Shown here: positions 1 through 64,000 of the stretch, one piece after another | Layout: each line of letters begins with the position of its first letter | Numbering within the stretch: the first letter of the stretch is position 1 | NCBI GenBank assembly: GCA_002897635.1 | Contig: BDTD01000033.1 | Span: 1 to 64,000, forward strand | Direction of reading: 5' to 3' | From: a bacterium BMS3Abin11 | Lineage (GTDB): Bacteria > Pseudomonadota > Gammaproteobacteria > BMS3Bbin11 | DNA: 64,000 nt | The notes under the pieces: model-generated | What the model was told of the DNA's origin: nothing | Databases searched by the model: none | Seen by the model: only the letters and a program-made list of their open reading frames with translations | Translations under genes and position numbers: made by a program

Positions 1-8
1 AAACGTAG

Positions 9-257
9 CAGGAAGCCAGTCAACGTTTTGATGCAGTCATTCACGCATACTGCCTGATGTCGAATCATTGCCACCTACTACTAGAAACCCCCAAAGCAAA
101 CCTGAGTCGTATCATGAAGCATGTAAAAATTTGTATGGGTGTCTATTTATTTCATTTATTTCCCACAAACATGCCACTCCGACGTATGCCAAAATCCATG
201 GGATCTGGCTTCAATATAATACAAAACCTTACTGGAAACCCTCATTCACGAGTATAA
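9..257 (+). pseudogene. Remnant of REP-associated (Y1/IS200-like) transposase
   Basis: Reading from position 9, the translation runs through RFDAVIHAYCLMSNHCHLLL and on to ETPKANLSRIMKH. This is the HUH signature block of RAYT/TnpA_REP transposases (family motif MPNHxHLLLE followed by NLSRxMQ). There is an in-frame TAG at 6-8. After about residue 35 the similarity fades and shifts frame: a weak match to the NRKHATTGH-type segment appears in another frame near 160-200. The catalytic C-terminal part is absent. The gene may also be cut by the window edge. It is a decayed fragment, not a functional transposase. Confidence 0.65.
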
Positions 258-274
258 CGATCCTCTTTCATGCC

Positions 275-637
275 TTAGTGATTTTTTATCTTCAGATTAG
301 TTTTTGTATTGTTTTTTGCAAGGTGTTTATAACGATTGGCCGCTTGTTCTGCCAAGCGGCCTAAAATTGCATCAAGGTCGCTGTTGGCCAGCTCTTTTAT
401 TGCAATGTCGTTTGACAATTGTGGCGTCAGTGAAAAATAGGGTTCCTGATCTGGTACGAGAGATATATCTTCATACTCTGCGATAGTATTTCCATCTGTA
501 GCAAGGCTGAGAAATTTCAGTATTGTGTCAACAAAGAACTTTTTTACATCCTCAACTGACTCAGCTTGATTTAGTTGATCTCGTAAGCCTGGTAAAACTT
601 TATGTTCATACTTGCTGAGAGACATCATTTTCGTCAT
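275..637 (-). CDS. Hypothetical protein, 120 aa
   Basis: I do not recognise a family. The protein is small, soluble and mildly acidic, with no signal peptide or membrane segment. It is mostly predicted helical (KYEHKVLPGLRDQLNQAESV, then a hydrophobic FFVDTILKFLSLA stretch) and ends in a Lys/Asn-rich tail. The start ATG at 637 is preceded by a good ribosome site (AAAGGGGA about 8 bases upstream), which supports it as a real gene. It stands alone between the transposase remnant and a repeat-rich gap. Confidence 0.6.
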   Translation of the reverse strand: MTKMMSLSKYEHKVLPGLRDQLNQAESVEDVKKFFVDTILKFLSLATDGNTIAEYEDISLVPDQEPYFSLTPQLSNDIAIKELANSDLDAILGRLAEQAANRYKHLAKNNTKTNLKIKNH

Positions 638-752
638 AGCCGGTCCCCTTTAAAGAGTTAAGTGTTGCCTAAAACCTATACGCCTTTTTGACCGAAAAAT
701 CATTAATATTAATCAACATAATTTTGCCAACCAACAATACCCTGACCACCAT

Positions 753-802
753 CTAAGTGAATGAGACTGTTCACTTTGATTACGAAATCGTCATTCACTT
801 AG
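753..802. repeat. 12-bp perfect inverted repeat
   Basis: CTAAGTGAATGA at 753-764 is matched exactly by its reverse complement TCATTCACTTAG at 791-802, with a 26-base centre that itself contains GTTCAC. It lies in the gene-free gap 638-1073. It could be a structured element or an operator. No run of T follows, so it is not an obvious terminator. Confidence 0.6.
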
Positions 803-814
803 TAATTCAGGCCA

Positions 815-1072
815 GTTTCACCGCGCCCGGTTCAGACTGAAGCGCGCAGAGTAGCCGAAGGCACACAATGGGGACGGCTTTCTTTGGTTCATTAATAAAA
901 TCTAAAAGACTACATCCGCAGGAAGCGGATTTGAACAGGCGAAGACTGGCCCGCAGGGTGAAGGCCAGGGATGGCCTGAATAAATGAACTCGCCCATGAA
1001 GGGCGAAAAACAAGGATTAGATTGAGAAGATAATAAAAAAGAAAGCAATCGAGCCGTGCGCCAGCACAAAAA
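815..1072. repeat. Dispersed repeat region (gap 638-1073)
   Basis: This gene-free stretch contains several short palindromic blocks, for example GGCC-AGGGAT-GGCC near 963-976. It also contains a block at 987-1014 that recurs in inverted orientation at 43135-43163 (core CGCCCTTCATGGGCG). Open frames here are not conserved protein. The composition (CTTCGGCTACTCTGCGCGCTTCAG on the minus strand, then ACCAAAGAAA) resembles a class of dispersed non-coding repeats seen downstream of genes in Beta- and Gammaproteobacteria. Confidence 0.5.
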
Positions 1073-1073
1073 A

Positions 1074-2021
1074 CTACTCAAACGATGCTTTCTCGGCTTC
1101 CAGAACAGCAAGGCTAATATGCTTGCCTACGTTCTCATTAAATCCAGGCCACTGCTGGTAATCAGCCAGTGCCGCAACAATTTTATCCTTCATCTCGAAA
1201 TCTGAAAGGCCTTCTTCATAGTAGACAGCGGCTTTCCCGTAAAGTGTAGCAACATATTTGCGAAAGCTTTCTACTATCCTTTTGTCGCCCGTCGGGCCAT
1301 GGCCGGGAACATAATGTTTGAAGTTTGCTGATATCAATTTTTCAGTCATGGCAAGGGTGCCGCGAAATGTACCGTCATCAAACCTTGGAATTCTCTTATA
1401 GGTAACATTATCACCGGTAAACATTACTGAGTCTTCAACGATTTCAAACATCGCATCCGTATAGCTGTGGGTGGCAGGCATGATATGAATGCGTAATGTC
1501 AGCCCGCCGATTTTAAACGTATCTCCGTCGGCCAGTGAGTTTTCTGGAATCACTGCGCGCGTTCCTTCTGTTGCCCCTTCAGTCAGCTTGCTCATTAGCT
1601 TTATCCATGAGTCGGCTTCAGACTCCTTCGCCTTTCTGATCATTTCAGGGTGGGCATAGAACTTCGCTTTCGGGTAATTCTCCCGTATGGCCTGATTACC
1701 GAGCCAGTGGTCACCGTGTATATGGCTGTTGAATACATGCGTGACTGGTTTATCGGTCAATTTCTTCACCTGCCGCAACACCATGCGCCCGGATTCAAGG
1801 CTAGCACCTGGATCAATAATAAAAACGCTATCTGATCCGATAATTATTCCCGGGTTATTCATAAACCCCAAATTCTCCGCATTCGGCAGCTGGGTCGGCC
1901 CAAAGATAACATGGGTATGATCTGCTATCTGTTGTGTCCTGTAATCAGGCACAGGAGTCCCCGCCATTGCGCTAAATGAGACAAATAAAAGCACCAATAT
2001 TAATAAAAAATTTTTGTTCAT
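1074..2021 (-). CDS. Secreted MBL-fold metallo-hydrolase (SoxH-like)
   Basis: This is a periplasmic zinc hydrolase of the metallo-beta-lactamase superfamily, about 315 aa. An N-terminal signal peptide (NKNFLLILVLLFVSFSAMA) is followed by the mature chain. The metal site shows as HIHGDH, a further His in MPATHSYTDA, Asp in MFTGDN and His in VPGHGPTGD. Overall it resembles SoxH and quinoprotein-relay hydrolases found beside sulfur or alcohol oxidation genes, but the substrate is unknown. The ATG at 2021 is preferred over an upstream GTG at 2051 because it begins a clean signal peptide. It starts 16 bases after the hemH stop and is probably co-transcribed with it. Confidence 0.8.
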   Translation of the reverse strand: MNKNFLLILVLLFVSFSAMAGTPVPDYRTQQIADHTHVIFGPTQLPNAENLGFMNNPGIIIGSDSVFIIDPGASLESGRMVLRQVKKLTDKPVTHVFNSHIHGDHWLGNQAIRENYPKAKFYAHPEMIRKAKESEADSWIKLMSKLTEGATEGTRAVIPENSLADGDTFKIGGLTLRIHIMPATHSYTDAMFEIVEDSVMFTGDNVTYKRIPRFDDGTFRGTLAMTEKLISANFKHYVPGHGPTGDKRIVESFRKYVATLYGKAAVYYEEGLSDFEMKDKIVAALADYQQWPGFNENVGKHISLAVLEAEKASFE

Positions 2022-2037
2022 AACAAACCCTGTCAAT

Positions 2038-3141
2038 TTATTCTTCAGCACCAGGCTCTACAGCTCGTCGCTGCCTTTTATCCATCTGTTCCGGGTCATT
2101 ATACCGTTCCAGCTCAGCCATCCAGTTTCGTGTTTCATTTTCGACTATATCAACCAGCATTTTAATATGTCCGGACTGTGCATTCAGTGCGGGAATATAC
2201 TGGAATTTTTCACCGCCGGCATTCATAAACAAATCTCTGTTATGTTCCGCTACCTCTTCCAGCGTCTCCAGGCAATCCGCCGCGAAGCCCGGGCAAACTA
2301 CATCAACTGAATGAACACCTGATGCAGGGAGCATACTAATTGTTTCGTTCAGATAAGGCTGCAGCCAGGGCTCCCTGCCAAAGCGTGATTGGAAAACTGC
2401 CTGCCAGGCAGCATCTTTTAATCCCAGACGGTCAGCAAGTAGTCGCGCCGTTTTCATGCATTCACAGTAATACGGATCACCTGCACGATGATAGCGCTGC
2501 GGCAGGCCATGAAAGGACATCAATAGCTGCTGTCCCCTGCCATTTTTCTGCCAGCCTGCCTCTATGCTCATTGCCAGTGCGTCTATATACGAAGGCCTGT
2601 CATGGTAATTCATGAGCATGTGTAGTTGCGGCAGCAAGCGCCAGGATTTTAAAATCCGTGTGACTTCATCAAAAACAGATGCCGTAGTCGTTGCGGAATA
2701 TTGCGGAAACATCGGTATGATAAGTAAATGACGGCAATGCTGCTGACGAAATCCATCCATTACATCATGGATAGCTGGTTTCCCGTAACGCATGGCAAGC
2801 GCGACAATAAATCGCTGCGGAAAATACACATCAAGCTCTTCCTGCAGAGCGGTTGCCTGGGCCTTTGAATATACCAGCAGCGGCGACCCTTCCTCCTGCC
2901 AAACTGAAGTATAGGCATGCGCCACTTTACGTGGTCGAAAACGCAGGATAAATAATTGCATAACCAGCCACCAGGGTAGGCGGGGAAATTCAACGACGCG
3001 CGGGTCAGACAGGAATTCATTAAGATAGCGTCGTACTGCAGCGACCGATGTATCGTCCGGTGTGCCCAGATTGACCAGCATGACCCCGACCTTTATCTGA
3101 TTGGCATGTTTAAAATCTGCTGCAACGGCAAAAGGAGGCAT
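2038..3141 (-). CDS. hemH: Ferrochelatase
   Basis: Catalyses the last step of haem synthesis, insertion of Fe2+ into protoporphyrin IX, in the cytosol at the membrane. The sequence has the family opening VGVMLVNLGTPDD, the catalytic-histidine motif MSFHGLPQRY with GDPYYCEC, then SRFGREPWLQPY and the C-terminal CPGFAADCLETLEE with the active-site Glu. Length, about 367 aa, is normal. The ATG at 3141 is preferred; an in-frame TTG at 3168 would add nine residues. The C-terminus has a charged tail (RQRRAVEPGAEE). The MBL hydrolase gene follows immediately. Confidence 0.92.
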   Translation of the reverse strand: MPPFAVAADFKHANQIKVGVMLVNLGTPDDTSVAAVRRYLNEFLSDPRVVEFPRLPWWLVMQLFILRFRPRKVAHAYTSVWQEEGSPLLVYSKAQATALQEELDVYFPQRFIVALAMRYGKPAIHDVMDGFRQQHCRHLLIIPMFPQYSATTTASVFDEVTRILKSWRLLPQLHMLMNYHDRPSYIDALAMSIEAGWQKNGRGQQLLMSFHGLPQRYHRAGDPYYCECMKTARLLADRLGLKDAAWQAVFQSRFGREPWLQPYLNETISMLPASGVHSVDVVCPGFAADCLETLEEVAEHNRDLFMNAGGEKFQYIPALNAQSGHIKMLVDIVENETRNWMAELERYNDPEQMDKRQRRAVEPGAEE

Positions 3142-3685
3142 CTGTGAAAATTCCGATAGTTTGTGCAAGGATAGAGAATTCTACACGCTGAGAACAGACA
3201 ATCCCACACAGACATGGCAAGGTTTTATCACTGATCATGACATTATGAAAGATATTTCTTGCCAGGGTGTTTTGGTCTCTATTTCTTCTGGTTGCTGATT
3301 TCTCCTGGTAGTTGAGTTTTCAGCTACTACGATAATCCCCTACCACGAAACACCGGCCACCTCAGAGGTCGCCCGAAATCTACTGCCAGATAAGATACCT
3401 GTCTTACCGGCTAATTACATCATTTAATAAAAATTTCACATACTGCCAGTATCATCCTTCATACATGAAAATTACCTACAGGTTAAACGTCTAGACAGCC
3501 CAAACAACAGCAAACCATCTAATTCGACACAATTTGGCTGCCACTTTATCAGGGTTAGGCCACAATTTATCAATTCAGACTTGCATTAATGGTACTTTCT
3601 CATTAACACTATCATTCACTGCTTGTTCACTGGGCAACAGTGAGACAAAAGCAACTCAAGTTTTTACCTACATAAGGAGCCCGCC
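3142..3685. other. Gap between hemH and rpfF, no gene seen
   Basis: This 540-base divergent spacer separates hemH (minus) from rpfF (plus) and must hold both promoters. I see no convincing ORF, RNA or repeat. A weak sigma-70-like pair, TTGCAT then TAACAC 17 bases on, lies about 90 bases before rpfF. The rpfF ribosome site is strong (AAGGAG six bases before the ATG). Confidence 0.5.
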
Positions 3686-4564
3686 ATGAATGCTATAAAT
3701 GCACTAGTACTGCAACCCCCTAAGATGCCTGCTGAAGAGTATGCACATCTGAAAACCTACTACGACGAAAAGTATCAGGCAATGTGGTATCACCTGGACC
3801 CAAAACCTCGTCCCTGTGTTACCTGGCAATTACTGAATGACCTGAAACGGTTTCACCGTGATCTATATTCCGTCATTGACCACCCGGACGGCCCTGCCAT
3901 CAAATACCTGATACTCGGCTCAAATTCGCCTGGTGCATTCAATCTCGGTGGCGACCTGAAACTGTTTAAAGAACTGATCGAAACGCGCAACCGTGAGACA
4001 CTATTCGAGTACGGTAAGGCATGTATTGACACCATGTACCCCCATCATATCGAACTCGAACGCGACCTGACGTCGATCACCTTGCTGCAGGGTGATGCAC
4101 TGGGCGGTGGTCTGGAAGCTGCATTATCCAGCAGCGTGATTATTGCAGAGGAAGGCATTAAGATGGGCTTCCCCGAAATTCTTTTCAACCTGTTTCCAGG
4201 CATGGGCGCTTTCAGTTTTATATCGAGGAAGCTGAATGCCCGTATGGCAGAAGAAATTATCCTGAGCGGTAAACTCTACCAGGCCGAGGAATTTTACGAG
4301 ATGGGTCTGATCGATGTACTGGTCGAAAAAGGTGAGGGTCAGCGTGCCGTATATAACTATATCCGCAAGGAAAACCGTTCCCGCAATGGAATCACTGCTC
4401 TGCGTGCCGTGGCACGGCGCGTTGATCAGGTGACGTATGAAGAACTGCTCGACATCGTCAAGATATGGGTCGACGCGGCGCTTAAGCTCGAGCGAAAGGA
4501 TTTACGCATGATGGAACGGCTCGTCGCCCGACAGGCAAAGTGTGCTCTTAAAGCGTCGGCCTGA
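3686..4564 (+). CDS. rpfF: DSF synthase, crotonase family (RpfF)
   Basis: Makes a cis-2-unsaturated fatty-acid signal of the diffusible signal factor type from acyl-ACP. The RpfF subfamily is distinguished from housekeeping enoyl-CoA hydratases by two catalytic glutamates. Here they are Glu144 in DALGGGLEAALS and Glu164 in MGFPEILFN, offset by three from Xanthomonas RpfF Glu141/Glu161. The oxyanion-hole block NLGGDLKLF is present, and length, 292 aa, matches the family. A strong SD precedes the ATG. The gene is convergent with rpfC, the same layout as in Xanthomonas. The nearby rpfC and rpfG genes make the functional call much safer than sequence alone. No rpfB is present in the window. Confidence 0.88.
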   Translation: MNAINALVLQPPKMPAEEYAHLKTYYDEKYQAMWYHLDPKPRPCVTWQLLNDLKRFHRDLYSVIDHPDGPAIKYLILGSNSPGAFNLGGDLKLFKELIETRNRETLFEYGKACIDTMYPHHIELERDLTSITLLQGDALGGGLEAALSSSVIIAEEGIKMGFPEILFNLFPGMGAFSFISRKLNARMAEEIILSGKLYQAEEFYEMGLIDVLVEKGEGQRAVYNYIRKENRSRNGITALRAVARRVDQVTYEELLDIVKIWVDAALKLERKDLRMMERLVARQAKCALKASA

Positions 4565-4609
4565 CACAGAGAAGCAGTATCTGGCAGAGTCAAGGTTCAT
4601 GGCATGTCG

Positions 4610-4634
4610 GGAAAGTCCCATGATATGACTTTCC
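4610..4634. terminator. Possible bidirectional terminator between rpfF and rpfC
   Basis: GGAAAGTC (4610-4617) pairs perfectly with GACTTTCC (4627-4634) across a 9-base loop, exactly between the two convergent genes. There is no clean T-run on either side, so the terminator role is inferred from position. Confidence 0.35.
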
Positions 4635-4644
4635 TGGCTGTGAA

Positions 4645-7185
4645 CTAGTTTTTAGCTTCCCGGCGATGGCGAGCGAACTTAATCATCATGAGTCGACTGT
4701 TGTCGAATGTATGCTGAATTTCCCCGAGTAATTCCGTAGGCCGGTTTGCAGTCATCTCGAATGGTTTGAGTTGTTTAATCTCTATACACAGATTGACCAG
4801 TTGGTAGGCACCGAATTCACTCGCGCTGCCGCGCAGGGCATGTGCTGAATCCTGCAAGGCTGGATAATCGTGTTCACTGACCGCTCGACGCATCTTCTTT
4901 AACAGCTGCTCTGCATCATGGCCGAAGCTTGTCACCAGCTCTTCAAAAAACTCGATACCTGATCCCAGTCGCAATAGCCTGCTGAGTACTTTTTCATCGA
5001 CCAGGTGATATTCCTGCATCGGCGCCGTGTGATCCTGGTCTGTATCGGTGAGCACTGATTCAACCACCATTCCACTTGCTTCCATGCTTGACAGACGAGC
5101 AATGGTTTCCAGTAGCTTGTGTGATTCAACTGGTTTGGTCAGATAGGCGTCAGCGCCTTCGTCCTCACAGCGTTTTAATGCAGCATGAGTCGCATCTGCA
5201 GTCAGAATAATGACCGGTATATGTCGCTCGATATCCATGAAGCGGGCAACTTTCATAGCTTCCAGTCCACCCATCTCCGGCATATTCATATCAAACAGCA
5301 TCAAATCATATCCAGGCTCGAATTCCTCGATGGTATCAACCGCTGCCAGACCATTGGACACGATAGTGACCTCATGTCCAACACCTTCAAGGATGCCGCG
5401 CAATACCTGCTGGTTGGTTTCGTTGTCTTCTGCTACCAGTATATGCAACTTGCTGGCCTGCCCACCCAGCTGGCGCTCGTAGTGCTCAGTGAGCGACACG
5501 ACGTTATCCGGAACAGCATGCTCGGCGCGAGCCGCATGCAGGGCATTATATAACAGGCGGCTGTCTGGAATACCGTGCAACACGGATGAATATCCTTCAC
5601 CCAGGTAGTAGAGATCGTTTGATTCGTCCTGATTCTGCAGCAGTACCAGCGAGACGTTATCCAGTAACGGTTCTGCACGTACCACACGGGCGAATTGCTC
5701 GGCAGCGACATCCAGTGTCAGCTGTTCTATCAACACTACGCTGAACGGCTGGCCGGTCTCACTCGCTGAGATCAAACTGGCAAAAGCCCTGGCAGAAGTT
5801 TCCTCTGTCTCCACGATCATATCCCAGCGCTTGAATGTAGGGGAGAATATACCCTTCGTCGCGTCAGATACCAGCAGCAGGGCATGTGTGTCTTCCATGC
5901 GATCTTTGTGGCTTTCCCTATTGTCCTGTTGCACGACCAGCGGCACCTCTACCCAGAAGCAGGTTCCCTTACCCAGCTGGCTGTCCAGTCCAATAGCACC
6001 ACCCATCAATTCTACCAGCTGGCGGGCGATCGCCGTCCCCAGGCCTGCCCCGCCGAAGCGTCTCGTCGTTGAAGCATCGACCTGCTGGAAGCTCTCGAAC
6101 AGAGTTGTCTGATCCTTATCTGCGATGCCAATCCCGGTATCTTCAACCTCAAAGCGCAGTCGGACATTTTCACCTGTTCTGCTAACTGGCGAAACACGCA
6201 GCTCTATGCTGCCTTCATGCGTAAACTTGATAGCATTGCCTATCAGGTTAATGAGCACCTGACGTAAATGAAAGGAATCACCAACCAGTATGAAGGGCGT
6301 ACTGGGGTCAATATGTGCAGAGAACTTCAGCCCTTTTGTACGGGCCTGGTGGACAAACAGATTGGTTGTAGCAGAAACAAAGCTATGTAGATCAAATTCA
6401 ACCCGCTCGATGACAACCTTGCCAGCCTCGATACGGGAGAAATCAAGTATGTCCTCAATCACGCCAAGCAGAATGTCTGCCGATGTCTGGATACCGTTTG
6501 CCAGTTCCCTCTGCTTGCGAGACAGCTGGGTATCCATCAACAGGTCACTCATACCGATAACACCGTTTAGCGGCGTACGCAGCTCATGGCTCATATTGGC
6601 CAGGAACTTGCTTTTTGCCTTGCTGGCATCCCTGGCCTGAACTATGGCATGATGCAGTTGCTTAATCAGAAACCCCAGATAGAACGGTATCAGGGTCAGC
6701 ATGATCAACATGGTAATGCTGAAGTTCGTAGATGCCTGCCACAGACCACTGTACCACAACGCGAGTGAGAATCCTGTCAGGCTCAGCAGAGTTGTCAGGA
6801 CGAGATATTTCAGGCCATAGCGGAAGCCATAACCAACGATGACCCAGAGATAAACAGCCACTAGTGGCATACTCCCTTCACCCGTCATATACAGGATCAG
6901 CGAGACCGCTGCGATGTCTGCAAGGGCACCCACTACGCGACGCAGCTTGGAGATTGCCGGGTATACAAAGACCGACCCTAATAGCAGTATGGCGATCAAT
7001 ATGTAAACGATGGCAATGACAAGTATCTGATCGTCATGCTGACCACGACCTGTAAACCATGGCGAGACCAGGTATAGAGAGATTATCACACCGATTGTTG
7101 CACGGTTGAACACCGGACCATGTTCGGCTTCACTGAATTTCTTCAGATAGCGTGGAGCAAACGTATTGAGTAATCTATTTTTCAT
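4645..7185 (-). CDS. rpfC: Hybrid sensor kinase RpfC (DSF receptor)
   Basis: A membrane receptor that senses DSF and passes phosphate to RpfG. The N-terminus carries about five hydrophobic helices (residues 25-175) with almost no periplasmic domain, as in RpfC. Then come HisKA (MSHELRTPLNGVIG, phospho-His about residue 200), HATPase (DTGIGIADKD, GGAGLGTAIA), a receiver domain (AEDNETNQQVL, phospho-Asp about 632 in LMLFDMNMPEMGG) and a C-terminal Hpt domain (AHALRGSASEFG, His about 782). This TM-HK-REC-Hpt order is diagnostic when next to rpfF. The ATG at 7185 is preferred over a GTG at 7218. It follows rpfG by 56 bases in one operon. Residue numbers are from the ATG start. Confidence 0.88.
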   Translation of the reverse strand: MKNRLLNTFAPRYLKKFSEAEHGPVFNRATIGVIISLYLVSPWFTGRGQHDDQILVIAIVYILIAILLLGSVFVYPAISKLRRVVGALADIAAVSLILYMTGEGSMPLVAVYLWVIVGYGFRYGLKYLVLTTLLSLTGFSLALWYSGLWQASTNFSITMLIMLTLIPFYLGFLIKQLHHAIVQARDASKAKSKFLANMSHELRTPLNGVIGMSDLLMDTQLSRKQRELANGIQTSADILLGVIEDILDFSRIEAGKVVIERVEFDLHSFVSATTNLFVHQARTKGLKFSAHIDPSTPFILVGDSFHLRQVLINLIGNAIKFTHEGSIELRVSPVSRTGENVRLRFEVEDTGIGIADKDQTTLFESFQQVDASTTRRFGGAGLGTAIARQLVELMGGAIGLDSQLGKGTCFWVEVPLVVQQDNRESHKDRMEDTHALLLVSDATKGIFSPTFKRWDMIVETEETSARAFASLISASETGQPFSVVLIEQLTLDVAAEQFARVVRAEPLLDNVSLVLLQNQDESNDLYYLGEGYSSVLHGIPDSRLLYNALHAARAEHAVPDNVVSLTEHYERQLGGQASKLHILVAEDNETNQQVLRGILEGVGHEVTIVSNGLAAVDTIEEFEPGYDLMLFDMNMPEMGGLEAMKVARFMDIERHIPVIILTADATHAALKRCEDEGADAYLTKPVESHKLLETIARLSSMEASGMVVESVLTDTDQDHTAPMQEYHLVDEKVLSRLLRLGSGIEFFEELVTSFGHDAEQLLKKMRRAVSEHDYPALQDSAHALRGSASEFGAYQLVNLCIEIKQLKPFEMTANRPTELLGEIQHTFDNSRLMMIKFARHRREAKN

Positions 7186-7241
7186 TGTGCTGGACGCAAA
7201 ACCTGTTACTCTGAGCACTGGCCAGAATGCTGGAACTGAAC

Positions 7242-8294
7242 CTAATCATCACTGAGTTCATCCCGGATTTGCCTAAACCTTTCAAGGTTACCAAGGAATG
7301 CCCCGACGACATCGGGATCCATGTGAGAGCCCGATGCATTGCGTATATAGTCCACGGCATCTTCCATGAGCCATGCTTCCTTGTAGGGACGCCGAGTGGT
7401 CAGTGCATCAAACACATCGACAACGGCCACGATGCGCCCGGCCAGAGAAATAGCGTCGCCCTTAAGACCGTTCGGGTAACCCGTACCATCATACTTTTCA
7501 TGGTGGCTAAGTGCGATCTCTGCGCCAAGATTGATATAGCGGGATTCACTATCCCTGAGGATCTCATGGCCGATGTCAGGATGCTCCCGCATTATTTCAG
7601 TCTCCTGCTCATCCAGTGGCCCTTCCTTCAGCAGAATACTGTCAGGTACCCCCACTTTGCCAATGTCATGCATCGGGGCGGCCAATTCTAATTCTTCACA
7701 GTCACGTCGTGACAGCTGCAATGCTTCGGCGAGTAATCGAGTGTAGCGTGCTATACGGAGAACATGGTTGCCGGTCCCTTCATCCCTGTATTCACCAGCC
7801 TTCGCGAGTCGTAGCAGTGTTTCACGTTCACGCGCCAGGATTTCACGGGTTCCCCGCGCGACCTGCACTTCCAGCCACTTTGCCCGATCGCTGATGATTT
7901 TCTGCTGTCGACGCAGTGTGAGCAGGTTCTTGCAGCGCGCCCTGCACTCATACTGGTCAATTGGCCTGGTCAGGAAATCAGTCGCACCAGCATCCAGGGC
8001 CTGGTAGCGAACCGAGCGGTCCTCGACGACTGTCACGACAACAACAGGTACATCACGACAGGCGCTGATCGCCCGGATCTCTCGTATGAGTTGTATACCA
8101 TCCATGACTGGCATCTTGTAGTCCGTAAGGACCAGGTCTGGTGTGCGGGAATGGATACGCTCCAGCGCATCAATTGGTGAAGTAAACACCTCAACAACAA
8201 CATTCGAGTCGATGTCTCTGATAATCTGCTCAAGGATCTTTCGACCAGTGCTCTGGTCATCAACAATGACAACAAAAGGATTTTTGTCAGGCAT
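7242..8294 (-). CDS. rpfG: Response regulator RpfG, HD-GYP cyclic-di-GMP phosphodiesterase
   Basis: A two-domain cytosolic regulator. The N-terminal receiver has VIVDDQSTG, phospho-acceptor Asp58 in LVLTDYKMPVMDG and the conserved Lys/Arg region FLTRPID. The C-terminal HD-GYP domain has MHDIGKVGVPDSIL (His209-Asp210), then SHHEKYDGTGYPNGLKGD with the full GYP motif (272-274). Such proteins degrade cyclic-di-GMP when phosphorylated by RpfC, linking cell density to motility and biofilm. The ATG at 8294 is chosen because it sits just before the receiver and has a purine-rich SD; the frame is open upstream to 8357. It is the first gene of rpfG-rpfC; no rpfH lies between. Confidence 0.88.
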   Translation of the reverse strand: MPDKNPFVVIVDDQSTGRKILEQIIRDIDSNVVVEVFTSPIDALERIHSRTPDLVLTDYKMPVMDGIQLIREIRAISACRDVPVVVVTVVEDRSVRYQALDAGATDFLTRPIDQYECRARCKNLLTLRRQQKIISDRAKWLEVQVARGTREILARERETLLRLAKAGEYRDEGTGNHVLRIARYTRLLAEALQLSRRDCEELELAAPMHDIGKVGVPDSILLKEGPLDEQETEIMREHPDIGHEILRDSESRYINLGAEIALSHHEKYDGTGYPNGLKGDAISLAGRIVAVVDVFDALTTRRPYKEAWLMEDAVDYIRNASGSHMDPDVVGAFLGNLERFRQIRDELSDD

Positions 8295-8613
8295 AGAGTC
8301 TCTCTTTAAGGTACGCTTTGGTTTAATTGCGGTTATTTTCCTATGTACTGATGTCATAATAACGAAGTTTCATACTACAAAAATATGTCATATACCAGCC
8401 TTTTTCAATATTACCATACAGAATCAGGTCAAATTAACCGTCAAAGACTTTACGAACATCCTTACCATAAATTATAGTTGAATATCCCTCCAATCCAGAA
8501 TATCTGGCTTTAGCAATGATTGTGACCCATCATGAAACATGCTAGCCAGGTAGAAAAAGAAATGTTTCATCACAAATCAGTACCATTTTATCCACCAATC
8601 TGCCTTTAAAAAT
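8295..8613. other. Divergent promoter gap rpfG / dehydrogenase
   Basis: AT-rich spacer holding the promoters of rpfG (minus) and the hydroxyacid dehydrogenase (plus). I see no ORF of note. A small dyad CCAGA-ATA-TCTGG lies near 8495. Nothing else can be supported. Confidence 0.4.
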
Positions 8614-9570
8614 ATGAAAAAGGCTGTTTTTCTCGACCTCGCAACCATTGGCCCAGATGAACTGTCACTGTCACCTCTGGAGGATTTACCCCTGTCCTGG
8701 GAGTACCACAGATCCACATCACCTGTAGAATTACCCGGCCGCATCAAAGATGCTGAAATCATTGTTACCAATAAGTGTAGACTAAATATTGGCGAACTTT
8801 TACACGCATCTCAATTAAAGTACATCTGCACCGCTGCCACCGGTTTCAACCATATCGATGTTGATGCTGCAAAAGCAAAAGATGCGGTTGTTTCTAATGT
8901 TAGAGGCTATGCAACATCCTCAGTTGTTCAGCATGTTTATGCCTTGATTCTTACCCTGTCGACAAAGCTGCGGGAGTATAATTCTGCTGTCAGGAATGGA
9001 GACTGGCAACACAGCGAAAACTTCTGTCTTTTAAACTTTCCAATCGAAGAAGTTTCAGGCAAGACGCTTGGTATCATTGGTTATGGAACACTGGGACAGG
9101 CCGTTGCGAAAGTTGCACCCGCGTTTGGCCTCGAAGTGCTGATCTGCCAGCACCTGTATGGGGAGCTGGAATCTGGACGGCTGGAACTGGACGATCTGCT
9201 TGCCCGCGCCGATATCATAAGCCTGCACCTGCCGCTGAATAAACGAACGACTAATCTGCTTGGTGAACGCGAACTTTCCCTGATGAAGCCGAATGCTCTG
9301 CTGATCAATACCGGTCGTGGTGGCATCGTCGATGAGCTAGCACTGGCTGATGCCCTGCGACAAAAACGAATTGCCGGAGCAGGCGTTGATGTTCTGGCGA
9401 CAGAGCCTCCTATAGATGAGAGTCCACTGCTAGGGGCAAACATTCCTAACCTGATCGTCACACCGCATACTGCGTGGGCCAGCAGACAATCACGGCAGAG
9501 GCTGGTTGATCAGATTGCGGATAATATCAGATCTTTTCTTGCGGGTGAGATCGTGAATCGAGTTGGATAA
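8614..9570 (+). CDS. D-2-hydroxyacid dehydrogenase (glycerate dehydrogenase / hydroxypyruvate reductase type)
   Basis: An NAD(P)H-dependent reductase of 2-keto acids, 318 aa. The Rossmann motif GIIGYGTLGQAVA lies near residue 155. The catalytic triad is visible as Arg in NTGRGGIVDE, Glu in LATEPPIDE and His in VTPHTAWAS. The opening VFLDLATIGPDELSL and the spacing fit the HprA-like branch that reduces hydroxypyruvate to glycerate, but substrate cannot be fixed from sequence. It is a single gene, divergent from rpfG. Confidence 0.85.
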   Translation: MKKAVFLDLATIGPDELSLSPLEDLPLSWEYHRSTSPVELPGRIKDAEIIVTNKCRLNIGELLHASQLKYICTAATGFNHIDVDAAKAKDAVVSNVRGYATSSVVQHVYALILTLSTKLREYNSAVRNGDWQHSENFCLLNFPIEEVSGKTLGIIGYGTLGQAVAKVAPAFGLEVLICQHLYGELESGRLELDDLLARADIISLHLPLNKRTTNLLGERELSLMKPNALLINTGRGGIVDELALADALRQKRIAGAGVDVLATEPPIDESPLLGANIPNLIVTPHTAWASRQSRQRLVDQIADNIRSFLAGEIVNRVG

Positions 9571-9677
9571 ACCCGGGAGAGAAGAGGAAAGGGAAAAGGT
9601 AAAATTCTCCGTCTCATCGGTTTGTTTAGTCACTGCAGACATAGAACACCCTCAAGGCTGAATAATTGACGTACTAT

Positions 9678-10346
9678 TTAGCGGTCCTGTACTTTACGAT
9701 CCGACATTCTGGCACCAATCAAGCTGGCTACCAGTATCGTGGTGTAAAAAATGCCAACAATGGCCTCCATGTAGGCAAGAAACTGTGCAATGGGGGATAC
9801 AGGGCTAATATCCCCATAACCCAGCGTGGTCAGTGTGACAAAACTGTAGTATGACAGCTGTGAAAAATTATCATACCAGGGGGCCTGTTGCAGCCCATTA
9901 AAAGCATCGGGCGATGCTTCGGCAATCAGTAGATACATTAGTGCCCAGATGAGCCCCAACAAAAGATAGATACAGACTGCGCCGACAATCTTGTGTATGT
10001 CTATGGTGCCGGTAAATAACACCTGACGGGCCGCAAGCCAGGTAGCCCAGACAAAAAAAGCAAGCACCAGTAGCAGATGAATGTAATTTAGCCCTGCCGA
10101 TTCAAGAATCAGGCCGATGATGACTACCACAATTATCGCCGCGAGCAGGCCTAACCCTGTCCAGTATCTGCGTTTTGTCGCCCTGAAACTCCATACACCT
10201 ATCGCAATCATTACCACTGTTGAAGACTGTACCAGCCGCTGGCCAAAACGTAAATGTAACTGCTCGACTATTGCGCCCAGCAAAAGAAAAAATACCAGTG
10301 CAGCCAGTAGATAGATAAAGTTATTTTGTTCAGATATGGGTTTCAA
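9678..10346 (-). CDS. Potassium-channel-like membrane protein
   Basis: A 222-aa integral membrane protein with about six hydrophobic segments and a C-terminal pore domain. The selectivity filter TTLGYGD is at residues 173-179, preceded by a pore helix (NFSQLSYYSFVTL) and followed by a last helix (AIVGIFYTTILVASLIG), as in two-TM ion-channel domains (Ion_trans_2). There is no cytosolic RCK/TrkA-N domain, so gating is unknown. The stop of the upstream DUF2797 gene is about 10 bases away, so the two probably form one transcript. Confidence 0.82.
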   Translation of the reverse strand: MKPISEQNNFIYLLAALVFFLLLGAIVEQLHLRFGQRLVQSSTVVMIAIGVWSFRATKRRYWTGLGLLAAIIVVVIIGLILESAGLNYIHLLLVLAFFVWATWLAARQVLFTGTIDIHKIVGAVCIYLLLGLIWALMYLLIAEASPDAFNGLQQAPWYDNFSQLSYYSFVTLTTLGYGDISPVSPIAQFLAYMEAIVGIFYTTILVASLIGARMSDRKVQDR

Positions 10347-10355
10347 GCTGTCACC

Positions 10356-11174
10356 TTAATAACTTAATCTGATGCTGTAACCACCAAACTTTCGAATATT
10401 GATAACCCCCTTGTCGAGAATCAGATACTGCCCCTTGATTCCAAGTAGTCTGCCATGAATCTCATGTGTCATGTCAAAATTCAATGATGAAACCTTCTCG
10501 GGATATTCCAGCACCGGGTAGCAAATATCCACCAAATCTGCGTCAAGCTGCTCTATCGTACCTTCTTCTTCCTCGTTGATTAATGATTCAATCGAGGATT
10601 TCATAGTCTCGAACAGCTGATCTCGTAAAGCACGCAAATCAATAGCCTCCGGTTCACCCTTTAGCATCTTGCGCCAGTCGGTTCTGTCAGATATCTGTTG
10701 CCGCAATATATGTTCCAGTTTACCCGAGAGTAAACGCGTAGCCACCCTGAACACCGGCAAGGCCTGGGATGCCCCCTGATCTATCCAGCGCGTCGGAATC
10801 TGGGTGCCGCGTGTAATGCCTACTTTAGCAGCCGATGAATTGGCCAGGTAGACAACATGATCCTGCATACAATGGGCTACACCCCATTCCTCATCACGGC
10901 AGGTGCCCTCAGCATAATGACAGGTCTCAGGTCGCACGATGCAGGTATCACATTCCGCCAGGCTGCGCATGCAGGGGAAACAATAGCCCTGGGAAAAACT
11001 CTTGTTGGTCTTGCGCCCACAATGCACACAGTTAATCAGCCCTGAATATTTCAGGGAGATGTATTTCCCTATCAGGGGGGACAGTGGCACGACAAGCTTG
11101 CCCAGAGGCATGCCGTATTCTACGGGGTTCGTCAGCTGCGACCTGAGTTTGCGCAGATTGCCTTCGTGATGCAT
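10356..11174 (-). CDS. DUF2797 family protein with Cys-rich zinc-ribbon-like region
   Basis: 272 aa, recognised as DUF2797 by the opening MHHEGNLRKLRSQL, the VPLSPLIGKYISLKYSG block, and two paired-cysteine clusters: INCVHCGRKTNKSFSQGYC and FPCMRSLAECDTC, then CHYAEGTC. This suggests two bound zinc ions. A VGITRGTQIPTRWIDQGA segment is also typical. The biochemical function of the family is not known. The ATG at 11174 is chosen because it aligns with family N-termini; the open frame upstream to 11246 does not. It is probably co-transcribed with the channel gene. Confidence 0.8.
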   Translation of the reverse strand: MHHEGNLRKLRSQLTNPVEYGMPLGKLVVPLSPLIGKYISLKYSGLINCVHCGRKTNKSFSQGYCFPCMRSLAECDTCIVRPETCHYAEGTCRDEEWGVAHCMQDHVVYLANSSAAKVGITRGTQIPTRWIDQGASQALPVFRVATRLLSGKLEHILRQQISDRTDWRKMLKGEPEAIDLRALRDQLFETMKSSIESLINEEEEGTIEQLDADLVDICYPVLEYPEKVSSLNFDMTHEIHGRLLGIKGQYLILDKGVINIRKFGGYSIRLSY

Positions 11175-11316
11175 GGCGTTATGTATTCTCGTTGTAAATC
11201 GATATTCCGAGTTTATAACACAAAACCTGTTGAAAACATGTAGCAATACTGCCTGTTATTTCATAAGGACATCTCTAATCTATACTCTCGCAGACCATAG
11301 GAACTATGCCACAATA

Positions 11317-11679
11317 TTACTCAACATAGCCAAACTCCCCTGTCCACTCATTTCCTGCATAATCAATATTCACCCATTTTGGAATATAAGGCTTCTGGTT
11401 CACGATCGGGAAATCAGCTGTGTTGTCTTTATCAAAATCTTCGATGGAACATTTCCTGGTCATAGTTGCCCTGAAGTGGATAAACAGACCTTCCTTCACC
11501 CTGGTGTAGTTTTCAACATCTTCTGTTTCACGAAAATGGCAGACTTTTCTAATTAGACAACTGAAATAAAGCTCGGTTTCAATCAATAATGGGATGGCCA
11601 TTTTATTCAGGCGTTTTTGAGCCGCCTGACTGATATTTACCGAAACCAGTTTGCCGTTTAAGCTAACTTTATACTCCAC
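11317..11679 (-). CDS. Hypothetical protein, 120 aa
   Basis: Family not recognised. A soluble protein with a basic N-terminal half, two cysteines close together (FSCLIRKVCHF) and a C-terminal YIPKWVNIDYAGNEWTGEFG block rich in aromatics. The start is GTG at 11679 with GGAG about eight bases upstream. It sits alone between the DUF2797 gene and the rubredoxin gene, on the opposite strand to the latter. Confidence 0.55.
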   Translation of the reverse strand: MEYKVSLNGKLVSVNISQAAQKRLNKMAIPLLIETELYFSCLIRKVCHFRETEDVENYTRVKEGLFIHFRATMTRKCSIEDFDKDNTADFPIVNQKPYIPKWVNIDYAGNEWTGEFGYVE

Positions 11680-11849
11680 AAAACACTCCGCTTTATACCC
11701 AACACACTAAAACCCGAACAGTATTATAGCCTTATCTCCCACAACCCCTGCAAACATCAGGCATATATCAATCCGAAATCCTGTTAAACTATCATACATC
11801 TGGCAGCCAGCCTGTCATACCTGAAACTCTGAATGCCGGGAAAACAGTT

Positions 11850-12023
11850 ATGCGTAAATTACAATGTGCAGTATGTGGTTTTGTCTATGAGGAAGTAAAA
11901 GGTCTGCCCGATGAGGGTGTCCCACCCGGCACCAGCTGGGATGATATCCCGGATAGCTGGCAGTGCCCTGAATGCGGTGTCACCAAAGCTGAATTCGAAA
12001 TGGTTGAACTGGACAATAATTGA
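11850..12023 (+). CDS. Rubredoxin
   Basis: A 57-aa one-iron electron-transfer protein. Iron is held by four cysteines in two knuckles: CAVCGF (Cys6, Cys9) and CPECGV (Cys39, Cys42). The family block GVPPGTSWDDIPDSWQCPEC is complete, so the gene is intact despite its size. It precedes uup by about 95 bases on the same strand, but a functional link to it is unlikely. Partners such as rubredoxin reductase are not in the window. Confidence 0.93.
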   Translation: MRKLQCAVCGFVYEEVKGLPDEGVPPGTSWDDIPDSWQCPECGVTKAEFEMVELDNN

Positions 12024-12117
12024 ACTAGACCCTACGCAACACGCCGGGCATAAGCCCCAACACGCTAGAAGCACCATTCTTTTTCGAACAAAATAATCTT
12101 ACTGGCAACCTGTACAC

Positions 12118-13983
12118 ATGAGCCTCGTCACCCTACGTGATATCACTCTGGGATTTGGTCATCCCACCCTGATGGAAGGCATCAATCTCCGCATTGAGGA
12201 AGGTGAACGCATTGCCCTGCTAGGTCGGAATGGCTGCGGTAAATCTACCCTGCTAAAACTGCTTACAAAAGAAATTTTGCCTGACACCGGCGAAATTCAA
12301 TTTCGCACTGGACTGGTCGTTGCCCGTATGAGTCAGGATGTTGCCAGTGACATCTCCGGCACCAACTATGCTGTGATTGCATCCGGTCTGGGGGAAATCG
12401 GTCAGCATATTAATGACTACCATCAGTTCAGTCTGCAGGGTGATGACCCGGCCAGCATTGACCGCATGCATCAGGCACAGGAAAAAATTGACTCCGCAAA
12501 TGCATGGCACTACATCCAGCGCATTGAAATCGTGCTATCGAAATTGTTGCTTAATGGTGATGAGGATTTTCGTTCATTGTCAGGCGGCCAGTCTCGTCGC
12601 ACCCTGCTCGGCCGTGCACTGGTACAGGAACCCAATATTCTACTGCTGGACGAACCGACCAACCATCTTGATATCGGCATGATTGAATGGCTGGAAGACT
12701 TCCTGCTTGCGCAAAACACCAGCCTGGTCTTTGTCTCGCATGATCGACGTTTCGTACGGCGACTGGCAACACGCATCGTTGAACTGGAACGAGGACAACT
12801 GACCTCGTGGCCGGGCGATTACGACGAATACCGAAAGAACCGTGAACTGATGCTGTCTGCAGAGATTAAGAATGAAGCGCTGGAGGACAAAAAACTCGCC
12901 GCTGAAGAGACATGGATACGTCAGGGCATCAAGGCCCGACGCACCCGTAACGAGGGTCGCGTCAGGGCGCTGAAAGAGCTACGTCGACAACGTCAGGCGC
13001 GGCGTGAAAGGACTGGCAATGTAAACATCGCTATCCAGCACAGTGAGCGCTCCGGAAAGATAGTGATCGAGGCGGAAGATGTCGGCTATGCCTATGATGA
13101 GCATGCGATAGTCAAAGACTTTTCTATTACTATCATGCGTGGCGACAAAATCGGCCTGTTGGGCCCGAACGGCATCGGTAAAACTACCCTGTTGCGATTA
13201 TTACTGGGAGAGCTGAAGCCTCAGGATGGAAAGATAAAACACGGCACCCGCCTGGACATCGCCTATTTTGATCAGCAACGTGCACAGCTGGATGAGAATG
13301 CAACAGTCATCGACAATCTGGCCCTCGGTAAAGATTCGGTATCCATCAATGGCCGGGATAAACACGTCATCGGCTACCTACAGGATTTTCTTTTCGCGCC
13401 TGACCGGGCACGCAGCCCGGTCAATGCCCTGTCTGGCGGCGAAAAAAATCGGCTGCTGCTGGCTAAGATGTTCTGTCGACCCTCCAATGTGCTGGTACTC
13501 GATGAACCGACCAATGACCTGGACTTTGAAACCCTGGATCTGCTCGAGCAACTGCTGGTCGACTACACCGGCACTCTGCTACTGATCAGCCACGACCGAA
13601 GCTTCATTAACGATGTCGTTACTTCAACCTTGTCGTTTGAAGGTAATGGCCTGGTCGAAGAATATGTCGGCGGTTATGATGACTGGATGCGACAGCGGCC
13701 TGCAGTGAAAACAGAAAAAGTTTCTACTTCGAAAGCGCCCACAGCTAAAGCACATCCCACAAAACAGACAAAACTCAGTTATAAACTTCAGCGTGAGCTG
13801 GATGAACTGCCACAGAAAATTGAGCAGCTGGAACAGGCGCAGCAGGCCTTACATGACAGTTTGGCAGACCCGGATTATTTTATGCACGAGAAAGAAGACA
13901 TAGCCGAAGACCAGATAAAACTTGCTGAGATTGATAGGGAGCTGGAACAGGCCTATTCTCGATGGGAAGAACTCGATGCTTAA
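12118..13983 (+). CDS. uup: ABC-F ATPase Uup
   Basis: A soluble tandem ATPase of 621 aa acting on ribosomes and branched DNA intermediates; it is not a transporter. Two nucleotide-binding domains are complete. The first has Walker A GRNGCGKSTLL, signature LSGGQSRRTLLG and Walker B ILLLDEPTNHLD. The second has GPNGIGKTTLL, LSGGEKNRLLLA and VLVLDEPTNDLD. Between them is the charged linker typical of ABC-F (RRTRNEGRVRALKELRRQR). The C-terminal 80 residues form a Lys/Glu-rich coiled coil (LSYKLQRELDELPQKIEQLE), which identifies Uup among ABC-F members. Confidence 0.92.
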   Translation: MSLVTLRDITLGFGHPTLMEGINLRIEEGERIALLGRNGCGKSTLLKLLTKEILPDTGEIQFRTGLVVARMSQDVASDISGTNYAVIASGLGEIGQHINDYHQFSLQGDDPASIDRMHQAQEKIDSANAWHYIQRIEIVLSKLLLNGDEDFRSLSGGQSRRTLLGRALVQEPNILLLDEPTNHLDIGMIEWLEDFLLAQNTSLVFVSHDRRFVRRLATRIVELERGQLTSWPGDYDEYRKNRELMLSAEIKNEALEDKKLAAEETWIRQGIKARRTRNEGRVRALKELRRQRQARRERTGNVNIAIQHSERSGKIVIEAEDVGYAYDEHAIVKDFSITIMRGDKIGLLGPNGIGKTTLLRLLLGELKPQDGKIKHGTRLDIAYFDQQRAQLDENATVIDNLALGKDSVSINGRDKHVIGYLQDFLFAPDRARSPVNALSGGEKNRLLLAKMFCRPSNVLVLDEPTNDLDFETLDLLEQLLVDYTGTLLLISHDRSFINDVVTSTLSFEGNGLVEEYVGGYDDWMRQRPAVKTEKVSTSKAPTAKAHPTKQTKLSYKLQRELDELPQKIEQLEQAQQALHDSLADPDYFMHEKEDIAEDQIKLAEIDRELEQAYSRWEELDA

Positions 13984-14054
13984 TGCCGGGTAAGGACTAC
14001 TCTATTTCCTGTAGGTGCGGCGACCATACAACTTTATGGGCGAAAAAAACTTTT

Positions 14055-14308
14055 TTACGCCAAAGGTGGATGAAAAATTATCTGCACCACATTGCCATCC
14101 GGGTCGCGACAATAAAAACTGCAGTAGAAACTCATACCAGATACCCACACTATTGAGCTCACCTAAGATAAAACCAATATGATCAAGGTGCAGGGGGCCG
14201 GACGGACGTTTACTTACTCTGTGCAGTGCCAGGTTATCATTACCTATCGATTATGTTCAAAGCGACGTGCCGCATACCCGTCGCTGCTGGTGGTCTTTTG
14301 ATATCCAT
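14055..14308 (-). pseudogene. Broken VOC-family (glyoxalase-fold) gene
   Basis: Read on the minus strand from ATG at 14308, the frame gives MDIKRPPAATGMRHVALNII and then DR and a stop; MRHVALN is a typical VOC N-terminus. In another frame comes GNDNLALHRV with PSGPLHLDHIGFIL and VGIWYEFLL. A third frame gives the classic C-terminal block FYCRDPDGNVVQIIFHPPLA followed by TAA (14055-14057). The three pieces are in the right order but need at least two frameshifts or deletions to join. The first ATG lies two bases after the stop of the DUF885 gene, so this was the downstream gene of that operon. Confidence 0.75.
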
Positions 14309-14310
14309 GT

Positions 14311-15993
14311 TCAGTCTATCTTCTCAACAGAAAAAACGTCACTTTCTATATCCGCCCAGGCTTCATCTCCGAACACACGTCGAATAACCAGGGCCAATGC
14401 CATCGAGCCACCGGAAAGCAGTGCATCATGAAAGCTCTTCAGAGAGAAATCATCGCGCTGCTGTGCCATCTGTCGTTCACGCAGGCAATTAATGATCGTC
14501 CAGCCTGTAGCATAACCCATTGGAACTCCGGGTGAGCGGGTGTACCAGATGAGATCGGCCATCGCCTGTTCATGATGCATACCCAGGCTGTCAACCATGC
14601 GCTTTGCCGCATCCTCTATCGATAGCCCACGACAATGTAATTCGACATCCAGCATGATGCGCATAGCACGCCAGAGACGGTCTCTTAGCATGATAAATTC
14701 CTGTTCCGGAGCCTGACTAAAGCCTTCTTCCAACATCATTTGCTCGCAGTACAGTGCCCAGCCTTCATACAAGGTAGCCGAAGGATTTAATAGCCTCGGC
14801 AAGCTGCAGGCAGCCGGATTCATATTGGCCGTGACAAATTGCAAATGATGCCCGGGCCATGCTTCGTGTACGCAGGTTTGTACAATTGAGGCATAGTCAT
14901 GCTGCGCCAGTTGTTCATCCTCACTACAGGGAGTGACGTAATACCAGGCCTGCTGCCGGGGGTCATTCGGCACGGGCTCATGATAGGCCGCAAAGGGGAT
15001 TTCATGACGCAGAAAAGCTGGTGTGTCAATGATATTCAGGTTCTCGGTCTCCGGCAGGCTGACGATATCCTTCTTTTGAAGAAATGCGCGGGCATCCAGC
15101 ATAGACTGACGATAACACTCAAGTAGCTGATCAGAGGATGGATGATTCTCGGCCAGTTTTGCAGTCATGCCGGCGACATCATCGTTACCGTTAAGTACCA
15201 TACATGCCTCACGCAAACGGGACGCAGTTTCCTCATACAGTTCCTGGCCCAGCGCATGGATCTTATCCTGATTGACATCAAGGAAATGTTGAAAGCCGAG
15301 GATCTGCCCGAACAGGCGCTCACCACAGGCAAAGTCGCCTGCCGCCTGAGGGAGTAGATCGCTCTCGATACAGCTGGCAAAATTCTCCAGTGCCATTGCT
15401 GCCTTACTGACCAGACCTACCAGCTCAGGTATCGCCTGTTCACATTCTGACAGCCGTGGATGCTGCGGAATAGAGCGTATAAAACGGGCACCTTCGCGTG
15501 CGGTCTGTAGCGATGATTTTATCCATATAGAGGGTATCTTCTCGGCCTGAGTTCCGAGCTTCTGCCGAGCACCACGCAAGTACTGCGGAATACTTGCCAG
15601 GCGCGCAGCCAGTGCCTGTTCGAAGTTACTGACGGGACGAATCAGTAGTTGGTATATCGCATCAACCGGCAAATATCGCTCAGGATCGAGGTAGCGCCAG
15701 TCTGCCTCAAGCAATTCCTCAATCTCCAGTGCAGCACTACTCCAGGCCAACTCGTAATCGATCAACCTGTCGGCGTCCAGGGTTTCGGCATCCAGCTCTT
15801 CAAGACTGAACATCAGTTCGCGATTGAGCGTAATCAGGGCACCGATGTCGTCATCACCGTAGGGCTTTAACTGATCCGCATAGGTATCACGACCCACCTC
15901 GACGGCCTGCTCCGGGTGATAACGAAACCAGGCTTTGTAATAGCAATCGAGGATAGCATCGAAGCGGTCGGCGATTTTCTGGGGATCATGCAT
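14311..15993 (-). CDS. DUF885 family protein, putative zinc peptidase-like
   Basis: About 560 aa, all-helical, cytosolic (no signal peptide). The family hallmark is the HExxH-like metal motif in VQTCVHEAWPGHHLQF, together with YEGWALYCEQMM, GHHLQ and the C-terminal YATGWTIINCLRERQMAQQR block. Some relatives act as metallopeptidases or carboxypeptidases, but most are uncharacterised. The ATG at 15993 is used; an in-frame ATG at 16008 overlaps the heptad array upstream, so the extra five residues may be repeat-derived. The broken VOC gene follows directly. Confidence 0.8.
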   Translation of the reverse strand: MHDPQKIADRFDAILDCYYKAWFRYHPEQAVEVGRDTYADQLKPYGDDDIGALITLNRELMFSLEELDAETLDADRLIDYELAWSSAALEIEELLEADWRYLDPERYLPVDAIYQLLIRPVSNFEQALAARLASIPQYLRGARQKLGTQAEKIPSIWIKSSLQTAREGARFIRSIPQHPRLSECEQAIPELVGLVSKAAMALENFASCIESDLLPQAAGDFACGERLFGQILGFQHFLDVNQDKIHALGQELYEETASRLREACMVLNGNDDVAGMTAKLAENHPSSDQLLECYRQSMLDARAFLQKKDIVSLPETENLNIIDTPAFLRHEIPFAAYHEPVPNDPRQQAWYYVTPCSEDEQLAQHDYASIVQTCVHEAWPGHHLQFVTANMNPAACSLPRLLNPSATLYEGWALYCEQMMLEEGFSQAPEQEFIMLRDRLWRAMRIMLDVELHCRGLSIEDAAKRMVDSLGMHHEQAMADLIWYTRSPGVPMGYATGWTIINCLRERQMAQQRDDFSLKSFHDALLSGGSMALALVIRRVFGDEAWADIESDVFSVEKID

Positions 15994-16006
15994 GGTTTCA
16001 AGTTTC

Positions 16007-16115
16007 AAGACGAAAGACGAAAGACGAAAGATAAAAGATAAAAGATAAAAGATAAAATCAAAACAGTTTCCCGAATCGTCTTGTATCCTTAGTCATTAGT
16101 CCTTCGTCCTTAATC
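16007..16115. repeat. Period-7 array with two inverted arms
   Basis: Seven perfect heptads lie at 16007-16055 (AAGACGA three times, then AAGATAA four times). A second, inverted-sense arm follows at 16088-16115 (CTTAGTC, ATTAGTC, CTTCGTC, CTTAATC). The left arm overlaps the alternative start of the DUF885 gene, and the right arm includes the stop codon of the OsmC gene. Confidence 0.85.
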
Positions 16116-16529
16116 TGCTTCTAGAACTTCAAAATCATGCGTCATTTCAGCTGCTTTCGAGAGCATTATTGATGCTGAGCAGTATTTCTCCGCCGATAAT
16201 TTCACGGCCCGTTCAACATGCTTTTTGCTCAAGTCTCGCCCAGTGATGATAAAGTGGACATGGATATGGGTAAACACTGCCGGTACGGTACTGGCACGTT
16301 TTGCTTCAATCACTGCCTTGCAGTTTGTGACATCCTGCCGGGATTTTTTCAGCATCAGCATAACGTCAATGGATGAACAGCCGCCGAGACCCATCAGCAG
16401 TATTTCCATTGGTCTGGAACCTCTGTTTTTACCACCGACGTCGGGGCTGGCATCAATCAGAACTTTATGTCCACTGTCGCCGCGGGCCTCAAAGGCCATG
16501 CCATCCAGCCAGTCTACTTCTACCCTCAT
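16110..16529 (-). CDS. OsmC/YhfA-family protein
   Basis: 139 aa. The OsmC fold carries two reactive cysteines, here in LGGCSSIDVM and SAEKYCSAS, spaced as in the peroxidase-type members that reduce organic hydroperoxides. The N-terminal RVEVDWLDGMAFEARGDSG strand and the SRPMEILLMGLGGCS helix identify the YhfA-like branch. The start ATG (16529) is one base from a 160-bp mobile element and the last codons lie inside a heptad array, so the gene is closely flanked by repeats on both sides. It has no partner in an operon. Confidence 0.85.
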   Translation of the reverse strand: MRVEVDWLDGMAFEARGDSGHKVLIDASPDVGGKNRGSRPMEILLMGLGGCSSIDVMLMLKKSRQDVTNCKAVIEAKRASTVPAVFTHIHVHFIITGRDLSKKHVERAVKLSAEKYCSASIMLSKAAEMTHDFEVLEAD

Positions 16530-16530
16530 T

Positions 16531-16691
16531 AGGGTACCTCTATATATTCATGAATAATCATATTGAACCCAAAACCTGCCATCTCTGCGTTAATAATCTT
16601 CGCAATAGCTAGCTATTACGTGCGATCCTTGCCTTGATATGACAGATTTTGAATCTCAATCTGACGTATCCAGAATAAATAGAGGTACCCT
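16531..16691. mobile_element. 160-bp inverted-repeat element (MITE-like), copy A
   Basis: Ends are AGGGTACCTCTAT...ATAGAGGTACCCT, near-perfect terminal inverted repeats. The centre has GCAATAGCTAGCTATTACG flanked by AATCTTC and GATCCTTG. It contains no ORF. It fills the gap between the trpC stop (16692) and the OsmC start (16529) almost exactly. Copies B and C are at 44543 and 56252. Confidence 0.8.
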
Positions 16692-17495
16692 CTACCCTGT
16701 TTCAAACAATTGTGCCAGTCTATCGCCAGGTTGCTCTGCTCGCATGAATTCCTCTCCAATAAGAAAGCTGTGTACATTGTGTGCCAGCATGGTTTCAATA
16801 TCGTCACGCTGATGGATGCCACTTTCGGTAATGACTATTTTGTCATCCGGTATCGCTGGCAACAGCTCAAGCGTGGTATCCAGGCTGGTTTCAAATGTTC
16901 GCAGGTTTCGATTATTGATACCGACCAATGTAACATCCAGTTTCAGTGCACGCTGCAACTCTTCAGCATCATGCACCTCTACCAGTACAGCCATGTCAAG
17001 TGAATGGGCAAGTTCAGTAAATCCCCTCAGCTGATCATCATCCAGCGCGGCCGCTATAAGCAATATGCAGTCACCACCGATTAGACGCGATTCATAGACC
17101 TGGTAGTGATCAATGATAAATTCCTTGCGCAGCACCGGTAGCTTGCAGGCATCTCTTGCCAGCTTAAGATAGGCATCATCACCCTGGAAGTATTCGACAT
17201 CGGTCAGTACCGACAAACAGGCTGCCCCGGCCTGCTCATAACTGCGGGCAATCTGTGCCGGGTCAAAATTCTCACGTAACACGCCTTTGCTTGGAGAAGC
17301 CCTTTTAATTTCTGCAATAACCGCAGTTTCCCCTGCCTCAATCCGTTGTCGTATGGCGTCAAGGAAATCCCTGGCTGGAGCGATATCCTTTAGTTTTTGC
17401 TGAATCTGCATCAATGGCAGCCGCTGCTTTCTCTCAACAATTTCCAGTGCCTTGGTATAGAGTATCTTCTGTAATATGTCAGCAAGCTTACTCAT
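16692..17495 (-). CDS. trpC: Indole-3-glycerol phosphate synthase
   Basis: Converts CdRP to indole-3-glycerol phosphate in tryptophan synthesis; 267 aa, monofunctional (no TrpF domain). Family motifs are VIAEIKRASPSKGVL, ARSYEQAGAACLSVLTD, LPVLRKEFIIDHYQVYE, VGINNRNLRTFE and a C-terminal VITESGIHQRDDI and FLIGEEFMRAE. The ATG at 17495 is chosen because the long open frame upstream overlaps trpD and has no similarity. It is the last gene of trpE-G-D-C, 13 bases after trpD, and is followed immediately by the MITE-like element. Confidence 0.95.
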   Translation of the reverse strand: MSKLADILQKILYTKALEIVERKQRLPLMQIQQKLKDIAPARDFLDAIRQRIEAGETAVIAEIKRASPSKGVLRENFDPAQIARSYEQAGAACLSVLTDVEYFQGDDAYLKLARDACKLPVLRKEFIIDHYQVYESRLIGGDCILLIAAALDDDQLRGFTELAHSLDMAVLVEVHDAEELQRALKLDVTLVGINNRNLRTFETSLDTTLELLPAIPDDKIVITESGIHQRDDIETMLAHNVHSFLIGEEFMRAEQPGDRLAQLFETG

Positions 17496-17508
17496 GAGAT
17501 CAGGTTTC

Positions 17509-18531
17509 CTAAGCCTGGAATTGATTTGTAATGCTGACCAACTGCTGCAGACGTTCTGCTGCGGCACCACTGGCGAGGACTTGCAGTGCTCGCTCCACTC
17601 CAGCATCCATTTCATCAGCCAGCCCCGCAGCATAAATAGCCGCGCCGGCATTTAGAGCAACAATATCCCGTGACGCACCATCAACGTTGGCCAGCACATC
17701 CCGCATCATCTGCAAGCTGCTCTCGACGCCCTCTACCTTGATAGTTTCTACAGGCTGAGTAGTCATGCCAAACTGTTCCGGGGTCAGGGTGTAGGTACTT
17801 ATTGCTGAGTCATGCAGCTCAGCGACATACGTCGGTGCCGAGATACTGATCTCATCCATGCCGTCTTCACCATGTACGACCAGTACATGCCGACTACCGA
17901 GTTTTGCTAACACCTCAGCCAGTGGCTCCAGCAAGTCTTTTGCAAATACCCCTAACACCTGATTCGGTGCCCCGGCAGGATTGGTTAATGGCCCCAGCAC
18001 ATTAAAAATCGTTCTTACACCCATCTCTCGACGAGGACCAATAGCATGCTTCATGGCACTGTGATGCAAGGGCGCAAACATAAAACCAACACCGATCTCA
18101 TTTACACATTCCGCCACCTGTTCAGGTGTCAGATCCAGCCTGACCCCAGCCGCTTCCAGTACATCAGCACTACCACTGTTACTGGATATAGAACGATTGC
18201 CATGCTTAGCCACCCTGCCACCGGCTGCCGCCACAACTAGCGCGGAGGTTGTGGAGATATTAAAAGTCCCACTGGAATCTCCGCCTGTGCCACAGGTATC
18301 AACCAGATGATCAGGTGTAACATTCACATGGGCAGCAAGCCCACGCATCACCTCTGCAGCCGCGGCAATCTCTTCAACTGTTTCGCCTTTGCAGCGCAGC
18401 CCAATTAAAAAACCACCAACCTGTGCAGGCGTGGCCTCTCCGGTCATGATCAACCACATAACATGTCGCATCTCACTCGCGGCCAAATTCTTGCCCGAGA
18501 TCACGTGTTGAATGGCGGTTTGCATATCCAT
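17509..18531 (-). CDS. trpD: Anthranilate phosphoribosyltransferase
   Basis: Transfers phosphoribose from PRPP to anthranilate; 340 aa, normal length. Motifs: [17 protein letters not shown] (PRPP-binding glycine loop), [38 protein letters not shown] (the anthranilate-binding region) and [15 protein letters not shown]. The start ATG has AGGA eight bases upstream. The trpG-trpD gap holds a large heptad hairpin (18556-18648), which could affect message stability or distal gene expression. Confidence 0.95.
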
Positions 18532-18555
18532 GTTTTATTCCTATAAATGTTTTTT

Positions 18556-18648
18556 AGTTCCAAGATCCAAGTTCCAAGATCCAAGTAAAAGCAAAAAAAT
18601 TACCGGCATGGTTTTAGCTTGGATCTTGGAACTTGGATCTTGGAACTT
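18556..18648. repeat. Perfect heptad inverted repeat inside the trp operon
   Basis: Four and a half heptads (AGTTCCA/AGATCCA alternating, 18556-18586) are mirrored by GGATCTT/GGAACTT alternating at 18619-18648. The result is an almost perfect stem of about 30 bp with a roughly 32-base loop between trpG and trpD. There is no T-run, so it is not a standard terminator. Confidence 0.88.
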
Positions 18649-18650
18649 CT

Positions 18651-19220
18651 TCATTCACTTTTTGCCAGAAAATTCGCTAGCAACGCATGCCCCTGATGCG
18701 TCAATATCGACTCCGGGTGAAACTGTACACCCTCTACATCCAGTGTTGTGTGCCGTACGCCCATGATCTCATCATCATCGGTCCATGCAGTCACTTCCAG
18801 ACACTCGGGTAATGTTTCCCGCTCGATTACCAGTGAATGATAACGGGTCGCCTGCAGGGGGTTTTCCAGTCCCATAAAGATACCACCATCCCTGTGATGG
18901 ATCATCGAAGTCTTGCCGTGCATCAGGGTTTTTGCACGAATGATGTTCCCGCCAAAGGCCTGGCCGATACTCTGATGGCCGAGACAGACGCCGAGTATAG
19001 GTACCCGTCCACTGAACCGTTTGATCACTTCGACCGAAACACCTGCTTCATTCGGGGTACAGGGGCCGGGCGAGATGACAATACGTTCTGGCTGCATTGC
19101 CTCTATCTCATCGAGGCTGATCTTGTCATTTCGATGGATGTGGACATCGGCACCTAGCTCGCCAAAGTACTGCACCAGGTTATAGGTAAAGGAGTCATAA
19201 TTATCGATCATTAATAACAT
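18651..19220 (-). CDS. trpG: Anthranilate synthase, glutamine amidotransferase component
   Basis: Supplies ammonia from glutamine to TrpE; may also serve PabB. 189 aa. Class-I amidotransferase triad: nucleophile Cys in [17 protein letters not shown], then His and Glu in [13 protein letters not shown]. The N-terminal [20 protein letters not shown] is typical. The ATG at 19220 is preferred over that at 19226 because AAGGAGG is seven bases upstream of it and only one base from the other. It lies 12 bases after trpE. Confidence 0.94.
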
Positions 19221-19232
19221 ATCCATGCCTCC

Positions 19233-20720
19233 TTAACTCAGTTGCCTGAAGCCGCCTGCAGCCATTGCTACGGCACGGAAGGTTGCTCTGCCCTTGTTCA
19301 AGGTCTCTTCCCATTCCATTTCGGGCTTGGAGTCCGCAACGATGCCGGCACCCACCTGTATATTCAGCATGCCATCCTTGATTACCGAGGTACGAATGGC
19401 AATAGCGGTATCCATATTTCCATTCCAGCCGAGATAGCCCACCGCACCAGAATAGACACCACGCTTAACAGGTTCCAGTTCATCGATGATTTCCATCGCC
19501 CTGATTTTCGGTGCGCCGCTGACGGTGCCTGCGGGAAATGTTGCTTTTAGTACATCGATGGCATCAAACTCCTGACGAATATCGCAGACCACATTGGAGA
19601 CGATATGCATGACGTGCGAATACCTCTCTACAACCATGCGCTCAGTCAATTCCACACTGCCAATTTCGGCGATACGACCGAGGTCGTTACGCCCCAGGTC
19701 TACCAGCATAAGATGTTCTGCCAGTTCTTTGGGGTCAGCCATTAAATCCTGTTCCAGCTGTAAATCCTCTGCATCAGTTTCGCCTCGTGGCCGAGTGCCT
19801 GCTATAGGACGTACAGTTGCTTTGCCTTCATCGACCTGCACCAGAATCTCCGGTGACGAACCGACCACCTGAAAGTCGCCCAGATTCATGTAATACATAT
19901 ATGGCGAGGGGTTCAAGGTCCGCAGAGCGCGGTACAGGTCTAGTGGTTCACCCTCATAAGTGATGTTCATGCGCTGCGATAACACCACCTGCATGATATC
20001 ACCTGCTCGAATATACTCTCGCGCCCGCTCAACCGCCTGCATATATGCCTCACGGCTAAAATCAGAATGGAAGTCATCCTCGTTTATCTCACAGGCTGAT
20101 ATTTTGCCCTGATGAGACAGGGGCTGGTCAAGCTGGCCAACAAGTTCATCAATACGCTGCCAACCTGATTCCCATGCATCACTCAGGCGCGGGTCAACAT
20201 TAATGACAATAAACAAACGACCCTTGAGTTTGTCGAAAATAAGTATCTCATCAGATACCATCAATAACATGTCGGGTGTCTGCAATGGGTCTGGATGCCT
20301 GTTGTCTCCCAGGCCGGGTTCAATAAAGCGAATGGTATCGTAGCTAAAATAACCCACCAGACCACCGGTAAAACGGGGCAGACCTTCGATATCTGGAGCA
20401 CTGAAACGCTGTTGATATTCTCGCACAACGTCAAAAGGATCATCAGCTGTCAGCGACTCTATAATCTCGCCATCTTCGAGTATTTCTACTCTGTGCCCGA
20501 AAGATCGCAACTGTCGTCTCGCAGACAAGCCAATAATGGAATAGCGACTGGCCTTCTCACTGCCGGAGACTGATTCAAACAGATAGGAATACTCACCGCC
20601 GGCAAGCTTTATGTAAGTGCTTAATGGAGTATCGAGATCCGCCAATACTTCACGCACCAGCGGGATGCGCGTGTAGCCGCTAGCGGCATAGGCATCAAAT
20701 TCAGATTTTTTTATAGACAT
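19233..20720 (-). CDS. trpE: Anthranilate synthase component I
   Basis: Converts chorismate to anthranilate with TrpG ammonia; first committed step of tryptophan synthesis. 495 aa. The N-terminal feedback-binding element LAGGEYSYLFESV (the LxxxSxxxxE/Y region) suggests Trp inhibition. The C-terminal chorismate domain has IMQVVLSQRMNI, SPEILVQVDEG, RPIAGTRPRG, LMLVDLGRNDLGR, VVERYSHVMHIVSNV and FPAGTVSGAPKIRAMEII. It is preceded by a leader region with a Trp-rich peptide (20780-20827), so expression is probably controlled by attenuation. Confidence 0.95.
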   Translation of the reverse strand: MSIKKSEFDAYAASGYTRIPLVREVLADLDTPLSTYIKLAGGEYSYLFESVSGSEKASRYSIIGLSARRQLRSFGHRVEILEDGEIIESLTADDPFDVVREYQQRFSAPDIEGLPRFTGGLVGYFSYDTIRFIEPGLGDNRHPDPLQTPDMLLMVSDEILIFDKLKGRLFIVINVDPRLSDAWESGWQRIDELVGQLDQPLSHQGKISACEINEDDFHSDFSREAYMQAVERAREYIRAGDIMQVVLSQRMNITYEGEPLDLYRALRTLNPSPYMYYMNLGDFQVVGSSPEILVQVDEGKATVRPIAGTRPRGETDAEDLQLEQDLMADPKELAEHLMLVDLGRNDLGRIAEIGSVELTERMVVERYSHVMHIVSNVVCDIRQEFDAIDVLKATFPAGTVSGAPKIRAMEIIDELEPVKRGVYSGAVGYLGWNGNMDTAIAIRTSVIKDGMLNIQVGAGIVADSKPEMEWEETLNKGRATFRAVAMAAGGFRQLS

Positions 20721-20779
20721 GGGAAAACATTACCTAAAAACAAATTAACAGGATAAAACGAATAAAAACGCATAGCGCC

Positions 20780-20827
20780 TCACCATCGCCAGATCCATGC
20801 CTCCTGTTTTTTGATCATGCTTTCCAT
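20780..20827 (-). CDS. trpL: trp leader peptide (TrpL), three Trp codons
   Basis: On the minus strand, between gph and trpE, a 15-codon ORF reads MESMIKKQEAWIWRW. Three TGG codons fall within the last five sense codons, just before TGA. Placement (16 bases after the gph stop, 59 bases before trpE) and Trp enrichment match a ribosome-mediated attenuation leader. The following RNA can form TGGCG/CGCTA ahead of TGCGTTTTT, a weak terminator candidate. Initiation could be at the first or fourth codon; the SD is poor. Confidence 0.75.
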   Translation of the reverse strand: MESMIKKQEAWIWRW

Positions 20828-20843
20828 TTGTAAGGATGTCTCT

Positions 20844-21527
20844 TCAATTCAGCAAATTGATATGCTGATCCAGTATGTCCAGTGAATCTATCACACCCTG
20901 TGTCTGCAGGGTAGTAAGATCGACACCCTGATTGTAACCATAATTAACACAGATAACTGGCATACCGGCTGCGATGGCTGCCTTGACATCATTGGCTGAG
21001 TCGCCGATCAGCACTCCCTGCTGCGGGGTAATGCCAAAATTCTCACAGGCATACGTCAGTGGTAATGGATCCGGTTTCTTACGTGGCAATGAATCACCGG
21101 AGACCACCAGCTCAAAATAGCCATCGAGTTTCAGGTCGGCCAGCAAGGGCAGTGTGAAAGATTCTGCCTTGTTGGTGACACAGGCCAGCCTGAAACCAGC
21201 CGATTTAAGCTTATCAAGGCCGGCTACAACCCCGTCATAGGGTCGGCTTTTGGCTGAGACATTTTCACCATAGGCTTCGAGAAACAGCGCATAGCCTTTG
21301 TCATAATCATCACTATCCGGCTCAGCGTTCATGGAATCCGTCAGGGCGCGTTTGACAAGGCGGCTGACGCCATTGCCAATCCAGCCGGACACCTTGTCCA
21401 GCGGCCATGTATCACGTCCCATGCGCTCGAGCATGATGTTAACGCTGTCGGCAAGATCCGGTGCGGTATTGATCAGGGTTCCATCAAGGTCAATCATGAC
21501 CATTTTGACGGGTATTTTATTTGTCAT
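20844..21527 (-). CDS. gph: Phosphoglycolate phosphatase
   Basis: A HAD-superfamily phosphatase that removes phosphoglycolate from oxidative DNA repair or photorespiration; 227 aa. HAD motifs: I, MIDLDGTLINTAPDL (nucleophile Asp, acid Asp); II, CVTNKAE; III, RKKPDPLPL; IV, LIGDSANDVKAA. The helical cap between motifs I and II (LERMGRDTWPLDKVSGWIG) fits Gph. It lies between rpe and trpE on one strand, the classic gammaproteobacterial arrangement. Confidence 0.92.
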   Translation of the reverse strand: MTNKIPVKMVMIDLDGTLINTAPDLADSVNIMLERMGRDTWPLDKVSGWIGNGVSRLVKRALTDSMNAEPDSDDYDKGYALFLEAYGENVSAKSRPYDGVVAGLDKLKSAGFRLACVTNKAESFTLPLLADLKLDGYFELVVSGDSLPRKKPDPLPLTYACENFGITPQQGVLIGDSANDVKAAIAAGMPVICVNYGYNQGVDLTTLQTQGVIDSLDILDQHINLLN

Positions 21528-21580
21528 AACAATATTTACTAGTGAAAATCAGCTTAAGATAAAAGCCGCTTTGTGTGTTC

Positions 21581-21657
21581 GTAAGAGCATCGTCTCGGCG
21601 CGATTGTGATTAGGGCTGATAAATCAATAAAAAAAATCGCGCCGAGACGGCGCTTAC
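21581..21657. repeat. GTAAGAGC...GGCGCGAT palindromic repeat, copy 1
   Basis: GTAAGAGCATCGTCTCGGCG continuing into CGAT (21581-21604) pairs with ATCGCGCCGAGACGGCGCTTAC (21636-21657) across a 31-base AT-rich loop. It lies in the rpe-gph gap. Related copies are at 28107-28274 and 62742-62817. Confidence 0.8.
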
Positions 21658-21685
21658 AGCATGTCATTGGCAATTGAACAAAGTA

Positions 21686-22378
21686 CTAGTCGACTTTCGC
21701 AAGCTCTGCGCGCATAGCCGCAACTACCGTTTCGTAATGGTGTGGATCCGCTTCATTGGCCGCACCAAAAATCGCAGAGCCCGCTACAAACATATCGGCG
21801 CCAGCCTCGGCGATTTCACGGATATTATCAATTTTGACTCCACCATCAACTTCCAGGCGAATGTCTCTGCCGGAGGTATCAATCAGTTTTCGTACCTGTT
21901 GTAATTTTGTCAGTGTGGAGTCAATGAAACTCTGCCCACCAAAGCCAGGGTTTACAGACATCAACAAAATCATGTCAATCTTGTCCATGACATATTCAAG
22001 AACATCCAGCGGCGTCGCCGGGTTAAATACCAGGCCTGCCTTGCAACCTTCACCTTTTATCAGCTGCAGACTACGATCGATATGCTCGGATGCTTCCGGG
22101 TGGAAAGTGATATAGGTGGCACCTGCTGCTGCGAAATCAGGAATAATACGATCAACAGGCTTAACCATCAGGTGCACATCAATATCCGCAGTTACACCGT
22201 GCTTACGCAGTGCGTTACAGACCAGCGGACCGATAGTCAGGTTGGGAACATAGTGGTTATCCATAACATCGAAATGCACAACATCGGCACCGGATGCCAA
22301 TACATTGTCGACTTCTTCGCCAAGTCTGGCGAAATCTGCGGACAGGATTGAAGGTGAGATAAGGAAATCTTTGGCCAT
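21686..22378 (-). CDS. rpe: Ribulose-phosphate 3-epimerase
   Basis: Interconverts ribulose-5-P and xylulose-5-P in the pentose phosphate or Calvin cycles; 230 aa TIM barrel. Motifs: [35 protein letters not shown] (metal His and Asp), [32 protein letters not shown] and [12 protein letters not shown] with VAGSAIF. Complete and normal. It heads the rpe-gph-trp arrangement; the gap to gph (158 bases) contains the palindromic repeat. Confidence 0.96.
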
Positions 22379-22490
22379 CGTGATACTCCCTGGTGTTCTG
22401 GTCGAGACTGGGTCCAGTAAAAAAATAGAGGCGCGACTTTACCCTATTTGGGGTGGTTTTTCAGTATTTCGTGTGAATCCAGGGGTAAAA

Positions 22491-23558
22491 TCAACCATCC
22501 ACAAGAAGATTGCGCAAATCGATAATGGCGGCATTGGCCCGCGAGATATACGATGCCATCACCAGTGAATGATTGGCGACAAAGCCAAAGCCGCTACCAT
22601 TCAGGATAATCGGGCTCCAGATAGGGTCCTGGGTGGATTCCAGTTCTCGAATGATCTGGCGCAGGCTGACGACGGCATTTTTCTTGCGCAGTACCGGTTC
22701 AAAATCAATCTCAACCGCTTTCAGAAAATGCAGCAATGCCCAGGCAGCGCCACGTGCCTCGAAGAAATTATTATCAAGTTTGGACCAGGGTGTTTTAACT
22801 TCCAGATTTTCGGGGGTCGGTGTTGATTGGGTCGCCGCTGCATCACCGGCCATATCTGTATTCACACGCGATTGACCGACACTGGCCGATAAACTTTGAG
22901 ACAGACCGCCGAGTCGCTTTTCGACCGTTCTTAACCAGTTTACAAGGTTGTCTGCACGGGCATAAAACTGCGCATTGGTGACATCGGTATCGACCAGCCG
23001 AGAAAGGTAGGACTCCAGTGCATCTATTCCTATACTATAGGAGCCTTCGGCTGACGGGAACACCCAGGATTCATTATTGATGTTAAATTGTGGCTCAGCC
23101 ACCATCAGATCCTTATCTTCCAGTGATTGCGACTGCGAACGACTCATATCATTCCGTAATGCGCGCGCTAAATCCCGTACCTGCACTAAAACACCAAACT
23201 CCCAGCTCGGCATATTATCCAGAAATACTGAAGGTGGCAGGACATCATTGCTAAGAAAACCGCCGGGCTTGTCCAGCAGTGTTTTACTAACAGAAATCAG
23301 TGCGGCTGTTGTGACACTGCCTGGTGGAAGCTTCGCGCCCTGTTCGAGACCAACCAGCTGCCGTGCATTGTCCTGCACATCAAACTGATCAGGAGTACGG
23401 CTCCAGTATATGGCCAACACCAGCATCAGAATAAAAAATAATAGCGATGCCATACCAATCGACCATCGCAGACCTTTTTCTTTCCAGGTCGCGGGTTTTA
23501 GCGCACTGCCGACTGCGCTACCTGCTGCCTTTGCCTGTTGCTGGAGTTTGTTATTCAT
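22491..23558 (-). CDS. DUF2333 family membrane-anchored protein
   Basis: 355 aa. A short cytosolic N-terminus and one membrane helix (residues 32-52, WSIGMASLLFFILMLVLAIY) are followed by a large periplasmic helical domain. Family features include the YWSRTPDQFDV boundary, TTAALISVSKTLLDKPGGFLSNDVLPPSVF and the C-terminal LEVKTPWSKLDNNFFEARG and IELESTQDPIWSPI-like blocks. The function of DUF2333 is unknown. It is divergent from the two GTPase genes; such neighbours hint at an envelope role but this is inference. Confidence 0.8.
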   Translation of the reverse strand: MNNKLQQQAKAAGSAVGSALKPATWKEKGLRWSIGMASLLFFILMLVLAIYWSRTPDQFDVQDNARQLVGLEQGAKLPPGSVTTAALISVSKTLLDKPGGFLSNDVLPPSVFLDNMPSWEFGVLVQVRDLARALRNDMSRSQSQSLEDKDLMVAEPQFNINNESWVFPSAEGSYSIGIDALESYLSRLVDTDVTNAQFYARADNLVNWLRTVEKRLGGLSQSLSASVGQSRVNTDMAGDAAATQSTPTPENLEVKTPWSKLDNNFFEARGAAWALLHFLKAVEIDFEPVLRKKNAVVSLRQIIRELESTQDPIWSPIILNGSGFGFVANHSLVMASYISRANAAIIDLRNLLVDG

Positions 23559-23666
23559 GTATGCTTGTCCGATGGTTGGAATTTAACAAGGCCTGTCACA
23601 ACACTCTGCCCTTAACTATTCTTACTCTATCATGTATATGCTGCTCTTCCTGAAAATCACAATAAA

Positions 23667-25139
23667 ATGAAAGTACTTCGCTATTTACTGGCCGCAGGCA
23701 TTGTTCTGCTGTTTCTGCTGCTGGTGGTAATCACAGGCATGGTGGGTGATACCTTACTCTCTCTATGGGACAGGCTGCAGACAGCCCCCTGGTATATTGC
23801 CAGCCTTTTCGCTTTCATTTTGCTGGTCTTTAGTAGTGCCAGTGCTGTCATACTCTGGAAACTGCTTGGCCCGGCAAAAAAATCCGTGGCAAAAAAAGTG
23901 TTATTAGATGAAGCCAGCCTGCAACAACGCATAAAGGATGCTGATGAGAGTGGCATTGAAATTAACGCTGCCAGAGAAGAATTGCGTAAACTTTATCAGC
24001 GGCGAAAAACGGGTAAACTCTACATCGCACTGACCGGTGCCATCAGCACTGGCAAGAGCAGTCTGGTCAATAGCCTGCTGCCCGATGCAGAAGCACATTC
24101 CGAGGTAAGCGGTGGAACGACCCGAAAAATTATCGAGTACCACTGGCTGACACCCTCTGCAGATGAAGTCATTCTCATTGATATGCCCGGCCTGCTGGAT
24201 GCTGCAAATGATGAGCTGAGTCATATCGCCCGTAGTGAAGCCATACGAGCGCATCTGGTTATCTATCTCTGCGACAGTGACCTGACTCGCCAGCAATTAC
24301 ATGAACTGAAACTGCTGGCAGAACTTAAAAAGCCACTGATACTCGCTCTCAATAAGAGTGACTGGTACAGTGACGAGGAAAGGCAGCAAATACGCCAACG
24401 ACTGCGCGAACACACTGCAGATATTTCTGATATCACTATCGTAACTATTCGCACCCAGACCGAGAAACAGGTCACTATAGAACTGCCAGACGGGACTGAA
24501 ACGAGCGAACTTCGTTGTACAGAACCTGATATAAGAGAACTTGCACGCGCCCTGCAGCATCGCATCGATAGCGACCCTGAAAGACTTGAAAAATTACGTG
24601 ACAGTGCCATCTTCAGTCTTGCATCTGGCTGCCTTGATGAAGCAGAACTAAAGCAGCGGGTAGAAAAAGGGCAAGTTCTGGTTCGCAACCATACACGCAG
24701 TGCAGTTGTTGGCGCGATGGCTGCAGTCAGTCCCGGTACAGATATCTTGATACAGGGGGCTCTTGGCATTAGCCTGATAAAAAACCTCTGTTCCTTATAT
24801 GACATTCCAGTCAGCCAACTTGAAATAGACCGACTATTAAAACTTGGACAGTCCCGGCTTAATCGTCACATTGCTCTAATCATGGCCGTGCTTGGTAATG
24901 CACTGAAGGCATTTCCAGGTCTTGGTACACTGGCTGGTGGCGCCCTGCATGCAGTAACCTATGGCATGATATTTGACGCACTGGGACGCAGCCTGAACGA
25001 GATACTTGCAAGTCGCGGCGAGTTGGCAACTCTGCCGGTAATTAACCGATTCACGGAGAACCTTGGTGATCAACTGGAAAAACGTAGCAGCGACATTATC
25101 CGGCTGGTCCTGGAATCCAGGGACAAACAGGAAAAATAA
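23667..25139 (+). CDS. Membrane-associated Era-like GTPase with C-terminal DUF697-type helices (first of pair)
   Basis: 490 aa. Two N-terminal membrane helices (residues 7-28, 41-66) are followed by a GTPase domain with G1 GAISTGKSSLVNSLLPD, G3 DMPGLLD and G4 ALNKSDW. The C-terminal third is hydrophobic (GAMAAVSPGTDILIQGALGISLI and later ALKAFPGLGTLAGGALHAVTYG), like the DUF697 membrane-binding region of bacterial GTPases. A dynamin-like or membrane-remodelling role is a plausible inference only. The next GTPase gene overlaps its last 77 bases, implying translational coupling and perhaps a heteromeric complex. Confidence 0.78.
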   Translation: MKVLRYLLAAGIVLLFLLLVVITGMVGDTLLSLWDRLQTAPWYIASLFAFILLVFSSASAVILWKLLGPAKKSVAKKVLLDEASLQQRIKDADESGIEINAAREELRKLYQRRKTGKLYIALTGAISTGKSSLVNSLLPDAEAHSEVSGGTTRKIIEYHWLTPSADEVILIDMPGLLDAANDELSHIARSEAIRAHLVIYLCDSDLTRQQLHELKLLAELKKPLILALNKSDWYSDEERQQIRQRLREHTADISDITIVTIRTQTEKQVTIELPDGTETSELRCTEPDIRELARALQHRIDSDPERLEKLRDSAIFSLASGCLDEAELKQRVEKGQVLVRNHTRSAVVGAMAAVSPGTDILIQGALGISLIKNLCSLYDIPVSQLEIDRLLKLGQSRLNRHIALIMAVLGNALKAFPGLGTLAGGALHAVTYGMIFDALGRSLNEILASRGELATLPVINRFTENLGDQLEKRSSDIIRLVLESRDKQEK

Positions 25140-26466
25140 ACCTGTTAAGTCTGCAAAAGCTGTTACGAAATCGGCGGCAGATAGATCGGCTGACCATCAC
25201 CTTGCCCTCGCACGAAACAGCCTGTCGCGTTTACTGGAAGATGAACACATCCCTCAGTCTGTCCGTGAAGGTCTGGATGTGGAATACCAGGGCATACAGG
25301 AGTTGCTGGACAAGATAGAAAACAATGAAATTCACATTGCCGTTATGGGGCGCGTCAGCGTTGGCAAGTCCTCACTTCTAAATGCCATGCTGGGCAGTAG
25401 AGTTTTCTCAACCAGCCCGCTACACGGTGAGACACGAAAGGTTGATCGCAGCGCATGGCAATCCTATGACAGTGGTGGTGTATTCCTGATCGACACACCC
25501 GGCCTGGATGAGGCAGACGGCTTGCAACGCGAACAACTGGCGATTGAAGCCGCTGCGCAGGCTGATCTTATCCTCTTTGTCGTCGACGGAGACCTGACAC
25601 AAAGCGAACTGGACAGCATGAAAATTCTACACCGGCAAAGCAGCATAATACTGCTGGTATTAAATAAAATAGATCGCTACAGCCCTGATGAACAGCAACA
25701 GCTACTGCAATCTTTGGCCACACACACGGCAGGCATCATATCTGACGAAAACATTCTAAGCAGCTCCGCAGCACCGCCGGTACAATCCATAATCACAGTT
25801 GACAAAACAGGAATTGAATCGAAAACTCTACGTGAACCTGAGCCTGATGTTTCTGCACTGACAACCCGCCTGTGGCAGATAATCGAACAGGATGGTCGCA
25901 GCCTGGCTGCACTGAATGCCAGCCTGTTCGCCGCACATGTCACGGATAAAGTATCAGCAAAAATACTTCAAACACGCAGAGGGCTGGCGGAAAAAGTAAT
26001 TCATTACTACAGCATTGCAAAAGGAATCGGCGTCGCTGCCAATCCCATACCGCTTGCTGATCTAGCTGCTGCCGCCGCTTTGGACAGTGCGCTGGTCTAT
26101 CACCTGTCACGTGTCTATGACCTGCCGATGAGCCGGCGTGAATCAGGCAGACTGGTCGCCGCCATATTTGCCCAACTGGCTGCCCTGATGGGAGCCATAT
26201 GGACCGTACACCTTGCCTCCAGTTTACTCAAACTCGGTAGTGGCGGACTCTCCACTGTGTTGACAGCCACCTCCCAGGGAACCATTGCCTATTATGGCAC
26301 CTACCTGGTTGGACAAATTGCCGAACGCTATCTCGAAAAGGGAAAATCCTGGGGTGAAGGCGGCCCAAAACAGGTTACTGAAGAGATCATGGCCAATATA
26401 GACAAGGATTCAATTATTGAAAGCGCCAGAGAGGATATATTGATGCGAATTAAGGGGAAGGTATAG
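25063..26466 (+). CDS. Era-like GTPase with DUF697-type C-terminus (second of pair)
   Basis: 467 aa. A basic Lys-rich N-terminus is followed by a GTPase domain: G1 GRVSVGKSSLLNAMLGS, G2 region HGETRK, G3 DTPGLDEAD, G4 VLNKIDR. The C-terminus has hydrophobic helices (GIGVAANPIPLADLAAAAALD, then LAALMGAIWTVHLASSLLKLG) like its neighbour but lacks the N-terminal membrane anchors. The start at TTG 25063 has ACGGAG nearby and overlaps the upstream gene; a later start cannot be excluded. The two genes look like an old duplication that has diverged, one anchored and one peripheral. Confidence 0.76.
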   Translation: MVINWKNVAATLSGWSWNPGTNRKNKPVKSAKAVTKSAADRSADHHLALARNSLSRLLEDEHIPQSVREGLDVEYQGIQELLDKIENNEIHIAVMGRVSVGKSSLLNAMLGSRVFSTSPLHGETRKVDRSAWQSYDSGGVFLIDTPGLDEADGLQREQLAIEAAAQADLILFVVDGDLTQSELDSMKILHRQSSIILLVLNKIDRYSPDEQQQLLQSLATHTAGIISDENILSSSAAPPVQSIITVDKTGIESKTLREPEPDVSALTTRLWQIIEQDGRSLAALNASLFAAHVTDKVSAKILQTRRGLAEKVIHYYSIAKGIGVAANPIPLADLAAAAALDSALVYHLSRVYDLPMSRRESGRLVAAIFAQLAALMGAIWTVHLASSLLKLGSGGLSTVLTATSQGTIAYYGTYLVGQIAERYLEKGKSWGEGGPKQVTEEIMANIDKDSIIESAREDILMRIKGKV

Positions 26467-26476
26467 ATTCAGTTTT

Positions 26477-26532
26477 TTTAGCTTTTAGCCTGAGACTTAC
26501 GACTTAGATTTTACGTAAATCGTAAAACGTAA
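26477..26532. repeat. Period-7 array between GTPase and peptidase genes
   Basis: Eight consecutive heptads: TTTAGCT, TTTAGCC, TGAGACT, TACGACT, TAGATTT, TACGTAA, ATCGTAA, AACGTAA. It fills the space between two convergent genes. The unit drifts along the array but the 7-base phase is kept. Confidence 0.75.
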
Positions 26533-26543
26533 ACCATTAAAAA

Positions 26544-27227
26544 TTATTTTCTAAATACCTTCATCCAGCGCCAGAAATTCAACAACCCTGCCAGTGAGGC
26601 AGCGACATATGTGAAGGCCGCTGCACGCAGGATCTTTCTCGCCTGTCCATATTGCTCAGGCAACAGATACCCCGACTCAAGCATAGGCAGCGCCTTCTGA
26701 AAGCTGGCATCCAGTTCGACAGGCAGTGTGATCAACTGTACAAGCAGGCCAATACCCATAACAAGAAATGCCGCTAAGAGTGTTATCATTCCAACGGCGG
26801 GCACTCGTGTGATGACAGATAGCAACGGCACCATAAACAACAATAATGAACCCACTTTCTGCCCACCCACGGCCAGTTTTGCAAACCGCACCCGCCACTG
26901 GAACAGCTTCTCTCTTCTGGCATCCTGAATCGCATGGCCGACCTCATGTGCGGCAATCGTAATCGCTGTCAGCGTCTGCCCATTAAAGCGATCCTCGCCC
27001 AGACGGACTGACTTTGCAATCGGGTCGTAGTGATCACCTTCGCCCGTGATTTCCACTTTCACTGCCTGCAGCCCAAACCGGTCAAGCAGATGCCGTGCCA
27101 GCTCCCCACCTGTACCGGTAAAATTCTGTTCTGGCTTGCGGTTATAATGATTTAAAACGGTACTTACCCAGTATTGGGGGCCAAAAATCAATACCACTAG
27201 AACGATGAGGATAATTACTGCATACAT
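26544..27227 (-). CDS. Zinc metallopeptidase, YugP family
   Basis: A 227-aa membrane peptidase. One N-terminal helix (IILIVLVVLIFGPQYWV) is followed by the zinc motif IAAHEVGHAIQD (HExxH, near residue 93) and further helices. The GEDRFNGQTLTAITIAAHEV block and the C-terminal AAAFTYVAASLAGLLNFWRW are family markers (Pfam Zn_peptidase_2). Substrates are not known. It is a single gene with its stop facing the second GTPase gene. Confidence 0.88.
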   Translation of the reverse strand: MYAVIILIVLVVLIFGPQYWVSTVLNHYNRKPEQNFTGTGGELARHLLDRFGLQAVKVEITGEGDHYDPIAKSVRLGEDRFNGQTLTAITIAAHEVGHAIQDARREKLFQWRVRFAKLAVGGQKVGSLLLFMVPLLSVITRVPAVGMITLLAAFLVMGIGLLVQLITLPVELDASFQKALPMLESGYLLPEQYGQARKILRAAAFTYVAASLAGLLNFWRWMKVFRK

Positions 27228-27523
27228 GTGATTGTATTGTATAGTGTGCGGGTTAGTAAGTTTGATGATTACTGTCTGCCTGAACCGTGGTTAATTGTAA
27301 CCTTTCCGGTCACTTAATCCGGGGGGGAAATGAAACAGCGCTATGTTTTCGGCATGCGCGTCGGACATTTTATGCCGATCTTTCAGATAAAGGGTATTGA
27401 CTATATTAGTATCTTATAATATAGTTATAGCCTCATGGTAGGAATGTAATAGACACGCTGGGAAAACATCTGTTATGGGGATCCCGGCAAACAACTTTAA
27501 TTTTATTATTTGGAGATTTTCAA
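27228..27523. promoter_or_regulatory. Upstream region of the Gly/Tyr-repeat gene
   Basis: About 300 bases containing a run of seven G near 27321 and an AT-rich block with TATAAT near 27414, about 110 bases before the start at 27524. An SD (TTTGGAGATTTTCAA) precedes the ATG. A -35 box for that -10 is not clear. I see no supported gene here. Confidence 0.35.
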
Positions 27524-28042
27524 ATGAAACTCGTACAAATTGTATCAATTGCAGCTCTGATGAGCATGTCAGCTGCATCTTCAGCCTTCTGGGGCAACGG
27601 TTATGACAATGGTAATGGCTATGGTAATGGCTACGGCAATGGTTATGGTAATGGCTATGGCAACGGTTATGGCAATGGCAGTGGCTATGGCGACACACGT
27701 GGTCGGGGTCGTGGCTACGGTAATGGCAACCTGAATGGCGACGTTGGTGGTGAATTCAACATGACCTTCAAAGGCAAGGGTAGTGGACACGGTCGTGGTC
27801 AAGGACGTGGCTATGGTTCAGGTTATGGCTCAGGCTACGGCAATGGTTACGGTCGTGGTTACAATGACTACCGTGGGAATTACCGTGGCAACTACTACGG
27901 CGGTAACCGTTATGGCTCTGGTGGGTATGGAGCACCATATGGCTATAGTGTTCCTTATGGCTATGGCGCCCCTATGATGCAACGCCCTCCAATGATGCGA
28001 GCTCCTGCTGCTGCACCAGCACCAGCAGCCGCTAAAAAATAA
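27524..28042 (+). CDS. Secreted Gly/Tyr/Asn-repeat protein, sulfur-globule-protein-like
   Basis: 172 aa. The signal peptide (residues 1-21, ending ASSA-FWG) is followed by tandem GNGYGNGY repeats (about 27-55), a short non-repetitive core [20 protein letters not shown], a second Gly/Tyr/Arg repeat zone and a Pro/Met/Ala-rich tail ([19 protein letters not shown]). This layout, with a small hydrophobic strand between Gly/Asn/Tyr repeats, resembles the envelope proteins of periplasmic sulfur globules (SgpA/B/C of Allochromatium and relatives). That assignment is inferred from composition and not from catalytic motifs. A good SD lies upstream and a rho-independent terminator follows, so it is a single, probably abundant transcript. 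Confidence 0.65.
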
Positions 28043-28068
28043 GAATCAGGGATTCTTATTGCTGAAAA

Positions 28069-28106
28069 GGCTCGTGCGGGTAACCGCACGGGCCTTTTTG
28101 TTTTTT
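28069..28106 (+). terminator. Rho-independent terminator of the Gly/Tyr-repeat gene
   Basis: Stem GGCTCGTGCGG (28069-28079), loop GTAA, CCGCACGGGCC (28084-28094), then TTTTTGTTTTTT. Strong and correctly placed, 27 bases after the stop. Confidence 0.9.
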
Positions 28107-28274
28107 GTAGGAACATCCTCCTCGGCGCGATTATTTTAGACATAAGATATGTGATTAAGGATTCGAGATAAATGATGAAAGAATTGGAACTTGATTTTTT
28201 CTTAATCTTTTATCCTTAGTCCCGAGTCTTTGGTCCTTTTTTTGAATAAAACATCGCGCCGAGCAACGCTTATA
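28107..28274. repeat. GTAGGAAC...GGCGCGAT palindrome with heptad arms nested inside, copy 2
   Basis: Outer arms are GTAGGAACATCCTCCTCGGC continuing to GCGAT (28107-28131) and ATCGCGCCGAGCAACGCTTATAC (28252-28274). Within the loop is a two-armed heptad array: GATTAAG, GATTCGA, GATAAAT, GATGAAA at 28153-28180 and CTTAATC, TTTTATC, CTTAGTC, CCGAGTC, TTTGGTC at 28201-28235. One element family appears inserted in the other. Confidence 0.8.
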
Positions 28275-28280
28275 CAATAA

Positions 28281-29477
28281 TCAAAAATAATACCCAAGTT
28301 CAATCTGCAGAAAATCATCCTTGGCAAAAGATTTTAGCGACTGATCCAGTCTATCTACCAGGAATTTACTGGCCTGAATTGAGAGTTTCCAGCTATTACC
28401 AATTCTGCGATTGGCCTCCAGACTGATCAAATAGCTGTCATGGTGCCGGTCCTTGATTACTCCCAGCAGCACATCGCTGCTTTGCTCATCATTCAGAGTC
28501 AGTCGAAGGCCTGTCATGATGTCATCTTCAAATGGCGTGGTGGCCAGTTCACCACGTGAATCATAGAGATATTCCATCACCAGGCCCAGATCGGCGCTAC
28601 CGGCAACACCATAAAACGTGTATTCAAAGCCACCTGTAGCGCGTCGATATTTTGCATAGTTGCCATCCAGGTTTATGGCCTCCAGCTTCCACAACCAGCT
28701 GCCCCTGGCCAGCTGTATATCCAGCCCTGCCTGATTGATAATCTGGTAAAACGGTGCCAGCACAATCTCGCCATTGTACCGGGCAGGCGATAGCAGTGGC
28801 TCCCTGCTGGTACCGCGAAACCATGATAAACCAATATCCATATCGCCGATGGTATGCGACCATCTAGCTGCCAGGTCAACATGTTTGTCTTTCTGTGATG
28901 ATTCATAGCTAGTCAGATTTTTTTCAACACGTGGGATAATGCGGGGGCGACCTTTAACGCCAGCAAATGTCCGTTCGCGGAAACCGGGCAGGACAAATAA
29001 GTCGACGGTACCCCAGTCACGGATAAGAGCGAGCCTGGCCATAGGCTGACCGAGTTTTTCCTCCTGATCGAAATCTTCAACCAGATCGGTCTGATTAATT
29101 ATATCGACAATATGCCAGGCCTCGGTGACACCCCAGTAAACCTTGCTTATGCCAAGCGTCCACTCATAGTCCCTGGCAATAAATGACCATGACAGCTCTC
29201 TGATATCGGCATGAGTACGTTCGTCATCCCCCTGGTCCAGACGAACAAATGGAATAAAACTAATGTTCTGCTTACCACCCTCCCATTCGTGATACATTTC
29301 AGGTTGTGCCGCGATGGAAAAATTATTCCCATGTTGCCGGGGATCAGCTGGATCCTCAAGAAACAGCCTTTCCTGAATTCTAACATTGCCCCGCCAGCTG
29401 ACAGACTCAGACTGTGCTGGTGATGACATCACCAGCAGAAACCCGGTCAGCAACAGAATTTTTTCACTAACGCGCAC
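28281..29477 (-). CDS. Outer-membrane beta-barrel protein of the MMPL operon
   Basis: 398 aa with signal peptide (ILLLTGFLLVMSSPAQS) and a chain of alternating amphipathic strands ending in Tyr-Tyr-Phe, the usual C-terminal signature for outer-membrane insertion. Recurrent aromatic strand ends (DYEWTLGISKVYWGV, SWLWKLEAINLDG) support a barrel. It may be a DUF1302-like or alginate-type porin; substrate unknown. It overlaps the LolA-like gene by 11 bases and is the last gene of the MMPL / LolA-like / barrel operon. Confidence 0.72.
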   Translation of the reverse strand: MRVSEKILLLTGFLLVMSSPAQSESVSWRGNVRIQERLFLEDPADPRQHGNNFSIAAQPEMYHEWEGGKQNISFIPFVRLDQGDDERTHADIRELSWSFIARDYEWTLGISKVYWGVTEAWHIVDIINQTDLVEDFDQEEKLGQPMARLALIRDWGTVDLFVLPGFRERTFAGVKGRPRIIPRVEKNLTSYESSQKDKHVDLAARWSHTIGDMDIGLSWFRGTSREPLLSPARYNGEIVLAPFYQIINQAGLDIQLARGSWLWKLEAINLDGNYAKYRRATGGFEYTFYGVAGSADLGLVMEYLYDSRGELATTPFEDDIMTGLRLTLNDEQSSDVLLGVIKDRHHDSYLISLEANRRIGNSWKLSIQASKFLVDRLDQSLKSFAKDDFLQIELGYYF

Positions 29478-30249
29478 GTTTTAATGAATTGCGGTCAAAG
29501 TCGCGGTCGGTATACCCGTTATTGAAGCTATAATCACTAAAGATCAGCAAGGTGCTTTTTCCGTTCTGGTGATTAACCATTTGCATACGATCAGCTCGCC
29601 AGTATTTGTTCAGGTACTGTTTATAACCGGTCAGTGTCAAGGTCTTAAGCAGTGAATTCTTGCGATCATAGAATTCCACTTTTAACGGTTGATAGATTGT
29701 CTTGTCACCCCAGACGATCTGCCTTGTATAGCCCGAATATTTATCCACCGGCACCCGCTCAATTACATAAACATCTTTACCGTCAAGTTTTTCATCCCGT
29801 AGCCATTTATAGGTATATTTATCCACTTCCTGAGAAGACATATCCTCGAAGGCAAACTCACTGCCCATAAATGGTCCAGACTTGTTTTTGGATGCAATAC
29901 GTTTAACGCGCCTCAGCGCCGGCAGGTACAGCCACTGATCATCCGGTTTATTGACATGGGTAAAGCTTAAAAAAGCAGTACCCTTAATGTCAGCAGGGGT
30001 ATCAAAAATAATTATCGATTTATCACCATCACCCGTCACCTCCAGCTCTCGACCACGAATTTGACGGCGACTCTCCTGCCCGTGTTTGTTTCGCAATATC
30101 ATCACCAGAGACTGTTTCTGGTCACCCCAACCAGTATCCAGTTCATCTGCTTTTTGTGCGATATTAAGTCCTTTTTCTTCTGCTGTGATGGCCCAGGCCG
30201 GTGTGATGAACAGGCTAAGAAGAAGCAGTAGCAGTGGTATTTTTTTCAT
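29467..30249 (-). CDS. Outer-membrane lipoprotein-sorting (LolA-like) protein
   Basis: A periplasmic protein of 260 aa. A signal peptide (KKIPLLLLLLSLFITPAWA) is followed by a LolA/LolB-like half-barrel: DKSIIIFDTPADIKGTAFL, PDDQWLYLPALRRVKRI, GSEFAFEDMSSQEV and RQIVWGDKTIYQPLKVEFYD. This family is regularly found beside MMPL transporters and probably chaperones a hydrophobic substrate across the periplasm. The ATG at 30249 has GAGGA eight bases upstream; the gene overlaps the transporter by 35 bases. Confidence 0.82.
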   Translation of the reverse strand: MKKIPLLLLLLSLFITPAWAITAEEKGLNIAQKADELDTGWGDQKQSLVMILRNKHGQESRRQIRGRELEVTGDGDKSIIIFDTPADIKGTAFLSFTHVNKPDDQWLYLPALRRVKRIASKNKSGPFMGSEFAFEDMSSQEVDKYTYKWLRDEKLDGKDVYVIERVPVDKYSGYTRQIVWGDKTIYQPLKVEFYDRKNSLLKTLTLTGYKQYLNKYWRADRMQMVNHQNGKSTLLIFSDYSFNNGYTDRDFDRNSLKRAR

Positions 30250-32542
30250 TAGATTTTTCCTCAATTTTCATAAGCAGGGTTGGTAACAGCAGGAAGTCAG
30301 CGAGTAAGGCCAGTGAAATAATTAGCGCTGTCAGGGTGCCCATACCGGAGTTAAGTTTGAATGAAGACATGGCAAGAATCAGAAAACCGGCGATAAGTAC
30401 CACTGAAGTCACCAACATGGCTCGCCCGACACTGACAAAGGCATATCGCACTGCTTGCTCAGGATCATAGCCCTTCTCCGAACGGGCACGTTTGTATTTA
30501 GTCATATAGTGTACGGTATCATCAACAACAATACCCAGGGTCATACTGGATACGATTGATAAACCCAGACCGACTTCGCCTACCAGCAGGCCCCATATGC
30601 CAAACCCCATGGCAGCCGGCACCAGATTAGGCACCATTGATGCCAGGCCTAGCTTGAACGAACGTAGCGCCAGAATCATGATAAATGAAATAAGAATCAG
30701 GGCAATCGTTGTGCCCATCAGCATGCTAATAATATTACGTTTTCCTATATGGGCGAACATCAATGATGGCCCGCTGGCAGCAGCCGCCTTTATGTAGTGG
30801 GCATTCTCAGCCAGCCACTGGTCGGATCGCTTCTCAAGGTCCAGCATTTCATTGGTCGACAGTGTTTTGAATGTGACGACCATCCGTGTTGCTGATTTAT
30901 CGACATTGATCTGATTATTAAGGTCCAGCCCGTAGGGCAGTGACATTTCATACATTAATAAATACTGCGCAGTGAGATTTCGTTCGTCTGGCAAACGATA
31001 CATTTCCTTATTATCGCCATGCATATTCTTGTTCAGGCGCTTCATAATATCAGTAAGGACATTGACGTGTATCGTTTCAGGCTGCCGCCTGAACCAGTTG
31101 GCAAAATCTTCCAGCTCCTGTAGGAATTCCGGCTGACTGATTCCACCCGGCTGCCCTGACTCAATGGAAAATTCCATGATGTACATACCGGTAAGGTTGT
31201 TTACTGTAAAGTCTGTTGCAACACGAAAGGGAATGGATTCATCAAAATACTCAAGGAATACATCATTCAATTCATTACGTGGTATAAAGGCAATGAGTAT
31301 CAATACCAGCCCAGCCATGGAAGGTAGAATTTTATGACGATGGTTGACGACAAAATCACCAATCCAGATCATCAAACGATCCCCTTTTTCATGCTGTTTG
31401 TGCACCCTTACCGGAAGCAGGCTTAATACCGCAGGCAGGAATGTGACGGCAAGCAGGAATGACACCAATACACCGATAGCAACAAAATTGCCCAGGTGGT
31501 TAAAAGGTGGCACATCTGAAAAATTCATTGAAAGAAAACCAATTGCCGTCGTTATGCTGGTCAGAAAAACAGGCTGCAGATTAATTCTCAGGCTTTCGGT
31601 CAGGGCGTGTTTCTTCTCCATCCCCTCGCGCATATGGTGGTAAAAAGTTACTAGTACATGAACTGAGTTGGCGATTGCCACGGTTAAAATAATCGTTGGT
31701 GCCGATGCGCTCGGTGGTGTAATCGGGTACCCAAGATACCCCCCGGCACCCATCGCCGAAACGATGGACATGACAATCACAACCATGGTCATCACCGTAC
31801 CGGCAAAGCCACGTATCATCAGCAATAACACCAGCATCATAATGCCAAAACTTAGTGGCACCAGGGTTTGCATATCGTGAATAGATGCCTCAGAAAAGGC
31901 ATTGTTCATTATGACCATACCAGTCATATATATCTTCAGGAAGGGATACTTTGCTTCTATCTCAGCGGCAATTTTGCGTGCATAAGCAACAGCTTCCGGT
32001 GTCTCAGCGGCTTCATTAATACCCGGTAATTGTACTGTTACATTGACTGCAGTGACGTGACCACTTTCCGATATCAAACGCCGTACCAATAATGGTTCTG
32101 CAAGGGCGATTCTTTTGACTCTTTGCAATTCATTCTGATCCAGTGCGCCGGCATCTTCGACCAGGTCAGCGACCATCAGGTCGTCACCTTCTGCTTCTGT
32201 ATACTGAAAATTGGTTACCGAATCAACACGCGATGAATAGGGTACCTGCCAGGCCTTTTCCGTCAATTCAGCTACCGCAGTCAATACTTCTTTGGTAAAG
32301 ACTTCACCTTCTTTCGGCGCCAGCACGAACATAATATTATCGTTTTTGGAATAGGTGTTTTCCAGCGCCTCAAAAGCAATACGCTGTGGATTATCCTCAC
32401 TGAAAAACACCCGGTAATTCGTTGTCATTGAGAGGTTTTTTCCGCCACTCGCGAGAATACCGACCAGCAGCAAACTGAAAAAGATTATCAGCCAGCGAAA
32501 CTTTAAAACCCACTCAGCAAAATTCCTCTCAAAATTTTTCAT
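30215..32542 (-). CDS. RND/MMPL-family transporter
   Basis: 775 aa. Two repeats of one helix, a large periplasmic loop and five helices: TM1 WLIIFFSLLLVGILA, first helix group about residues 225-380, second repeat starting about 405 and ending with ALIISLALLADFLLLPTLL. Conserved features include IILTVAIANSVHVLVTFYHH and VSSMTLGIVVDDTVHYMTKY, the polar intramembrane residues of MMPL/HpnN-like proton-driven lipid exporters. Substrate unknown; with the LolA-like and barrel partners it could move lipids or other hydrophobic compounds to the outer membrane. The ATG at 32542 is preferred over TTG at 32545. Confidence 0.85.
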   Translation of the reverse strand: MKNFERNFAEWVLKFRWLIIFFSLLLVGILASGGKNLSMTTNYRVFFSEDNPQRIAFEALENTYSKNDNIMFVLAPKEGEVFTKEVLTAVAELTEKAWQVPYSSRVDSVTNFQYTEAEGDDLMVADLVEDAGALDQNELQRVKRIALAEPLLVRRLISESGHVTAVNVTVQLPGINEAAETPEAVAYARKIAAEIEAKYPFLKIYMTGMVIMNNAFSEASIHDMQTLVPLSFGIMMLVLLLMIRGFAGTVMTMVVIVMSIVSAMGAGGYLGYPITPPSASAPTIILTVAIANSVHVLVTFYHHMREGMEKKHALTESLRINLQPVFLTSITTAIGFLSMNFSDVPPFNHLGNFVAIGVLVSFLLAVTFLPAVLSLLPVRVHKQHEKGDRLMIWIGDFVVNHRHKILPSMAGLVLILIAFIPRNELNDVFLEYFDESIPFRVATDFTVNNLTGMYIMEFSIESGQPGGISQPEFLQELEDFANWFRRQPETIHVNVLTDIMKRLNKNMHGDNKEMYRLPDERNLTAQYLLMYEMSLPYGLDLNNQINVDKSATRMVVTFKTLSTNEMLDLEKRSDQWLAENAHYIKAAAASGPSLMFAHIGKRNIISMLMGTTIALILISFIMILALRSFKLGLASMVPNLVPAAMGFGIWGLLVGEVGLGLSIVSSMTLGIVVDDTVHYMTKYKRARSEKGYDPEQAVRYAFVSVGRAMLVTSVVLIAGFLILAMSSFKLNSGMGTLTALIISLALLADFLLLPTLLMKIEEKSNEKNTTATASS

Positions 32543-32565
32543 CAAGCTAACCTTTGTTTTTATCC

Positions 32566-32812
32566 TTATTTCTTTTTCAATCCAGTAAGTATCAGGCTCA
32601 CTAGATTGACTGCCATTTTTTCAAATTCTTCGATGGGAAAAAGCTGCATAAAATACGGTGTTGAAAACATGATTGTTGCTTTGGCAACAGCCGAAGCAGA
32701 CTCTGCAATATTATCAATTTGAAATTCACCGGCATCGATTCCCTGTTGAAGAATAGAGGTTATCTATTGTTCATTTTCCCTGTTTTTTTGTGTATCAACT
32801 GTGGGGAATATT
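32566..32812 (-). pseudogene. TetR-family regulator remnant (C-terminal part, nonsense codon)
   Basis: Minus-strand translation gives VDTQKNRENEQ, then TAG, then ITSILQQGIDAGEFQIDNIA, continuing through SASAVAKATIMFSTPYFMQL to a TAA at 32566-32568. This is the ligand-domain tail of a TetR regulator. The homology runs straight through the TAG, so the stop is a point mutation. Upstream of about 32812 the coding signal ends abruptly at a heptad array and the DNA-binding domain is missing. It once lay directly upstream of the MMPL operon, 24 bases from the transporter start. Confidence 0.72.
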
Positions 32813-32816
32813 CAGA

Positions 32817-32914
32817 TTTTACGTTTTACGGGTTACGTATAATGGATTACGGGTTATAGGATACAGGTTATGGGTTTTGAATTTCCGTAAAGTGTAATAC
32901 CTGATACGAAATAC
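32817..32914. repeat. Long period-7 array upstream of the broken TetR gene
   Basis: Fourteen heptads in phase, starting TTTTACG, TTTTACG, GGTTACG, TATAATG, GATTACG, GGTTATA, GGATACA, GGTTATG, GGTTTTG, and ending GTAAAGT, GTAATAC, CTGATAC, GAAATAC. The array abuts the truncation point of the TetR pseudogene and occupies most of the 3' flank of gltA. Confidence 0.75.
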
Positions 32915-32986
32915 CTTCAGTGAATAACCCGCTGCCAATTTCCATCAGCAAGTTCGGCCCCATACTCCAGCCTCCGACAGCGCTAT

Positions 32987-34291
32987 TCAATCTCTGTCTT
33001 CAAGAGACACGTAATCTCTTCGGGCCTTACCGACAAATAATTGACGAGGGCGCCCGATGCGCTGCTCCGGGTCATCCATCATTTCCATCCACTGCGCAAT
33101 CCAGCCAACGGTACGCGCCATGGCAAAGACTACGGTGAACATGTTTATCGGTATACCCATGGCGCGCATGATGATGCCAGAGTAGAAATCAACATTCGGA
33201 TAGAGTTTTCGTTCCTTGAAATAATCATCTTCCAGTGCAATGCGTTCAAGCTCCAGCGCAATCTCAAACAGCGGGTCGTTGTGGTCACCCATATCATCGA
33301 GCAAATCGTGACAGGCATCTCTTATCAGCATGGCACGCGGATCGAAGTTTTTATAAATCCGATGGCCAAAGCCCATCAAGCGGTAGCTATCATTCTTGTC
33401 CTTTGCACGGGCAACAAATTTGGGAATATTTTCTGCCTCACCTATCTCTTCAAGTGTCCTGATTACCGCCTCATTCGCGCCGCCGTGTGACGGCCCCCAC
33501 AACGATGCGATACCGGCACAGATACTGGCGAAAGGATTTGCACCAGATGAACTGGCCAGCCTGACTGAAGAGGTACTGGCATTCTGCTCATGATCAGCAT
33601 GTAGAATCAATATAAGATTCAATGCTCGTGCATGAACTGGATTGACTACATACTCTTCAGTCGGAAGGGCGAACATCATGTGCAGAAAGTTTTCAGAATA
33701 ATCCAGTTTATTCTTTGGGAAATTGAACGGTAATCCCATCGAGTATTTGTAGCTGTCTGCCGCCAGAGTCGGCATTTTAGCGATTAGTCTATGGGCAGAA
33801 ATTTCACGATGGCGCGGGTTCGTGACATCAGTCGAGTCATGATAGAAGGAAGACATGGCACCAACAGAACCCAGCATAAATGCCATCGGGTGGGCATCAT
33901 GACGAAAGCCGCTGTAGAAACGACGCATGCCTTCATGCACCATAGTATGACGGATGATGTTGGCAGTGAAGTTATCGAGCTGTATCTTAGAGGGAAGTTC
34001 GCCATTTAACAGCAGATAGCAGACCTCAATATAACTGCTCTTTTCTGCAAGCTGTTCAATCGGGTAACCACGATACAGCAATATACCTTCATCACCATCG
34101 ATATAAGTAATGTAACTGCTGCAGGTAGCGGTCGAGACAAAACCCGGATCATAGGTGAACATACCCAGGCTCGAATACATATTACGTATATCAAAAACAT
34201 CCGGCCCATGTGTTCCTGTTTTGACAGGCAAATCAACTTTGTTGCCGGTTCGATTATCAGTAATTGTTACTGTCTGTTGCTTATCTGCCAT
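32987..34291 (-). CDS. gltA: Citrate synthase (type II, hexameric form)
   Basis: Condenses acetyl-CoA and oxaloacetate; 434 aa. Catalytic residues: His in [12 protein letters not shown], His in [15 protein letters not shown] and Asp in [14 protein letters not shown]. The N-terminal all-beta NADH-linked domain ([20 protein letters not shown]) marks the gram-negative type II enzyme. The ATG at 34291 has AGAGGAG upstream; the open frame before it (to 34369) is not family sequence. C-terminus [15 protein letters not shown] is typical. Confidence 0.96.
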
Positions 34292-34417
34292 CTGACACGC
34301 TCCTCTCTTAAACAAAAGTCTTTCTTTCCAGCGAATGGGGCCAAAAATAGTGTGAACGGTTTCACCCAAACGAAAATTATAACAGAATAAAAGCCGCCCA
34401 CATGGCCAGAGAAGCTG

Positions 34418-35521
34418 TCAAGCATCCCCACGCATCTTCATATCCACTTCACGTTGATCAGCAAAATCAAGCATACGCTGTATAGGGATAAGTGCTTTTT
34501 CGACGATTTTATTGTCTATTTCTATAGATTTACCACCTTTTAGAAGTATTTCACGTAATTTATGCAGGGTATTGCTAGCCATCCATGGACAATGTCCACA
34601 GGAAACGCAGCTTGCTCCTTTTCCTGCAGTGGGGGCCTCGAATAGCTCTTTATCACCCGCGACAGAACGCATTTTGTAAAAGATGCCACGGTCCGTGGCG
34701 ACGATAAAGCGTTTTGCATCATTCTGCTGCACGGCATTGATCAACGCAGTCGTGGATCCAACCACATCCGCCAGCTTTATGATTGAACGCGGTGATTCCG
34801 GATGTACCAGCACCATAGCGTCCGGAAACTGCTTCTTCATCTGCTTTAATTCTTTACTGCGATATTCGTCGTGTACCACACAGACACCACCCCACAGCAA
34901 CATGTCGGCACCCGTCTGATACTGAATATAATCACCCAGATGGCGATCAGGTGCCCAGATTATTTTTTCACCCTGATCGTGCAAATGACTAACAATATCC
35001 AGCGCAATACCGGATGTAACAACCCAGTCTGAACGTGCCTTGATTTCAGCACTGGTGTTGGCATACACCACCACCTTGCGGTCAGGGTGTGCATCGCAGA
35101 ACTGGCTGAAGCGATCAATCGGACAGGATAGATCAAGTGAGCAAGTGGCCTCATCATCAACCATCATCACCCGCTTTTCCGGGTTAAGTATCTTTGCCGT
35201 TTCACCCATAAACCGCACGCCGGCAACGATCAGCGTATGTGCCGGATGGTCGTGACCAAAACGCGCCATCTCTAACGAATCAGCAACATGGCCGCCTGTT
35301 TTTAGCGCCAGTTCCTGCAGGCCATCATCTACATAGTAATGCGCAACCAGTACTGCATCCTGCTGCTCCAGTAGCCTGGAAATCTCAGCCATCAGGCCTG
35401 CTTTTTCATCATCACTGATAGGTAGCGGGCAGGAGACCTGTGCTGCCATTTCTTCAATACGGCGCAACTCTTCAGTACTGATAGTCGCATTAATACTTTC
35501 GGATGTTGGTTGAGATGACAT
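34418..35521 (-). CDS. nadA: Quinolinate synthase A
   Basis: Forms quinolinate from iminoaspartate and DHAP in NAD synthesis; 367 aa [4Fe-4S] enzyme. Substrate region [13 protein letters not shown] and CSLDLSCPI are present. The cluster cysteines are apparent at [19 protein letters not shown] and the C-terminal [11 protein letters not shown], with CPWM diagnostic. Three internal repeat domains are complete. Single gene; its start lies near 35521 with the MITE-rich gap upstream. Confidence 0.95.
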
Positions 35522-35639
35522 GGTGAGATTAATATGGAAACTTTTCTCGATTATTCAAGTTCATTCAGGAAGCTGCTCAGCAAGAAGAAAAGTCAGCAAA
35601 GCCTTGTGTGTTAGTAGCTAATTATATGCATGGATTTTA

Positions 35640-35755
35640 TAAAATAAACACCCTTTAACCGCAGGGGACGCAGAGTCTCACAAAGGTTTTTTATATTGCT
35701 TTAAACTTTGCGAACCTCTGCGTCCTCTGCAGCAAATGGCTTTTGTTCTTGAAAC
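35640..35755. repeat. CTCTGCGTCCTCTGC palindromic element, copy 1 (gap 35522-35760)
   Basis: Arms CCGCAGGGGACGCAGAG (35659-35675) and CTCTGCGTCCTCTGC (35716-35730) are inverted around TATATTGCTTTAAACTTTGCG. A heptad-like CTTGAAAC follows at about 35749. Related copies lie near 36821, 45810, 46410 and 59627. Confidence 0.75.
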
Positions 35756-35760
35756 TGAAT

Positions 35761-35967
35761 TCATTTAATATCCAGCACAAATTCAACCAATATAATCTTC
35801 ACAATAAAACCAACAAAGCCTAGCCCAAGCGCAAGAGATAAAGCGATATAGGCCCATTTCCCTCCGCCAGACTCCTTGCCCAGCTTCCAGATAATAGCGG
35901 CCATCCAGAGAATAAAGATCGTCACTGTTATGTTCAGTGCATAATTTTCAAATTCGGCGAGAGTCAT
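35761..35967 (-). CDS. DUF2788 small membrane protein
   Basis: 68 aa with two membrane helices (about residues 12-28 and 38-64: ITVTIFILWMAAIIWKL, then YIALSLALGLGFVGFIVKIIL). The opening MTLAEFENYALNI and the helix-turn KLGKESGGGKW match the gammaproteobacterial DUF2788 family, whose function is unknown. It lies 64 bases downstream of djlA on the same strand. Confidence 0.75.
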   Translation of the reverse strand: MTLAEFENYALNITVTIFILWMAAIIWKLGKESGGGKWAYIALSLALGLGFVGFIVKIILVEFVLDIK

Positions 35968-36031
35968 AGAATTTTCCAGTATGATCTGATATCAGGATTA
36001 ATATGTGGGGGAAGAAAATGTTGAAGTGGGC

Positions 36032-36805
36032 CTATCGTGACTTTTTTATCACTTCGTAGGCGGCCTGGATCTCCTGTGTTTTTTCTGTCGCAATCTTCAT
36101 CATCTCTTCCGGCAAACCCCTGGCGACCAGTTTATCCGGGTGATGACGCGACATCATTCTACGATAGGCTTTTTTGATTTCACGGTCATTGCTGCTACGG
36201 TTAATTTCGAGTATGGCGTAAGCGTCGTCCAGGCTCATGCGGTTGCGGCCAGCAACCCCACCATAGCTTCTTTCAGCACCAGCTGCACCTGCCAGCACAT
36301 CAAACTCATCTGGAGATATACCCAGTCGACGACAGATATGCAGAAGCACAGCACGCTCTTTCGGGTGCATCACACCATCAGCATAGGCAGCCTGTAACTG
36401 GATCTCTATAAAGAGGCGAATCAGGTTCTGGCGGCGACGGCATTCCTGGCGAAACTGCTCGAGAATGGTATCAAGAGGGAAGTCTCGGGCCTTGCCCTGT
36501 TGAAACAGGTTTATAGCCACCTTCTGCATCTCTGCATCTAGTCCCATTGATGCCATCACCTGTCGGGCATTGGCAATTTCATCTTTTGAGACATAACCAT
36601 CCGCCTTCGCGATATGGCCCATGACGGAAAAAGTTGCGGTAAAGAAAGCAGTTTGCACGCGTTCCTGATCACCTGGCGAACCACTGGCCTGTAGCTTCAG
36701 GCCTGAGTCAAAATTGTGACCAATCGCCGCCCCAATCAATGCACCCAACGGCCCACCGACCATAAAACCAAAGGTACCACCGACCAGTTTTCCCCACCAA
36801 CTCAT
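36032..36805 (-). CDS. djlA: Co-chaperone DjlA
   Basis: A membrane-anchored J-domain protein that stimulates DnaK ATPase; 257 aa. Three parts: an N-terminal Gly-rich anchor (MSWWGKLVGGTFGFMVGGPLG and following, with a GALIGAAIGH glycine-zipper-like helix), a central TerB-like helical domain, and a C-terminal J domain (DAYAILEINRSSNDREIKKAYRR with the essential HPD in MSRHHPDKLVARG). Complete. In other bacteria DjlA affects capsule and stress signalling. Confidence 0.92.
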   Translation of the reverse strand: MSWWGKLVGGTFGFMVGGPLGALIGAAIGHNFDSGLKLQASGSPGDQERVQTAFFTATFSVMGHIAKADGYVSKDEIANARQVMASMGLDAEMQKVAINLFQQGKARDFPLDTILEQFRQECRRRQNLIRLFIEIQLQAAYADGVMHPKERAVLLHICRRLGISPDEFDVLAGAAGAERSYGGVAGRNRMSLDDAYAILEINRSSNDREIKKAYRRMMSRHHPDKLVARGLPEEMMKIATEKTQEIQAAYEVIKKSR

Positions 36806-36814
36806 TTCATAACC

Positions 36815-36990
36815 TCAAGAAAAAACTATTTACCACAAAGGACAGGGGAATCACAGAGAATAAAAGGATGTCAATTATACGCAAAATAAATTCCATGAAC
36901 TCAATACCGTAGCCATCACTGAACGCTATGACTGAAAATTATAAGCCCAAAAACCTCAGTAACCCCTGCGTCCTCTCAGTGGTGATAAGG
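36815..36990. repeat. Degenerate CTGCGTCCTCT element, copy 2
   Basis: TTTACCACAAAGGACAGGGG and TCACAGAG (36830-36857) face CCTGCGTCCTCTCAGTGGTGATAAGGTG (36965-36992). The arms are worn compared with the copy at 35640. The gap 36806-37016 holds no gene apart from the ORF listed next. Confidence 0.5.
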
Positions 36991-37016
36991 TGTTATGCAT
37001 CAAAAAAACGACAGCA

Positions 37017-37094
37017 TCATGACTTGCCCAACCAGAACCACCAGACAACCAGCGTGATCACAAATAATCCAGCAATATTCACCAAAAATGTCAT
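37017..37094 (-). pseudogene. 25-codon membrane ORF, probable truncated cupredoxin-domain gene
   Basis: Starts two bases after the copA stop and encodes one membrane helix ending VVWWFWLGKS, then TGA. An N-terminal helix of this kind (xVNIAGLxxIxLxVWWFWL) is the start of small cupredoxin-like copper proteins that often follow copA. The copper-binding domain is absent, and repeat DNA begins just beyond. It could alternatively be a genuine 25-aa membrane peptide. Confidence 0.45.
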
Positions 37095-37096
37095 TG

Positions 37097-39322
37097 TTAT
37101 TTCCCCGGTTTCCAAAAACGTAGGCGGTTGGCATTTGTAACGACGGTTACTGATGACATGGCCATCGCTGCACCAGCCAGGATGGGGTTAAGCAGCAGGC
37201 CACTAACCGGATAGAGTATACCTGCAGCAACAGGAATACCGACTATATTGTAGACAAAGGCACCAAACAAATTCTGCCAGATATTTTTTACTGTGGCGCG
37301 GGACAGCTCTATAGCTGTAGGAACACCACGGATGGAGCCACCCATCAGTGTGATATCGGCGCTTTCTATGGCCACATCCGTGCCGCTACCAACAGCAAAA
37401 CCGACATCGGCGCGGGCCAGCGAGGGAGCATCATTCAGGCCATCGCCGACCATGGCGACCTTTTCACCTTCAGCCTGTAATTTACGGATTAGCTGCTCCT
37501 TTTCCTCAGGCATCACTTCGGCAATGACATCATCAATGCCGACGAGGGCAGCTATGGCCTCGGCCGATGCCCGTCGATCGCCACTCAACATGACCGTGCG
37601 AATTTTGAGCCGATGCAGAGCCTGAATAGTGGCCGCAGAATCCTGCTTGATCTGATCTTCAATCAGCAGCACACCCGCAAGAACGCCAGCGCGTGCCAGC
37701 AATACAGGTGTTGCAGTGGGGTTGTCAGACTTTGCCAGCAATTCGTTCAGCACACCAACATCCACTGCATGCTCTCGCATGAAGCGCTCATTACCGAGCA
37801 GTACTTTTTCGCCCTGGTAAATCGCCATTACCCCCTGTCCCGACACTGCCTCAAATTGCTCAACATCGAAAACAGGAACGCCCTGTTTTTTTGCTGCTTC
37901 CATTACGGCTTCTGCTAGCGGATGTTCAGACTGCTTTTCCATACCAGCAGCAAGAGACAACAGCTCCTGCTCATCTCTTGCAGCTAACACATGAATTGTA
38001 CTGACTTCCGGCCTGCCTTCTGTGATCGTGCCGGTCTTATCAAGCACCACAACCGTCAGCTTCCCCGCCAGCTGCAGCGCCTCACCATTGCGTATCAATA
38101 TACCGTTCTCAGCAGCCTTACCAATGCCGGCCATAATCGAAATAGGCGTAGCCAGACCCAGTGCACAGGGACAGGCTATGATAAGTATAGTCATCATAGT
38201 AACCAGAGCGTAGGCCAGTCTTGGGTCGGGACCGATGTCGAACCATATAAGAAATGTCACTATAGCAATGATCAGGACTGTAGGAACAAAAAGGCCAGCA
38301 ATACGATCAACCAGGCGACCTATGGCCGGCTTCGTATTCTGCGCATCCCTGACCAGCTCAATGATCCGGGCAAGCACAGTTTCACTGCCTATGTGGCTGG
38401 CCTTGAACAAAAAACTGCCACTTTTATTCAATGTACCGCCAATGACGGTGTCACCGATTTTGCGGGAAACTGGCATCGGCTCCCCTGTCAGCATCGACTC
38501 ATCAATGGTAGAACTGCCTTCGATAATCTCACCATCGACTGGAATTTTTTCACCGGGACGAACACGCACGGTCTCGTCCAGACCGACATCATTGATGGGG
38601 ATATCGACTTCTTTGCCGTCTCGAACAACACGTGCCGTACGGGGCTGCATGCCGATTAAACGTTTGATTGCCTCAGAAGTTTTGCCTCTGGCGCGCATCT
38701 CCAGTGCATTGCCAAGATTCACCAGCGAGATAATCACCAGCGCAGCCTCAAAATAGGCATGCTGTGCCAGGCTGGGAACAATATTGGGGAACAATACAAC
38801 TGCCATCGAAAATAACCAGGCCGACCCGGTACCCAGGGCGATCAGGGTATCCATATTGGCATTATGGTGGCGGATGGTGCTCAGTGCCCCGGAAAAAAAG
38901 TGGCCCCCTGAATAGATAAAAACAGCCAGCGTCACCAGGCCGGTGATTATCCAGAAAATCTGTCCACCCGATGTGGTGACCGGCGGCAGCCAGTCGAGCA
39001 GGCCAGCCAGAAATAAAGGGAAACCAACGACGCCTGCCACCACCGTCTTCTTCAACAGGCTGTGATAAAAATCTAGCTCAGCGGCCTCTTTTTCCTCTTC
39101 GTCAGCAACGCCGCGCATGACTGCAGCACCGTAGCCCGCAGCTTTAATGGCCTCAACAACATCCTCTACTAAGGCCTCACCTGTATAGCTGGCTGTGTGT
39201 TCTGCGAAATTAACTGAAGCCTGCGCAACACCCGGTACCGCAGACAGGGCCCCTTCAACCGCACCGACACAACCGGCGCATGACATGCCGGTCACGGACA
39301 GGCGATAACTTTCTTCAGACAT
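37097..39322 (-). CDS. copA: Copper-exporting P1B-type ATPase
   Basis: 741 aa. One N-terminal heavy-metal domain ([18 protein letters not shown], CxxC), about eight membrane helices, the intramembrane CPC motif in [14 protein letters not shown], phosphorylation site [14 protein letters not shown] motif [10 protein letters not shown] and hinge [18 protein letters not shown]. The set specifies a Cu+ exporter. It overlaps the copZ stop by one base (TAATG), so the two are translationally coupled. A small truncated ORF follows. No CueR-type regulator is adjacent. Confidence 0.95.
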
Positions 39323-39522
39323 TAATCCGCTCTCTCTGCCGGGTAGCCGGCCTCGGTCAAACGCTGCAATGCATCGTCGAGGTTAAAATTCCCAGTCAAC
39401 ACGGCGTTGGCCTGCTGGAGATCAACCTCTACACTCTCCAGTCCAGGCAGGTCTTCCAGTGCTTTTTTCGCATTGGTAACGCAGCCATTACACTTCATGT
39501 TGCTGATATTAATCGTCGTCAT
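39322..39522 (-). CDS. copZ: Copper chaperone CopZ-like (HMA domain)
   Basis: 66 aa, a single heavy-metal-associated ferredoxin-like fold: [20 protein letters not shown] with the Cu-binding MxCxxC, ending [11 protein letters not shown]. It probably delivers Cu+ to CopA. The ATG at 39522 has GGAG seven bases upstream, whereas the ATG at 39528 is too close to it, and the longer frame to 39615 is not family sequence. Confidence 0.9.
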
Positions 39523-39570
39523 ATACATGCTCCTTTCACCGCGATGTAAAAATAAAAAAATACAGAAATG

Positions 39571-39594
39571 AAAAAAGGCGTCGCATGCGACACC
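39571..39594 (-). terminator. Terminator between the DUF2892 gene and copZ
   Basis: On the minus strand GGTGTCGC-ATGCGACGCC is followed by TTTTTT (positions 39594 down to 39571). It should stop most transcription from the DUF2892 gene before copZ, implying that copZ-copA needs read-through or its own promoter in the short 48-base interval. Confidence 0.65.
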
Positions 39595-39630
39595 TTCCTC
39601 TGGCCTCCGGCCCAAATATTCATTAAGAAT

Positions 39631-39831
39631 TCAGAAAGCATTTCCAGGCTTGGCGCCTATTGCTTTCAGTATTGTAGCCAATGGACAGAAGCGAGTAAAT
39701 GCTGATTGAAATAGATTTGCACCAACAAACACCGTTAACCACACCCAATTTGGGTTGTGATACTGGGTTAATACGATACTAATAAGGACCACTGCGCCTG
39801 CAAAGGCAAAAACCAGTCTATCGATAGTCAT
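39631..39831 (-). CDS. DUF2892 small membrane protein
   Basis: 66 aa, two membrane helices ([17 protein letters not shown] and [18 protein letters not shown]) and the family ending [14 protein letters not shown], seen also fused to rhodanese domains (YgaP-like). The ATG at 39831 is chosen for its SD (AGGAG eight bases upstream) and fit to the family; GTG/ATG codons at 39840/39837 are too close to that SD. The role is unknown; such genes often sit beside metal or sulfur genes. Confidence 0.78.
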
Positions 39832-39978
39832 ATTCATCACTCCTGAAAATCAACCAGCCAAACAAGACTGGCAATGTTTGTGAATACACTCCTGGGAGAA
39901 TGCGGGGTCAATGCTGCTGAAAAGATCTTACAGTCTTGTTGCAGCAGGGTTATTATTGCAGAGTTACAGATAACCGTA

Positions 39979-39993
39979 TGTGACTAGATCACA
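39979..39993. promoter_or_regulatory. Possible Crp/Fnr-type operator
   Basis: TGTGA-CTAGA-TCACA, perfect half-sites with a 5-base spacer, about 150 bases upstream of the DUF2892 gene and downstream of the Crp/Fnr gene. A similar sequence occurs upstream of the thioredoxin gene (59122-59136). CRP sites normally have a 6-base spacer, so the binding factor is uncertain. Confidence 0.4.
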
Positions 39994-40103
39994 GAAGGTT
40001 TGATCTAGTGCCCTGAAAAAGGCCAGCCATTCTCTGCGGAACACGCCTTGCAGCTAATGGCTTCTCGTCACGCTAAAACGTCAAACAATTATAGGACTCT
40101 ATA

Positions 40104-40826
40104 CTAGAGGGGCGTAGACAGGTGTTTTTTGAGGGCTGCCAGGTCAGAAACCTTTATCACGCCCCGCCCCAGCTTTAACCAGCCGCGGCGCTCAAATTCC
40201 TTCAGCTGGCGACTTACTACTTCCCGTGCGGTACCAAGTTCAGCCGCCATTGCATGATGGGTACCGGCCACATTACCCTCATCATCTACCGCATCGAGTA
40301 GATACTGCCCCAGCCGTATATCCATGCGCCCGAAGGCAACGTCTTCTACCAGCAGTATTAAATCGGTGATACGCTGGCCGTAACTGGAGAAAACGAAGGC
40401 GCGGAAACCCGCGGATCCGGCTACTCCTTCATCAAAACGGGCTACCGGGATACTGATGGCCCGTATATCCGTTTCAGTTATACCTTCAGCAGGGTAGCGC
40501 TGGTGACTAAGCAGGCAGGAGGTTGTCAGTATGCAGGCCTCACCGGCACTGACTCTATAGAGTACGATTTCGCGTCCATTTTCTGCCATTTTCTGAACCC
40601 TGACAGACCCTTCAATGACGAACATATAATTCTGACAACCGTCGCCATCGCGAAACACTGTTGTACCCGCCGGAATCTCTACCGGGCGTGCTGAATCCAG
40701 TACTTTTTGCCAAATCGGGTCATCCAGGCCATTTAATTCTGGAAAATGTGCTAACCACTCGTCAATAACAGTACGATCCAGTCGGGGAGGCTCAGGGACT
40801 ACAAAATCATCACTTTTGTTCTGCAT
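40104..40826 (-). CDS. Crp/Fnr-family regulator without FeS cysteines
   Basis: 240 aa. A cyclic-nucleotide-binding fold (VEIPAGTTVFRDGDGCQNYMF, GREIVLYRVSAGEACILTT) and a C-terminal winged helix (AAELGTAREVVSRQLKEFE). The N-terminal Cys cluster of FNR is missing, so a redox or nucleotide ligand different from FNR is likely; Cys in GEACILTTSCLL could be redox-active. Related regulators often sit near copper, thiol or rhodanese-type genes. It lies 47 bases downstream of fnr. Confidence 0.85.
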   Translation of the reverse strand: MQNKSDDFVVPEPPRLDRTVIDEWLAHFPELNGLDDPIWQKVLDSARPVEIPAGTTVFRDGDGCQNYMFVIEGSVRVQKMAENGREIVLYRVSAGEACILTTSCLLSHQRYPAEGITETDIRAISIPVARFDEGVAGSAGFRAFVFSSYGQRITDLILLVEDVAFGRMDIRLGQYLLDAVDDEGNVAGTHHAMAAELGTAREVVSRQLKEFERRGWLKLGRGVIKVSDLAALKKHLSTPL

Positions 40827-40873
40827 TGCTCAATTTTCTTCGATGGGCTGCTCTGTTTTTCTGCCCTTCCTGT

Positions 40874-41608
40874 TCATCTGCAAAGTATCTGTAATCTGTC
40901 TATATTTTTTAGTTTAATCAATCGATTTTCTACTTCAATCACACCCTCTTCGTGCAAACTACTCATACGGCGGCTGACGGTCTCCAGTGACAGTCCAAGA
41001 TAATTGCCAATTTCTTCACGCGTCATTGGCAACCTGAACATGCTTTTCTCTTTATTTGTCAGCATCAATCGCCGATAAAGACTGAACAAAAAACAAGCTA
41101 CCCGCTGTTCGGCACGCATACTGCCGATGGCCATTAGCATCTCCTCATCATTGTGTATTTCCAGGCTCATCAGGCGAGTGATCTCCTGTTGTATGCTGGG
41201 AACTTGCAGGCTGATATTTTCAATATTCTTGTAAGGTAATTCGCAAACTACCGTTTTTTCCAGTGCTACCGCATTACAATTGTGCATGTTGTTGCCAATA
41301 GCGTCGAGACCGATTAACTCCCCGGCGAAATGAAAACCGGTGATCTGCTCCCGTCCATCGCGCGTGCTACCGTAGGTTTTGATGGCGCCTGATTTAAGAG
41401 CATATAGCGACTGGAATTTATCGCCAGAATGAAAAAGGTAATCACTCTTTTTCAGCTGTGGCCGGCCAGTAACCAGCTCATCGATTAAATTGATCTCCTC
41501 CTTGTCGACAGAAACTGGTAAGCACAGGCGCCTTACGAAACAGAATGCACAGGATGAAAAGTCCTTTATCGGTATCACGCTGTGTTCTACTTTTTTTGTT
41601 AAGGCCAT
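40874..41608 (-). CDS. fnr: Anaerobic regulator FNR
   Basis: 244 aa. The oxygen-sensing [4Fe-4S] ligands are at Cys20, Cys23, Cys29 (SSCAFCFVRRLC) and Cys122 (VVCELPY), the same numbers as in E. coli FNR. The C-terminal HTH has MTREEIGNYLGLSLETVSRR; the Glu-Ser-Arg triplet is conserved in FNR proteins that read TTGAT-N4-ATCAA. Complete. The pair with the adjacent Crp/Fnr gene suggests a role in aerobic-anaerobic switching. Confidence 0.93.
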   Translation of the reverse strand: MALTKKVEHSVIPIKDFSSCAFCFVRRLCLPVSVDKEEINLIDELVTGRPQLKKSDYLFHSGDKFQSLYALKSGAIKTYGSTRDGREQITGFHFAGELIGLDAIGNNMHNCNAVALEKTVVCELPYKNIENISLQVPSIQQEITRLMSLEIHNDEEMLMAIGSMRAEQRVACFLFSLYRRLMLTNKEKSMFRLPMTREEIGNYLGLSLETVSRRMSSLHEEGVIEVENRLIKLKNIDRLQILCR

Positions 41609-41647
41609 AGTGCTTCTTCTTTAGGGTTGTCTGAGATACACCATCTT

Positions 41648-43027
41648 CTACCAGGAAACGGTGTTATATCGCTCAATTTTCATGGTGTCTGACCAGTAAT
41701 CAGCAGGCAAACCTGCTTTCATTTTCAGGTGAGACAAAAATGATGCGGGTTGAGGGTAATGTTCCCACACCGATGGCAGGAATGTCCCACGATTCCCGCC
41801 TTCTGTTAATATTATACCATCCACACCCGGCTGTAGTTGAGAAAGCAACTCCTGTTCAGAGGTAAACACCATCAGCTCCGGCGTGCTCAGGACCGAGATG
41901 GATATCTCGATTTCAGCCAGCTCATCTTCTGTTAATGCGTTAAATCGATGGTCACGGAATGCAGCAGCAAAAGCATTTTCGGCGACATCTTCAGACAGGG
42001 ACCGACAGGCAGTGAGGCTACCGACACACCCTCGCAGCTGGCCATTCTTCTTCAGTGTGACAAAGGAAGCAGCCTGATAATCAGGCAGGTTTTCCCCAGT
42101 ATCATTTTCAACGATGTAATCATCCACAGAAAGTGGCTCCCCTGTCTTTAGCCCATGACGGATTGATGCCAGGGACAGTTTTTTCAGGCTGTCTTTTTGC
42201 TCATCTGACAACACCTGCTGTGGTACACCCTTTTCCTGAAACAGCCATGCTCCGTAACCAACCACCCTGCTTTTGTCTCCAGAAGTATCGCCGGAATTAC
42301 ATAGTCCCACCCGCTCAGGCCACATCTGCCGCCGACGGGCGGTTAACAGCATTCCTGAAACAGGTAGAAAACCACAGGCAAACTCTCCACTCAATACCTG
42401 TGGTTGCAGGGTTTCGATAGCATTCGCTGTCTGACTATCCATAGATCGTGCAGTAGCATAATCATGAAAATGACTCAAATCAGAACTAATGACAATCAAG
42501 GTGCTATTATCACCCCATAAATAGTCAATCACTTTATCCACCTGGTCTGGCCGTGAATCGCCGACCAGCAATGGAATCAGATAAAAATCTTCCAACACTT
42601 CCTGCAGAAAAGGTAGCTGCACTTCCAGACTATGTTCATCACGGTGTGATTGTGGCAAACGCTGAACAAACGGAAATTTTCCCAATACTCCCTCGACAGC
42701 ATTTTGATCAATCGGGATGGTCCCCAGTGGCGTTTTGAATTCATCGGCCGCAGGGGTGGCAATCCCACGGAAATAAACCTTATGCGCGGGACCGAGCAGG
42801 ACAACCGTTTTGATTTTCTCGCTAACCATACTTAAAGAAGCGTATGCCTGCGCGGCCAGCTCACCCGAATAGATATAGCCTGCGTGCGGTACAATCATCG
42901 CCTTAATCGAAGCCGATGGCCTATCCTTAGATCCCGCCTTCTCTAACAACTCACAGACCGTTTGCCGCAGTACGTCAGGGTCAGCAGGATAAAATGTGCC
43001 GGCGACGGCAGGTTCTCTTGTGAGCAT
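41648..43027 (-). CDS. AmmeMemoRadiSam fusion protein, Memo (B) plus AMMECR1 (A) domains
   Basis: 459 aa joining two families. Residues 1-270 are Memo-like: VAGTFYPADPDVL, MIVPHAGYIYSGELAAQAY, LLGPAHKVYF and a later DLSHFHDY histidine set, a dioxygenase-related fold. Residues 290-459 are AMMECR1-like: FVTLKKNGQLRGCVGSL (signature LRGCxGS), FRDHRFNALTEDEL, GVDGIILTEGGNRGTFLPSVW. The two parts are separate genes in most genomes. Molecular function is not known. It is divergent from the radical-SAM partner at 43373. Confidence 0.9.
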   Translation of the reverse strand: MLTREPAVAGTFYPADPDVLRQTVCELLEKAGSKDRPSASIKAMIVPHAGYIYSGELAAQAYASLSMVSEKIKTVVLLGPAHKVYFRGIATPAADEFKTPLGTIPIDQNAVEGVLGKFPFVQRLPQSHRDEHSLEVQLPFLQEVLEDFYLIPLLVGDSRPDQVDKVIDYLWGDNSTLIVISSDLSHFHDYATARSMDSQTANAIETLQPQVLSGEFACGFLPVSGMLLTARRRQMWPERVGLCNSGDTSGDKSRVVGYGAWLFQEKGVPQQVLSDEQKDSLKKLSLASIRHGLKTGEPLSVDDYIVENDTGENLPDYQAASFVTLKKNGQLRGCVGSLTACRSLSEDVAENAFAAAFRDHRFNALTEDELAEIEISISVLSTPELMVFTSEQELLSQLQPGVDGIILTEGGNRGTFLPSVWEHYPQPASFLSHLKMKAGLPADYWSDTMKIERYNTVSW

Positions 43028-43372
43028 GATTCACTTTCCACGATCTATCGATAGTTGGTGCTGTGGGTAATTGTATCATCTGGGTGTGGAGGGGCAATGT
43101 GATTTCTTTTTATTTGTTTTTCTGTTAATTCGCAGTGTTTTTCGCCCTTCATGGGCGAGTCACTTTTTCTTTACTTGTCTGTATAGACCGTAGACATAGT
43201 TAACACTTGTCTAAAGAAAAGTAATCCAAAGAAAGGACACCCGCATGCTTGCCCCTTTCTTCTGCCTTTCATCCCTCATATGCTAAAGTGCAAAACATTT
43301 AGTAAAGTATAAAATGGTATTGTAATAGCCCCATAAAACACCATCTAAAATAGTATCAAATCAGGAAGCTCT
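43028..43372. other. Divergent gap of the AmmeMemoRadiSam locus with dispersed repeat
   Basis: 345 bases with no gene. It contains TTTTTCGCCCTTCATGGGCG (43137-43156), which recurs inverted at 987-1014, followed by an AAGAAAAGTAATCCAAAGAAA tract. AT-rich sequence from about 43270 (AAGTATAAAATGG near 43305) could include the promoter of the radical-SAM gene. The SD AGGAAGC precedes the ATG at 43373. Confidence 0.55.
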
Positions 43373-44470
43373 ATGAGTATGACAAATACAATCACCAGCA
43401 GCCTCCACCCGACCCGTTACTGGCACAAAACGGACGACGGTCGAATACAATGCGACCTGTGTCCGCGTTTATGCCGTCTGAAAGAGGGGCAGCGCGGCCT
43501 GTGTTTTGTTCGTGCGCGGGAAAATGATGCCATCGTACTAACCACCTATGGACGTTCAAGTGGTTTTTGTGTAGACCCGATCGAGAAAAAGCCTCTTAAT
43601 CACTTTCTGCCCGGTACCAGTGTGCTTTCCTTTGGTACTGCCGGCTGCAATCTGGCCTGTAAGTTCTGCCAGAACTGGGACATGAGCAAGTCCCGCGAAA
43701 TGGACACCCTGGCCGATGCCGCATCACCCGAAAAAATTGCTCGGTCTGCACAGCAGCTAGGTTGCCGCAGTGTCGCCTTCACCTATAACGATCCAGTTAT
43801 TTTTCATGAGTATGCCATTGATATTGCACAGGCCTGCCATGAACTGGGCATCAAGACCGTTGCCGTGACGGCGGGTTACATCATGCCCGAACCACGTGAA
43901 GAATTCTTTCGCTACATGGATGCCGCCAACATTGACCTCAAGGCATTCACTGAGAGCTTTTATAAAAGCCTGTGCGGGGCTGAACTGGAAAAAATTCTGG
44001 AGACGCTCGAATACGTCAGGCATCATACCAACACATGGCTGGAAACAACCAGCCTGCTAATCCCGGGCAAGAATGATTCCGATGAAGAAATCGACCGCAT
44101 GACTAAATGGGTGGTCGAACATCTGGGACATAATGTCCCCATGCACTTTTCTGCTTTTCACCCTGACTGGAAGATGCAGGATATTCCTGCCACACCCGAG
44201 CTAACCCTTATAAAAGCAAGACGAATTGCTATGGAAAATGGTGTGCACTACGCCTATACAGGCAACATCAGTGATACCGCCAGTGGTAGTACCTATTGTC
44301 ATAACTGTGGTGTAAAAGTCATTGAGCGCAACCAGTATCAGCTGGGTGACTGGCACCTGGATAAAAGTGGACATTGCCAGAGCTGTGGCACACGAATTCC
44401 AGGTGTGTTTGACGGGCCGCCGGGGACATGGGGTGCACGGAGGCTGCCAGTCAGGTTAGATTCAGGGTGA
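43373..44470 (+). CDS. AmmeMemoRadiSam radical SAM enzyme
   Basis: 365 aa. Radical SAM cluster cysteines CNLACKFCQNWDMS (CxxxCxxC, near residue 94). The N-terminal CDLCPRLCRLKEGQRGLCFV Cys set and the C-terminal zinc-ribbon-like pair CHNCGVKVIERN and CQSCGTRIPG are family features (related to pyruvate-formate-lyase activase). The GRSSGFCVDPIEKKPLNHF block is diagnostic. It pairs with the Memo-AMMECR1 fusion; together they are thought to act in a radical modification, substrate unknown. Confidence 0.9.
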   Translation: MSMTNTITSSLHPTRYWHKTDDGRIQCDLCPRLCRLKEGQRGLCFVRARENDAIVLTTYGRSSGFCVDPIEKKPLNHFLPGTSVLSFGTAGCNLACKFCQNWDMSKSREMDTLADAASPEKIARSAQQLGCRSVAFTYNDPVIFHEYAIDIAQACHELGIKTVAVTAGYIMPEPREEFFRYMDAANIDLKAFTESFYKSLCGAELEKILETLEYVRHHTNTWLETTSLLIPGKNDSDEEIDRMTKWVVEHLGHNVPMHFSAFHPDWKMQDIPATPELTLIKARRIAMENGVHYAYTGNISDTASGSTYCHNCGVKVIERNQYQLGDWHLDKSGHCQSCGTRIPGVFDGPPGTWGARRLPVRLDSG

Positions 44471-44542
44471 AAGGTTAAAGAGGTAAGTGCAAACAGGTCA
44501 CCAATAAAGCGGTTTACTCCTTTGAAGTTCCTTTCCCCTTTA

Positions 44543-44704
44543 AGGAACCTCGTGATGTGTCTGGACGAAGTAGATTACGATCTGAAATATTCAGATTTGA
44601 GGCGTAAATCGCACGTAATAGCTGGCTACTACGAAGGTTTGCAACGAAAAAACTGGATATATTAGGCGTAAGATACAAGTTCATGAATTAATAGAGGTGC
44701 CCTT
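44543..44704. mobile_element. 160-bp inverted-repeat element, copy B
   Basis: The right end TTCATGAATTAATAGAGGTG-CCCTT is well preserved; the left end AAGGAACCTCGTGATGTGTC is worn. The centre CGCACGTAATAGCTGGCTAC-TACGAAGG matches copies A and C. The right end overlaps the stop codon of the AI-2E permease gene by two bases. Confidence 0.65.
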
Positions 44705-45758
44705 AAACTTTAACCAGAGTTTCAGGAGGTTTACCCGAACCCAGCAGCACTGCGATCCACTTCGTCTCAGGACGTGAGTCCAGACCCAGCTTGATCACCA
44801 TCGTCAGTGGCACAGACAAAAACATCCCCGTCGTGCCAAGGATCCAGCCCCAGAAAACAAGTGAAAGAAACACCACCAAAGTAGAAAGTCCCAGCCGATC
44901 ACCGAGAAACTTCGGTTCTATGATATTTCCGATCAAAATATTAACCAGTAAATAACCGGCGATCACCCAAAGAGCGGCCAGTGGGCCAGCAGTAACGAGT
45001 GCCAGTATTACAGCAGGAACCGCAGCGATGATGGAGCCTATATTAGGAATATAATTGAGTATAAAAGCCAGCAACCCCCATAATAATGAATATTCAATAT
45101 CGAATACCCATAGCCAGATCGCAATAAGTATGCCGGTAAGCAGGCTGGTCAGGCTTTTGATGGCCATATATTTGTTGACACTTTCCAGGAAACCCGAAAT
45201 TTGATTAGTCTGTGACTCCTCTGTGTCACCTGAAATTATCTGCATCTTGTATTTAATGGCCACCCCTTCAAAGAGCAAAAATATCACAGTCAGAAATATC
45301 AAAAATCCATTTGCCAACAAATTACCCAGCCCATTAAAAACTTTACCCACATAACTAAGCGCAATACTGGGGTTAATGTATTGCCTCACCTCGTCACCGA
45401 GCCAGGTGATACCTCGAGCATTTAGCCAAACTGAAAGTTTACTAATATCACCTTGAAGCCTGCTTTGATATTCAGGTAACTGGGTGGAGAATTTGTGAAT
45501 TGACCCCCCAAGAATGGATATAAAAACTGTGCCCGCAAGACCGATAAGGATGACCACAATGGTTAGAGCCAACCACATCGGCAAGCCCCGACTTTTTAGT
45601 GAGTTGATTGCCGGCGCACAAATTATCGCTATAAACCCTGATAGCAGAAATGGCACAATAAGCGTTGCCGCAGCTTTCATACCGGCAACAATAATGACAA
45701 AGCTGGCTACTCCCAATGCTATCCGTAATGCACTGCCATTTTCGTGGGGTATATACAT
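44703..45758 (-). CDS. AI-2E/PerM-family membrane protein
   Basis: 351 aa, about eight membrane helices. An N-terminal pair (ALGVASFVIIVAGM, ATLIVPFLLSGFIAI) and the central extracytoplasmic stretch precede the C-terminal core with LLAFILNYIPNIGSIIAAVP (the PNIG motif) and IGNIIEPKFLGDRLGLSTLV. Family members export or exchange small molecules, often Na+/H+ coupled, or AI-2; the substrate cannot be told. The ATG at 45758 is preferred over a TTG at 45773 that lies in the heptad repeat. Confidence 0.82.
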   Translation of the reverse strand: MYIPHENGSALRIALGVASFVIIVAGMKAAATLIVPFLLSGFIAIICAPAINSLKSRGLPMWLALTIVVILIGLAGTVFISILGGSIHKFSTQLPEYQSRLQGDISKLSVWLNARGITWLGDEVRQYINPSIALSYVGKVFNGLGNLLANGFLIFLTVIFLLFEGVAIKYKMQIISGDTEESQTNQISGFLESVNKYMAIKSLTSLLTGILIAIWLWVFDIEYSLLWGLLAFILNYIPNIGSIIAAVPAVILALVTAGPLAALWVIAGYLLVNILIGNIIEPKFLGDRLGLSTLVVFLSLVFWGWILGTTGMFLSVPLTMVIKLGLDSRPETKWIAVLLGSGKPPETLVKV

Positions 45759-45766
45759 GACACGGA

Positions 45767-45933
45767 GTGTCAAGCTTCAAGTTTCAAGTGTCAAGATCAA
45801 AAAGCTTATTATCCGCGGAGATGCAAAGCTTGAAACAACACAACAACTCTCTGCGAATCTCTGCGTCCTCTGCGGTTAAAAGGTGTTTGTGTTTGTTCTT
45901 ACTCCTGGATCCTGTATCTTGAAACTTGATACC
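45767..45933. repeat. Composite repeat: heptads around a CTCTGCGTCCTCTGC element, copy 3
   Basis: Left heptads GTGTCAA, GCTTCAA, GTTTCAA, GTGTCAA, GATCAAA (45767-45801). The centre holds CCGCGGAGATGCAAAG and CTCTGCGTCCTCTGCGG (45859-45875) with the flanking AAAAGGTGTTTGTG. Right heptads TTACTCC, TGGATCC, TGTATCT, TGAAACT, TGATACC (45899-45933). It fills the AI-2E upstream gap. Confidence 0.8.
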
Positions 45934-45960
45934 ACGAGGTGCCCTGAAGTCTATGTGTAT

Positions 45961-45988
45961 AAGCCAGGGCCTGCGCCCTGGCTTTTAA
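45961..45988. terminator. Hairpin downstream of the small Cys-rich protein gene
   Basis: AGCCAGGGC-CTGC-GCCCTGGCT (45962-45983), 9-bp perfect stem; TTTTAAAA follows on the plus strand. It lies just past the stop of the minus-strand gene at 45992 and could be a bidirectional terminator, though the T-run suits plus-strand transcripts. Confidence 0.6.
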
Positions 45989-45991
45989 AAA

Positions 45992-46282
45992 TCAGTCTTT
46001 CTTATCCCCTTTAGTAGCAGAACCACTATCAGGGATGGCCTTTTTAGAAGCAGGCTTTGACTTATTCCGGCAATAGGCTTTGATCGTCTTGCCGCTTTTG
46101 GTGCTATAGCTTTTGATCCAGCTACAACTATTGTCTCTGCTGCAGGCATCCTGCTGAAGCCCTTTACATGCGCTGGTTGCAGTGGAAAGCTGACTAATGG
46201 AAATCAGTCCTGCTGCTGCAAATATGAGTACTGTCTTACGAATTACGGACGGGTTTGAAACTAAGAAGGTTGGTATTTTCAT
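45992..46282 (-). CDS. Small secreted Cys-containing protein, function unknown
   Basis: 96 aa. A signal-like N-terminus (IRKTVLIFAAAGLISISQLSTATS) precedes a compact Cys domain: ACKGLQQDACSRDNSCSWIK and IKAYCRNK, four cysteines with a Trp-Ile pair, suggesting two disulfides. The C-terminal tail is Lys/Ser-rich (KPASKKAIPDSGSATKGDKK). I recognise similar short Cys-rich exported proteins in other Gammaproteobacteria but no named family. Confidence 0.6.
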   Translation of the reverse strand: MKIPTFLVSNPSVIRKTVLIFAAAGLISISQLSTATSACKGLQQDACSRDNSCSWIKSYSTKSGKTIKAYCRNKSKPASKKAIPDSGSATKGDKKD

Positions 46283-46373
46283 TATTCATCTCCATATGAT
46301 TGATTATAAACGCCCAGCCATCCTGCTGAACGAAATCGCAGCCTACCAATGCCAGCCCCGGGGGTCAAGTGGA

Positions 46374-46531
46374 TTTAATTTCAGGTGTCAGGTTTCAAGG
46401 GTATCAACAACTACAAACACAAATACCTTTTTAACTGCAGAGGGCGCAGAAGTTCAAAGCGTTTTATTGAAGGGCTTTAAACTTAGATCTTGACACTTGA
46501 AGCCTGAGACTTGAAACTATGAACCATGAAA
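46374..46531. repeat. Composite repeat: heptads around a CAGAGGGCGCAGA element, copy 4
   Basis: Left heptads GGTGTCA, GGTTTCA near 46380. Centre TTTAACTGCAGAGGGCGCAG with GGGCTTTAAACTT. Right heptads TTAGATC, TTGACAC, TTGAAGC, CTGAGAC, TTGAAAC, TATGAAC, CATGAAA (46483-46531). The last heptad contains the start codon of the yqcC gene, so the array supplies its leader. Confidence 0.8.
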
Positions 46532-46864
46532 CACTTGGAGCACACGCTAAAACACATAGAAGATGAGTTACAGTCACTTGGCTTATGGGAAGAAGAGCAA
46601 CCTCCTTTACAGGATCTGCAAAGTCCGATACCGTTTTGCTATGACACTCTCCGATTACCGCAATGGCTGCAATGGGTGCTCCTGCCACGCTGCCATCAGA
46701 TGATACTGACCCGTGATAGCGTCCCGGAAAAGAGCGATATTCATCCTATTGCGGAATACTATTTCAAAGAAGCCGGGATAAATGCCAGGCATTTATTGAT
46801 CAGAATTCGGCGATTTGATGAACTTATTACGGAGTGGAATAGTCCTGAAGGACGAAAACATTAA
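46526..46864 (+). CDS. yqcC: YqcC-family protein (DUF446)
   Basis: 112 aa, helical. Markers: LQSLGLWEEEQPPLQDLQSP, MDT-type PFCYDTLRLPQWLQWVLLPR and IHPIAEYYFKEAG. The LPQWLQWVLLPRxH block is the family signature (E. coli EPLEWLQWVLIPRMH). In E. coli yqcC lies by truC; here RluE, another pseudouridine synthase, is the next gene but on the opposite strand. Function unknown. No SD is evident apart from what the heptad array provides. Confidence 0.85.
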   Translation: MKHLEHTLKHIEDELQSLGLWEEEQPPLQDLQSPIPFCYDTLRLPQWLQWVLLPRCHQMILTRDSVPEKSDIHPIAEYYFKEAGINARHLLIRIRRFDELITEWNSPEGRKH

Positions 46865-46874
46865 GCTTCGTATT

Positions 46875-46916
46875 AAGGTTTAGGTTTTACGTAAACCGTA
46901 ATACGTAAATCGTAAA
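46875..46916. repeat. Period-7 array between yqcC and rluE
   Basis: Six heptads: AAGGTTT, AGGTTTT, ACGTAAA, CCGTAAT, ACGTAAA, TCGTAAA, then ACTATTT. The array ends one base before the rluE stop codon, which it touches. Confidence 0.75.
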
Positions 46917-46917
46917 A

Positions 46918-47517
46918 CTATTTTTCCCTCCTGCCAGGTTTAGGTAAAGAACAAACAAACCTTTCAACCCGTTCTTCTGGTACTTGCATCAATTCACCCG
47001 ATAATAAACCATCAAGTTTGAAGTCACCAATAGCATAACGGATCAATCGTAGTGTTGGATAGCCCACAGCGGCAGTCATACGCCTTACCTGGCGATTGCG
47101 GCCTTCTCTGAGAATAATTTCCAGCCAGCAATCCGGGATACTGGCACGATAGCGTACAGGCGGTGTTCTTGGCCACAGTCCAGGTGGTTCACCTTCAATT
47201 CTGGTTACCTTTGCGGGTTTAGTCATGCCGTCCTTTAGCTTAATCCCACTACGTAGTTTTTCCAGTGCTTTATCATCAGGCACCCCTTCCACCTGTACAT
47301 GATAGGTCTTGGGCAATTTGAATGCAGGGTCAGAAACCGCCTGCTGTAGTTTGCCGTCATCCGTCAGCAACAGAAGTCCTTCTGAGTCCTTATCGAGACG
47401 ACCGGCGGGATAGATAGCGGGGACATTGATATAATCAGCCAGCACCGGTCGGCCATCACCGTCGGTAAACTGTGTCAGTACACCAAAGGGTTTATTGAAA
47501 AGATAGATTTGAGGCAC
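46918..47517 (-). CDS. rluE: 23S rRNA pseudouridine synthase, RluE-type
   Basis: About 199 aa. The RsuA/RluB/E/F family motifs are present: [12 protein letters not shown], catalytic Asp in [30 protein letters not shown] and [24 protein letters not shown]. There is no N-terminal S4 domain, as in RluE (target U2457 in E. coli). The GTG at 47517 is chosen: the open frame upstream runs into the DUF302 gene and is not family sequence. It is 16 bases after the DUF302 stop. Confidence 0.88.
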
Positions 47518-47533
47518 ACGGTAAAACCAGGGG

Positions 47534-47983
47534 TTATGGTGCTGTCGCCACCCCTGAAAACTTACCCAACGCGCCTGTAATCTTTTTGATCGTATCATCA
47601 CAACCCGTAACACCATGTCTCTTCGCCATGTAGACAGGGTCATTATAAGCCAGCCAGGTTTGCCCCGAATCATCTTTCCAGATCAGCATCTTCTGTGGCA
47701 GATCAATCGCTTCAGTACGCGAACATTTCATTAGCGGTGTACCCACTTTTGGGTTGCCGAAGATCACCAGTGTTGTTGGCAGCAGTTCAATACCTACACC
47801 CGCCGCACCCTTCGCATGATCAATAACATCAAACACTGTCATGCCCTTGCCTTTCAGCGCTTTGACCAGCTTATCAGTCGTAGTAGTTACATTATTAGCA
47901 CTCTTGATCTTTACCAGGCCGTTATCGGCAGATGCGGGTAAAACTAAAACCAGAAAAATAATACCTAATATATACTTATACAT
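47534..47983 (-). CDS. DUF302 periplasmic protein
   Basis: 149 aa with signal peptide ([16 protein letters not shown]) and a DUF302 domain: [58 protein letters not shown]. The fold is alpha/beta and the biochemical role is not known; these genes recur in sulfur and metal-oxidising bacteria. The start has TGCTGTTTGAAGG... on the other side only; the SD AGGAG lies at 47990-47994 (minus strand AAAGGAGAAAC). Confidence 0.85.
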
Positions 47984-48063
47984 CCTTGTTTCTCCTTTGC
48001 TGTTTGAAGGAATATAGACGTTTCAGATAAGTGAACTACCATACTACATAAATTATTGAGCTT

Positions 48064-49020
48064 TCAACGATTTTTATTTTTGATCAACACTACGCCAAAT
48101 GCTTTGAGTTTACATCTACCATCTGTTCTTTCAGGCGTTATGACGGCACCATCCCCGTTAAACTCAACCTTTATATTGCCATTTATCCCATTCACCCAGG
48201 TCGGAACTTTTCTTTTTATTGTCCATTTCCCTGGCCGTGCCCCACGCTCACTACACCAGACCCAATCCGGGCCGGGCACAAGAACAGCCGATGGTTTAAC
48301 TGTGTTAAAAAAAGAATTCGGCGCAAGGCTTTCCGCACCGTGATGTGGCATTTTCAGGAAATCTGACTGCATGCGCTTATCAGCAGATAATATACCGCCA
48401 AGACTCATATTCAGGTCTCCTGGAAAAAGAACAGTTAATCCATTGACGTGCCACTTCATAATCATGGACAGGTCATTCACATCGAATTTTACATCAGGAA
48501 GGTTGCCCTCTTGAGCATGCAACAGTTCCAGCGTAGACCCCTGAGGCAAACTCAGCCTGAACCCAGCTTGCGGCTGAACAAGTTTCGCACCCCGTTCTTC
48601 TGCGTAGCGGATAAATTTCAGGAAGTTCGCCTTATTATAGCAACAGTCCCTGATATCCGAAGCCGGAACTTTGTAATAAAGATTTTTGATTGATATACCA
48701 GCATCCAGAATTATCGCCAAACCTTCGTAATGATCCCTGTGAGGGTGTGTAATAAAGAAATGGTCGATTTTTTTGATTCCTAGTTTCTTTAAATAAGGGA
48801 TGACAGCTTTCCTGGCTTCGCTTGCATAACCTGCATCAATCATTACTGTTTCATCACCGACAATAAGAAGATTTGCATCGCCCTGTAGCTTTCCTGAATT
48901 GACGTTGATCATGTGCCAGCTGGCGACAGGCATTTTTGATACTAGCGCATATGTATAGATAGCGGAGACAGTGACTATTATCGCTACTGCTACCAGGGTA
49001 TTTTTTATTGATAATTTCAT
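48064..49020 (-). CDS. Secreted MBL-fold hydrolase, ComEC C-terminal-like
   Basis: 318 aa. N-terminal signal or anchor helix (LVAVAIIVTVSAIYTYALV). The domain has INVNSGKLQGDANLLIVGDE, ITHPHRDHYEGLAII (HxHxDH metal motif), FPGDLNMSLGG and LKMPHHGAES, the pattern of the ComEC/Rec2 beta-lactamase domain found also in stand-alone nucleases. Thus it may degrade or bind nucleic acid in the periplasm, but this is inferred. No competence genes are adjacent. Confidence 0.8.
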   Translation of the reverse strand: MKLSIKNTLVAVAIIVTVSAIYTYALVSKMPVASWHMINVNSGKLQGDANLLIVGDETVMIDAGYASEARKAVIPYLKKLGIKKIDHFFITHPHRDHYEGLAIILDAGISIKNLYYKVPASDIRDCCYNKANFLKFIRYAEERGAKLVQPQAGFRLSLPQGSTLELLHAQEGNLPDVKFDVNDLSMIMKWHVNGLTVLFPGDLNMSLGGILSADKRMQSDFLKMPHHGAESLAPNSFFNTVKPSAVLVPGPDWVWCSERGARPGKWTIKRKVPTWVNGINGNIKVEFNGDGAVITPERTDGRCKLKAFGVVLIKNKNR

Positions 49021-49172
49021 TTTTTCTTACACTGGTGCACGGCTAAGGGTGTCCCGCGTGAGATGCGAAAGACCCGGCCATATGCCAGCAAAAAAACAAA
49101 AAAGAAGGAAACTAGCCCAGCCAGGATGAAATCCGCAGCCGTGTGCCAGCACAAAAACAAAACCCAGCCAAC

Positions 49173-49859
49173 TTACCTAACATTAATCATATCAGGAAGT
49201 TCACGCATCAGATTAGGCGCTTCCTTTCTGAATTCACTGCCGATATCCACAGGGTTCGGAACACTAACGGAGGGTGCACTCCAGCCACCGGGCATCTCGC
49301 CCATCTCACTTGGCGCGTTTATCATGTCATCCCACATGTAGGAAAAACCATCTTCCGGATTACTTGTCATCCATTCATCAGGACGCATGCCCCAGACGCC
49401 ATTGCGACCCATCATGTTGCCGAAAGGGCCGTTGTTTCCATATGGCCCTCGGTTGCCACCGAACCAGTTACCGAAACCACGGTTGCCGCCCCAGGGGCCA
49501 CGATTCCAGCCACCATTGTTCCACGGCCCTGGTCTGGCGCCATAAGGCCCCGGATAATATCCACCTGGCCCATAAGGTGTGCCACCGGCATATGGAGCTG
49601 GTCGACCGTAGGGTGCCGGCCTGCCATAGCCACCCATTTGTGGCGGATATTGCGGCTGTGCTGGTCGGGAGTATTGTGGTGGATAATTTTGCGGGTAGCC
49701 ACGATTGTAAGCCGGGGCTCGCGGTGGCGGCATAGTGTTCGCTCTCTCACCCATAGGTGGGTAGCGGTGATCTTCGTTGGCACTGGCCAATCCAATACTG
49801 CTGATGGTGATAACGGCAGCTGTCAAAAGGAAAGCTACAAACGTTTTATGAAACATCAT
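49173..49859 (-). CDS. Secreted Pro/Gly/Tyr-rich protein
   Basis: 228 aa. Signal peptide (FHKTFVAFLLTAAVITISSI, then GLASA), a low-complexity P/G/Y/N/R zone (about residues 35-150, with PAPYGRPAPYAGG- and GNRGPYGNNGPFG-type repeats) and a non-repetitive C-terminal segment EDGFSYMWDDMINAP with VPNPVDIGSEFRKEAPNLMR. The C-terminal part looks conserved rather than random. It may be a matrix or sulfur-globule-associated protein; there is no motif to confirm that. The ATG at 49859 has AAGGAG six bases upstream. Confidence 0.65.
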   Translation of the reverse strand: MMFHKTFVAFLLTAAVITISSIGLASANEDHRYPPMGERANTMPPPRAPAYNRGYPQNYPPQYSRPAQPQYPPQMGGYGRPAPYGRPAPYAGGTPYGPGGYYPGPYGARPGPWNNGGWNRGPWGGNRGFGNWFGGNRGPYGNNGPFGNMMGRNGVWGMRPDEWMTSNPEDGFSYMWDDMINAPSEMGEMPGGWSAPSVSVPNPVDIGSEFRKEAPNLMRELPDMINVR

Positions 49860-49994
49860 ACAAAACTCCTTGGAAACATATTTTGGGAGATTACGGCAGG
49901 AAATCAAGGGCATATTGAAGCACTTTTATAGCACAATTACCAGAATTCAGTGTTGTAGCACCAGTCTCGCAAGCAGTGTCGTTTAAAATAGGAT

Positions 49995-50036
49995 ATAGGT
50001 CGTAGCTCTTAGGTCATAAGTCGCATGTCAGAGGTC
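49995..50036. repeat. Period-7 array
   Basis: Six heptads: ATAGGTC, GTAGCTC, TTAGGTC, ATAAGTC, GCATGTC, AGAGGTC. It lies between the Pro/Gly-rich gene and the ABC transporter gene; only one arm is present. Confidence 0.75.
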
Positions 50037-50079
50037 AGAAAAAATTGCGGAATAATTGTTTGGGTTTCAATCTATAGAC

Positions 50080-51870
50080 CTAAACCCCACGCCTTATCTT
50101 ACCCTCTTTCTGCAAAGCCCACATATGACTATAGATGCCACCTCGAGCAAGTAATTCAGCGTGCCTGCCACGCTCAACAATCTGTCCATTTTCCATTACC
50201 AGTATCTGGTCCGCGTGATGTACTGTGGATAATCTATGGGCAATGATCAGGGTTGTGGTATTGGCTGATATAGCTTCCAGTTCAGCCTGAATATTTTTCT
50301 CGGTGGCGCTATCCAGTGCGGAAGTTGCCTCGTCGAAAACGAGTATCGCTGGTGCCTTAAGTATGGTTCTTGCGATTGCCACACGTTGTTTCTCACCACC
50401 AGACAGCTTCAATCCTCGTTCACCGACCATCGTCTCATAAGCATCCGGCAGAGTTTCAATAAATTCATGGATATGGGCGTGTTTTGCTGCCTGGATTACC
50501 TCTTCTCGCGACGCATCTGGACGCCCATAAGCAATATTGAAAAATATGCTGTCGTTGAACAACACAGTATCCTGAGGAACCACTCCAATAGCACTACGTA
50601 CGCTCCGTTGTGATACGTCACGGATATCTTGTTTATCGATTAAAATCGCACCATCAGTAACATCATAGAACCGATAGAGCAGCCGCGAAAGGGTCGACTT
50701 ACCGGCACCACTATGACCGACGACAGCGACAGTCTTACCTGCTGGTATTTCAAATGTGACTGCTTTCAGTACCTGCCGGCGCTTATCATAGGAAAAACAG
50801 ACATTTTCAAACGAAACGCTGGCCTGGCTAAGCACAAGATCATCAACATCATCTCTGTCTTCCACTTCAGCCGGTGTTTTCAGCAGATTGAACATACGCT
50901 CCATATCGGCCAACGAGTGACGGATTTCCCGATATACAAAACCAAGAAAATTCAGTGGAATGAAGAGCTGCAGCAAAAAGGCATTCACCATAACGAGGTC
51001 ACCAACCGTCATCCTCCCTTTGGATACCTCATCGGCGGCCATCAACATCATCACCGTCACTCCCATTGCGATTACCAGCCCCTGTAGGGAATTCAGCAGA
51101 CTCAGGGATGTCGTGCTACGTACCGCCGCTTTTTCCCATTGCTGCATCGAAATATCATAGCGATTCAGCTCATATTCTTCATTGTTAAAGTATTTGACCG
51201 TTTCATAATTGATCAGACTATCAATCGCCGAGGTATTGGCCTTCGAATCCATCTGGTTCATCTTGCGCCGAAACCCCATGCGCCATTCTGTAATTAATAG
51301 AGTCAACCCGATATAAATAGATAGCGTGACAACAACGACCAGCCCAAATCGAGCATCGAAACGGTGCAGAAGAATAGCGACAACCAGGCCAATTTCAAAC
51401 AGGGTAGGCAGGATATTAAATAGCATGAAGTTCATCAGGAATCGGATGCCCGATACGCCCCGCTCTATGTCGCGAGACAGTCCGCCCGTTTGACGATCAA
51501 GATGAAACCGTAGCGACAGCCTGTGGAGATGACTGAATACCTCCAGGGCGATGCTGCGCATGGTACTCTGGATGACACGAGCAAACACCACATCGCGTAA
51601 CTCACCAAATAACACAGTTAAAAACCTGAGCGTCCCGTAAGCAAGCAGCAGAAAGGCAGGCACAACCAGTACCGCCTGCCTGGCATCGAGGCTGTCCACC
51701 ACATCTTTAAGTATTATCGGCACGCCTACATTGGCAATTTTTGCACTGATCAGCAGCAACAGTGCCAGCAGGGCGCGCCACTTATAGCGCCAGACATACG
51801 GAATCAAAAGTTTGAATATCTGCCGGTATTGTGTGTTTTCAGGTAAAGCTTCGGTACGTCGACGATGCAC
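50080..51870 (-). CDS. Atm1-type ABC exporter (fused permease and ATPase)
   Basis: 596 aa. An exporter-type membrane domain of six helices (residues 25-310) carries the Atm1/HMT1 signature, TQYRQIFKLLIPYVWRYKWR and YETVKYFNNEEYE. The ATPase domain follows: Walker A VVGHSGAGKSTLSRLLYR, Q loop VVPQDTVLFN, signature LKLSGGEKQRVAIART, Walker B ILVFDEATSALD and H-loop IIAHRLSTV. Relatives export glutathione-linked sulfur or metal compounds. Start near 51870 with a Lys/Arg-rich N-terminus; no SD could be confirmed. It stands alone. Confidence 0.88.
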   Translation of the reverse strand: MHRRRTEALPENTQYRQIFKLLIPYVWRYKWRALLALLLLISAKIANVGVPIILKDVVDSLDARQAVLVVPAFLLLAYGTLRFLTVLFGELRDVVFARVIQSTMRSIALEVFSHLHRLSLRFHLDRQTGGLSRDIERGVSGIRFLMNFMLFNILPTLFEIGLVVAILLHRFDARFGLVVVVTLSIYIGLTLLITEWRMGFRRKMNQMDSKANTSAIDSLINYETVKYFNNEEYELNRYDISMQQWEKAAVRSTTSLSLLNSLQGLVIAMGVTVMMLMAADEVSKGRMTVGDLVMVNAFLLQLFIPLNFLGFVYREIRHSLADMERMFNLLKTPAEVEDRDDVDDLVLSQASVSFENVCFSYDKRRQVLKAVTFEIPAGKTVAVVGHSGAGKSTLSRLLYRFYDVTDGAILIDKQDIRDVSQRSVRSAIGVVPQDTVLFNDSIFFNIAYGRPDASREEVIQAAKHAHIHEFIETLPDAYETMVGERGLKLSGGEKQRVAIARTILKAPAILVFDEATSALDSATEKNIQAELEAISANTTTLIIAHRLSTVHHADQILVMENGQIVERGRHAELLARGGIYSHMWALQKEGKIRRGV

Positions 51871-51992
51871 AGTGATTTGGTGGCTTGTTAGAGTAGTCCG
51901 TTATATTTTACATCAGGAGCGCAAGCTGTGCAGACCAGGAGGCTGCCGAACTTAGAGCGAATCTACTGTGGCGATAGACATTGGGTGTCATT

Positions 51993-52020
51993 TCAAAAAA
52001 AAGGCGCACCAAAGTGCGCC
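51993..52020 (-). terminator. Rho-independent terminator of the binding-protein gene
   Basis: On the minus strand GGCGCAC-TTTG-GTGCGCC (52020-52003) is followed by TTTTTTTT (to about 51995). It lies about 40 bases after the stop at 52059. A second weak stem, AATAACC/GGTTATT, overlaps the stop itself (52045-52062). Confidence 0.85.
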
Positions 52021-52058
52021 ACAAACTCCCAAGAAAAATATTCAAATAACCTGTTGGG

Positions 52059-53033
52059 TTATTTTTTTGATGCTGGTATTGGCTTAACCGTTAATTCTTT
52101 TTTTGTTGCCCTGCCGAATCCATAGCTTGCATAGATATCCTGTGCAGCATCACTGCCCAGGTAGTTCAGAAAGCGCTTTGCATTTGCCTGATCTTTTCCT
52201 TCGTTAAGTATGCCGATAGCATAACCAACCTTATGCGCCATGTTGTACGGTGCTGGAATCGCTACGCCTTCCACACCGCGGCCCCTTTTTAGGCCTTCAA
52301 CAACTTCAGTTGCCCAGACGATACCAACATCAGCTTCGCCGTTTTCTATGCGATAGGGTGTTTCACGATGATGACGTGAAGTGAACCAGGTTTTACCAGG
52401 GACAGCCCAGCAGCTTTTGCATTTCGCACCACCGGTTACTTTTTCATATAGACCAAGATCCTTGAGCATTTGGGATCCGTAAAACTTGAATATCCCTTCC
52501 GTCAGCGGGTTTGGGTGTGACTGAACCAGATCATCCCGTGCAAGGTCTTTCGGTCCTGAAATCTTTTTTGGGTTTCCCTTTGCAACCATTAATTCAAGCT
52601 TGTTATGGGTATAGATGATGTAATCATTCATCATGCCCTTGCCTTTCAGTTTTTTCAGATGGCCCAGATTAACGCTGGCAAACAGGTCAGGAGTCATTGA
52701 TGTTTTCTGGCCCTCTATAATTCCCTGTTTGAGTAACTGACCTTTGAGTATCTGGCCCGGTGGAATTGTTTCCACATAGACAGATTTGATATTCGGATTT
52801 TCTTTCTGAAAATCCTGTATCAGCTCTTCCATCACCATAAACTGATTGCCCGCCAGATACATTACAAGGTCTGCCGTATAGGAATCCCCTATCTGACCAT
52901 ACTTGACTTCACCGCCTGTCATAAATGTACGATAGTCATGGCCCTTGCCATCCTTGGCAGCAATCGCTGATGAACTCATTGCTGTGACTGCAAGAGTTAA
53001 GATACATATATACAGTTTTTTAAATTTTATCAT
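52059..53033 (-). CDS. Periplasmic extracellular solute-binding protein, orphan
   Basis: 324 aa. Signal peptide (LYICILTLAVTAMSSSAIA) followed by a two-lobed type-2 binding fold resembling molybdate/tungstate (ModA-like) proteins: LVMYLAGNQFMVMEELIQDF, MTPDLFASVNLGHLKKLKG, YIIYTHNKLELMVAKGNP, ENGEADVGIVWATEVVEG and the C-terminal AKRFLNYLGSDAAQDIYASYGF. An unusual CKSCW motif in the hinge may bind a metal or form a disulfide. There are no transporter genes next to it, but a sensor kinase/regulator pair is upstream, so it may report ligand to that system. Confidence 0.8.
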   Translation of the reverse strand: MIKFKKLYICILTLAVTAMSSSAIAAKDGKGHDYRTFMTGGEVKYGQIGDSYTADLVMYLAGNQFMVMEELIQDFQKENPNIKSVYVETIPPGQILKGQLLKQGIIEGQKTSMTPDLFASVNLGHLKKLKGKGMMNDYIIYTHNKLELMVAKGNPKKISGPKDLARDDLVQSHPNPLTEGIFKFYGSQMLKDLGLYEKVTGGAKCKSCWAVPGKTWFTSRHHRETPYRIENGEADVGIVWATEVVEGLKRGRGVEGVAIPAPYNMAHKVGYAIGILNEGKDQANAKRFLNYLGSDAAQDIYASYGFGRATKKELTVKPIPASKK

Positions 53034-53136
53034 TAGTCTCTCCTTATTTGGTGAAGAGCTATTAAAGACAACTACCGGCAGGAAAACTATTGGGTAGATT
53101 CGGGAGAGAAGTCAGGGTTTACCCTGAAAAAGAGAA

Positions 53137-53178
53137 GATTTACGGTTTACGGTTTTGATTTTACGTAAAACGTAAAAC
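53137..53178. repeat. Period-7 array
   Basis: Six heptads: GATTTAC, GGTTTAC, GGTTTTG, ATTTTAC, GTAAAAC, GTAAAAC; its end touches the stop codon (CTA on the plus strand) of the response regulator gene. Confidence 0.75.
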
Positions 53179-53795
53179 TATTTTTTGTCCGCCAACAGTG
53201 CAATCCGCACCAGTCCAGAGACAGAGCCTGCTTCCATTTTTGACATGAGATTGGCGCGGTGTGTTTCTATGGTTTTTACGCTGATGTCCAGCTCACGAGC
53301 CATGGTTTTGTTGGAACACCCGGCTACTATACAGTCCAGCACCTGTATTTCCCTGCTACTGAGCCTCTGCAGACGGTCGCAGGCATCCTGGCGGCGCTGT
53401 GTACTTACTTTCTGGCTGCGGCTTTTTTCTATTGCCTGTTGAATTCGGTCAATCAGGTGCTGATCATTGAATGGTTTCTCGATAAAATCAAAGACACCTG
53501 ACTTGAATGCCCGTACGGCCATTGGCACATCCGCATGCCCTGAAATTATAATCACTGGCAGAACAAAATTCTGCTGCCGTAATTCTTCCTGCAGATCAAG
53601 CCCACTGATACCAGGCATACGCACATCCAGCACAACACAGCCGGTCTGCTGATTTTTATAACCGTCCAGAAACTCCTGTGCGGTGGCAAAACACTGCACC
53701 GGCAGCTGTACGGATTCAATCAACCAGCGCAGGGAATCTCTGACGCTGGCATCGTCATCAACAATGAAAACAATAGCTCCGTTTTCTTCATTCAC
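53178..53795 (-). CDS. FixJ-family response regulator
   Basis: 205 aa. The receiver has VFIVDDDASVRDSL, phospho-Asp in CVVLDVRMPGISGLDL, Thr/Ser in VIIISGHADVPMAVRA and Lys in DFIEKPFNDQ. The LuxR-type HTH has LSSREIQVLDCIVAGCSNKT and VETHRANLMSKM-like residues (here VKTIETHRANL). The GTG start at 53795 overlaps the sensor kinase stop by eight bases. TtrR-like regulators of this build control tetrathionate or thiosulfate enzymes beside PhnD-type sensors; the target here is not known. Confidence 0.85.
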   Translation of the reverse strand: MNEENGAIVFIVDDDASVRDSLRWLIESVQLPVQCFATAQEFLDGYKNQQTGCVVLDVRMPGISGLDLQEELRQQNFVLPVIIISGHADVPMAVRAFKSGVFDFIEKPFNDQHLIDRIQQAIEKSRSQKVSTQRRQDACDRLQRLSSREIQVLDCIVAGCSNKTMARELDISVKTIETHRANLMSKMEAGSVSGLVRIALLADKK

Positions 53796-56229
53796 ACGCA
53801 ACTCCAGATTGTGGCAAGGTAAGCCCAACAATAGTGTATTGCCCTGAACTATCAGTATACATAGTCCCGCCATGCGCTTCTATAATGGTGCGGCTGATCG
53901 AGAGCCCCATACCCAAACCCTCATCTTTCGTGGTATAGAACGGATCAAATATCTGCTGCTGCTCACCGTCAGGTAGACCGCTACCGGTATCCCTGACTTC
54001 AATATGGACCATATCAGCCTGTACCATAGAGGAGACCACCTCGATCTCTTTTTCACCCTGCCAGGGAATATTTACAGCATCGATGGCATTACGCAGCAAA
54101 TTAAGCAGCACCTGTTCAATCTGGATAGCATCAACGATTAAAATGGGTATATTTTCAGCAAGTGAAAGTTTCAGGGTGATCGATTTTCCTTCCATTTCGC
54201 TTCTTAGAAAACCGCTGACCCGTGTAATCAACTCATTGATCTTAACGCGCTCATGATGCGGGTCCTCCTTGTTGACGAATGCGCGTAGTCGACGGATGAT
54301 CTCGGCTGCTCTTTCTGCCTCATGTATTGACTGCTGCATTATTGCGGTAAGCTCCGTGACTTCAAGATTACCCCTGTCTATTCGACGCTGGCAGCCGCGT
54401 ATATAATTAGCGATCGCGGTCAGTGGCTGATTCAGTTCATGTGCCAGACCGGATGCCATCTCTCCCATAGTACTCAAACGTGTAACATGGGCCAGGTCAG
54501 ACAGGTGCTGCTGCTCTCTATCGCCTACCTGTTTGCGGGCGATTTCCATACCCAGCCAGTCAGCAATCAACTGTAATATATCCCGATCCACTTCACCAAG
54601 ATTGCGGCTCACATCCTGATCATCAGCAAGGCATAAAAATCCGAATGGCCTGCCTTCAACTAATATCTTTACTGCCACACAGGACAATAAATCTGCTTCA
54701 TCCTCTACATTGCCATCAACAGGAAATGATTTTTCCATCAGCAGGACGTCATCATCCTGCAGCATTTCGTCAAACTCATCGATGCCGATGCCACCGGGAA
54801 GTATTGTTGCTTCATCTACGTTATTTGAAGTAGCTGTAGTGTCAAATCCTGCACCTACCTTCATCACCACTGAAACACCTTCATCATTGCGCCGGTAAAG
54901 GCTGGCAGATGCAAAACCAAAGTGCTTCCTGCCCAGCTCGATCAGCGCACTGATTTTTTCTTCCAGCGGAACCGGGAAGACGGAGGCTATTCTGTTCAAC
55001 TCCCGCAGAGTGAGTTCACTATGCTGCAAAGCAGAATTCAGCTCAGCCAGGCTCGCAGTACGCTCTACTACACGCTGCTCAAGAAAGCGCTTGTTCTCAT
55101 TCAATTTTTCCTGTGCAACGACACGCTCTGCAATCTCATCCTGCAGGATATGCTGGGTATCAACCAGCCTGCGGTTAACTCTCAGGACATAAATACTGAG
55201 TAGCGCAAGGCCAAAAAGCACCGTCAGGATCAAGACCAGCCAATGCGCGTATTCTTTTATCGTTTTGCTTAGAGAAAGTTGTGTGGCGGGAAAGTATGGT
55301 CCTATACGTAACTCACGCATCAATTCGTTTACCCTGGTGTAGTCAAGCGGAATCGTCCAACTCACCCAGTCAGTGCCGGATAGCGAAAACGCACCTTTCG
55401 GAGCTGACAGTAATGCAACGAGTAGCTTGCTGGCCAGTACATCTGGCGTATGCTTGAGTTTTGCCAATGGCCATTCTGGGTACAGGCGAGTACTGAGAAG
55501 AAACTGAAAACCCTCCACATTACGGTTTTGCAGAACACGTATTTTGTCCAGTTCCATTTTGCCATTCAAAGCCATGTTTTCGAGTATGCCAGTTCGTACG
55601 GTGCCAGCATCCACTTTCCCGTTCATCACAGCATTTACAATATTGTCCTGTGGAAAACCATTGAACTTGAGTTCAGCAATATCCTTAAATGGATCGATAC
55701 CGGCATCTTTCAGTTCACGCCATGCCATCTGAAAACCGCCAAAAGCATGATTGTTAACAATCATCAGGGATCGCCCTTTGAGATCTTTCAGGGATTTTAT
55801 ATCGGGATTATCGCGACGGGTAAATACAACGGCGCCATAGTGTGAATAAGCATGCCCCAGCCAGTGACGCTTTAAGGTGGCTATACGTGAGGCACCATAC
55901 CTCGATTCAAGCAGAACATAATTTCCTGGATTGGTCAGAACAAAATCAATATCTTCAGCTGCAGTCGCCTTGCGCATCTGCTCTAAATTCAGCGGCACAA
56001 TCTGAAAGTGAACCCCCGACAAATTTTTATTCAGGTAATCAGCCATCGGCTGCCAACGGGACATGGCCTGCTTATAGCCGCGGAAGGCCAGCACACCAAT
56101 GCGCACGGCTACACTCTCCTGTTGCGCCAATGCAGGCGCCTGGAAAAAAAGAACACCAGATAGAAGCATCAGGGCTGTGCTTAGTCCAATAAAAAATCGT
56201 ACAGGGCGGTGGGCCGCCATAATAGTCAT
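53788..56229 (-). CDS. Sensor histidine kinase with periplasmic PhnD-like domain
   Basis: 813 aa, four parts in order. Signal segment and periplasmic binding-protein-like domain (residues 40-315): VRIGVLAFRGYKQAMSRWQP, FVLTNPGNYVLLESRYG, SLKDLKGRSLMIVNNHAFGG. One membrane helix (VLILTVLFGLALLSIYVL, about 330-350). A coiled coil and a GAF-like region (about 400-560). HisKA with GLAHELNQPLTAIANYIRGC, then HATPase (LRNAIDAVNI, VRDTGSGLPDGEQQ, GLGMGLSISRTIIEAHGG). This is the TtrS-type layout, so it could sense a sulfur oxyanion, but the ligand is inferred. The regulator gene overlaps its end. Confidence 0.85.
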   Translation of the reverse strand: MTIMAAHRPVRFFIGLSTALMLLSGVLFFQAPALAQQESVAVRIGVLAFRGYKQAMSRWQPMADYLNKNLSGVHFQIVPLNLEQMRKATAAEDIDFVLTNPGNYVLLESRYGASRIATLKRHWLGHAYSHYGAVVFTRRDNPDIKSLKDLKGRSLMIVNNHAFGGFQMAWRELKDAGIDPFKDIAELKFNGFPQDNIVNAVMNGKVDAGTVRTGILENMALNGKMELDKIRVLQNRNVEGFQFLLSTRLYPEWPLAKLKHTPDVLASKLLVALLSAPKGAFSLSGTDWVSWTIPLDYTRVNELMRELRIGPYFPATQLSLSKTIKEYAHWLVLILTVLFGLALLSIYVLRVNRRLVDTQHILQDEIAERVVAQEKLNENKRFLEQRVVERTASLAELNSALQHSELTLRELNRIASVFPVPLEEKISALIELGRKHFGFASASLYRRNDEGVSVVMKVGAGFDTTATSNNVDEATILPGGIGIDEFDEMLQDDDVLLMEKSFPVDGNVEDEADLLSCVAVKILVEGRPFGFLCLADDQDVSRNLGEVDRDILQLIADWLGMEIARKQVGDREQQHLSDLAHVTRLSTMGEMASGLAHELNQPLTAIANYIRGCQRRIDRGNLEVTELTAIMQQSIHEAERAAEIIRRLRAFVNKEDPHHERVKINELITRVSGFLRSEMEGKSITLKLSLAENIPILIVDAIQIEQVLLNLLRNAIDAVNIPWQGEKEIEVVSSMVQADMVHIEVRDTGSGLPDGEQQQIFDPFYTTKDEGLGMGLSISRTIIEAHGGTMYTDSSGQYTIVGLTLPQSGVACE

Positions 56230-56251
56230 GAAATGAGATTTTGCATACTTT

Positions 56252-56411
56252 AGGGCACATCTATTAATTCTGGATAGATCAGATTGTATCCCAAATCGTT
56301 CGTATCAAGGCAAGGATCGCGCGCAATAGCTAGCTATTGCGAAGATTCTTAACGTAGAGAGGGACGATTTGGGATGCAAGATGAATATTCATGGATTAAT
56401 AGATGTGCCCT
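56252..56411. mobile_element. 160-bp inverted-repeat element, copy C
   Basis: The ends, AGGGCACATCTATTAATTC and its complement (ATTAATAGATGTGCCCT), are almost perfect. The centre is CGCGCGCAATAGCTAGCTAT-TGCGAAGATT. No ORF is present. It lies between the kinase start (56229) and the lipoprotein start (56438), so it forms their shared upstream region. Confidence 0.8.
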
Positions 56412-56437
56412 GTACTGGCAGATATGTTAAAAACAGC

Positions 56438-56767
56438 ATGATGATGAAAAGAATACTCGTTATGCCTGCCATTTTCCTGTTTATACTTTTTCTGACAGGC
56501 TGCAATGAACAGCAAAACCCATTGCTTGGTCAATGGCAGGAGACCTCAGCAACTGCGGAGAAAATCGGCAATATAATTGAATTTACACCGTCTACGATGC
56601 GTATAAACAGGCAGGTAGTAACGGTTGTCTATCAGATACGTGACAGCAAGGTTCGCGTTTCTGCCAGTAAGAAGGCAATTATTTATGTATTTGAAAATAC
56701 AGATGTGATTCACTATGAAGATGAACAGCGCGGGACAGTGAAGTTGATCAGGGTTCTAAAGCAGTAG
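56438..56767 (+). CDS. Small lipoprotein
   Basis: 109 aa. A signal II peptide (KRILVMPAIFLFILFLTGC) ends at the lipobox LTGC, so Cys23 should be lipidated. The mature domain is beta-rich (LLGQWQETSATAEKIGNIIEF, VVTVVYQIRDSKVRVS) and resembles small lipocalin-like or DUF-type envelope proteins, without a recognised family. The ATG at 56438 is preferred over the ATG at 56369 inside the MITE. A strong hairpin follows. Confidence 0.7.
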   Translation: MMMKRILVMPAIFLFILFLTGCNEQQNPLLGQWQETSATAEKIGNIIEFTPSTMRINRQVVTVVYQIRDSKVRVSASKKAIIYVFENTDVIHYEDEQRGTVKLIRVLKQ

Positions 56768-56770
56768 AAA

Positions 56771-56815
56771 GAATAAAGGGGTCGGAGTCGCACTTCGACT
56801 CCGACCCCTTTATTC
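56771..56815 (+). terminator. Perfect 20-bp hairpin after the lipoprotein gene
   Basis: GAATAAAGGGGTCGGAGTCG (56771-56790), loop CACTT, then the exact complement (56796-56815). It should terminate transcription, although the T-run after the stem is poor (TTCGTTG). The 20-bp perfect arms suggest it may be a mobile palindrome co-opted for this role. Confidence 0.7.
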
Positions 56816-56948
56816 TTCGTTGCAAATCTTCATTAAACTTTCAACTTTTAGTCAGTATCCTGCGAGAAAATATACGAATTAATGGTATACAATCATATAA
56901 AAATGCAGATACCTACATCTAAACAAACCCACCACGGAGAACCAATCC

Positions 56949-57863
56949 ATGACTGAATTTGTCATCGCTTTTGTAATACTCAGCATCGTCATCATCGTCG
57001 CCGGTGTAAAAACTGTTTCCCAGGGCATGGAATTCACTATTGAGCGATTCGGTAAGTACCGCAAGACACTGAGTCCGGGCCTGAACCTGATCATCCCATT
57101 TGTCGACAGAATCGGCACCAAAATGAATATGATGGAGCAGGTCATGAACGTGCCCTCGCAGGATATCATCACCAAGGACAACGCCATGGTGACCGTTGAT
57201 GGGGTTGTCTTCTTTCAGATTGTCGATGCTGCGCAGGCGTCCTATGAAGTCAATAATCTTGAACTGGCTATCATGAACCTGACCATGACCAATATCCGTA
57301 CTGTAATGGGCTCGATGGATCTTGATGAACTACTGTCCAAGCGCGACGTCATCAATCACGCCCTGTTAAAAGTGGTTGATAATGCAACGACGCCCTGGGG
57401 AGTCAAGGTGACGCGTATTGAGATCAAGGACATTTCACCGCCTGCTGACCTCGTCGAATCGATGGCGCGACAGATGAAGGCTGAGCGTGACAAGCGGGCA
57501 CAGATTCTTGACGCCGAAGGTGACCGGGCATCTGAAATACTGCGTGCTGAAGGAGATAAACTGGCCGTTGTACTGGATGCCGAAGGAAAAAAGGAGGCAG
57601 CTTTCCGTGAAGCCGAAGGCCGTGAACGCCTGGCAGAAGCTGAAGCCCGCGCGACACATGTGGTGTCAAAGGCCCTTGCACAGGGTGATGTACAGGCCCT
57701 GAACTATTTTATCGCCCAAAAATACATCGAAGCCCTTAAAGATATCGCCTCAGCAGAAAACGAGAAGCTGGTACTGATGCCGCTCGAGGCATCCAGTGTT
57801 ATCGGCGCCCTGGGAGGTATCTCAGAGCTGGCCAAAGCGGCATTTGGTAAAGAGAGCGCATAA
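56949..57863 (+). CDS. SPFH/stomatin-family protein, QmcA-like
   Basis: 304 aa. One N-terminal membrane helix ([16 protein letters not shown]) anchors it. The band-7 domain follows: [33 protein letters not shown] and [18 protein letters not shown] long C-terminal coiled coil of repeated AEGD elements (about 190-240) and an [13 protein letters not shown]-like tail follow. Slipins of this type pair with NfeD and form oligomeric rings in membranes. The NfeD gene overlaps its stop by one base. Confidence 0.92.
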
Positions 57864-58312
57864 TGGACTTCTCTATGCTTGAGGATATCGTTTACTGGAA
57901 CTGGCTGGTACTTGCGGTGGTACTGGTCACCGTGGAAATACTGGTGGCCGGCACTTTTTTCCTCTGGATGGCCATTTCTGCTTTAGCCGTAGGCCTGGTT
58001 CTGTTAGTACTACCCAGTATCACCTGGCAGACACAGTTGACCCTGTTTGCGATATTTTCAATTGTCAGTATTATTCTTTCTCGAATCTGGCTGGCAAAAC
58101 ATCACCGCGATGAGCTGCCTTCTACCTTGAATCGTCGCGGCAGCCAGTATATAGGACGACACTTCACACTGACCGATCCCATCGTTGATGGCGTAGGCCG
58201 ACTCAATATCGATGATACCGTGTGGCGTGTCAGCGGACCGGATCTTGATTCCGGGGCACAGGTGATCGTTGAAGGTATGGAAGGTACGATTCTTCGTGTA
58301 AAACAGACATAA
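57863..58312 (+). CDS. NfeD-family membrane protein (short form)
   Basis: 149 aa: three to four membrane helices (VLAVVLVTVEILVAGTFFLWMA, ALAVGLVLLVLPS, LFAIFSIVSIILSRIWL), then a C-terminal OB fold (GRHFTLTDPIVDGVGRLNID, WRVSGPDLDSGAQVIVEGME). The long NfeD protease domain is absent. TAATG overlap with the SPFH gene shows translational coupling; the two products probably form one membrane assembly. Confidence 0.88.
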   Translation: MDFSMLEDIVYWNWLVLAVVLVTVEILVAGTFFLWMAISALAVGLVLLVLPSITWQTQLTLFAIFSIVSIILSRIWLAKHHRDELPSTLNRRGSQYIGRHFTLTDPIVDGVGRLNIDDTVWRVSGPDLDSGAQVIVEGMEGTILRVKQT

Positions 58313-58375
58313 TCCCACGCCCTGTTGATGGATCAGGGTATACAAGTACCTGCCCTCTTATAACGGAGTTACTAT

Positions 58376-58990
58376 ATGAAACTCGCCTGCCTGGATCTGG
58401 AAGGTGTGCTTGTCCCTGAAATATGGATCAAGATTGCAGAATTGACAGGTATCTACGATCTGCGCCTGACCACACGGGACATCCCTGATTATGACGAATT
58501 GATGGCGCATCGCCTGAAGCTGCTGGACAAACATGACCTGAAACTGTCCATTATCCAGTCAGTCATCGACGACATGGGCCCTCTGCCCGGTGCCAGAGAA
58601 TTTCTTGACTGGCTGCGTGAACGCTATCAGCTGATTATCCTGTCCGATACCTTTTACGAATTCGGCATGCCATTGATGCGGCAATTAGGTTCACCCACTC
58701 TTTTCTGCCACAAACTGGAAATCAGGGATGACCACATCGCCAACTATTGCCTGCGCCAGCCGGATCAGAAGCGCAAAGCAGTACAGGCTTTCCATAGCCT
58801 GAACTACAAAGTCATCGCCGCTGGTGATTCCTACAACGATACCAGCATGCTCAACGAAGCCGACGCCGGCATACTGTTTCAGCCACCACAAAACGTGATT
58901 GATGAATTCCCGCAGTTTCCGGTTACAAATAATTATGAAGAATTAAAACTGGCGTTTCTCGATGCAGACGAAAGGATAGAAGAAAAATGA
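58376..58990 (+). CDS. thrH: Phosphoserine phosphatase / homoserine phosphotransferase ThrH
   Basis: 204 aa, HAD superfamily. Motif I LACLDLEGVLVPEIWI (nucleophile Asp), motif II LIILSDTFYEFGMPLM, motif III Lys in DQKRKAVQAF and motif IV VIAAGDSYNDTSML. It is the Pseudomonas ThrH type (DLEGVL rather than DxDGT). It can hydrolyse phosphoserine and transfer its phosphate to homoserine. The stop is next to a heptad array. Confidence 0.9.
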   Translation: MKLACLDLEGVLVPEIWIKIAELTGIYDLRLTTRDIPDYDELMAHRLKLLDKHDLKLSIIQSVIDDMGPLPGAREFLDWLRERYQLIILSDTFYEFGMPLMRQLGSPTLFCHKLEIRDDHIANYCLRQPDQKRKAVQAFHSLNYKVIAAGDSYNDTSMLNEADAGILFQPPQNVIDEFPQFPVTNNYEELKLAFLDADERIEEK

Positions 58991-59110
58991 AGTTCCAAGT
59001 TCCAAGTTCCAAGTCTAAATCCTAAAGTGGCTGGCCTTCGATATCTGCGTTCACTGAGCCTCTCAGAATAAGATGTTTGTTTTGCTTGGAACTTGGAACT
59101 TGGAACTTGA
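58991..59110. repeat. Heptad array with two inverted arms
   Basis: AGTTCCA three times (58991-59011) and GGAACTT three times (59088-59108) flank a 76-base unrelated centre. The arms could pair into a stem of about 24 bp. It follows the thrH stop directly. Confidence 0.85.
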
Positions 59111-59121
59111 AACTGCCTTTA

Positions 59122-59136
59122 TGTGACTATATCACC
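59122..59136. promoter_or_regulatory. Crp/Fnr-like site upstream of thioredoxin
   Basis: TGTGA-CTATA-TCACC at 59122-59136, about 60 bases before the trx start. Compare TGTGA-CTAGA-TCACA at 39979. Shared outer bases TATGTGACTAnATCAC suggest a common binding factor; this is inference. Confidence 0.35.
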
Positions 59137-59195
59137 GCTTTTCAGGAGCACGGGCTGTTAAACTCCCTGAATTAACGACATATTAGGAATACAAC

Positions 59196-59570
59196 ATGGC
59201 AGCAGTTAACCTGACAAATGAAACATTCAGCGATACCGTTAACGATAACGATATCGTAATTATCGACTTCTGGGCAGAGTGGTGCGGCCCGTGCAAGAAT
59301 TTCGCACCGATCTACGAGGAAGTTTCCGAAAAACATGAGGATATTGTGTTCGCCAAGGTCAACACCGAGGAAGAGCAGGAACTGGGGGCATCATTTCAGA
59401 TACGTTCTATCCCGACGCTTATGATCTTCCGTGAGAAAATCATCCTTTATTCACAGCCAGGCATGATGGCCGGGCCCGAGCTCGACGGACTGATCGATAA
59501 AGTAAAACAACTGGATATGGACAAGATCAGGGCTGAAATAACTGAACAGGAAGAGCAGAAGCAGGCTTGA
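59196..59570 (+). CDS. Thioredoxin-family protein
   Basis: 124 aa. Active-site WCGPC in IIDFWAEWCGPCKNF, cis-Pro in SIPTLMIFRE, so redox-active. A C-terminal extension (KVKQLDMDKIRAEITEQEEQ) beyond the usual ~108 residues is charged and helical. It reads as a thioredoxin-2-like protein with a tail. The ATG lies eleven bases after an AGGAAT SD. Single gene. Confidence 0.9.
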   Translation: MAAVNLTNETFSDTVNDNDIVIIDFWAEWCGPCKNFAPIYEEVSEKHEDIVFAKVNTEEEQELGASFQIRSIPTLMIFREKIILYSQPGMMAGPELDGLIDKVKQLDMDKIRAEITEQEEQKQA

Positions 59571-59590
59571 AAGCCGGTGAAGGGAAATAA

Positions 59591-59733
59591 AGTTCCAGGT
59601 TCCAGGTTCCAGGAGTAAAATCAACAACAAACAAAAATACCTTTAACCACAGAGTTTCGCAGAAATTTTTTGTTGTTTTAAACTTTACATTCTCTGCGAT
59701 TAATAGCTTTTGATTTTTGAAACCTGGAACTTT
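59591..59733. repeat. Composite repeat: heptads around an ACCACAGAG...CTCTGCGA element, copy 5
   Basis: Left heptads AGTTCCA, GGTTCCA, GGTTCCA, GGAGTAA (59591-59618). Centre ACCTTTAACCACAGAGTTTC-GCAGAA...TTTAAACTTTACATTCTCTG-CGATTAATAGC. Right remnant GAAACCT, GGAACTT (59719-59732). Same nested plan as at 45767 and 46374. Confidence 0.78.
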
Positions 59734-59748
59734 TTTACCAAACTCGAC

Positions 59749-59866
59749 AAAAAAAACCTCAATCCAGGGGTATATTAGGATTGAGGTCAATGGGGTTCTG
59801 TTTTGCCAGAACCATCCGCTCAGGGAGGAAAAGCGGAACACATCTAGCGATGTGCATAATCAGACA
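59749..59866 (-). ncRNA. Candidate small RNA downstream of polA (Spot 42 / ErsA position)
   Basis: Read on the minus strand there are four hairpins in about 105 bases: CACATC-GCTA-GATGTG (59854-59839); CCGCT-11 base loop-AGCGG (59836-59816), whose loop is UUUCCUCCCUG; GGTTCTG-GCAAAA-CAGAACC (59813-59794); and CCTCAATCC...GGATTGAGG (59786-59757), followed by eight T (59756-59749). The last is a textbook terminator. The third-to-first order gives a compact RNA with an exposed anti-Shine-Dalgarno loop (UCCUCC), typical of trans-acting sRNAs. GATAAT at 59878-59873 is a possible -10. Position downstream of polA matches Spot 42 and ErsA. There is no ORF here. Confidence 0.62.
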
Positions 59867-59954
59867 GCCGTTATTATCAAATAGTTCCCGCACAATATTT
59901 GTTATAATTTATGCAGGCCCGATTTTGTTGTATGAGCGTCGCCCCTACATTAAA

Positions 59955-62633
59955 TCAATGCGCCTCATCCCAGTTCGCCCCCACCCCGACGTCCACTAAC
60001 AATGGAACACGTAATTCCGCAACACCTGTCATAAGCTCTTGAACTTTTTCACTGACATGGTCGACCTGATCATCCGGCGCCTCAAAAACCAGCTCGTCAT
60101 GTACCTGCATAATCATCCTTACATCCTGTGCTTCACCCATAATCCATTTATCCACTGAAATCATGGCCATCTTGATCAGGTCAGCAGCTGTCCCCTGCAT
60201 CGGCGCATTGATGGCGGTTCGCTCGGCATATTGCCGGCGCATACCATTGCCGGAGTTGATTTCAGGCAAATAGAGGCGGCGGCCATAAACGGTTTCTACG
60301 TAGCCCTGTTCGTGCGCCAGCTTACGGGTTTCATCCATGTATGTTTTTACCCCGGGGTAACGCTCGAAATACAGATCGATATACTCCTGCGCTTCGCCGC
60401 GCTCAATGTTTAGCTGTTGTGCCAGGCCGAAGGCCGACATACCGTATATCAGACCGAAGTTGATCGCCTTGGCCGAGCGTCGCTGATCGGTAGTCACTTC
60501 ATCCAACGGGGTGGCAAAGACTTCGCTGGCAGTTGACCTATGAATGTCTGCACCTTCAGAAAATGCCTTCAGCAGACCTTCGTCACCGGATAAATGCGCC
60601 ATGATCCGTAGTTCCACCTGTGAATAGTCAGCCGACACCATGCGGAAGCCGCCATCTGGAATAAAGGCCTGCCGTATACGCCTGCCCTCTTTCGACCTGA
60701 CAGGAATATTCTGTAGATTAGGGTCAGATGATGATAAGCGCCCGGTTGCCGCAACGGCCTGGTGATATGAGGTGTGTACACGTCCGGTCCTGGGATTTAT
60801 CATCTGCGGCAATTTATCGGTGTATGTAGAACGCAGCTTACTCATTGAGCGATATTCAAGGATAAGGCGTGGCAGATCATAATCTGGTGCCAGTTCCTGC
60901 AGCACGGCCTCCGCCGTCGAAGGCTGGCCTTTGGGCGTCTTTTTAATAACCGGTAGGCCCAGTTTGTTAAACAAAATATCCTGCAACTGCGCCGGCGAGC
61001 CCAGGTTGAATTCCTGACCTGCCGCTTCGTGGGCCTGCCGTTCCAGGTCCACTATGCCCAGCGCCAGTTCCGAGCTTTGACGTTTTAGCATCCCCGCGTC
61101 AATGCGGACACCGTTTCGCTCCACCCTTGCCAGTATCGACAGTAACGGTATTTCAATGTCGCGATAAATAGACATCAGTTTTTCGCGCTTTTCCAGCGCT
61201 GGCCACAGGTGCTCGTGCAGGCGCAATGTGATGTCCGCATCTTCAGCGGCATAGGGTGAGGCTTGCTCCAGTGCAATATCATTAAATTTGAGCTGCTTCT
61301 TGCCCCTACCGGCAATGTCTTCAAAACGAATGGTTTTATGCCCCAGATGCTTCATTGCCAGGGTATCCATATCATGCCGGGAGGACGTGCTGTCCAGCAC
61401 GTAAGATTCCAGCATGGTGTCGTGTTCGATACCATTAAGAGCAATTGCATAGTTGGCCAGTACCTTCATGTCATATTTGAGGTTCTGGCCAATTTTTTTG
61501 ATCTCTTCATTTTCCAGCAGTGGCTTCATCTGCTGCAGCACCTGCCCACGATCAAGTTGCTCCGGTGCACCAGGGTAATCATGGCTCAGCGGAACGTAAG
61601 CTGCCTTGCCCGGCTCGACGGCAAAAGACAGGCCAACGATATCGGCCTGCATGGCATCCAGGTCCGTGGTCTCGGTATCGAAGGCAAAGATACCTCGGTG
61701 ATATATTTTATTTAACCAGTCGTCCAGTGATGACTGATCCAGTACCGTTTCGTACTCTGCTTCAGCACTCACCTGATCATTGGCGCCACCCAGTTCCGTC
61801 AACCAGGTCTTAAACTGTAGCTGCACATAGAGATCTTTAAGGCGTGATTCATCGGCCTGTTTAATCTTTAATTCATCCAGCTTGAGCGGCAGATCAAGCT
61901 GGCAACGTATGGTGACCAGGTCACGCGACAGTGGCAGAAATTCCAGCGAATCACGTAAATTCTCACCCAGCTTCCCTTTGACCTCATCGGCACGTTGCAT
62001 CAATGTATCGAGGTCGCCAAACTCTTCAAGCAACTTCGCTGCCGTTTTTGGTCCAATCTTGGGCACACCGGGAATATTGTCAGAAGGATCCCCCACCAGC
62101 GTCAGATAATCAATAAACCTGTCTGCAGACACGCCAAAGCGTGCCTTAACACCCTCAACATCCATCACCCTGTTATCCATAGTATTGACCAGCGTGACAT
62201 GCTCATTGACCAGCTGCGCCATATCCTTGTCGCCTGTTGATATCAGCACCTCAACTGAGTTCTCCACCGCCTGCGCCGCCAGTGTACCGATCACATCATC
62301 TGCCTCGACGCCTTCAATCACCAGCAGGGGAAGGCCCATAGCCTCAATAATTTCATATAGAAAAGGTACCTGGCTGCGCAGCTCATCCGGCATCGGCGGG
62401 CGGTTGGCCTTGTACTCTTCGTACAGGTCATTACGAAATGTTTTGCCTTTGGCATCAAATACCATGGCGATATATTCAGGCTGATACTGCTTCAGAAGAC
62501 TGCGCGTCATATTAATCACACCGTAGATGGCTCCGGTAGGCTGACCTTCGGAATTATTCAGCCCGGGCATGGCGTGGAAGGCGCGGTAGAGATAGGAAGA
62601 ACCGTCGACGAGGATGATGGGGGGTTTTGACAT
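59955..62633 (-). CDS. polA: DNA polymerase I
   Basis: 892 aa, three activities. The 5'-3' nuclease domain (residues 1-290) has ILVDGSSYLYRAFHAM, GVEADDVIGTLA and GDPSDNIPGVPKIGPKTAAK. The proofreading domain (about 310-490) has the acidic DTET site in FAFDTETTDLDAM and is likely active. The polymerase domain has MVSADYSQVELRIMAHLSGD, DQRRSAKAINFGLIYGMSAFG and the C-terminal MQVHDELVFEAP. Complete. Its 5' leader is a heptad array (62637-62685). Confidence 0.97.
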   Translation of the reverse strand: MSKPPIILVDGSSYLYRAFHAMPGLNNSEGQPTGAIYGVINMTRSLLKQYQPEYIAMVFDAKGKTFRNDLYEEYKANRPPMPDELRSQVPFLYEIIEAMGLPLLVIEGVEADDVIGTLAAQAVENSVEVLISTGDKDMAQLVNEHVTLVNTMDNRVMDVEGVKARFGVSADRFIDYLTLVGDPSDNIPGVPKIGPKTAAKLLEEFGDLDTLMQRADEVKGKLGENLRDSLEFLPLSRDLVTIRCQLDLPLKLDELKIKQADESRLKDLYVQLQFKTWLTELGGANDQVSAEAEYETVLDQSSLDDWLNKIYHRGIFAFDTETTDLDAMQADIVGLSFAVEPGKAAYVPLSHDYPGAPEQLDRGQVLQQMKPLLENEEIKKIGQNLKYDMKVLANYAIALNGIEHDTMLESYVLDSTSSRHDMDTLAMKHLGHKTIRFEDIAGRGKKQLKFNDIALEQASPYAAEDADITLRLHEHLWPALEKREKLMSIYRDIEIPLLSILARVERNGVRIDAGMLKRQSSELALGIVDLERQAHEAAGQEFNLGSPAQLQDILFNKLGLPVIKKTPKGQPSTAEAVLQELAPDYDLPRLILEYRSMSKLRSTYTDKLPQMINPRTGRVHTSYHQAVAATGRLSSSDPNLQNIPVRSKEGRRIRQAFIPDGGFRMVSADYSQVELRIMAHLSGDEGLLKAFSEGADIHRSTASEVFATPLDEVTTDQRRSAKAINFGLIYGMSAFGLAQQLNIERGEAQEYIDLYFERYPGVKTYMDETRKLAHEQGYVETVYGRRLYLPEINSGNGMRRQYAERTAINAPMQGTAADLIKMAMISVDKWIMGEAQDVRMIMQVHDELVFEAPDDQVDHVSEKVQELMTGVAELRVPLLVDVGVGANWDEAH

Positions 62634-62636
62634 GGG

Positions 62637-62685
62637 CTTTACGATTTACGATTTACGATTTACGATTTACGATTTACGATTTACG
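62637..62685. repeat. Perfect heptad array forming the polA 5' leader
   Basis: CTTTACG then six perfect copies of ATTTACG (62644-62685), beginning three bases upstream of the polA start codon. The untranslated leader is therefore a direct repeat, and no standard SD (only CGTAAAGCCC) is visible. Confidence 0.88.
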
Positions 62686-62741
62686 GAAGTATATGTGATT
62701 CCTGAACTCTTTGTTTAATTGTCGCGCTGCTACAAATACAG

Positions 62742-62817
62742 TTGTAGGAGCATCACTTGGCGCGATTGTTTAAATCTTGTATCAAAGCATAATTATCGCG
62801 CCGAGCGACGCCCTACA
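62742..62817. repeat. TTGTAGGAGC...GGCGCGAT palindrome, copy 3
   Basis: TTGTAGGAGCATCACTTGGC with GCGAT (62742-62766) pairs with ATCGCGCCGAGCGACGCCCT-ACAA (62794-62817). It lies between the polA and LOG-family genes, which are divergent. Confidence 0.8.
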
Positions 62818-62859
62818 AAAGCCATTTCTTTACCGCCTCTATCGTGCTAAAACACAACC

Positions 62860-63588
62860 ATGACAAAAAGAACCAACAGCCCGCAAGTCACCAAACTGCC
62901 CCGCACGTCGACGCGTAAACTTTCCCGCCAGTCATGGAAGGTCTTTCAGGTCATGGCCGAGTTTGTTGAGGGCTATGAAAAACTGGCAGAAATCCATCCC
63001 TCTGTCAGCATCTTCGGCTCCGCCCGATTCGACCCCGAGCACCCGTCCAGCAAGCTAACTGAAGAAATTGCACTGAAGCTGTCAAATTCGGGTTTCTCTG
63101 TAGTCAGCGGCGGCGGACCAGGCATCATGGAGGCGGCCAATAAGGGTGCTTTCGCTGGCAAGTCACCAAGCATTGGCCTGAATATCGAACTGCCTCATGA
63201 GCAGAACTCCAATCCCTATCAGGACATTGAACTGACGTTCCGGCACTTTTTCTCGCGCAAGGTCATGTTCGTCAAATTTGCCACTGCCTATGTAGTGATG
63301 CCCGGTGGATTCGGTACGCTGGATGAATTCGCAGAGATCCTGACCCTGGTACAAACCGGCAAGTCACGCCGCATCCCCATAATTCTTGTCGATTCCGATT
63401 TCTGGTCCGGTCTCGTAGACTGGTTTAGCAACACACTGGTAAAGGCAGGCACCATCACCGAATCTGATCTGGACCTGATTCAAATTATCGACGATCCGGA
63501 CGAGGTGGTAGAAGCGATATTCTGCTATTACCAGCATCGCCGCTTTGAACCCACAGAAGAAGAGGCAGAATTGCAGTTAAATCTTTAG
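62860..63588 (+). CDS. LOG-family (TIGR00730-type) Rossmann-fold protein
   Basis: 242 aa. Motifs VSGGGPGIMEAANKGAF and MPGGFGTLDEFAEILT (PGGxGTxxE) mark the LOG/lysine-decarboxylase-like superfamily, whose members are nucleotide 5'-monophosphate nucleosidases, including cytokinin-activating enzymes. Phosphoribohydrolase activity is a plausible but unproven role here. The N-terminal RKLSRQSWKVFQVMAEFVEG and the C-terminal ESDLDLIQIIDDPDEVVEAI match the PpnN-like short form. Confidence 0.85.
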   Translation: MTKRTNSPQVTKLPRTSTRKLSRQSWKVFQVMAEFVEGYEKLAEIHPSVSIFGSARFDPEHPSSKLTEEIALKLSNSGFSVVSGGGPGIMEAANKGAFAGKSPSIGLNIELPHEQNSNPYQDIELTFRHFFSRKVMFVKFATAYVVMPGGFGTLDEFAEILTLVQTGKSRRIPIILVDSDFWSGLVDWFSNTLVKAGTITESDLDLIQIIDDPDEVVEAIFCYYQHRRFEPTEEEAELQLNL

Positions 63589-63590
63589 AC

Positions 63591-63688
63591 CTTTAGATCA
63601 AAGATCAAGGATTAAGGATTAAGGATTAAGGATTATCAAAATCGTAACGAGTTTTCTTTCATCCTTCATCTTTAATCCTCCATCTGCC
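63591..63688. repeat. Heptad array with two arms after the LOG gene
   Basis: CTTTAGA, TCAAAGA, TCAAGGA, TTAAGGA three times, TTATCAA (63591-63639); then ATCCTTC, ATCTTTA, ATCCTCC, ATCTGCC (63661-63688). The arms are roughly inverted. Confidence 0.8.
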
Positions 63689-63755
63689 TTTCCACCTTGC
63701 GTTGCAAGGATGATGGTAGTGTAATATCAGAAAACCTTCCTGCAAGGACATAACA

Positions 63756-64000
63756 ATGCATAAGCTCCTGATTTTCACATTTCTTTTTTTTCCACCTATT
63801 GCTGTCGCCCAGAATATAAAGCACCCTGAAGAGGCTACACCAACTAGCCGATCACAGGAAAATGTGGCCGATGAGCCTGAAGGATTCGATCCCGGGGGTG
63901 CCGAAATCAAAATTATTACTGAAGGAGATATGACCTTCAAGGAATATAGCCTGAACGGAAAAGTCTATATGGTGAAAATTCAGCAGAAAGGATTTCCTCC
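63756..64000 (+). CDS. DUF2782 protein (partial, cut by window end)
   Basis: N-terminal 81 residues. The signal peptide (HKLLIFTFLFFPPIAVAQ) is followed by a DUF2782 domain: GGAEIKIITEGDMTFKEYSL and GKVYMVKIQQKGFPP. An AAGGA SD lies before the ATG. In Pseudomonas and relatives this gene precedes thrB and follows polA, so the arrangement is ordinary. The stop lies outside the window. Confidence 0.82.
   Translation, partial: MHKLLIFTFLFFPPIAVAQNIKHPEEATPTSRSQENVADEPEGFDPGGAEIKIITEGDMTFKEYSLNGKVYMVKIQQKGFP

Follow-up and report, generated by a model that had tools for sequence, protein, structure and literature searches.

The region downstream of polA in Gammaproteobacteria is the locus of the small RNAs (sRNAs) Spot 42, ErsA and sX13. 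ErsA of Pseudomonas represses algC by pairing at its ribosome-binding site (RBS) in an Hfq-dependent manner (PMC6321483), and ErsA itself strictly depends on sigma22 (PMC7565897). The sX13 RNA of Xanthomonas works independently of Hfq, using C-rich loops to target G-rich sites (PMC3771888). Then, do the polA loci of other bacteria also encode sRNAs that act in a similar way? This question has been raised by the authors of the sX13 study themselves (PMC3771888).

Another RNA that should be considered here is ncS04 of Burkholderia cenocepacia, which belongs to the Rfam family RF02837 (anti-hemB). It is 105 nt long, it was detected by dRNA-Seq and Northern blot, RACE verified its 3' end, and Hfq binding has been reported for it (PMC5688073). 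Its level was unchanged under the conditions tested in B. cenocepacia, membrane stress included (PMC5688073, Table 2). The label “anti-hemB” most likely derives from Bc7, an sRNA co-purified with Hfq for which hemB is only a predicted target (PMC6321483); Bc7 is most likely the ncS04/RF02837 RNA, judging from the names. CU-rich loops that pair with RBSs are also found in Bordetella S17, in the Burkholderia double-hairpin RNAs (RF02278) and in Neisseria NmsR (PMC11722255, PMC5688073). In the open-access literature searched, ErsA and sX13 are not treated together, and anti-hemB is joined to neither of them.

Here, we describe an element next to polA in the bacterium BMS3Abin11, located in a stretch of 64,000 nt (contig BDTD01000033.1) that was analysed as a whole and is called the window below. 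An earlier note, made from the letters of the window alone, had proposed a candidate sRNA at this place.

Position, fold and identity of the element

The features of the locus, in window positions, are as follows.

59955-62633, minus strand: polA, DNA polymerase I (Pfam DNA_pol_A, 552.5 bits), upstream of the sRNA gene and on the same strand
59957-59955, minus strand: polA stop codon; the sRNA hairpins lie 89-206 nt downstream
59882-59888, minus strand: -35 element GGAACTA, 6/7 to GGAACTT, kept in five family members and class-wide
59860-59865, minus strand: -10 element GTCTGA, which fits GTCNNA, with a spacer of 16
59749-59857, minus strand: whole sRNA gene according to model R2 (85.9 bits), the sole R2 match in the window
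59854-59839, minus strand: hairpin H1 in the fold, CACAUC-GCUA-GAUGUG, 6 pairs, outside the Rfam model
59837-59815, minus strand: hairpin HA, 7 bp, the second of four, with the putative anti-Shine-Dalgarno seed
59830-59822, minus strand: HA loop, UUCCUCCCU
59813-59794, minus strand: hairpin HB, 7 bp, loop GCAAAA
59788-59755, minus strand: intrinsic terminator, 11 bp, C-rich loop UAAUAUACCCCU
59756-59749, minus strand: U8 tract at the 3' end of the terminator, presumed Hfq site
59196-59570, plus strand: thioredoxin-domain protein (Pfam PF00085, 92.8 bits), convergent; engB in most relatives

The minus-strand fold of the four-hairpin element reaches -49 kcal/mol (z = -6.2), and none of 200 shuffles was as good. 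The fold confirms the four hairpins and the U8 terminator that the earlier note had seen on the polA strand; the distance of 90-200 bases after the polA stop given there agrees with the one measured. The loop that had been read as anti-Shine-Dalgarno is that of HA, and the neighbourhood had rightly been recognized as that of Spot 42 and ErsA. The sRNA gene adjoins polA; the relatives mostly have the polA-engB arrangement, and the convergent neighbour in the window is the thioredoxin-like gene.

Between this gene and the sRNA, at 59594-59738, there is an imperfect inverted repeat (GTTCCAGGTTCCAGGTTCCAGG ... AAACCTGGAACTTTTTT), which probably terminates the thioredoxin gene or else belongs to a dispersed repeat. 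An open reading frame of about 32 codons is located inside the sRNA (59857-59760, start ATG at 59857). It was considered as a small protein, and the coding reading was rejected because the start codon is not kept in the four relatives and the reading frame is disrupted by indels. Elsewhere in the window, at 53788-56229, one protein fuses a phosphonate-binding periplasmic domain, a GAF domain and a histidine kinase.

Searching Rfam 15 with cmscan identified a match to RF02837 at 59838-59749 on the minus strand, with 57.8 bits against a gathering threshold of 49.5 (E = 2.8e-13), which covers the full length of the model (1-81 of 81). It is the sole above-threshold Rfam match in the whole window, and RF02837 is matched once in the whole genome. 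Consequently, the description of the candidate as unannotated does not hold: judged by this match, the element beside polA is a member of RF02837, and it adds a further organism to this known family. Three core hairpins, the anti-Shine-Dalgarno loop, the terminator and a length of about 105 nt (predicted for the element) are common to the element and RF02837/ncS04. The Rfam model, however, omits H1 as well as the promoter and carries the label Burkholderia RNA 7; in the window, CCC is missing from the HB loop, and the stems contain more AU.

Covariation, conservation and a sigmaE-type promoter

A broader model, R2, was built from 105 members, and the corresponding model-guided alignment is termed A3. 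Double changes occur in 31 of 31 base pairs of A3, so the compensatory stem changes in relatives that the earlier note had named as a check are present. The paired cells amount to 93.6%, compared with 64.4% for shuffled sequences and 35-48% for slid registers; it should be noted that A3 was fitted to the structure, which flatters the slid control, while folds made one by one are free of that bias. When folded singly, 94 of the 105 members form the complete series of four hairpins in the right order. Covariation scores 0.635, while shuffled sequences give 0.168. A first RNAalifold run on a poor sequence alignment had given few pairs and is superseded by the model-guided alignment. Across the 105 sequences, H1, which lies outside the Rfam model, has double changes in all 6 of its pairs with 94.0% pairing, and the main helix of HA is 97.2% paired.

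The loops are conserved to different degrees. CUCCC is present in the HA loop of 100/105 relatives, while the pairs of the HA stem vary. CCC is found in the HB loop of 79/105 and in the terminator loop of 71/105 relatives; it is missing from HB in the window's own family, which thus retains two C-rich loops where three are usual. Members of this family are 65-89% identical between H1 and the U tract, whereas the promoter shows 47-83% and the flanking sequence 21-46% identity; the conserved island starts at the -35 element and ends at the U tract. The four-hairpin structure is under selection.

The promoter at 59888-59860 was missed by the earlier note. Putative sigmaE-type promoters were scored by a self-written rule out of 11, with 9 or more as a pass, and the window promoter, GGAACTA-N16-GTCTGA, scores 10. 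The start predicted from it is at about 59855-59852, which would give an RNA of about 104-107 nt. Alignment of the upstream regions reveals, directly before H1 and at a distance of about 24 nt from HA, the block GGAACTT-N15/16-GTC(A/T)(T)A. A score of at least 9 was obtained in 38 of the 48 first loci and in 49 of the 60 loci of a second batch, which was unused in motif discovery and overlaps the first one in clades; when random segments of these same 60 loci are scored, 1.6 pass on average and at most 6. The same holds for 16/25 loci picked by PolA that have an R2 match (E up to 0.44). No sigma70-type promoter was found near the element. The genome contains rpoE (310.5 bits), followed by rseA-like and rseB-like frames whose identities were read from the translations, and upstream of rpoE there is GAACTTTT..GTCACA, similar to the sRNA promoter. 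The Pseudomonas-type ErsA locus has TGAACTT-N16-GTCATA at the matching place. The sRNA would apparently have a promoter to itself, of the sigmaE (RpoE) type.

Spread across Gammaproteobacteria and kinship

The class was taken as Gammaproteobacteria sensu GTDB, from named PolA relatives. RF02837-like RNAs were detected in 167 of 369 class genomes (E up to 0.001), only 20 of them above the Rfam cut-off; R2 has matches in 174 of the 369 genomes and in 132 of 271 genera, and about half of the sampled class genomes are without a match. Most copies follow polA on its own strand and have engB as the convergent gene on their far side, and in the second batch polA or engB lies within about 1.5 kb in 47 of the 60 loci. 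Among 80 named loci picked by PolA alone, 21 contain R2 matches (24 in total, E up to 0.01), all of which are on the polA strand and just after polA. Three genomes of the window's genus (G299, G369 and G370) have no clear sRNA match; they also lack a full PolA match and hold only 5'-exonuclease-like partial ones. They are not evidence of sRNA loss, because the polA locus is missing from the assemblies.

Some loci deviate from the common arrangement. Tandem arrays of up to four sRNA copies beside polA occur in L095 (G171:C33:13148-13902), L105 (G279:C8:6558-7493) and L100 (G263:C3:217579-218301), and pairs or triples were found in further genomes, e.g., L162, L012 and L025. In L034 (G014:C26), the strand opposite to polA carries an unambiguous RF02837-like RNA together with the promoter, which suggests that the gene can flip and yet stay at the polA locus. 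In a Methylococcaceae MAG (L168, 5717-5880), a strong sigmaE-type promoter, GGAACTT..GTCATA, follows polA, and the shorter hairpin series after it, with a CUCCCCC loop, is barely detected by the models (R2, E = 1.9). It is perhaps a reduced member of the family.

How, then, is the element related to the other polA-side sRNAs? In the window's genome there is no match to ErsA (RF01719) or sX13 (RF02232), both with gathering thresholds of 50 bits, and the element is not filed as ErsA. In Rfam scans of the relatives, subthreshold matches to ErsA, sX13 and ar14 appear at coordinates identical to those of RF02837; at least 7 of the 12 subthreshold ErsA matches in the 369 genomes fall on RF02837/R2 elements, as do several sX13 matches. 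R2 detects sX13 loci outside its training set in the correct place (E = 6e-6 to 2e-5). Its score for ErsA is not independent, since ErsA is one of the 105 rows of A3; model R1, built from five sequences of the window's family only, touches the ErsA locus with E = 0.056, an independent but weak match.

Like ErsA, the element lies next to polA (with engB beyond in most relatives), has H1, C-rich loops and a U-tailed terminator, and is preceded at the matching place by a putative promoter of the sigmaE/sigma22 type, but ErsA has a U-rich unpaired domain where the element has HA with CCUCCCU. Common to the element and sX13 are the place downstream of polA and hairpins with C-rich loops (4C/4C/5C in sX13), and the models cross-match in several genomes; sX13 differs in being Hfq-independent and in having a promoter that fails the sigmaE-type scoring rule. 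Spot 42 resembles the element in its position between polA and yihA/engB, its size and its terminator. The CUCCC hairpin is absent from it, and Spot 42 is repressed by CRP rather than driven by sigmaE. There is no match to Spot 42 (RF00021) in the window's genome and none above the 80-bit gathering cut-off in the 369 class genomes. The best R2 match at Spot 42, which is mainly to H1 and the terminator, scores 22.1 bits, while within 98 kb of E. coli sequence a site with no relation to it reaches 19.7, and kinship with Spot 42 is not claimed. As for S17, the double-hairpin RNAs and NmsR, no match to RF02278 was found here and the number of hairpins is different; the likeness is a functional analogy from the literature only. 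The earlier note had seen no obvious similarity to Spot 42 or ErsA; a distant similarity to ErsA, and to sX13, can be measured.

Mode of action and rival explanations

We consider it likely that the element gives rise to an sRNA of about 105 nt that acts in trans, is driven by sigmaE and probably assisted by Hfq, and blocks ribosome-binding sites via its C-rich loops. Under envelope stress, RpoE would raise the level of the sRNA, and the intrinsic terminator would end the transcript with the U8 tail, to which Hfq would bind. A set of mRNAs would be repressed, as algC is by ErsA in Pseudomonas: their purine-rich Shine-Dalgarno sequences would be bound by the HA loop CCUCCCU, with the CCCC in the loop of the terminator as an aid, and could then no longer be translated. 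Scanning the organism's own genome for CAGGGAGG-N4-10-ATG gave 11 matches, several of them not at real genes, against 3 for the control. The only clear genes among them are 6-phosphogluconate dehydrogenase (gnd-like) and ftsL, candidate targets that should be taken as leads only. For hfq and rpoE as targets, the duplex energies were no better than those of shuffles and no unusual complementarity was found. These target results speak against the proposed mode of action, as do the unchanged level of ncS04 in B. cenocepacia, the Hfq-free action of sX13 and the half or so of the class genomes that lack a match.

The binding of Hfq is the least certain of these steps, because ErsA needs Hfq whereas sX13 acts without it. 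With the U8 3' tail and with hfq present in the genome (G000:C18:185669), Hfq dependence of the element is plausible. It is also conceivable, though we rate it as doubtful, that the C-rich apical loops kiss G-rich sites of mRNAs without the help of Hfq, as in Xanthomonas. The layout is common to the element and sX13, which represses its targets in this way (PMC3771888), and the fold offers no long single-stranded seed region; the tail, the presence of hfq and the Hfq binding reported for ncS04 argue in the other direction, as does the loss of the C run from HB in the window's family.

Could the element belong to polA itself, as an RNA cut from the 3'UTR of its mRNA or as a structured, non-regulatory terminator? 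The common strand, the 89 nt from the polA stop and the lack of a nearby sigma70-type promoter would fit. However, the sequence that separates polA from the promoter is unconserved (identity 0.29-0.46), whereas the sigmaE-type promoter and the RNA are conserved, the HA loop stays invariant amid varying stems, which a terminator would not need, and both tandem copies and an RNA opposite to polA (L034) exist, so that this explanation appears highly improbable. The similarity to ErsA and sX13 may reflect convergence, in which case the models would respond to every array of GC-rich hairpins that combines C-rich loops with a terminator. Anti-Shine-Dalgarno loops do arise repeatedly, the alphaproteobacterial ar14 also matches weakly, and isolated background matches score up to about 20-29 bits per genome. 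Against this speak the coincidence of the ErsA matches with RF02837 elements, the E-values of the untrained sX13 loci in the right place, the polA position common to all and the promoter type shared with ErsA, and we regard convergence as rather unlikely. Since C-rich hairpin arrays can converge, the view that RF02837, ErsA and sX13 form one family is held with high but not complete confidence.

Going further, we lean slightly towards the view that RF02837, RF01719 and RF02232 together form a single family of orthologous sRNAs that is ancestral to most Gammaproteobacteria (GTDB), is fixed beside polA and was originally controlled by RpoE. The envelope-stress role of ErsA would then be ancestral, and Spot 42 may be a derived, re-wired form in enterics and vibrios. 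The sRNAs at polA loci, found in about half of the 369 genomes with one common architecture and an apparent sigmaE promoter, would answer the question of the sX13 authors with yes. The RF02837 family is far wider than its label, and the unification together with the class-wide promoter seems to be the interesting part. If this is true, the separately named sRNAs of Burkholderia, Pseudomonas and Xanthomonas would become one member of the envelope-stress regulon, their targets would be comparable between species, and a broader Rfam model or a clan would be suggested.
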